A stretch of 22,183 bases of DNA from a virus, in IMG/VR virus record IMGVR_UViG_3300044591_000539, positions 1 through 22,183 of that record. One strand, given 5' to 3'. Made by a program: the position numbers and the translations under genes. The notes beneath the pieces were generated by a model. That model saw only the letters and a program-made list of their open reading frames with translations. It was not told where the DNA came from and did no database searches. This document shows positions 1 to 22,183 of the stretch, piece by piece; the first letter of the stretch is position 1, and each line of letters begins with the position of its first letter.

Positions 1-2
1 CT

Positions 3-230
3 CAAAGTAAGACTCGTAAGTCCAGCCGCAAGGGCAAGCGTGGTGTGGCGGTGTTGAACGAGGGGCAGGTGTTGGAAATTAAGCGGCAGATCGCGTCTGG
101 TGGGAAGTCCGTCGCAAAAATTGCTCACGACTTTGGCGTTCACGTCACCACCATCAACTGCATCAAGTCCGGCAAGACTTGGAAGCATGTGGCGCTCCAG
201 CAGCCCACTCCGGTTGTGGTGGCTGACTGA
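3..230 (+). CDS. Partial HTH protein, open at the 5' window edge
   Basis: The reading frame is open from the first complete codon (position 3) to the TGA at 228-230, so the true start probably lies outside the window. A GTG at 45 is an alternative start, giving 61 aa. Upstream of that GTG the frame encodes a Lys/Arg-rich stretch. The body holds a helix-turn-helix of the kind common at the C-terminus of phage HNH/homing endonucleases: SVAKIAHDFGVHVTTINCIK followed by SGKTWKHV. It could be the DNA-binding tail of a larger endonuclease or a small stand-alone regulator; the window cannot decide. The stop overlaps the next start by 1 nt (TGATG), which suggests coupling to the deaminase-like gene. 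Confidence 0.6.
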   Translation, partial: QSKTRKSSRKGKRGVAVLNEGQVLEIKRQIASGGKSVAKIAHDFGVHVTTINCIKSGKTWKHVALQQPTPVVVAD

Positions 231-742
231 TGGCCGTTTTGGCAGATCATGAGATCCACAACCTGGCGCGGCGGGGCTTGGTCTCGCCGTTCCTGCCGGA
301 GCTGGTGAATCCAGCGAGTCTCGATGTGAGACTCGGCGAGAATCTGCTGGTAGAAGAGCCGAAGGTTCCTGCCTTACTTCCTTTCAGCATTGCTGGGCAT
401 ACGAAGGAAAAGCCTTTCATGCTCCAGCCGCATGAGTTCGTGCTTGCGGAGACGTTGGAGGAGTTCGATCTCCCGGATTGTGTCGCTGGACAGCTGGCAC
501 TTAAGTCGAGTCGTGCCAGGGAAGGGATTGAGCATCTTCTTGCCGGGTACATCGACCCCGGTTACAAAGGGCGACTAACGCTGGAACTACAAAACGCTAG
601 ATCCATGCACGCTGTTCCGTTGTGGCCGGGTATGCGGATCGCGCAGATTGTGTTCCACAAAATGTCGATGTTGCCCGGCAAGAGCTACTCCGTGACTGGT
701 CGCTATCAAGGCGACACTGCTGTTCAGGCTTCCAAAGGATGA
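230..742 (+). CDS. dcd: dCTP deaminase / dUTPase-family protein
   Basis: This 170-aa protein belongs to the Dcd/dUTPase fold. The family turns dCTP into dUTP (or dUMP in bifunctional forms), supplying dTMP precursors during phage replication in the cytoplasm. Visible motifs are SSRAR (residues 93-97; Ser93 and Arg97 match the E. coli Dcd active-site Ser and Arg), then GYIDPGYKGRLTLELQN (106-122), in which Glu119 sits at the catalytic Glu position, and LWPGMRIAQIVF (131-142). A C-terminal GRYQGD segment fits the nucleotide lid. Length is slightly below the usual 180-190 aa. The ATG overlaps the upstream stop by 1 nt and the TGA overlaps the next ATG (ATGA). Mono- versus bifunctional activity cannot be decided from sequence alone. 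Confidence 0.85.
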   Translation: MAVLADHEIHNLARRGLVSPFLPELVNPASLDVRLGENLLVEEPKVPALLPFSIAGHTKEKPFMLQPHEFVLAETLEEFDLPDCVAGQLALKSSRAREGIEHLLAGYIDPGYKGRLTLELQNARSMHAVPLWPGMRIAQIVFHKMSMLPGKSYSVTGRYQGDTAVQASKG

Positions 743-981
743 GCGATCCAGTTAATTCTCCAGCGCACTATGCGTCTGGGCGCGTCGAAGTGATCGACGT
801 GATTGAGGATTGGGTCAGGGCTGCTCCAGATGCTGTCGTTGGTGGCTTGCACTGGCAGGTCATCAAATATGTCAGTCGGGCGTGGCTTAAGAAAGATCCT
901 TACGAGGATTTTTGCAAAGCCCGTTGGTACTTGAACCGTTTGATCAACACTTTGGCAACGGAGCCCTATCAGAACCGATGA
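739..981 (+). CDS. DUF3310 family protein
   Basis: This is an 80-aa protein of the DUF3310 family, which is widespread in phages and related to part of T7 gene 1.7, a nucleotide kinase. Diagnostic features are the N-terminal NSPAHY (residues 6-11), the central WQVIKYVSRAW and the C-terminal EDFCKARWYLNRLI. The ORF stays open further upstream in frame (to an ATG at 622), but the start at 739 gives the family's normal N-terminus, forms an ATGA overlap with the dcd stop and has AAAGG just upstream. A role in nucleotide metabolism is plausible from the T7 relative and the adjacent deaminase, but kinase activity is not shown by any motif here. Confidence 0.8.
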   Translation: MSDPVNSPAHYASGRVEVIDVIEDWVRAAPDAVVGGLHWQVIKYVSRAWLKKDPYEDFCKARWYLNRLINTLATEPYQNR

Positions 982-1142
982 GGTACTGGTGGCGGATTGT
1001 CGCCAAGGCGTTGGGTGAGAAGGCGCACCAGCACAATCGGATTGCTGATCAGGTTGCACTGGTGCGCTTTTGTATCCTGCTGGCTTACATGACTACAAAC
1101 ATTTTCATTTGCGCAGGAGTTATTCGTCACTGGAATGGCTAA
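978..1142 (+). CDS. Small single-pass membrane protein
   Basis: This 54-aa ORF starts at the ATG that overlaps the DUF3310 stop (ATGA at 978-981). The N-terminal half is basic and polar (MRYWWRIVAKALGEK). The C-terminal half is one hydrophobic segment, roughly residues 29-50 (VRFCILLAYMTTNIFICAGV), ending in IRHWNG. This predicts one membrane helix with a positively charged, probably cytoplasmic N-terminus. It overlaps the next gene by 8 nt. Sitting in the early module rather than beside the lysin, it is less likely to be the holin; an early membrane-acting host-takeover or exclusion protein is possible but unproven. I do not recognise a named family. Confidence 0.65.
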   Translation: MRYWWRIVAKALGEKAHQHNRIADQVALVRFCILLAYMTTNIFICAGVIRHWNG

Positions 1143-1638
1143 CTATTGCACTCACAGTTTTCGCAGAATCATCAACACGTACAACTGGAGAAATGGGTCG
1201 ACGATTCGCTCGTACCGCTTTCGCTGCAAGTGTTGTGGGTACAGGTGGAATGTCTATTACGACAAGAAACTCAAGCGGGAAGTTGTTCCAACGCACAAAT
1301 CGGACAACAAACCACTGGAGACAAGGAAGCTCACTCCAGAAGAGGTCAAGCTGATCCTTACGGATGAGCGGAACAATGTGAAGCTGGCACGGCTGTTAGG
1401 TGTTGTGCCCCAGTCGGTTAGTCAGATTCGGACAGGACGGGCGTACAAAGATCTGTGGCCTGAACTTCCACGGCGAGCGGCGCAAATTAAAGCTTCTGGT
1501 GCTGTGCCAACCATTCGCAGCACGAAAATTACTTGCCAAGATTGTGCGCACTGGTGGCAAAAGCGGTGCGGCCTGGATATTCCAGAGGCAGGTGGAACTT
1601 TTGCAATCCAGTGTTCCTTTTATCAAGTTGATGAGTAA
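1135..1638 (+). CDS. Cys-rich putative zinc/HTH DNA-binding protein
   Basis: This 167-aa protein has three recognisable parts. The N-terminal region contains CKCCGYRWNVYY (31-42), suggesting a zinc ribbon, possibly completed by Cys5/His7. The middle (about 67-107) is a helix-turn-helix with NVKLARLLGVVPQSVSQIRT and GRAYKDLW, resembling the HTH in the first gene of the window. The C-terminus carries CQDCAHWWQKRC (134-145) and a final Cys160 in FAIQCSFY, a four-cysteine module repeated in the next gene. DNA-binding regulation of early or middle transcription is a reasonable inference; no catalytic motif is visible. The start overlaps the membrane-protein gene by 8 nt and the TAA overlaps the next ATG by 1 nt. 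Confidence 0.7.
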   Translation: MANYCTHSFRRIINTYNWRNGSTIRSYRFRCKCCGYRWNVYYDKKLKREVVPTHKSDNKPLETRKLTPEEVKLILTDERNNVKLARLLGVVPQSVSQIRTGRAYKDLWPELPRRAAQIKASGAVPTIRSTKITCQDCAHWWQKRCGLDIPEAGGTFAIQCSFYQVDE

Positions 1639-1913
1639 TGGCCATCACGATCAACAGCAGGGCGTGCCAAGGCTGTGGTACGCCGACGACAAACCCAGTG
1701 CTGTGCATGAAGTGTTATCGCACCAGTCCCGCAGGGCGGGAAGAGGAGCGGATGGAACGGCTGCGGCGGGGGTACAAGCCCCAGCCTGATGGAGGCCCAT
1801 GCAAAAACTGCATCCACTGGAAGGCGCGGTGCCTGCTTGGGTTTCCCGAGGGTGGGACACTCGCGGCGGCGGTGCTGTGCTCGGCGCGGGAGGTTGACAG
1901 CCTGCTAGAGTAG
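1638..1913 (+). CDS. Small protein with two Cys4 zinc-like modules
   Basis: The 91-aa product has an N-terminal zinc-ribbon pattern C10-x2-C13-x9-C23-x2-C26 and a second module C55-x2-C58-x6-C65 plus C81. The second half (CKNCIHWKARC, then GFPEGGT and VLCS) matches the C-terminus of the upstream protein (CQDCAHWWQKRC, then DIPEAGGT and IQCS), so the two neighbours share a duplicated or shuffled domain. Basic residues lie between the modules (RMERLRRGYK). A nucleic-acid- or protein-binding role is inferred from the cysteine spacing only. Translation is probably coupled to the upstream gene through the TAATG overlap. Confidence 0.7.
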   Translation: MAITINSRACQGCGTPTTNPVLCMKCYRTSPAGREEERMERLRRGYKPQPDGGPCKNCIHWKARCLLGFPEGGTLAAAVLCSAREVDSLLE

Positions 1914-1933
1914 TAGGGTACAAGCTGCCCTAC
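1913..1933 (+). promoter_or_regulatory. Inverted repeat upstream of DNA polymerase
   Basis: GTAGGG (1913-1918) and CCCTAC (1928-1933) form a perfect 6-bp stem with a 9-nt loop, ending 5 nt before the polymerase ATG. A perfect TTGACA lies at 1894-1899, but no good -10 box follows at 16-18 nt. The hairpin covers the region where a ribosome-binding site would lie, so it might modulate polymerase translation or be a repressor operator. The function is a guess. Confidence 0.35.
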
Positions 1934-1938
1934 CAGGC

Positions 1939-3765
1939 ATGACAATCCTTCAAGGCATCGAGCACCTGTCCACGCTCGATGATGCTTCATTCGTCGCGTT
2001 TGACGTCGAGACCACTGGGCTCCAGCCGAAGTTCGGTGGTCTTCGTCTTTTGCAGTTGGCGACCTTCGGTAAGCCTCCAGTAGTGCTGGATTGCTGGAGC
2101 TTCAGTGATGAAGACTGGATCACGCTTGAAGAGTTCTGTAGCGTTCCAAGGCAATGGCTGGCGCACAACGCGGTGTTTGATCTCGGATGGCTGCAGGAGC
2201 ACGAGATCTATCCCGAGGGCAAGGTCTACTGTTCGATGCTGGCCAGTCGGATCCTGACGAACGGGCTGCCGAACCTAAAGCACGGGCTCCAGCACGTTGT
2301 CCATCGCTACCTTGGCCAAGACATTTCTAAGGAAGAGCAGCGGAGCGATTGGTCGGGTGATTTGCGTGTGGAGCAGATCGAATATGCGGCCAAGGATGTG
2401 GTGGTGTTGACTGAGCTGTGGGAGCCAATCACGAAGCGGATGGCGACTGGTGCGTTAATGCCAGCGTGGGAGCTTGAGTGCAAGGCGCTCCCGGCAATGG
2501 CGCAGCTTTGGCGTACTGGGTTGCCATTCAATAAAAAGATGCTGGAGCAGCTGATTGAAGATCTCGATATTGAAAATGTTGAGGTCGGTGAGAAGTTCAT
2601 TGAAGATTTCGATACAGCACTTCCGCCAGAACACAAGCTCCATCGGGGGCTTGACGGGAAGTTGTTGTACCAGACAAAGCCGGGTCCGAAAGGTAAGAAG
2701 CCGGACCCGAATGTTTTTAACCTCAATAGTCCGGCGCAATTACTTAAAAAGTTCACCGCTTTGTTGGGTGAGCCGCCGATGGATATGAAGAACGGAAAGC
2801 CAAGTGCTAGCCGTTCTGCCCTCCAAGAATATGTGGGTGATCACAAGGTTGTGGCCGATTATTTGCGGTGGAAGAAAGTAGAAAAGCGGCGGCAGATGGC
2901 AGAAACTTTGTTGAAAAATTATTCGCCTGATGGGTTTATTCGTGCCAGTTATTTGCAGCTTGGGGCTGATACTGGGCGTATGTCATGTATTTCACCAAAT
3001 CTCCAGCAGATTCCGCGTGATCCGCGCTTTCGCTTGGCGGTTCAAGCTCCAGCTGGTTGGAAACTGGTTGTGGCGGATTACGGACAGATGGAGCTTCGCC
3101 TGGCAGCCGCAGAAGCACAGGATGACTTAATGACTCAGGTATTCCAGCAGGGACAGGACCTCCATACGATGACGGCGACGCAGATTTATGGGGTTGAGCC
3201 GGATGAGGTTACGAAGGAACAGCGGCAAATCGCAAAATCCGCCAATTTCGGCCTTTTGTACGGAAGTGGCGCAAAAGGACTCAGAAATTACGCAGCAGCA
3301 ACAGGAATTCAGATGGATCTTGATGAGGCGGCGGAGGTGCGGCAAAAGTTCCACGCTGCATATAAAGGCATCTCCAAATGGCAGCAGCAAAATGCTCGCG
3401 CTGCTGATGCGGCTAAGGACAATCCATCTATCCGCATACGCATCTCGGGCTTGCGGCGGTTTCTACCGGGTGAGCACAACAAACTCACAACCCGTTGCAA
3501 CACCCCCATCCAAGGAGCTGGTGCAGCAGTCCTCAAACTTACGCTCGGCAAACTGTGGCCGCTACTCCACGCCGACGGGGAGGACGTGGTGCGTTTGGCC
3601 GGCGTGGTGCATGACGAGATCATCCTGCTCGTAAAGGAAGAACACGCAGACACCTGGGCGCTCCAGCTGCAAACCGTGATGGAGGAAGCTGAAGCTCGTT
3701 GGTTGGGTGATATTCCGCCGCTTGCTGAAGCTAAGGTCGGGGATAGCTGGCAAGAGGCCAAGTGA
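1939..3765 (+). CDS. polA: Family A DNA polymerase with 3'-5' exonuclease domain
   Basis: This 608-aa replicative DNA polymerase has a DEDDy proofreading exonuclease (residues about 15-165) followed by a Pol I-type polymerase domain (about 170-605). Exonuclease residues are D22 and E24 (FDVET), D81 (HNAVFDLGW) and Y149/D153 (YAAKD). Polymerase motif A is VVADYGQMELR (D380), with Gly and Met where DYSQIELR is usual. Motif B is RQIAKSANFGLLYG (R429, K433, F437). Motif C is VVHDE (D559). No 5'-3' exonuclease domain is present, as in T7-type phage enzymes. Phe437 corresponds to E. coli Phe762. The start follows a 25-nt gap with an inverted repeat, and the stop overlaps the GTG of the next small gene. 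Confidence 0.95.
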   Translation: MTILQGIEHLSTLDDASFVAFDVETTGLQPKFGGLRLLQLATFGKPPVVLDCWSFSDEDWITLEEFCSVPRQWLAHNAVFDLGWLQEHEIYPEGKVYCSMLASRILTNGLPNLKHGLQHVVHRYLGQDISKEEQRSDWSGDLRVEQIEYAAKDVVVLTELWEPITKRMATGALMPAWELECKALPAMAQLWRTGLPFNKKMLEQLIEDLDIENVEVGEKFIEDFDTALPPEHKLHRGLDGKLLYQTKPGPKGKKPDPNVFNLNSPAQLLKKFTALLGEPPMDMKNGKPSASRSALQEYVGDHKVVADYLRWKKVEKRRQMAETLLKNYSPDGFIRASYLQLGADTGRMSCISPNLQQIPRDPRFRLAVQAPAGWKLVVADYGQMELRLAAAEAQDDLMTQVFQQGQDLHTMTATQIYGVEPDEVTKEQRQIAKSANFGLLYGSGAKGLRNYAAATGIQMDLDEAAEVRQKFHAAYKGISKWQQQNARAADAAKDNPSIRIRISGLRRFLPGEHNKLTTRCNTPIQGAGAAVLKLTLGKLWPLLHADGEDVVRLAGVVHDEIILLVKEEHADTWALQLQTVMEEAEARWLGDIPPLAEAKVGDSWQEAK

Positions 3766-3932
3766 TCCAAGAAGAGTTTGAGTATCGCGTTCGGATGCAC
3801 ACGCGTCACGGCGGTACTCATGATCTCTTCATCGTTGCTCCAGATGCTTTCACCGCGAGGATGAAGGCACTGGAGCTTTGTCCTGAGCATCGGCCCCAGT
3901 CGGTCATGCGAGTCTCGGATCTAGTCTCATGA
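3762..3932 (+). CDS. Small hypothetical protein (56 aa)
   Basis: A 56-aa ORF begins at a GTG overlapping the polymerase stop (GTGA at 3762-3765) and ends in a TGA overlapping the next ATG (ATGA at 3929-3932). The continuous stop/start overlaps on both sides are the main evidence that it is real. The product begins MIQEEFEYRVRMHTRHGG and contains HDLFIVAPDAF and RPQSVMRVSDL, a mixed alpha/beta soluble protein with no motif I recognise. Its position directly after the polymerase suggests a replication-module accessory role, but this is context only. Confidence 0.6.
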   Translation: MIQEEFEYRVRMHTRHGGTHDLFIVAPDAFTARMKALELCPEHRPQSVMRVSDLVS

Positions 3933-4138
3933 GTCCAGCCCGCACGGGAAGAGAGCTGGTGCTCGAATGGCTGAATCGGGAAATTCGTGCGGCGAAGACG
4001 GCAGATTTGCAGCGGGCTGCCGCTTTTTTGCAGTGGGCGCGGGATGTAAGGAAGGGGTGTGCCAAGCAGAGGGGTGGGGCAAGGGTGGCGCAGGCCAATG
4101 CGTGGCGGAAGCGCGTGGATGAGGATGTGCGGTGGTAG
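3929..4138 (+). CDS. Small basic helical protein (69 aa)
   Basis: The start is the ATG of an ATGA overlap with the previous stop. The product is Arg/Lys/Ala-rich and probably all helical (ELVLEWLNREIRAAKTADLQ, then AAAFLQWARDVRKGC), with a very basic C-terminal half. It is not assigned to a family. The charge pattern would suit nucleic-acid binding. It is the last gene before the first real intergenic gap of the + arm (4139-4187), so it probably ends the transcription unit that contains the polymerase. Confidence 0.55.
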   Translation: MSPARTGRELVLEWLNREIRAAKTADLQRAAAFLQWARDVRKGCAKQRGGARVAQANAWRKRVDEDVRW

Positions 4139-4178
4139 GACTACTGTGTCGCATTGTGCTACTGTGTAGCAGAGTAGA
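4139..4178 (+). promoter_or_regulatory. CTACTGTGT repeats / candidate operator-promoter
   Basis: CTACTGTGT occurs at 4141-4149 and again at 4159-4167, a period of 18 nt. The second copy lies in a short palindrome, GCTAC-TGT-GTAGC (4158-4170), and reads as an extended -10 element (TGCTACTGT). A third, inverted copy lies on the other side of the following gene at 4519-4529 and shares 11 bases (GACTACTGTGT) with the first. The spacing, of about two helical turns, suits cooperative repressor binding, and the next gene encodes a ribbon-helix-helix-like protein. Promoter and operator roles are inferred. Confidence 0.45.
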
Positions 4179-4187
4179 CCGCAGCAC

Positions 4188-4463
4188 ATGCCGCTGAACC
4201 ACGGAAACAAGTATTACTGCCAGCTGCTTCTGGACCCGCACCGCTACAAGCTGGCGGAGCAGCTTGCGATGGGCGAAGGGAAGAAAGTGACGGCGTTATT
4301 GCGCGACATGGTTTATGCCGCGCTGGAGAAAGCGTTGCCGGCGTCTGAATACAAGGCGGCCCAGGCAGCGGATGAAGCGGCCTGGCGCGAGTCGGTCAAG
4401 CGGCGGGTTGAGGGACGGATGCGTTCCAAGCAAGACGGCAAAGTGTCAGAAACTGACGCATGA
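4188..4463 (+). CDS. Ribbon-helix-helix-like protein, putative regulator
   Basis: This is a 91-aa protein whose N-terminal half fits the Arc/CopG ribbon-helix-helix topology: a beta strand (KYYCQLLLD, about 8-16), helix A (PHRYKLAEQLAMGEG) and helix B (KVTALLRDMVYAALEKAL, about 33-50). The C-terminal half is a charged helix (EAAWRESVKRRVEGRMRSKQ). Proteins of this fold usually dimerise and repress by inserting the strands in the major groove of short repeated operators. The CTACTGTGT repeats on both flanks make autoregulation attractive, but I assign the fold by pattern only. An alternative is a non-DNA-binding small helical protein. Confidence 0.6.
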   Translation: MPLNHGNKYYCQLLLDPHRYKLAEQLAMGEGKKVTALLRDMVYAALEKALPASEYKAAQAADEAAWRESVKRRVEGRMRSKQDGKVSETDA

Positions 4464-4472
4464 GACTCAGTT
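4451..4472 (+). other. Weak stem-loop at the end of the RHH-like gene
   Basis: AACTGA (4451-4456) and TCAGTT (4467-4472) form a 6-bp stem with a 10-nt loop that spans the stop codon, followed by GTGTTT. It is AT-rich and lacks a proper T tract, so it would be a poor intrinsic terminator. Confidence 0.25.
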
Positions 4473-4518
4473 GTGTTTCGTGATATACCGACAGCCGGAG
4501 CCCACAGTCTTTAGGCTT

Positions 4519-4529
4519 ACACAGTAGTC
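4519..4529 (-). promoter_or_regulatory. Inverted third copy of the CTACTGTGT repeat
   Basis: The minus strand here reads GACTACTGTGT, identical over 11 bases to 4139-4149 on the plus strand. It lies in the 77-nt gap 4464-4540, 11 nt before the next start codon. Together with the upstream copies it brackets the ribbon-helix-helix-like gene as an inverted repeat. A bound repressor here could also affect the 4541 gene. Confidence 0.4.
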
Positions 4530-4540
4530 ACTTAAGAGCA

Positions 4541-4756
4541 ATGACGCGCTATGTCGTCATGGTCGAGGATCGCTGGGTTACGGCGGTTTACGACTCTGGT
4601 AAAGGAATCGGTTTCACCCGATCCAAGGAGGACGCATCCTCGTGGGTCACATACGAGCGGGCTGTCGCTGCGGCGAGAACTGTTGCTCAGTCTTGTAACT
4701 GCGATGCTGCTGTGCATTGCGTTGATGAACCCGCCTATCCCCAATCATGGAAGTAG
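4541..4756 (+). CDS. Small hypothetical protein (71 aa)
   Basis: The 71-aa product starts MTRYVVMVEDRWVTAVYDSG, with alternating hydrophobic residues predicting beta strands, followed by GIGFTRSKEDASSW and a helix (YERAVAAARTVAQS). This strand-strand-helix arrangement is seen in many small phage proteins without known function. The two cysteines (SCNCDAA) are not arranged as a zinc site. It follows the gap with the inverted operator-like repeat and overlaps the next gene by 10 nt. Confidence 0.55.
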   Translation: MTRYVVMVEDRWVTAVYDSGKGIGFTRSKEDASSWVTYERAVAAARTVAQSCNCDAAVHCVDEPAYPQSWK

Positions 4757-5070
4757 TGCCATTCCAGGAACAGCAGGACCCCGAACTGAGGCTCGGTGAG
4801 GGTCGATCCCGCACCAGCTCAGATAAAGCTCAGCTGTTCGAGCTGAAAATTTGGCTGCCGGGCCAAGGTGCCATGCGGGATCTGGTGCGGGCGGAGTCGC
4901 TCCAGCAGGCGATTGAGTTTGCGCAAAACCGTTACCCGAATTGCAAGGTGGAGGTGCCGACGACGGCGGCGAAAAAACCTAAGCTGGCTCGTGCCAAAAA
5001 TGGGCCGCGTGAAACGGCTCGTAGGCGTCTCAAACTCGTGGAGAAAAGGAATGAGCCAGCAGATCGCTGA
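4747..5070 (+). CDS. Hypothetical protein with basic C-terminal tail
   Basis: This is a 107-aa protein with a compact core (FELKIWLPGQGAMRDLVRAE, then SLQQAIEFAQNRYPNCKVEV, about residues 28-74) predicted as beta-beta-alpha-beta, then a Lys/Arg-rich tail (KKPKLARAKNG, ARRRLKLVEKR). The tail suggests nucleic-acid contact or a flexible charged linker. No named family is recognised. It overlaps the previous gene by 10 nt and the next by 20 nt, consistent with one translationally coupled unit. Confidence 0.6.
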   Translation: MEVVPFQEQQDPELRLGEGRSRTSSDKAQLFELKIWLPGQGAMRDLVRAESLQQAIEFAQNRYPNCKVEVPTTAAKKPKLARAKNGPRETARRRLKLVEKRNEPADR

Positions 5071-5221
5071 CTGGGCACGCCAGTCGTGGGGTGAGGTCAT
5101 CGTCGACCAAAATCGCGCTGACCTCTTGGATAAGCTCTACTTTTGGGACGGGCGGGACAAAAAGGACCACCCGCTCCACGCCACTTATACCGGGCTGTAC
5201 CGCAAGTACACCGCCAACTAG
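5051..5221 (+). CDS. Small hypothetical protein, last gene of the + arm
   Basis: This 56-aa ORF uses the ATG at 5051, immediately preceded by AAAAGGA. The frame is open upstream but overlaps the 107-aa gene there. The product is acidic/aromatic (MSQQIADWARQSWGEVIVDQ, later KLYFWDGRDKKDHP and TYTGLYRKYTAN). It has no recognised domain. Its TAG stop at 5219-5221 overlaps the stop of the convergent minus-strand gene. Confidence 0.6.
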   Translation: MSQQIADWARQSWGEVIVDQNRADLLDKLYFWDGRDKKDHPLHATYTGLYRKYTAN

Positions 5222-5225
5222 GCGG
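5211..5225. terminator. Short GC hairpin at the convergence of the two arms
   Basis: CCGCC (5211-5215) and GGCGG (5221-5225) form a perfect 5-bp stem whose 5-nt loop AACTA overlaps the stop codons of both convergent genes. The symmetry would serve either strand, but neither side has a T tract, so intrinsic termination would be weak. This is the only candidate transcription end between the two arms. Confidence 0.3.
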
Positions 5226-5439
5226 AGTCGCGGTCCATCCCAAACTGATCGGCCAGGTTATCTGCAGCTTCGCGGATAGCCCAGGCCGATTTTGTGCGTT
5301 CCAGCTGATGGAGCGTATTGAGGACAAGGGCGGCTTCGAGGAGGCCGCGATAATCCTGTTTGTTGAACAGGCCGACTAACCACTGGTCCGTGGCTGCCTT
5401 GTGGAAGCTGGACTCGGGAGTGTGCTCGATGGGGCGCAT
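5218..5439 (-). CDS. Small hypothetical protein downstream of the lysin
   Basis: The 73-aa product starts MRPIEHTPESSFHKAATDQW and is probably helical (YRGLLEAALVLNTLHQLER, then AIREAADNLADQFGMDRD). I chose the ATG at 5439, two bases after the lysin TAG; an ATG at 5469 would overlap the lysin by 28 nt. No membrane segment or catalytic motif is visible. It is the last gene of the leftward late operon. A role in lysis is possible only by position. Confidence 0.6.
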   Translation of the reverse strand: MRPIEHTPESSFHKAATDQWLVGLFNKQDYRGLLEAALVLNTLHQLERTKSAWAIREAADNLADQFGMDRDSA

Positions 5440-5441
5440 AG

Positions 5442-6569
5442 CTAGTTTTTGCGAATTCGCATGAACCACCCTGTGTCGTTACCTTCAATAAGCCAGCGGG
5501 GGAGCCAGTTTTTACGAGAGTACGCGATGTTGGCGCCGCCCTTGTTGCTGATATAACCACCATTGACAAGATCCGCCTCACCAAAGGGGTCCAAGTGTAT
5601 GAAGTGGGTTGGGGTGTAACCAGCTACGACGCTCCAATGTCCGGTACCGCCGGGATTTGAAACGTGGTTTTTATGTAACCAGCCGACGGGAACTGGATGG
5701 CCGTTAGCGATTTCAGTTTCTAAGTCCTCGACCGTTCCATCCATCTCGAAGGTGGCGGTCAGTCCCAGTGCTTTGAGGGCCGCAATTTGTGCTTTGGGGT
5801 CAGTGGTGTCGCCGAAACGAGCGCGTAAAGCGTTGTACTCATAATCTCCGTTCACTTTGCCGTAGTAGCGGGCCACCATTGCGCAGCTGGAGCTAAAGCA
5901 CTGACGCCAGCCCTTGGGGCCGTCATCCGATCCAAGCTGGTATTCGTATGGAACTTTCAGTAGTTTCTGGTTGGGTGGAACGACAGGTTTAGCTCCTGCG
6001 TGTTGCTCCATCAGCTGGATTAGCTTGCCGGGGTAGTTGGGATCTGTTGCATATTTCTCTTTGTACAACCACTTGGCAGCTTCTTCGCGGGTGGCGGCGT
6101 TGTTGCAACCTTTGTAGTTCTTGTAGTCCTTGTACCAGTGGTCTACAAGGTAGATGACGCAGGAAAGTAGATCTGGGAAGTCTATGAAGCTATCGGTGAT
6201 TGTGACCCACTGACCGTTAATAAACTCTTGTGTTTTCTTGTCGCTACCTTCACCTTTAAGGCCGAAAAAATTGTTTCTGCCAGAGACTAATTTGCCGTAA
6301 TTTGATTCGAGTGCCCATTGGGCGGCTACGAGTTCTGGAAATTTTGCGCCGGCGACGCGGGCGGCTTCCAAGATACCTTCCCAGCTGTTGGGGAACTGGG
6401 TTTGTTTGCCGGCAACGCTCCAGGTTTTGAACCAGCCTTGGTCGCGGCCCAGTATGTGCGGGTTGGCCTTGTTAATCGCCAGTTCCAGTTCAGTGAGGGC
6501 TGCCATCTGGTGCGGCAGCCCCTTGTAGAACCGGAATAGGTCGATCAATCGGATTGCGTTTTGCGCCAT
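5442..6569 (-). CDS. Endolysin: glucosaminidase plus C39-like peptidase
   Basis: This 375-aa protein is a two-domain peptidoglycan hydrolase. Residues about 60-190 form a glucosaminidase (FlgJ/LytG-like) domain, with likely catalytic Glu88 in AAQWALESNYGK and the NNFFGLKG motif (99-106). Residues about 204-370 form a peptidase C39-like domain: Cys224 in WRQCFSSSCAMVARYYG, His311 in GTGHWSVVAGY and Asp327 in FIHLDPFG make a plausible triad. The N-terminal 50 residues (LFRFYKGLPHQMAALTELE) form a short helical region of unknown use. No signal peptide is present, so export would depend on a holin. C39-like domains can cleave peptide cross-links, but the exact bond here is unknown. Confidence 0.88.
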   Translation of the reverse strand: MAQNAIRLIDLFRFYKGLPHQMAALTELELAINKANPHILGRDQGWFKTWSVAGKQTQFPNSWEGILEAARVAGAKFPELVAAQWALESNYGKLVSGRNNFFGLKGEGSDKKTQEFINGQWVTITDSFIDFPDLLSCVIYLVDHWYKDYKNYKGCNNAATREEAAKWLYKEKYATDPNYPGKLIQLMEQHAGAKPVVPPNQKLLKVPYEYQLGSDDGPKGWRQCFSSSCAMVARYYGKVNGDYEYNALRARFGDTTDPKAQIAALKALGLTATFEMDGTVEDLETEIANGHPVPVGWLHKNHVSNPGGTGHWSVVAGYTPTHFIHLDPFGEADLVNGGYISNKGGANIAYSRKNWLPRWLIEGNDTGWFMRIRKN

Positions 6570-6594
6570 TGCCGCCTACCGCGTTTTTGTTTGG

Positions 6595-6619
6595 GGCGCC
6601 GCTGTTGCGGAGCGGCGCT
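6595..6619 (-). other. GC hairpin between holin-like gene and endolysin
   Basis: GCGCCGC (6596-6602) and GCGGCGC (6612-6618) make a 7-bp stem with a 9-nt loop in the 49-nt gap between the holin-like stop and the lysin start. On the minus strand it is followed by CCCAAACAAAAA, so it is not an intrinsic terminator. It could stabilise mRNA or tune lysin expression. Confidence 0.35.
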
Positions 6620-6759
6620 CAGCGCTTTGGGAACAAAGTCTTCGCAACTAACAGAAGCGCTTGGATGATGCCATTAGCCCGGATGCCTGGATACAGGCTC
6701 AAGGCTTCCGAGATTGCCGCCACAGCAATAGCAATCGCGGCAGCAGTGGTGGGATCCAT
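6619..6759 (-). CDS. Small holin-like membrane protein (46 aa)
   Basis: The 46-aa product begins MDPTTAAAIAIAVAAISEAL, a short acidic N-terminus followed by an Ala/Ile-rich hydrophobic helix (about residues 5-20), then LYPGIRANG and a second hydrophobic stretch (IIQALLLVAK, 31-40) before a basic end (TLFPKR). The size, hydrophobic helices, basic tail and position just upstream of the endolysin support a holin. No Shine-Dalgarno sequence is visible before the ATG. It ends 49 nt before the lysin and is divergent from the HNH gene. Confidence 0.65.
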   Translation of the reverse strand: MDPTTAAAIAIAVAAISEALSLYPGIRANGIIQALLLVAKTLFPKR

Positions 6760-6858
6760 GCAAAATCAGGAGTCTGCAGGAAGTTTAGCTGTACTAGACA
6801 AGAGTTCCGGCGCACGTAATAGTTTCTACCGCTACATTCCAGGTAGCTACTGCTGGGT

Positions 6859-7179
6859 ATGGACCATCGCATTGAAGATGGCGAATACTTAAACAAGAAG
6901 GAAGCAAAAGCGAGATTTAGGCAATCAATCCTTAACCACTGGAACAATTCCTGCGCCTATTGCGGGGTAGACCTGGGGCGATCTGCCACCCTGGACCATG
7001 TGCATCCCAAGTTCAGAGGAGGACATACGCACCAGCAGAACTTGGTGGCCTGCTGCTTTGCGTGCAATATCTCTAAATCAGCAGAGGATTGGCTGGAGTG
7101 GTACAGGGACCAGCCGTTTTGGGAGCCGCATCGAGAGGATGCGATTATCGCTTGGATTACTGAGGGACTTGTTGCTTAG
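6859..7179 (+). CDS. HNH endonuclease on the opposite strand
   Basis: This is a 106-aa HNH nuclease. A zinc-knuckle pair, C32-x2-C35 (SCAYCG), is followed by LDHVHPKFRGG (residues 45-55, His47/His49), the NLVACCFACN motif (61-70, with C66-x2-C69) and K73. Enzymes of this type are metal-dependent nicking or cutting endonucleases; in phages they act in DNA packaging or as homing endonucleases. Here the gene lies on the plus strand inside the leftward lysis region, far from any terminase gene in view. That favours a mobile free-standing homing-type nuclease. It is divergent from the holin-like gene (99-nt gap, 6760-6858) and its end overlaps the convergent 61-aa gene by 23 nt. Confidence 0.88.
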   Translation: MDHRIEDGEYLNKKEAKARFRQSILNHWNNSCAYCGVDLGRSATLDHVHPKFRGGHTHQQNLVACCFACNISKSAEDWLEWYRDQPFWEPHREDAIIAWITEGLVA

Positions 7180-7342
7180 GGTCCCAGCCCATGCCCTCTA
7201 AATACATCATTGCGATGTAGTGGTCTTCGGCATAGCGGCAGATGCTGTCCTTGCAGGCGCGGTAGTACAGTTCGCCGCGTTCGTTTTCCAGCTGGTCCAG
7301 GGTAAAACCGTTGCCGTAGTCGGTAGTGTGGACGACGCTCAT
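7157..7342 (-). CDS. Small hypothetical protein (61 aa)
   Basis: The start ATG overlaps the stop of the upstream membrane-protein gene (ATGA at 7339-7342), which supports reality and coupling. The product is MSVVHTTDYGNGFTLDQLEN followed by LYYRACKDSICRYAEDHYIA and a Gly/Trp end. It is soluble, has two cysteines, and belongs to no family I recognise. Its 3' end overlaps the HNH gene end by 23 nt on the opposite strand; if HNH was inserted, the junction lies here. Confidence 0.6.
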   Translation of the reverse strand: MSVVHTTDYGNGFTLDQLENERGELYYRACKDSICRYAEDHYIAMMYLEGMGWDPKQQVPQ

Positions 7343-7590
7343 TTTTTGGTGCCGACGGTCATTTCAATGTGGCGCACTCTTGTTTCGAGGTCGCTAAGCC
7401 TTTCTTTTGAGTCGTTTTTTAGTTCTTGGATATCGGCGGCGACGGTACTGACTGATTGATCCAGCTTGGCAACTTGGATAAAAAGGCCACCTAACCCGAT
7501 CACAGCTGTAGCAAGTAGCGCCGGTACAGCTTGGTTAATCAAGTTAGGTGGTTGTGGTGCGGCGGCGTGCACGTCCTCGTGGTGTTCCAT
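7339..7590 (-). CDS. Membrane protein with coiled-coil tail, holin/spanin-like
   Basis: The 83-aa product has a short polar N-terminus with Pro/Ala/His, one hydrophobic helix (VPALLATAVIGLGGLFIQV, about residues 22-40) and a long charged coiled-coil (KLDQSVSTVAADIQELKNDS, SDLETRVRHIEM). This is the architecture of many phage lysis membrane proteins (XhlA-type holin accessory proteins, i-spanins). I place the start at the ATG at 7590 rather than at the GTG at 7728, because the extra 46 codons lie in the wrong frame of a separate, better-supported gene (7622-7759). The ATG at 7590 lacks a well-spaced Shine-Dalgarno sequence. Confidence 0.65.
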   Translation of the reverse strand: MEHHEDVHAAAPQPPNLINQAVPALLATAVIGLGGLFIQVAKLDQSVSTVAADIQELKNDSKERLSDLETRVRHIEMTVGTKK

Positions 7591-7621
7591 TGCGAGGCAT
7601 ACTGCCGACCTTTTTACTAAT

Positions 7622-7759
7622 TTAGCGCCCTTGGCCGACCAGTTTTTTCTTGCCGCGACGGCGTGGACGGCTGTGCTGGCCGTAACCTTGCCTGGTTGTC
7701 TTGGGGCGGCCGGCTTTGTGGTCGACACGCCCCAGTGCAGTTTTACTCTTGACCGCCAA
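7622..7759 (-). CDS. Very basic small protein (45 aa), TTG start
   Basis: This ORF is read in a different frame from the 5' part of the longer ORF ending at 7339. It starts with TTG at 7759, preceded by GGAGG nine bases upstream, the clearest Shine-Dalgarno sequence noticed in this part of the late region. The product begins MAVKSKTALGRVDHKAGRPK, continues TTRQGYGQHSRPRRRG and ends KKKLVGQGR. It is strongly basic, with about a third Lys/Arg and many Gly/Gln. It overlaps the upstream gene's stop by 17 nt. Such compositions suit binding to nucleic acid or acidic surfaces. I recall similar short basic ORFs near tail/lysis genes of cyanophages but cannot name a family. Confidence 0.65.
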   Translation of the reverse strand: MAVKSKTALGRVDHKAGRPKTTRQGYGQHSRPRRRGKKKLVGQGR

Positions 7760-8246
7760 TTTCAGGATCCTCCGTTACAGGTTGGGGTGCATAGGGATCA
7801 GCGGGCCACGCGGGATAGTCGGGTCCGGTGATATACGCCGCCAAGGCGGCGGTGTCGGTAGTCTGCTGGATTTCGTAGACTTTGCTGCCAGAGGCAAGGC
7901 GGATTTCCTCGCGCCAGGTTCGCAGTACAGGGTCAGCAACTTTGCCGTTATCTGCCTCGCGGATGATGATCCAGTCCGTTGGTGCCAGCAGGGTGTTAGC
8001 GGTGTGACGGGTTTGTTGCGTCCACTGCTCGACCAGCTGGGCGTGGTCCTTTGGGATTAGGTTGCCCTCGGCGTCGTAGCCCCAGTAGAAGCGTTGGTCC
8101 CAGACGGCAGGATCAGGCACTTCAGTAATGCCGATAGCCAAGCGCTCTTCCGGGCTGGCAAGTCTGAGCCAGTTGGCGGGGTAACGGATGCCGTCGTGCT
8201 CAAATGGCACATCAGGCGAAATAGCGTTGCCGTTGAGGATAAACAT
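7743..8246 (-). CDS. Tail fibre assembly-like protein
   Basis: The 167-aa product follows the fibre genes. Its middle, DAEGNLIPKDHAQLVEQWTQ through LLAPTDWIIIREADNG and RTWREEIRLAS (about residues 58-118), resembles the C-terminal region of phage tail-fibre assembly proteins, where a TDW-x-V/I-R-x-A-D/E-G motif is followed by a helical VLxxRxxLR segment. The N-terminal part (MFILNGNAISPDVPFEHDGI, WLRLASPEERLAIGI) resembles XkdW/DUF4376-type openings. The expected role is chaperoning fibre trimerisation or attachment. The 67-nt gap before it (8247-8313) holds only a weak AGCCC/GGGCT hairpin. Confidence 0.6.
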   Translation of the reverse strand: MFILNGNAISPDVPFEHDGIRYPANWLRLASPEERLAIGITEVPDPAVWDQRFYWGYDAEGNLIPKDHAQLVEQWTQQTRHTANTLLAPTDWIIIREADNGKVADPVLRTWREEIRLASGSKVYEIQQTTDTAALAAYITGPDYPAWPADPYAPQPVTEDPEIGGQE

Positions 8247-8313
8247 GGGTCTGGCTCCGTGTTTTTAGATTAGCCCGGCTGGGCTTTTAGTCTTGTTCAC
8301 TACGAGGGCGGGG

Positions 8314-10710
8314 TTAGCGAGCGCGGGCGTATTGGAAGGGCGATTCGGCGAAGGCGGCCCATATGACCGTGTTTCCATTGACTCCAATGCCGCCGACACT
8401 TGTGCGCACTTTGAAACCATTGGATAAGAAGTCAACGGAATCTGCAGTGCCCTCCGCATCGGATGCATTAGCAAGCAAATAGCTGGTGACAAGGTTATAG
8501 CTCGCCCTAGCACTGTCAACCATTAACCAACTCCCAGTCGTGCTAGATGCTTTCAGCAAAAGGAACCGAGGTCTAAATCCTGTATAGCAAAATGCGTTGT
8601 CTGACGTGCCGTTTGCTACATAGCTGCCCATCGAAGAGTACCCGGCTACTGGGGCGAAACAGTAGGCGACGTAGGTAGCGCCAGGATCATTTGTCGTTCC
8701 TTCATTGCCAATACCAAATACAGCAGATGTATTAAGCGCTGGCTGAAAGGAGGGAAATGCTTGGGTTACAGCGTCTGTGGAATTAAGTTTGATGAAAGGT
8801 TGGGTGCCTGTTAGCGAAGAGTGATAAACGCCCCAGTTGTAGCCACTAATACTTCTTACTTTAACGATGATCAAGCCAGGTTTAGCACCTAACCCGTGCC
8901 CAACTGTCTGAGAAGAAGTCCCATTCCCCGTATAAGTAACAATCGAGAACCCCGCACTCGGGTTAGCTCTCACCTGACTAGAGATGGAGCCTTGTGTGTT
9001 CGTGACGGTGGAGCTGCCGGCGTCCCAGCACCAGCCCACATACGCCTTGCTGGATTTACAAGTTTCTATCGCTGGATCCGTTGGATCACTGCCAGGAGCA
9101 ACAGTAAAGCCGTTGGAGTTGAAAGCGGTCAGAGAACCGTAGATTGCTGGACTTAACTCGGCATCTGTTCCATTGCTTCTGAGTCGTTTATCTGTGCCGC
9201 GAACAGCATCAAACAAAGCATGAGAACTGCCGCTGTCTGTTCTGTTTTTAATCCAAACAAGATCAGGACTAAAACCTAGCCCGGTAATACTCTGGCTACT
9301 ACCCGTACCTGTATAAAGCGCCACGTCCATCACCGTGGAAGGCTTCGTGACTACTGGGGCCGGCAGGTTTGCCGTGCAGAGCGCCTTGAAGCCGCTGGGG
9401 GCGGTGTAGGCGAACGGGCGTTGGCCGAAGTTGACCTGAGCTAGACCGATCGACGGGCCATAAACACCAAACATCGGGAAGTAGGTTCCAGCTGGCAGCC
9501 CACTGAAATAGCCGGATAAGAGAGTGCCGTCGTTATATAAATCAAGTCTGCCTGTATCTGCGTTAAAGGCGAATGCTATAACTGTTCCATATGCGGCGCC
9601 GGTTCCTGTAGAGCTGCCGCCGCTGAGGGTGCCGTTGTATATCCAGCCATAAGATCCAGCGCTTGATCCGGGGTATGCGTCAAGCGCCGCAGAAGCTAAT
9701 CCAATGCCGTGAACATTGTAGGTGGCAGAACCAAGCGTTATTTCCCAATACCACTTCCCGGACGACATGCCGATGTTGCCTCGGACGGAACGCCAGTTGG
9801 CATCAGTTGTTTGAGCGTCAAGATTGCCGTTCGCCAGCGTAATGGACGTGTGTCGATCTAGCGGATTCAACGTCGCATAATTCCCCCGCACCTGCCCGCC
9901 CGCTCCGGTATCAACCTCGCTACCGTTGGTGGGAACGTCTACGAGGCTGTCGTTGCCTGCACCAGCGGTGACGGATAGGTTGTTGACAGTGCACGTATTC
10001 CCATTCCCACTAGTGTCCGTCCCTAATGCGGCGGCGCTGCTGTTGTCAGCGAAATCAAGGTGGAAACCGTTGGTGCCGTAGGAGCCGCTATAGGCAATCG
10101 GTTGCCAGATGCCGTTGTCGTCGAACTCACCGAAGCTGGTGGGGTCCAGGGCTTGGCCGTCGATGAAGTGAATGTCGGCTAGGTAGCCGTTGAAATATGT
10201 GTTGTAATATGGTGTATAGCCGAGATATTGCGCTGTCGCGTTGTTGATATTTGTCTGATAGTTTAATGGTGGTGCGCCGTAGTACGAAAATGTTTGCGCG
10301 ACGCCGTTAAGATAGACTTTTAGCCGGTTTGTATCGGTGGCCTGGGTCGTATCTACAGCAACAACAATATGATACCAAGCCGCCGGATCCCTAAGCTGCG
10401 CGTTTGTAAACGTATCGCCAGATGAAGCAGTGTTAAACGAAACGCGCAGTTGCCTATTGTATAAAGTAATAAAATCCTGCGAAGAACTATTGGCACCAAG
10501 GATTGATATTGTTGCATTACTTGTAAAGTTTGCATCTGTGATCTTCGCCCAGAAAGCGTATGTCCAAGTCCGGCGGTTGCCGGCTGATGCGGGGGTGCGG
10601 CTGAGATAAGCCGAGTCGGCTGAATTAAACCGCAGGCTTCGGCTGATGGAATATCCTCCGGCGGCTGCAGTGGCAAGCAGCAGAGGATTAGCGGCGCCGG
10701 GAATACTCAT
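8314..10710 (-). CDS. Receptor-binding fibre: LamG-SPRY-repeat protein
   Basis: This 798-aa protein is modular. Residues about 22-220 form a LamG/concanavalin-like lectin domain (SLRFNSADSAYLSRTPASAG, WTYAFWAKI, AWYHIVVAVD, YLADIHFIDG). Residues about 300-435 form a SPRY-like domain (SSGKWYWEITLGS, HGIGLAS, AYGTVIAFAFNADTGRLDLY). From about 460 to the end three related units recur, each opening with a YTGTGSSQSITGLGFSPDLV-like strand pair, as in DUF7483-type tail proteins. Lectin-like folds in this position suggest binding of surface glycans. The ATG is 1 nt past the stop of the upstream fibre. I infer that it is a side or terminal tail fibre that sets host range. Confidence 0.82.
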   Translation of the reverse strand: MSIPGAANPLLLATAAAGGYSISRSLRFNSADSAYLSRTPASAGNRRTWTYAFWAKITDANFTSNATISILGANSSSQDFITLYNRQLRVSFNTASSGDTFTNAQLRDPAAWYHIVVAVDTTQATDTNRLKVYLNGVAQTFSYYGAPPLNYQTNINNATAQYLGYTPYYNTYFNGYLADIHFIDGQALDPTSFGEFDDNGIWQPIAYSGSYGTNGFHLDFADNSSAAALGTDTSGNGNTCTVNNLSVTAGAGNDSLVDVPTNGSEVDTGAGGQVRGNYATLNPLDRHTSITLANGNLDAQTTDANWRSVRGNIGMSSGKWYWEITLGSATYNVHGIGLASAALDAYPGSSAGSYGWIYNGTLSGGSSTGTGAAYGTVIAFAFNADTGRLDLYNDGTLLSGYFSGLPAGTYFPMFGVYGPSIGLAQVNFGQRPFAYTAPSGFKALCTANLPAPVVTKPSTVMDVALYTGTGSSQSITGLGFSPDLVWIKNRTDSGSSHALFDAVRGTDKRLRSNGTDAELSPAIYGSLTAFNSNGFTVAPGSDPTDPAIETCKSSKAYVGWCWDAGSSTVTNTQGSISSQVRANPSAGFSIVTYTGNGTSSQTVGHGLGAKPGLIIVKVRSISGYNWGVYHSSLTGTQPFIKLNSTDAVTQAFPSFQPALNTSAVFGIGNEGTTNDPGATYVAYCFAPVAGYSSMGSYVANGTSDNAFCYTGFRPRFLLLKASSTTGSWLMVDSARASYNLVTSYLLANASDAEGTADSVDFLSNGFKVRTSVGGIGVNGNTVIWAAFAESPFQYARAR

Positions 10711-10711
10711 A

Positions 10712-12289
10712 TCAGCTCAGGTTGGTGATCAGGGTGGCGGTGATCTTGGTGCTACTTTGCACCGCATACACCAAACAATCAACCGCAGCAGCGGTAGTGG
10801 TGAGCGTGGGCGCCGTGCCGCCGGTGAAGTCCCAGTAGCTGCCGTAAGCCAAGGTGCGGGAGCCGGTGCCGTCCTGTGTGATCCAGATGCAGCCGCTCTG
10901 CCCAGCAACCAGGTTGGTCGGGTTGGCCAAGGTGCGGTTACCGCCCAGTGTCACGCTGTAGTTATTACTATCGGCAAAATCAGGTGTGATCGTGGCGCCG
11001 TCCGTCAGTGCCGTGATCTCGCCGCGTTGTCCGGCGGTATAGGTCTGAGCAACGTCGGTCTTCGCCGTATCAGCGTCATAACCCTGAACAGTGACGCCAA
11101 TATCGGCTGAGGTCAGCGTCCCAGCAGCAGCCGAGGCCGCAATACTGATCGTGCCGTCCCCGTTAGTGATTGTGATGTTCGAGCCGGCGGTCAGCGTTGC
11201 TTTTGCAAGCGTGCCATCCGTCTTGCCGATCAGCAGCTGACCGTCGGTATAGGTCGTTTGACCCGTGCCGCCGTAACCCGTGCCAACAGTCGTACCGTTC
11301 CAAGTACCACTGGTGATCGTGCCAACGCTGGTCAGGCTGGAGCTAACAACAGCACTGCCAAGGCTGGTGGCATCTAGAACTTTGACGCCAGCAATGCGGA
11401 ACTCTTTAGTACTTGCGATATTGACATGTTCGCTAAATGTCCACGCATCAGTTGCATCAAGCCACTTAATTTCTTTATCGGTAGTTCCCTTAAGTGTGAT
11501 GCCACCGCCGTCTGCAGTTATATCTGTGGGGCTAGTAACTGCCCCCATTTCGATATTTTTATCCTTGACTACCAGTGTGGTGGAATCAATCGTTGTAGTT
11601 GTACCCTGAACGCTTAAATTGCCTGGAATGTTGACATTACCGCTGGCATCAGCAGTTAGGCGGGCTGTCCCACCAGTAACTAGCGCAAGCTCATCAGCAC
11701 CAGTGCGGAGTAAGCCGGTGTTGGGGTCGCCGTCGAAGGCGTAGCCGGGAGTGCTGGCGCTGGTGGAGTCGTCCGCCAGAATCTGCCCGGTCATCGTGCC
11801 GCCTGCAAGCGGCAGAAAACTGCTGATACCGGAAATATCGCTCAGGTAGGCGACGGTTCCAGACTCATTCTTAAATGTGATTGTGCGGTCCGCTGTGGGA
11901 TCCGTAATTGCAAAAGTCGTTTCAAAAGCGTCGTCAGTGCTGCCTTCAAAGCTGATGTTGCCTGTGAACGTGCCACCAGCCTTAGGCATTGCTGCGGCGG
12001 CTAGGTCATACGCTCCCTTAACTGCATTGGGAGTGGCAGCGGTGGTGGTACTCGTACTACTGGTGCTGTCTGTGAGCTGGACCGTGCCTCGGGCTGAGGT
12101 TGTTCCAGGTTCGATGACGTTTCCGTCAAGGGTGTCTGGATCGACGAGTCCGTAGCCATACTGCACCAGCTCCTTTGATGTGATCTTTTTGGTCTCGCTT
12201 GCCGATGTGTCGACAACAGCCAATACGTCGTTATTGGCGAGTGAACCACCAGCAAGACTATTGAGCTGGGAAATTTTTAGATCTGCCAT
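10712..12289 (-). CDS. Tail fibre protein
   Basis: The 525-aa product begins MADLKISQLNSLAGGSLANN with a short N-terminal domain (DVLAVVDTSASETKKITS) common in fibres of marine and cyanobacterial phages. It then has a phage tail-fibre repeat (GTVQLTDSTSS, ATPNAVKGAYDLAAAAMPKA, about residues 68-103) and two AGGTxTG repeats (MPKAGGTFTG and PLAGGTMTG). The remainder is beta-rich with NTGLLRTGADELALVTGGTA and KNIEMGA motifs seen in trimeric fibre shafts. The C-terminal part (GCIWITQDGTGSRTLAYGSY) resembles beta-structured head domains. It is packed between the 296-aa tube-like gene (3 nt) and the LamG fibre (1 nt), suggesting co-expression and joint assembly. Confidence 0.85.
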   Translation of the reverse strand: MADLKISQLNSLAGGSLANNDVLAVVDTSASETKKITSKELVQYGYGLVDPDTLDGNVIEPGTTSARGTVQLTDSTSSTSTTTAATPNAVKGAYDLAAAAMPKAGGTFTGNISFEGSTDDAFETTFAITDPTADRTITFKNESGTVAYLSDISGISSFLPLAGGTMTGQILADDSTSASTPGYAFDGDPNTGLLRTGADELALVTGGTARLTADASGNVNIPGNLSVQGTTTTIDSTTLVVKDKNIEMGAVTSPTDITADGGGITLKGTTDKEIKWLDATDAWTFSEHVNIASTKEFRIAGVKVLDATSLGSAVVSSSLTSVGTITSGTWNGTTVGTGYGGTGQTTYTDGQLLIGKTDGTLAKATLTAGSNITITNGDGTISIAASAAAGTLTSADIGVTVQGYDADTAKTDVAQTYTAGQRGEITALTDGATITPDFADSNNYSVTLGGNRTLANPTNLVAGQSGCIWITQDGTGSRTLAYGSYWDFTGGTAPTLTTTAAAVDCLVYAVQSSTKITATLITNLS

Positions 12290-12292
12290 GGC

Positions 12293-13183
12293 TCAGAGTT
12301 CGTCCTGCAGCAAGCGGCCTATGCCTGATTCTAGGTCTAGCGCACTGGTATCCTCCTGAAGTAGCAGACTTCCGGCGATGCTGCCGCCTGTGCTGTAACG
12401 CAGTTGGATTTGCCCAGTCGTCACAAACTCGATCTGGGATTGCACAGCTGTGCCAGCCTCAAACGAAATGCCGACGTTGGTGATCAGACCATCAATCAAG
12501 TAGTACAGCTGGCTGTCGTCAGTCTCAGCAGGACCAGTAGCTGCAGACTCATCCACGCGCTTTAAGGTCAGCGCGGCGCTGAAGTTACTGCCGAGTTGCT
12601 GGCGCAGGATCAAATGGTGGATGTACTGAGCCGCTTCAAAGTCGCCGTTTTCACCAAAGTCCCAGAAGCAGGTGATGCGTCCGCTGCCTGAGATTTGCCC
12701 GCTGACTTGGCTGACAAACTCCTCGCCCAACACGCTGGCATCCAGGGCAGTCCGCTGATTGCTCAGCTCGTAGGACACCACCTCTCCTAAGGTCCGGTAG
12801 CCGCCACTGGTAACGGCAACTGAAATTGTGTAGCTGGTGCTCGGTGTTGCCAGCACTACAGCGTCATCAACATCACCCTTAAGTGCAGCGCCCCAGGTCT
12901 TGAACAGGCGCAAACCTCCAGCTGCATCGACGTTTACGTACCACGCGCCGGTGCTGGTTACGCCTGGCGGTGTAAAACCTGCTGCGTCGATAAAGTCGAG
13001 GTTGCCGCCACCGACGCGGGTGATCTGCAGGTAATCGCCCGTAATAAATGTGTCGTTTGGGAAGTCGAAACTAAAGCGTTTCTGCGCGACGTTTACATCG
13101 GCAGGATCCAGCGTGGAGGTATAAGTGCTCGCTCCAGTGCGTTGGATGGAGACAAGCCCGGAGTTGCCGAGATAAACCGCCAT
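12293..13183 (-). CDS. Tail tube-like protein with extra domain (296 aa)
   Basis: The N-terminus (MAVYLGNSGLVSIQRTGAST) and a central YELSNQRTALDASVLGEEFV, then SGSGRITCFWDFG and YIHHLILRQQLG, parallel the major tail protein at 19487-20233 and the 141-aa neighbour. Like the major tail protein, it has an additional strand-rich region near the N-terminus (GDYLQITRVGG, GAWYVNVDAAGGLRLFKTWG) before the tube-like core. I infer a tube-fold tail component located distal to the tape measure, possibly a tip ring or tube decoration. The C-terminal tail (LLLQEDTSALDLESGIGRLL) is acidic. The gene overlaps its upstream neighbour by 1 nt. Confidence 0.6.
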   Translation of the reverse strand: MAVYLGNSGLVSIQRTGASTYTSTLDPADVNVAQKRFSFDFPNDTFITGDYLQITRVGGGNLDFIDAAGFTPPGVTSTGAWYVNVDAAGGLRLFKTWGAALKGDVDDAVVLATPSTSYTISVAVTSGGYRTLGEVVSYELSNQRTALDASVLGEEFVSQVSGQISGSGRITCFWDFGENGDFEAAQYIHHLILRQQLGSNFSAALTLKRVDESAATGPAETDDSQLYYLIDGLITNVGISFEAGTAVQSQIEFVTTGQIQLRYSTGGSIAGSLLLQEDTSALDLESGIGRLLQDEL

Positions 13184-13608
13184 TACGCCGACCCCATTGT
13201 TGCGGTAGTAAGTCCGCCGTTGACTTGGAAAGCCAGGTTGACGCTAACCAGATCGCCGGTTGTAACTGCAATATCGGCTTGTGTGAACAGTACTGCCGCC
13301 TCAATTACACGATCATCCGCCAGCTTCAAACGCAGAGTTTGCGTTGCTGTCGGTGTTGTTGCACTGGTGCGGATGATGTTCTGGAGCATGGACGCCATCT
13401 CTAGGGCGCCGCTGTCATTTTCGTAGTACAAAGCAGTGCAGCTGCCGGTGTAGTTCTGGCGTCCGTAAATAAATTTCTGGGCAGTGTCGCCGGTTGTGGT
13501 GACGTTCAGGGTTTCAACGCTGCCGGTGATGCTCCAGTTGCGGACTTTGGCGACTTGCGTGCCACCGACAAAAAGGGAGCCGTTGGCGCCTGTGTAGTAC
13601 GTGGCCAT
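13183..13608 (-). CDS. Tail tube-like protein (141 aa)
   Basis: The short product begins MATYYTGANGSLFVGGTQVA and contains KVRNWSITGSVETLNVTTTG followed by YTGSCTALYY. This has the same pattern as the major tail protein (SVREWSFEITRSEIDVTTIG, then GSGSATVYTTDDD). The C-terminal QADIAVTTGDLVSVNLAFQV fits the last strands of a tail-tube fold. It is therefore probably a minimal tube-fold protein, shorter than the other two. Position in the tail-tip cluster suggests an accessory ring rather than the main tube. Both ends overlap neighbours by 1 nt. Confidence 0.65.
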   Translation of the reverse strand: MATYYTGANGSLFVGGTQVAKVRNWSITGSVETLNVTTTGDTAQKFIYGRQNYTGSCTALYYENDSGALEMASMLQNIIRTSATTPTATQTLRLKLADDRVIEAAVLFTQADIAVTTGDLVSVNLAFQVNGGLTTATMGSA

Positions 13609-13982
13609 TACGCGGCAACCCCCAGAAGCTCAACGGAAACGGATTGGTAACCAGGTGGACCGTAAGTGACCTGGGGAGGACCGGCGTAACGCCAAGCGTT
13701 CGTTGCCTCGTTGGTGTAATTGTAGGAGGCCATACCAGCAAAGACAGCCGCTGGGAGGCTGAACGTGCCGTAGGTGGTGCCGTTTGCTGCGTAGTGGTCT
13801 GTGATTGATTTGCCTGATGCCTCAGTCACGTTGTCGAATGTCAGCGACAGGCGTTGACCCACGGTGCGGCTGCCGTGGATGAAGCGGATTTCGATGCCGT
13901 CGAGTGACTGGTACAGCGTTTGCGGACGGACGCCGGGACTCCAAACGCGGGATGTGGGCTGGACTGAAGGGAAGGTAGTCAT
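13608..13982 (-). CDS. Small minor tail protein (124 aa)
   Basis: The product begins MTTFPSVQPTSRVWSPGVRP and has FIHGSRTVGQRLSLTFDNVT, SITDHYAANGTTYGTFSLP and YGPPGYQSVSVELLGVA. The layout (short N-terminal strand with Pro, GQRLSLTF strand, a helix before a HY/NG turn, final hydrophobic strand) recalls lambda gpM-type minor tail proteins, but similarity is at pattern level only. Its position immediately after the tail-tip gene (4-nt ATGA-type overlap) and before two tube-like genes supports a structural tip role. It is not confidently assigned. Confidence 0.55.
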   Translation of the reverse strand: MTTFPSVQPTSRVWSPGVRPQTLYQSLDGIEIRFIHGSRTVGQRLSLTFDNVTEASGKSITDHYAANGTTYGTFSLPAAVFAGMASYNYTNEATNAWRYAGPPQVTYGPPGYQSVSVELLGVAA

Positions 13983-15943
13983 ACGATCACCTCAAATGAT
14001 CCAGAGATGACGCTGTTACTAATGATGCTAGCTCCAGAGCCGTTCAAGGGGAAATGCGTGGCGGAAATGGTGCTGATGCCGGTTTGGTCGTATTCGATGG
14101 AATCAACAAGGTAGTGATTAGTTTCAACACGGGAATCGCCTTCGCTGTTGGTGCGAGTTAGCTGGATAGCGATCAAATCTGTAGGACTTAAATTTGAGCC
14201 ATCCAGTGTGTTGCGAGCGGTCTGAAATGTAATCTTGTGGGTGCTGTATCTGCGTGTCGCAAGGACATACTTAGCAAAAATAGTCGCATGAGAATTTGTA
14301 GTGCAGAACTCAGTCATGTCATATTGCTCTTCTGGCACTGAAGAGGCGTAATCGCTGTAACGCACATTGGCTGTTTTCATGCGTTCAACGCCGCTTTTAC
14401 GGATGCCGCGGAAACTGATAACCAACTGGATTGACTGGCGTTCTTCAGTGCTGAAGTAAGCTTTTTGATATGATCCGGTGATGATCGTGTTGTCGATAGC
14501 ATCGGCTACTGTTTCGGTATCGCTGAACGTTTCTTTTGGCGTAAGTGTGCCAGTGTCAATTGCACCAGCGATTGTCAGCGGAAGCAGCGGCTTCAACCGG
14601 AAAAACCCTGCATCACTGAAAAACGCGCACAAGAACATTGGAGCAACGCTTTGTGCGTACGACATAAAGTTGCTGCCATTGCTAATTACACCGTTGAAAA
14701 ATATGTCGTACACATCGTGGAAGCGGGCTGCTATCGCTACGTCAAAGAACGATACCTGTTGAACGTTGGCTGCGTTTGGATACTTACCTGACTTCTCAAA
14801 AAAGTACAGAACAAGATCGCCAAACTTATTGCTTGAGTTGTATGTGTATGTATACGCTGTATTAGTCGGGTTTAATCTCCACTTATCTACATAAATACCG
14901 TCATCCATAAAAATGTTGAGCTGTTTTAGCTCGGTCGGCGGGCTGTACTCCTTAGTTACGTCATACAGATTTCCTTCGACAACCATAAAGGTAAGATCTG
15001 CGTAAGACGCTTTGCGATCCACGCTGGTCGGAAAGTCGTTTTCTTGGCGGAATTCCACCAAGATGTACGCAGGCTTCGTTGTTTGAGCTACCGCAACGCT
15101 TTGGATGTCGAATGTATGTGTGTACGATCCGGTGGAATAAGTATCGGTAAACAAGCTTGTAGGTGTACCGGCGTTGGTAGTCGTTATAGTGCCAACGGTT
15201 GTGGTGACTCCCGTTAGGTTGTTCGTTCGCCGAACTCTAATGATGTAGGTCTCCAGCAAGGTTGGGAGGGCTACTCCGTCAGGATAAACAGCTAAAACTT
15301 TGATTCTGGCTTCTGTGGAATAGTCGTCTACGGATCTGAACTGGACGTAGCTACCTACTTCCGGCGATAGAGGGTCCAGTAGGATTTTGAAAACATTGTG
15401 GTTACATGAAACATCTGAGAAAGCTATGGGGCAAACCGTGGGGTCATCTGTGTAAACGGTCGCAGCAGTTAGAGTAGTATTTAGAAGTCCTTGCCTAGAA
15501 AGATCGGCTACGTTATTTTTTCCGATATAAAAGTCATCGACAGTAGAAAAGCCGATTGCATGTCCTTGGCTAATTAGGTAGACAAAGGTTTGCGCGAAGT
15601 TTGTTGAGGCGCTATCAACAAGAGGCGGGCTGATCCAAGCGCCTCCTTTGTTATTTTCGCGGCGGCAGAAAACGATTGGAACAGCATCGCCGCTATTGGC
15701 AAATTCTTGCGCTGTGTCTAATTTCTCAAAAGGAATAAGTTTTAGCGACTTACGTAGTTCAACTTGCTTTTGGCGGACTCCTTCCTCTGTGGCTGCTTGT
15801 TTTGCTGGAGCGCGGGAAACATCTGTACTGCGATTGCTATCGGCGTATGGACCGATGCGCAGCTCCATCGCCTCCTCTTTTGAGTAAGACGCGTAGGTGA
15901 TGTATTCTCCCCGTAGGGTATAAGTGGGGTTATCAAGAGACAT
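13979..15943 (-). CDS. Tail tip / host-specificity (J-like) protein
   Basis: This is a 654-aa protein in the position of siphovirus tail-tip proteins, after the tape measure. The segment LIPFEKLDTAQEFANSGDAV, PIVFCRR, GAWISPPLVDS and FAQTFVYLISQGHAIGFS (about residues 69-132) matches the start of gpJ-like hub proteins, which state a path and property and form the tip attachment ring. The middle holds fibronectin-like strands (YIIRVRRTNN, TYSTGSYTHTFDI). The C-terminal half carries a hub-like region (KKAYF-like strands, STHKITFQTARNTLDGSNLS, DLIAIQLTRTNSEG, HYLVDSIEYDQTG). It probably contacts the host envelope. It is shorter than lambda J, so receptor binding is probably shared with the downstream fibres. 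Confidence 0.65.
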   Translation of the reverse strand: MSLDNPTYTLRGEYITYASYSKEEAMELRIGPYADSNRSTDVSRAPAKQAATEEGVRQKQVELRKSLKLIPFEKLDTAQEFANSGDAVPIVFCRRENNKGGAWISPPLVDSASTNFAQTFVYLISQGHAIGFSTVDDFYIGKNNVADLSRQGLLNTTLTAATVYTDDPTVCPIAFSDVSCNHNVFKILLDPLSPEVGSYVQFRSVDDYSTEARIKVLAVYPDGVALPTLLETYIIRVRRTNNLTGVTTTVGTITTTNAGTPTSLFTDTYSTGSYTHTFDIQSVAVAQTTKPAYILVEFRQENDFPTSVDRKASYADLTFMVVEGNLYDVTKEYSPPTELKQLNIFMDDGIYVDKWRLNPTNTAYTYTYNSSNKFGDLVLYFFEKSGKYPNAANVQQVSFFDVAIAARFHDVYDIFFNGVISNGSNFMSYAQSVAPMFLCAFFSDAGFFRLKPLLPLTIAGAIDTGTLTPKETFSDTETVADAIDNTIITGSYQKAYFSTEERQSIQLVISFRGIRKSGVERMKTANVRYSDYASSVPEEQYDMTEFCTTNSHATIFAKYVLATRRYSTHKITFQTARNTLDGSNLSPTDLIAIQLTRTNSEGDSRVETNHYLVDSIEYDQTGISTISATHFPLNGSGASIISNSVISGSFEVIV

Positions 15944-15945
15944 AA

Positions 15946-16422
15946 TTAGCTACTGAGGGATAGCGGACCAAGGATGGTCCATGGTACTTTGCGCCAAGGG
16001 ATATCCCCGTCAATAGCATCTGCGTAAGGACGCGCTGTTACTGTAATTGTGGATATATCTGCTGTAGCCGAAACAGCATTGCCTTGAGCGACAGCAAACG
16101 GATTAAAAGATGTAGGGGCTTCTAGGTTTTCGGCTGCGGACCAGCGATACATAAGAACGTTAAGTGAGTAGCGGTTTGTTATACAGGCATCAACCAGATC
16201 TACGTTTTCGACTGTCGCAGGAAAGGTTATTGTGTAATCGTGGGATGTGCTATTTTTATCGGTTAAAAGATTGGATACCGAGAAAGATCTATAGTCATAT
16301 GTAAGAAAGCCATCGCTAGTGGGGTTGGGAAAGTAGTTTTGGAATAAGTACAGAGGATTTGTGCCTGGTGGTGTCAGATCGGGGTAAATAAGTAAAAAGC
16401 TTGCAATAGCGCGTACTGCCAT
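15946..16422 (-). CDS. Minor tail protein (158 aa)
   Basis: The product begins MAVRAIASFLLIYPDLTPPG and contains SFSVSNLLTDKNSTSHDYTI, TFPATVENVDLVDACITNRY and VLMYRWSAAENLEAPTSF. The hydrophobic DYTITFPATVENVDLVDA strand resembles DUF1833/gpL-type minor tail proteins found between tape measure and tail-tip genes in siphoviruses. No enzymatic motif is present. It abuts the tape measure gene with a 1-nt overlap and precedes the tip protein by 2 nt, so all three should be co-translated. Confidence 0.5.
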   Translation of the reverse strand: MAVRAIASFLLIYPDLTPPGTNPLYLFQNYFPNPTSDGFLTYDYRSFSVSNLLTDKNSTSHDYTITFPATVENVDLVDACITNRYSLNVLMYRWSAAENLEAPTSFNPFAVAQGNAVSATADISTITVTARPYADAIDGDIPWRKVPWTILGPLSLSS

Positions 16423-18794
16423 CAGCGTGCTCCGACGGAACGGCGGATGCCACCATTTTTACGCATAGCGGACAGGGCCATTTCAGCACCACGGCGGCTG
16501 GCAGCCTGCATACCAGCGACAAAATCGCGTTGGCTGACGTAGTTGCTGCCGTTCATGTTCATGACGGGGCCTGTGGTCACGTTAATCATGGGGTTGATGC
16601 TTGTCGAGCCCATGTCACCGCCGGGTGCTCCAGCAGTGTTGCCGCCTGGGATGACAGAATCGCCACGCTGACCGGATGCGTAGCGTGCCATGGCGGCGCT
16701 CATCTTGCTGGCGGGGATGACGTATTCGGACTCGCCACCTTCACCGATCACGGCATTAGTGGGTCCTGTGACGTAGCCGCCTTGGGCGTAGGCAGCTGGC
16801 GCGGGACCGGGATTGGCGCCTTGTCGGGCAGCATTAAGTCGCATTTGCTCGTTCACGGCCATGCGAATCTGGGATGCTGCGCTAGCGGCTTGGGCAGCTA
16901 CGTTGCTCATGGCCTGCGCCATGATGTATGTTTTTTCTGTACCTACTTCAATAACACCCACAATTTGCTGGGCCTGGTTTGTTGTAAGCAGAGCCTCTTC
17001 TTTCACAACACGCAGTGATTCAGAAAGCAGTCGAGCTTGTTCTTGACTCAGCCTTATTTCTTCGCTAACAAGCTTTTGCTGTAACGCGGTTTCAGCTGCA
17101 AGCAACTTTCCGCGTAACTGAGCTTCAGCTGTTTGCTTTTGATATTCGCCGATAAGTTTTTGCGCCTGTAATTGTTCCTGTACTTTTGTGATTGCCTGCC
17201 CGTTAGCGTCTACAGCTTCCTTCGTAGTGTCTTTGATTTGAGCAAGTAGAGCAGATCGCGTTTGTTCATCTTTTTGTGCGAGGGCAGCTAATTCAGCTTC
17301 TTTACCCCTTACAACAAGTTTATCGTTAAGAATTTGCAGCTCCTGTAGCTCAATCTGTAGCTTGCGCTCTGCTGCAGCGATGCTCTCTAGCTGCTGCTGG
17401 TACTCGATCTGTGCTGTTTGTACTGCATTATTAAACAGAGCAATAGCAATATCTAAGCGCTTTTGTTGTGTTGTGGCGAACTCGTAAGCTCGTTCCAGTC
17501 GTGTTTTGTCGAGATCGACAAGGGCTTTTTCGGCCTCGTAACGTGCATTGGCTACAGACAATCCTCTGTCTACAGAAGCTTGTTCAGCTTCTATACGTTT
17601 ACGTGATTCGTTAGTAAGCTCGGAGTAAGCCTCTTTTAACTCTTGAGCTAATTTTTTAGCTTGTTTTGAAATTTCTAGTAGTTTTTCTTCTTGTGTGAGT
17701 GTTTTAGTCCTTGTTGAGTATTCTTTTTCTTTTTCCGCGTTTATCTGGCGCTGCTGTTCCACGATCTTGCTGTTGAGTTCAAATACTTTTTGTGGGTCGC
17801 CTCCTGCAAAACCGGGCCTGTTCGCCTGCTCACGCTGTTTCACAAGGGATTGCTGGCGCGGATCTTGCGAGGTGAGACCTTGGCGTAGTAGAACGTTATA
17901 TTCGATAGCGGCAGTCAGGGCCTTAAGTATTCCAGAGCTGTTTATCAAGCTTGCGACACTCGCCTGCATTTGTGTCATAGCTTGCACAAATACCGAGCCT
18001 AGTTGTGCGCTGTCCTCACCAAAAGTTTTTAGTGCTTCTGTGCCGGATACGCCTACAAGTCTGTTTAATTCTTCTGTGGCTACAGCAAGAGCCTCTTGGG
18101 ACATTTTCAGTTCTTCTAGTTTTGTAATGTATTGACCTGCACTTGTAGTTACTCCGCCTAAAGCTGAAACAAGTACATCGAAGTCGGCGGTAACTGGATC
18201 TAAAGCTGCTCCAATCTTTCCGGCTCCAGAGACAAAGTTGTCAATGATTCCGCCGATGGCGCCTCCAAGGATCTGGCCGCCGAAGCCTGTGCCGACGAAA
18301 GAGCCAGCAAGAGAGCCAAGGACTTCTCCGGCGCCGCCTCCAAATAGCAGCGGGAAGCCAACACCAAGTGCAATATTTTCAAGGCGGCTACCTACTCCAC
18401 CTCCACCTTTACTAGCTGCAGGTGGCAATTTTGGTCCTTGAACACCTACACCAGCATTAGCTGTGGGGATGATTCGTCTTTGAGATACTTCAGCTTCTTT
18501 GATTAGTTTATTTAAGCGTTCTTGTACCGCTACTTGATTGCGTTTAGCTGCTACTAGATCTTGGACAGCTTTAAGTTCTTCCTGAGAGCCGATGGCTGCT
18601 TTATTGATATTTTGCCATGCTTTTTGTAGTTGTGCGTTGTATGTGTTTATGTTTTGGACATTAAACCCCTGCTCAATTTTCTTAGTGTTCAGTAAATCTA
18701 CTGTTTTGCTTACTTGGTTTAAGGACTTCTGCAGCGTGCCAAGTTGGCCAATGCCTACAACGCCTATTTGGATTTCTGCGCGGTAGGAGGCCAC
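16422..18794 (-). CDS. Tail tape measure protein
   Basis: The 790-aa product is helical and coiled-coil over most of its length (QVAVQERLNKLIKEAEVSQR, then about residues 300-620 rich in Gln/Glu/Lys/Ala). A Gly-rich hydrophobic segment lies near residues 129-197 (NIALGVGFPLLFGGG, VLGSLAGSFVGTGFGG), typical of tape measures that insert into the host membrane during ejection. The C-terminus has AYAQGGYVTGPTNAVIGEGG, SEYVIPASKM and MARYASGQ, common in this family. It determines tail length: at about 0.15 nm per residue it predicts a tail near 115-120 nm. The start is GTG (no in-frame ATG after the upstream stop) and no Shine-Dalgarno sequence is visible. Confidence 0.93.
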   Translation of the reverse strand: MASYRAEIQIGVVGIGQLGTLQKSLNQVSKTVDLLNTKKIEQGFNVQNINTYNAQLQKAWQNINKAAIGSQEELKAVQDLVAAKRNQVAVQERLNKLIKEAEVSQRRIIPTANAGVGVQGPKLPPAASKGGGGVGSRLENIALGVGFPLLFGGGAGEVLGSLAGSFVGTGFGGQILGGAIGGIIDNFVSGAGKIGAALDPVTADFDVLVSALGGVTTSAGQYITKLEELKMSQEALAVATEELNRLVGVSGTEALKTFGEDSAQLGSVFVQAMTQMQASVASLINSSGILKALTAAIEYNVLLRQGLTSQDPRQQSLVKQREQANRPGFAGGDPQKVFELNSKIVEQQRQINAEKEKEYSTRTKTLTQEEKLLEISKQAKKLAQELKEAYSELTNESRKRIEAEQASVDRGLSVANARYEAEKALVDLDKTRLERAYEFATTQQKRLDIAIALFNNAVQTAQIEYQQQLESIAAAERKLQIELQELQILNDKLVVRGKEAELAALAQKDEQTRSALLAQIKDTTKEAVDANGQAITKVQEQLQAQKLIGEYQKQTAEAQLRGKLLAAETALQQKLVSEEIRLSQEQARLLSESLRVVKEEALLTTNQAQQIVGVIEVGTEKTYIMAQAMSNVAAQAASAASQIRMAVNEQMRLNAARQGANPGPAPAAYAQGGYVTGPTNAVIGEGGESEYVIPASKMSAAMARYASGQRGDSVIPGGNTAGAPGGDMGSTSINPMINVTTGPVMNMNGSNYVSQRDFVAGMQAASRRGAEMALSAMRKNGGIRRSVGAR

Positions 18795-18836
18795 AGCAAG
18801 ATCGAAACTTGTGGTACTTCAGTTTACGAGGTAAAT

Positions 18837-18856
18837 GCCGCCGGGTTAGCGGCGGC
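18837..18856 (-). other. GC hairpin at the end of the chaperone gene
   Basis: GCCGCC (18837-18842) and GGCGGC (18851-18856) form a 6-bp stem around the stop codon of the T-like reading frame, in the 51-nt gap before the tape measure GTG. On the minus strand it is followed by ATTTACC and not a T tract. It is a candidate for mRNA processing or for tuning tape measure translation rather than termination. Confidence 0.3.
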
Positions 18857-19067
18857 CGCGTTTGGCTTTTTCGTAGGCTTTGCGTTCCTCGTCGGCTTGG
18901 ATGCTGAAGTAGGCGTTCCAGCCAAGAATTTCCGTGTCGGTCATTCGGCTGCGCAGTTCGTTCAGCGTCACGCCCAGTTCCTTTGCCACGTAGAACTGGA
19001 GCATGAGGTAGCCATCCTTGCGGAGCTGGTCCTCAAGTGCTTTTGGTGTCCAGCTCCTCCGAATCAT
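18846..19067 (-). CDS. Tail assembly chaperone T-like frame (read by frameshift)
   Basis: Siphovirus tail chaperones are usually made as G and as a G-T fusion by ribosomal frameshifting. This frame overlaps the end of G and contains LEDQLRKDGYLMLQFYVAKE, LGVTLNELRSRMTDTEILGW and ERKAYEKAKRGRR, a helical, basic-tailed T-type domain. The frame has an ATG at 19067 but no Shine-Dalgarno sequence, and its first 9 codons run antiphase to G. More likely it is entered at the CCAAAAG of 19046-19040: a +1 slip (or -2) joins Lys114 of G to Ala at 19040, giving a 178-aa G-T protein. Such fusions scaffold tail tube assembly on the tape measure. Confidence 0.7.
   Translation of the reverse strand: MIRRSWTPKALEDQLRKDGYLMLQFYVAKELGVTLNELRSRMTDTEILGWNAYFSIQADEERKAYEKAKRGRR
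19022..19057 (-). other. Inverted repeat enclosing the slippery site
   Basis: Two perfect 8-bp arms, GGAGCTGG (minus, 19057-19050) and CCAGCTCC (19029-19022), are separated by 20 nt. The CCAAAAG slip site and the stop codon of G lie in or at the edge of that loop. A Shine-Dalgarno-like GGAGGAG ends 9 nt before the AAAA. Together these features suggest a programmed frameshift cassette between the G and T frames. Confidence 0.5.
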
Positions 19068-19383
19068 CGGTCAGGATCGCCAGCATCAAGGATTGGAGAT
19101 CTTTGTCCTTGACTTCGTTCTTCAAAATGTCGATTTCGCCGGGCTTGAACAGCTTGGCGCCGTTCTCGTCGCAAGCCTTGCTGATCAGGAGTTGCAGTGC
19201 GAAGGCGGTGGCATCGTCGGACTTGGCTTGCTTTTGGGCGCGTTCGCGCTCGGCCATCGTCAACGGGGTTACCCACATCTCGAATACAGATCCATCGCTA
19301 AGCTCCACTTCTTTTTTGGAGGGCTCCAGGTTGGCTGCTTTGCGCAGACGATCCAGGGCACTCATTGCAGTTGCGGCGGGCAT
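19033..19383 (-). CDS. Tail assembly chaperone G-like
   Basis: The 116-aa product has the usual gpG-type architecture: a short N-terminal helix (MSALDRLRKAANLEPSKKEV), a strand pair (VELSDGSVFEMWVTPLTMAE) and helices (ALQLLISKACDENG, FKPGEIDILKNEV, LQSLMLAILTD). It lies between the major tail protein and the tape measure, the canonical chaperone position, and overlaps the T-like frame by 35 nt. Met7 (19365) is an alternative start. It would bind the tape measure and recruit tube subunits during assembly. The terminator of the tail protein lies upstream, so transcription of this gene comes from readthrough or a promoter in 19384-19428. Confidence 0.75.
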   Translation of the reverse strand: MPAATAMSALDRLRKAANLEPSKKEVELSDGSVFEMWVTPLTMAERERAQKQAKSDDATAFALQLLISKACDENGAKLFKPGEIDILKNEVKDKDLQSLMLAILTDDSEELDTKST

Positions 19384-19428
19384 AAAACTTGCAGCCTGTT
19401 ACGGCAATAGTGTAGCGGAGTAGAAATG

Positions 19429-19460
19429 AAAAACCCCAGCCCGGTTAGGGACTGGGGGTT
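19429..19460 (-). terminator. Intrinsic terminator after the major tail protein
   Basis: On the minus strand, CCCC-AG-(T bulge)-CCC pairs with GGG-CT-GGGG across the 5-nt loop TAACC, and is followed immediately by five T residues (19433-19429). This is a complete rho-independent terminator 27 nt downstream of the major tail protein stop. It probably limits transcription of the following chaperone and tape measure genes relative to the tube subunit. Confidence 0.85.
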
Positions 19461-19486
19461 GCTGAACTGACTGCAGTAGCAGACTA

Positions 19487-20233
19487 TCAGGACTTCGAGA
19501 GGTCGAAGGTAGGGGCGGCGCTGGGGCGGAAGGCGATTTCCACGCTCTGGCCGTCGTCGGGGTTCACGGTGAGGCTGGCCGAGGTCAGAATCACGGGAAC
19601 CGTGATCGAGCGGCTGGTGGTGTCGTTCACCGTGCCAGCGGCAACAATGCGGTCGATATAGAGCTTCATGGTCGCCCCAGCCTGGGTGGCTTGGATGACG
19701 TCCTCGATCATGCGGCTGGAGAGATTGGTGTCGTCATCGGTGGTATATACCGTGGCGGAACCGGAGCCGTCGGCGAAGCCGGTGATGTAGCTGCGGAAGG
19801 GGGCGTATTGGCCAACTTCTTGGCCGATGGTGGTGACGTCGATTTCCGAGCGGGTGATCTCAAAGCTCCACTCACGCACGCTGCCCACAACTGCGGGGGC
19901 GGTGTAGGTGATGCTGGCAAAGCCTGCGCCGAAGCCCGTAGGTGCAGCGGTTGCGGTTACGGCGCTGCCACCTGCGGTGGAGCTAAGGGTCATGATGCCG
20001 GTCGAGGCTACGTAAGTCTTGACGAAATACGCGCCAGCGGGAATTGCGTTGGTGGTCGTTGCGCCTACGGGGTAGGCCAGGGTCACAGGATCGTTGACCT
20101 TGAAGCCGAGATAGGAGCCGACAGTGATGTTGGAGCCAGTGGTGGGAAATGCACCAGCGGCGAGGGTGGTGACAGAAGTGCCGGCAGGGGTGTAGTACAG
20201 GGCGCCGGAAGTGCCCGACAGAACGGTGGCCAT
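19487..20233 (-). CDS. Major tail tube protein
   Basis: The 248-aa product is beta-rich and low in Cys/His, as expected for a tail tube subunit. After an N-terminal MATVLSGTSGALYYTPAGTS it has an inserted strand region (GSYLGFKVNDPVTLAY, GAYFVKTYVASTGIMTLSS), then the tube-like core SVREWSFEITRSEIDVTTIG, SYITGFADGSGSATVYTTDD, RMIEDVIQATQAGATMKLYI and PVILTSASLTVNPDDG. It stacks as hexameric rings around the tape measure. The gene has its own candidate promoter region upstream (76 nt) and a strong terminator downstream, which matches the high copy number required. The ATG follows AGGTAACTACCG. Confidence 0.85.
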   Translation of the reverse strand: MATVLSGTSGALYYTPAGTSVTTLAAGAFPTTGSNITVGSYLGFKVNDPVTLAYPVGATTTNAIPAGAYFVKTYVASTGIMTLSSTAGGSAVTATAAPTGFGAGFASITYTAPAVVGSVREWSFEITRSEIDVTTIGQEVGQYAPFRSYITGFADGSGSATVYTTDDDTNLSSRMIEDVIQATQAGATMKLYIDRIVAAGTVNDTTSRSITVPVILTSASLTVNPDDGQSVEIAFRPSAAPTFDLSKS

Positions 20234-20309
20234 CGGTAGTTACCTATGGGTGGACAATGTTGCGGGCACAGCCCGGCTTAATACAGGTTAGCTCCAGTGC
20301 AGTTCAGTA
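20234..20309 (-). promoter_or_regulatory. Candidate promoter and repeats before major tail protein
   Basis: This 76-nt gap is one of the few in the late arm. On the minus strand TATTAA (20283-20278) is spaced 17 nt from TGAACT (20306-20301), a weak -35. An 8-bp inverted repeat, CTTAATAC/GTATTAAG (20277-20284 and 20307-20314), encloses the region, and CGGGC-TGT-GCCCG makes a small stem nearer the start. The -10-like element lies in one arm of the repeat, so an operator overlapping a promoter is possible. Confidence 0.4.
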
Positions 20310-20777
20310 TTAAGAGAGCACTTGCGCTTGGAATCCGGCCTCGATTCGTGAAATAAAGAACGGTGTAAATGCCCGACGAGATTGTTGGTCTGGAGTAGTT
20401 CCAGCGAAGCTGGGGCTGAAACTGGGACCGTCGATGGGGCCGGTGCGGGCGTAAACGCCGGTTGCGGGTTTTGCGGTGGCGTTGATGGTTTGGATAACAG
20501 TAGTGGCGACGTCCACGAGGGTTTGATTTCGAGCAGGGCCGCGATCTTTTGGGGTGTACGTGCGAATAACGATTACGCCACGAATGTTGTCCGGGTTGCC
20601 AGTTAGTGCCAGCTCGGTGGTAAGACCGAACTGGATGTTGACGTGGACGAACTCTTCGGCGCTATCCGCGTCGTCATTCATCACGTTGTCGAAGTAGACC
20701 GGGACCGCAGGCGTCAAATTGTTGTACGCCGACAGTAGGGGTGCTTCAAAAACAGCGCGGACAGCTTGGTAGTTCAT
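20310..20777 (-). CDS. Tail terminator (DUF4128-like)
   Basis: The 155-aa product begins MNYQAVRAVFEAPLLSAYNN and has PVYFDNVMNDDADS, EEFVHVNIQFGLTTELALTG and GVIVIRTYTPKDRGP. This matches DUF4128-type tail terminator/completion proteins, which cap the tail tube and join it to the neck. The final part (PSFAGTTPDQQSRRAFTPF, FISRIEAGFQAQV) fits the C-terminal strands. The position between the neck protein and the major tail protein is the standard one. The ATG overlaps the neck gene stop by 4 nt. Confidence 0.75.
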   Translation of the reverse strand: MNYQAVRAVFEAPLLSAYNNLTPAVPVYFDNVMNDDADSAEEFVHVNIQFGLTTELALTGNPDNIRGVIVIRTYTPKDRGPARNQTLVDVATTVIQTINATAKPATGVYARTGPIDGPSFSPSFAGTTPDQQSRRAFTPFFISRIEAGFQAQVLS

Positions 20778-21298
20778 CGGCTCTGCATGGCAACTTGGAT
20801 TGCCTTATCAATAGCACCGGCTTTCAAGTAAATACTGAACCAGTCCATTGGGGCTGTACGCTGGTTGCCGCCCTGTCCGGTCAACAGACCACGGATGCCT
20901 TTTTGGCGTTTGCCGGTTTTTTCAATCGGTTTGATAGGTTCTGTTCCGGGGTTAATAAAGGTGCCCGGAGACATGTCCGTGGCAATGTCGGCGTATGGAG
21001 AAAAGTTGCTGATGGTAAATACGATCTTGTTTTTAGTTAGTAGAGATCGAGTTACCTGTTGGCCGCTGAGTACGGGTGCTATGACTGGTTGGGGCTTACC
21101 TGATGCACCAGTTCCGCCTTTGATGCCTAGAGGGGTTGCGATCTGCCAAGAATTAGAAAAGCTACCAGTCCACGCTGGACCTCGTACCTGAAGATCCCTA
21201 ACTATTTTTTCTGCAGCGCGTTTGGGACCGTTGTAGACAGTCGTAGCTGCTACACGATCCAGCTCTTTTAGGAGATTCCAGACACCGTTTCTGGCCAT
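20774..21298 (-). CDS. Neck / tail completion protein, HK97 gp10-like
   Basis: The 174-aa product starts MARNGVWNLLKELDRVAATT and contains KRAAEKIVRDLQVRGPAWTG, SFSNSWQI, NKIVFTISNFSPYADIATDM and SPGTFINPG. A helix followed by a TGxFxNSWQ and xxNxxPYAxxxExG-type strand pair is typical of HK97 gp10/gpZ-like proteins at the head-tail interface. The Lys/Gly-rich middle (PIKPIEKTGKRQKGIRG) may be a flexible loop. It overlaps its upstream neighbour by 1 nt and the downstream tail terminator by 4 nt. Confidence 0.7.
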   Translation of the reverse strand: MARNGVWNLLKELDRVAATTVYNGPKRAAEKIVRDLQVRGPAWTGSFSNSWQIATPLGIKGGTGASGKPQPVIAPVLSGQQVTRSLLTKNKIVFTISNFSPYADIATDMSPGTFINPGTEPIKPIEKTGKRQKGIRGLLTGQGGNQRTAPMDWFSIYLKAGAIDKAIQVAMQSR

Positions 21299-21675
21299 TA
21301 TTGGGGCCTCAACAGGATGGAGTGGACTACCGGGTTTTCGCCGCGTGATGTTTTACACATGATGATGCGGCCTGTTTTTGTGCTGCTGTTTTGGCTGTAT
21401 TGGATGCGGTCGCGCACACTTGGGACATACGCTCCAAGCTCGGCGTTGCCGATGATGACTTTGAGGTCGCTGGTTTGATACGCACCCTCAAATTCTTCGG
21501 GTTTGGCCTCGAAGATCAGGGCGCGAACGGTCAGGCTGGTGTCGGCTCCAGAGACTGTGCCGGTGGTGGCGTTATAGGTGGAGGCAGCGTTGGCCTTTAA
21601 GTAGGTGACGTTTTGGCCCCAGTCGGCTAAAAGCTGGGCCGGGATGGCTGCAAAAGTGTCGTCAACTAGGCTCAT
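21298..21675 (-). CDS. Head-tail stopper/adaptor-like protein
   Basis: The 125-aa product has the features of a head-closure (stopper) protein: an N-terminal helix (FAAIPAQLLADWGQNV), a strand (TYLKANAASTYNATTG), then SLTVRALIFEAKPEEFEGAY, SDLKVIIGNAELGAYVPSVR and DRIQYSQNSSTKTGRIIM. It ends in HSILLRPQ. Position between connector and neck genes agrees with the SPP1 gp16/HK97 gp7 type. Assignment rests on order plus strand pattern, not on a catalytic motif. It follows the connector stop by 2 nt. Confidence 0.65.
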   Translation of the reverse strand: MSLVDDTFAAIPAQLLADWGQNVTYLKANAASTYNATTGTVSGADTSLTVRALIFEAKPEEFEGAYQTSDLKVIIGNAELGAYVPSVRDRIQYSQNSSTKTGRIIMCKTSRGENPVVHSILLRPQ

Positions 21676-21677
21676 GA

Positions 21678-22183
21678 TCAGCCCCTAAAGACGCGCAGTT
21701 GGTAGCTGCCAGAGCCACCTGCGCAGTAAGCGCCAAGGTAGGTCTGCAGCCAAGGGTAGACGTCAAAGATGTTGTTAATCGTGCCAACGGCTTGCGACGT
21801 CTTGCTGTATTTGACTTTCAAGTCGCCAAGGGCAACTTCGTCGTACAGACCTGTTGTACCAGTGTTGCCGGTTACGGCGTCGGTGTCGTTTGCTAGTGCG
21901 CGTGCCAGTTCATAGGTGGCGTACTTGATTTGCAGTGGGATTAAGTCACATTCCAGGGTGATGTTGTCGACGTCGTAGTTAGTGCGCGGCCATTTCAGGG
22001 CTTGGTCTGCGTTGCAGCGGTCGCCGTAAAAATTCAGGCTGTCGATCCAGCGGGTGGCGCTGATCAGGGCGCGGTTTTTCTGGTCGTCGGTCTTGTCGGT
22101 CCAGGTGGCGGAGTTTGGGACCGTCTCGAAATAGCTGTTGGCCTCAGCCAGCGTTACGTAGCTGTTGGCCGACGCGCTACTCA
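21678..22183 (-). CDS. Partial head-tail connector (DnaT-like fold family)
   Basis: The frame is open to the right edge and continues outside the window; 167 codons are visible and no start is assigned. Visible motifs are ANSYVTLAEANSYFETV, ATWTDKTDDQKNRALISATR, WIDSLNFYGDRCNADQALKW and PRTNYDVDN, then helices (LECDLIPLQIKYATYELARA). This is the head-tail connector family (gp6/Ad1-like, sometimes called DnaT-like), which docks below the portal. The C-terminal part (VALGDLKVKYSKTSQAVGTI, VYPWLQTYLGAYCAG) is the usual ending. It is the first late gene seen here, so portal, capsid and terminase genes should lie to its right. Confidence 0.8.
   Translation of the reverse strand, partial: SSASANSYVTLAEANSYFETVPNSATWTDKTDDQKNRALISATRWIDSLNFYGDRCNADQALKWPRTNYDVDNITLECDLIPLQIKYATYELARALANDTDAVTGNTGTTGLYDEVALGDLKVKYSKTSQAVGTINNIFDVYPWLQTYLGAYCAGGSGSYQLRVFRG

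Follow-up and report, generated by a model that had tools for sequence, protein, structure and literature searches.

A probable +1 ribosomal frameshift at AAA_AGC in the tail chaperone genes of a cyanophage-like virus

In phage lambda, the tail assembly chaperones gpG and gpGT are encoded in two overlapping frames with a short 3' T domain, and the tape-measure gene comes next (available text of PMC5009743). The locus described here has the same gene order and layout, and the two-product logic of lambda is presumed for it. Forward shifts in chaperone genes are also on record, as a +1 frameshift was reported for the tail chaperone gene of mycobacteriophage Karhdo (in the accessible part of PMC10793310), and a +1 chaperone frameshift was judged very likely in the haloarchaeal virus HSTV-2 (in the accessible part of PMC5009743). 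PRFect uses four identical bases ('four') as one of its two forward motifs and demands in addition that the +1 A-site codon be commoner than the zero-frame one, and its authors stated that a general forward motif was not yet identified (PMC10885494). From Karhdo, HSTV-2 and the PRFect motif it follows that +1 chaperone frameshifting as such is already known. According to one survey of prokaryotic frame transitions, orthologues keep the direction of their programmed frameshifts (PMC3711429).

The G/T overlap and its slip site

The DNA analysed, hereafter the window, is a 22,183-base IMG/VR virus fragment carrying the gene module on its minus strand. G (19383-19033, minus strand) encodes a zero-frame product of 116 aa, which was assigned as a tail assembly chaperone by profile matches to phrog_344 (tail assembly chaperone; E 8e-8) and phrog_20784 (E 2e-34) and by its AlphaFold (AF2) model (mean pLDDT 70.6), whose best PDB match was the HK97 tail assembly chaperone 2OB9 (E 3.9e-4, probability 1.00). 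A PDB sequence search using the G profile gave no significant match. The T frame (18846..19070, minus strand) is open from 19070 to a TAA stop at 18848-18846 and matches two tail protein profiles, phrog_337 (E 2.6e-5) and phrog_14766 (at 122-161 of the 224-position profile). The next gene after the overlap (16422..18794, minus strand) was assigned to a tape-measure protein by weak matches to phrog_10093 (E 1.6e-4) and phrog_167 (E 3.5e-4).

By profile match, G and T of relatives in other clades fall into the same families. The nearest named relatives were Cyanophage KBS-S-2A (62% in G), S-2L and the single-cell marine virus AG-345-A17, and KBS-S-2A and the other named relatives suggest a cyanobacterial host. 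By its sequence features the locus fits the tail chaperone G/GT class, with a chaperone-like G just before the tape-measure gene, a start-less conserved T domain in a second frame over the 3' end of G, and a conserved slippery site in the overlap (AAA_AG in 114/114 distinct +1 loci); as a member of this class it would make both products at a fixed ratio and require both to assemble tails. Elsewhere in the window, inspection by eye suggested a DNA polymerase-like gene on the plus strand (1939-3765) and, on the minus strand (5442-6569), a lysin-like gene that may include a peptidase part.

The last zero-frame codons of G are GAT GAT TCG GAG GAG CTG GAC ACC AAA AGC ACT TGA, and the TGA stop (19033..19035, minus strand) begins 9 nt downstream of the first base of the slip codon; a TGA stop in the T frame (19071..19073, minus strand) bounds the overlap on the 5' side. 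The slip site AAA_AGC (19039..19044, minus strand) comprises the P-site AAA (19044-19042) and the zero-frame A-site AGC (19041-19039), the re-paired AAA being 19043-19041 and the next +1-frame codon GCA at 19040-19038. Several elements of the original prediction can be read directly from the window sequence: the G and T frames are offset by +1 (equivalently -2), CCAAAAG (19046-19040) lies within the 20-nt loop of a perfect 8-bp inverted repeat, and GGAGGAG (19060-19054, minus strand) lies 9 nt 5' of AAAA. The part of T read after the shift starts at 19040 and encodes 64 aa (ALEDQLRKDGYLMLQFYVAKELG...RGRR), which with Lys114 gives the 178-aa fusion originally calculated. A viral protein in BFVD, D6PII1, has 179 residues, close to that length, and is 44% identical to G over the alignment; it may represent a G-T that is annotated or encoded in frame.

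A programmed +1 ribosomal frameshift, giving two tail assembly chaperones, G and a predicted G-T, is our preferred reading of this arrangement, with a probability of about 90%. The bulk of ribosomes would translate G and terminate at 19033, whereas in a minority the peptidyl-tRNA-Lys on AAA 19044-19042, with AGC waiting in the A site and the ribosome presumably paused by the purine tract, would slip one base forward onto the overlapping AAA 19043-19041. The shifted ribosome would then take GCA (Ala) and complete the fusion. Both products may act on the tape-measure and tail-tube proteins, by analogy with lambda.

Conservation of AAA_AG and the direction of the shift

Viral contigs and four phage records yielded 196 distinct G/T overlaps, in which T lay at +1 in 114, at -1 in 82 and in the same frame as G in none, as expected if the product ratio must be kept. 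An in-frame AAA_AG was present near the end of G in 114/114 +1 overlaps (AGC in 107, AGT in 5, AGG in 2), so that the slip site and frame offset recur in every one. These counts take related contigs as separate rows, and the invariance of AAA_AG over clades of differing base composition carries more weight than the total of 114. Loci of the window clade read ACC, AAC or CCC AAA AGC, those of a second set ATG AAA AG(C/T), and those of the AT-rich AG-345 clade TTR AAA AG(C/T/G). Within the window clade, the slip Lys was AAA in 43/43 and the next Ser AGC in 43/43, while all other conserved Lys positions of G mix AAA and AAG and the other conserved Ser positions also vary; GAC ACC AAA AGC is the minimum of synonymous divergence within G. 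In the AG-345 clade, AGC occupied 56/61 slip positions vs 52/386 Ser codons elsewhere in G.

The position of the stops narrows the point of shift. The stop of the T frame reaches the slip site in 71 of the 114 +1 loci, its last base being the first A of AAAA, and begins 9-45 nt ahead of the T-frame AAA in the remaining ones. The distance from the first base of the slip codon to the G stop is 6-27 nt, most often 9 nt (56 loci) or 6 nt (47 loci). AG-345-type loci, for example TTG AAA AGC TAA, have only those few bases common to both frames, and AAA_AG is thus the sole plausible shift point in the tightest loci. T could alternatively be made alone from an internal start, such as the ATG at 19067 or one downstream, if ribosomes initiate there or re-initiate after terminating on G. 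That ATG, considered as a T start with the original prediction, is present in the window but is not kept in relatives, and a T-frame start is lacking 5' of the slip site in 103/114 +1 loci. Some T-frame start precedes AKELG, the conserved T domain, in 39/114 loci; the other 75/114 have none, start positions are not conserved where present, and separate initiation would leave the conservation of AAA_AG unexplained. Given these 75 loci and the 71 with the stop on AAAA, AAA_AG must be where the shift takes place, and separate initiation of T is very unlikely and largely refuted by the relatives. The conserved overlaps, the T-frame stops at the slip and the absent T starts together support well the predicted +1 slip of tRNA-Lys from AAA to AAA.

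Frames alone cannot separate +1 from -2, which would reach the same final frame, and the Shine-Dalgarno (SD)-like tract stands at a spacing that usually favours backward movement. A -2 shift would, however, require tRNA-Lys to re-pair on CCA, ACA, TGA or TAA, depending on the relative, and would not account for AAAAG, which is invariant in relatives and required for +1 only. The +1 re-pairing is perfect, while the -2 re-pairing is poor and differs between relatives; therefore +1 is favoured and -2 is improbable. The two are predicted to differ at the junction, where +1 gives LDTK-ALEDQ with one Lys (peptide LDTKALEDQLR) and -2 gives LDTKKALEDQ with two (peptide LDTKKALEDQLR). Since the site is an A run, RNA polymerase slippage might also produce mixed mRNAs, but runs of 4-5 A fall below the n > 7 linked to transcriptional slippage (PMC3711429), and the G that follows would not be required, so that this explanation is hardly credible.

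The +1 slip at AAA_AG has a precedent in a yeast reporter, in which AAA-AGG-C shifted +1 at 1.2% vs 0.02-0.05% for AAA-ATT-C and AAA-CGT-C (PMC4627075); a rate of about 1% on such a sequence makes the AAA_AG site plausible. AGC is the commonest Ser codon in the window genes (25.9 per thousand; GCA, 24.7), and an account by a rare or hungry A-site codon, judged from phage codon use, therefore fails. Among long ORFs from the +1 loci, AAA_AGN occurred 266 times against 277 expected, which shows no avoidance, and thus the hexamer by itself cannot be strongly slippery. Taken together, these two results imply that context must matter or that the rate must be low.

The 82 overlaps with T at -1 mainly carried canonical heptamers (CCCAAAA in 27, CCCAAAG in 24, AAAAAAC in 21), whereas the window and 113 others, with T at +1, fall outside the canonical X_XXY_YYZ class. 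S-2L reads GAC CCA AAG with T at -1, and six loci (L126, L127, L130, L131, L137 and L140) end G with GAC CCC AAG AAC/AAT TAG, also at -1, without a canonical X_XXY_YYZ heptamer. One -1 overlap (L198) has GGGAAAG at its G end, the heptamer of the lambda G-T shift. In a tree of G and T built without the junction residues, a single clade of +1 loci was rejected (AU p 4e-8), and branches with good support require at least three direction changes among window- and KBS-type loci; cassette recombination would produce the same pattern. Some -1 loci (GAC CCA AAG CCC TAG) and the +1 loci reading GAC ACC AAA AGC NCT TGA have a Lys-Ala-Leu junction in common, which differs in other -1 loci. A net +2/-1 change beside the Lys codon would be enough to swap direction. 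The T frame is unannotated in KBS-S-2A (L002, NC_020854.1 34101-34305) and S-2L (L003, MW334946.1 29742-30015), both with a -1 overlap and a canonical heptamer, and hence G-T fusions in such phages are being missed.

Sequence elements around the slip site

The original prediction had set the slip site in the loop of a hairpin, with a 5' arm GGAGCTGG (19057-19050, minus strand) and a 3' arm CCAGCTCC (19029-19022, minus strand). If this stem drove the shift, it should persist in relatives, and it is indeed perfect in the window and L006, a perfect 8-bp stem of different composition occurs in L019 and L026, and the predicted fold of the window region is more stable than those of its shuffles (z -4.24). 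However, the arms paired perfectly in just 2/34 distinct arm pairs and made four or fewer Watson-Crick pairs in 17/34, and consensus folds of relatives contained no stem around the slip site. Pairing was slightly above shuffles (67.9% of cells vs 62.1%, with 5 pairs changed on both sides), a small excess that is inflated by the kinship of the loci. Moreover, the 5' arm would sit inside the ribosome during the slip, so the stem is expected to be open while the slip codon occupies the P site. The surrounding hairpin was accordingly rejected as a conserved stimulator, and that it drives the shift is quite unlikely. A distal 14-bp stem in the T coding region (18968-19006), which folds strongly in the window, was likewise rejected, as pairing in relatives equalled that of shuffles and no covariation was seen. 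The Rfam search of the window returned no match.

The purine tract GGAGGAG, an SD-like sequence that may stimulate the shift by pausing the ribosome, appears to be a more credible stimulator than the hairpin. Mean anti-SD energy at -20..-4 reached -7.85 for the window clade (control, -2.68) and -5.87 for the AG-345 clade, with controls at about -2.7. The tract is not invariant, with a 4-mer or better in 28/43 loci of the window clade. Nor is it direction-specific, as anti-SD energy is strong in the KBS-type -1 loci (-7.51) and the tract is absent from the CCCAAAR -1 clade (-2.74). Its core GGAGG stops 11 nt short of the slip codon, a distance typical of -1 but not of prfB-type +1 stimulation.

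A different 5' element, AAGAGGCTAAAGCCGA, was found in the AG-345 clade. Here the 12-nt block GAGGCTAAAGCC (GAG GCT AAA GCC) occupies -18 to -7, just 5' of TTR AAA AGC, and has zero synonymous change in 61 distinct loci (L204-L283 and L004), although GCC makes up just 18/495 Ala codons elsewhere in G of this clade. The block could be an SD-like tract or a GGC-UAAA-GCC mini-hairpin. An upstream hairpin was reported to stimulate +1 and restrain -1 frameshifting, with 70S ribosomes included (PMC6321510), and this precedent may serve as a lead for the AG-345 element.

As a whole, the earlier interpretation holds for the +1 slip on AAA, is not supported for the role of the hairpin loop and gains some support for GGAGGAG as a stimulator; in the alignment of homologues that it proposed, AAAA is kept and the hairpin arms are not.

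Comparison with known systems

A search of titles and abstracts on cyanophage tail-gene frameshifts gave no description of this site. Compared with lambda, which shifts -1, the window shifts +1 on AAA_AGC in the preferred reading. HK97 2OB9 is the best fold match of the G model, but with 17% identity over the alignment and a TM-score of only 0.46-0.49. Karhdo and HSTV-2 resemble the window in the +1 direction of a chaperone-gene shift (accessible parts of PMC10793310 and PMC5009743). The AAAA of the window fits the PRFect motif 'four'; with GCA less frequent than AGC, PRFect would probably pass over the site.

Other +1 shifts in phage structural genes, those of SPP1 gp17.1* (CCCUAA; PMC6316719) and Listeria phage PSA (available text of PMC5009743), use a Pro codon and concern capsid or tail-tube genes, unlike the chaperone gene of the window. 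In the prfB-type shift, the slip codon is followed by an A-site stop codon and has an SD about 3 nt upstream, whereas the window has AGC in the A site and a purine tract ending 9 nt before AAAA; with no conserved stem near the slip site, it is also unlike hairpin-stimulated frameshifts. The yeast reporter has in common with the window the P-site AAA and an A-site codon beginning with AG, but it involves a eukaryotic ribosome, an artificial context and a rare Arg codon (PMC4627075).

What is new is the AAA_AG motif with its broad conservation, the recurrent switching of orthologues between directions, and the AG-345 5' element. We tentatively propose, as a possibility somewhat short of even odds, that AAA_AG(C), assisted from its 5' side by SD-like pairing or, for the AG-345 clade, by a short GGC-UAAA-GCC hairpin located behind the ribosome, may be an undescribed bacterial +1 signal that needs no A-site stop, phage-rare codon or 3' structure, and that swaps with -1 heptamers through a net +2/-1 change beside the Lys codon. 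Judged from sequence, the signal looks real and switchable, and this cyanophage-like virus probably makes its long chaperone by a +1 shift at AAA_AGC. The G/T chaperone family thereby offers a clean forward motif in phages of very different base composition, with -1 orthologues alongside, and lets one ask why the same Lys tRNA moves forward in one member and backward in a close relative.
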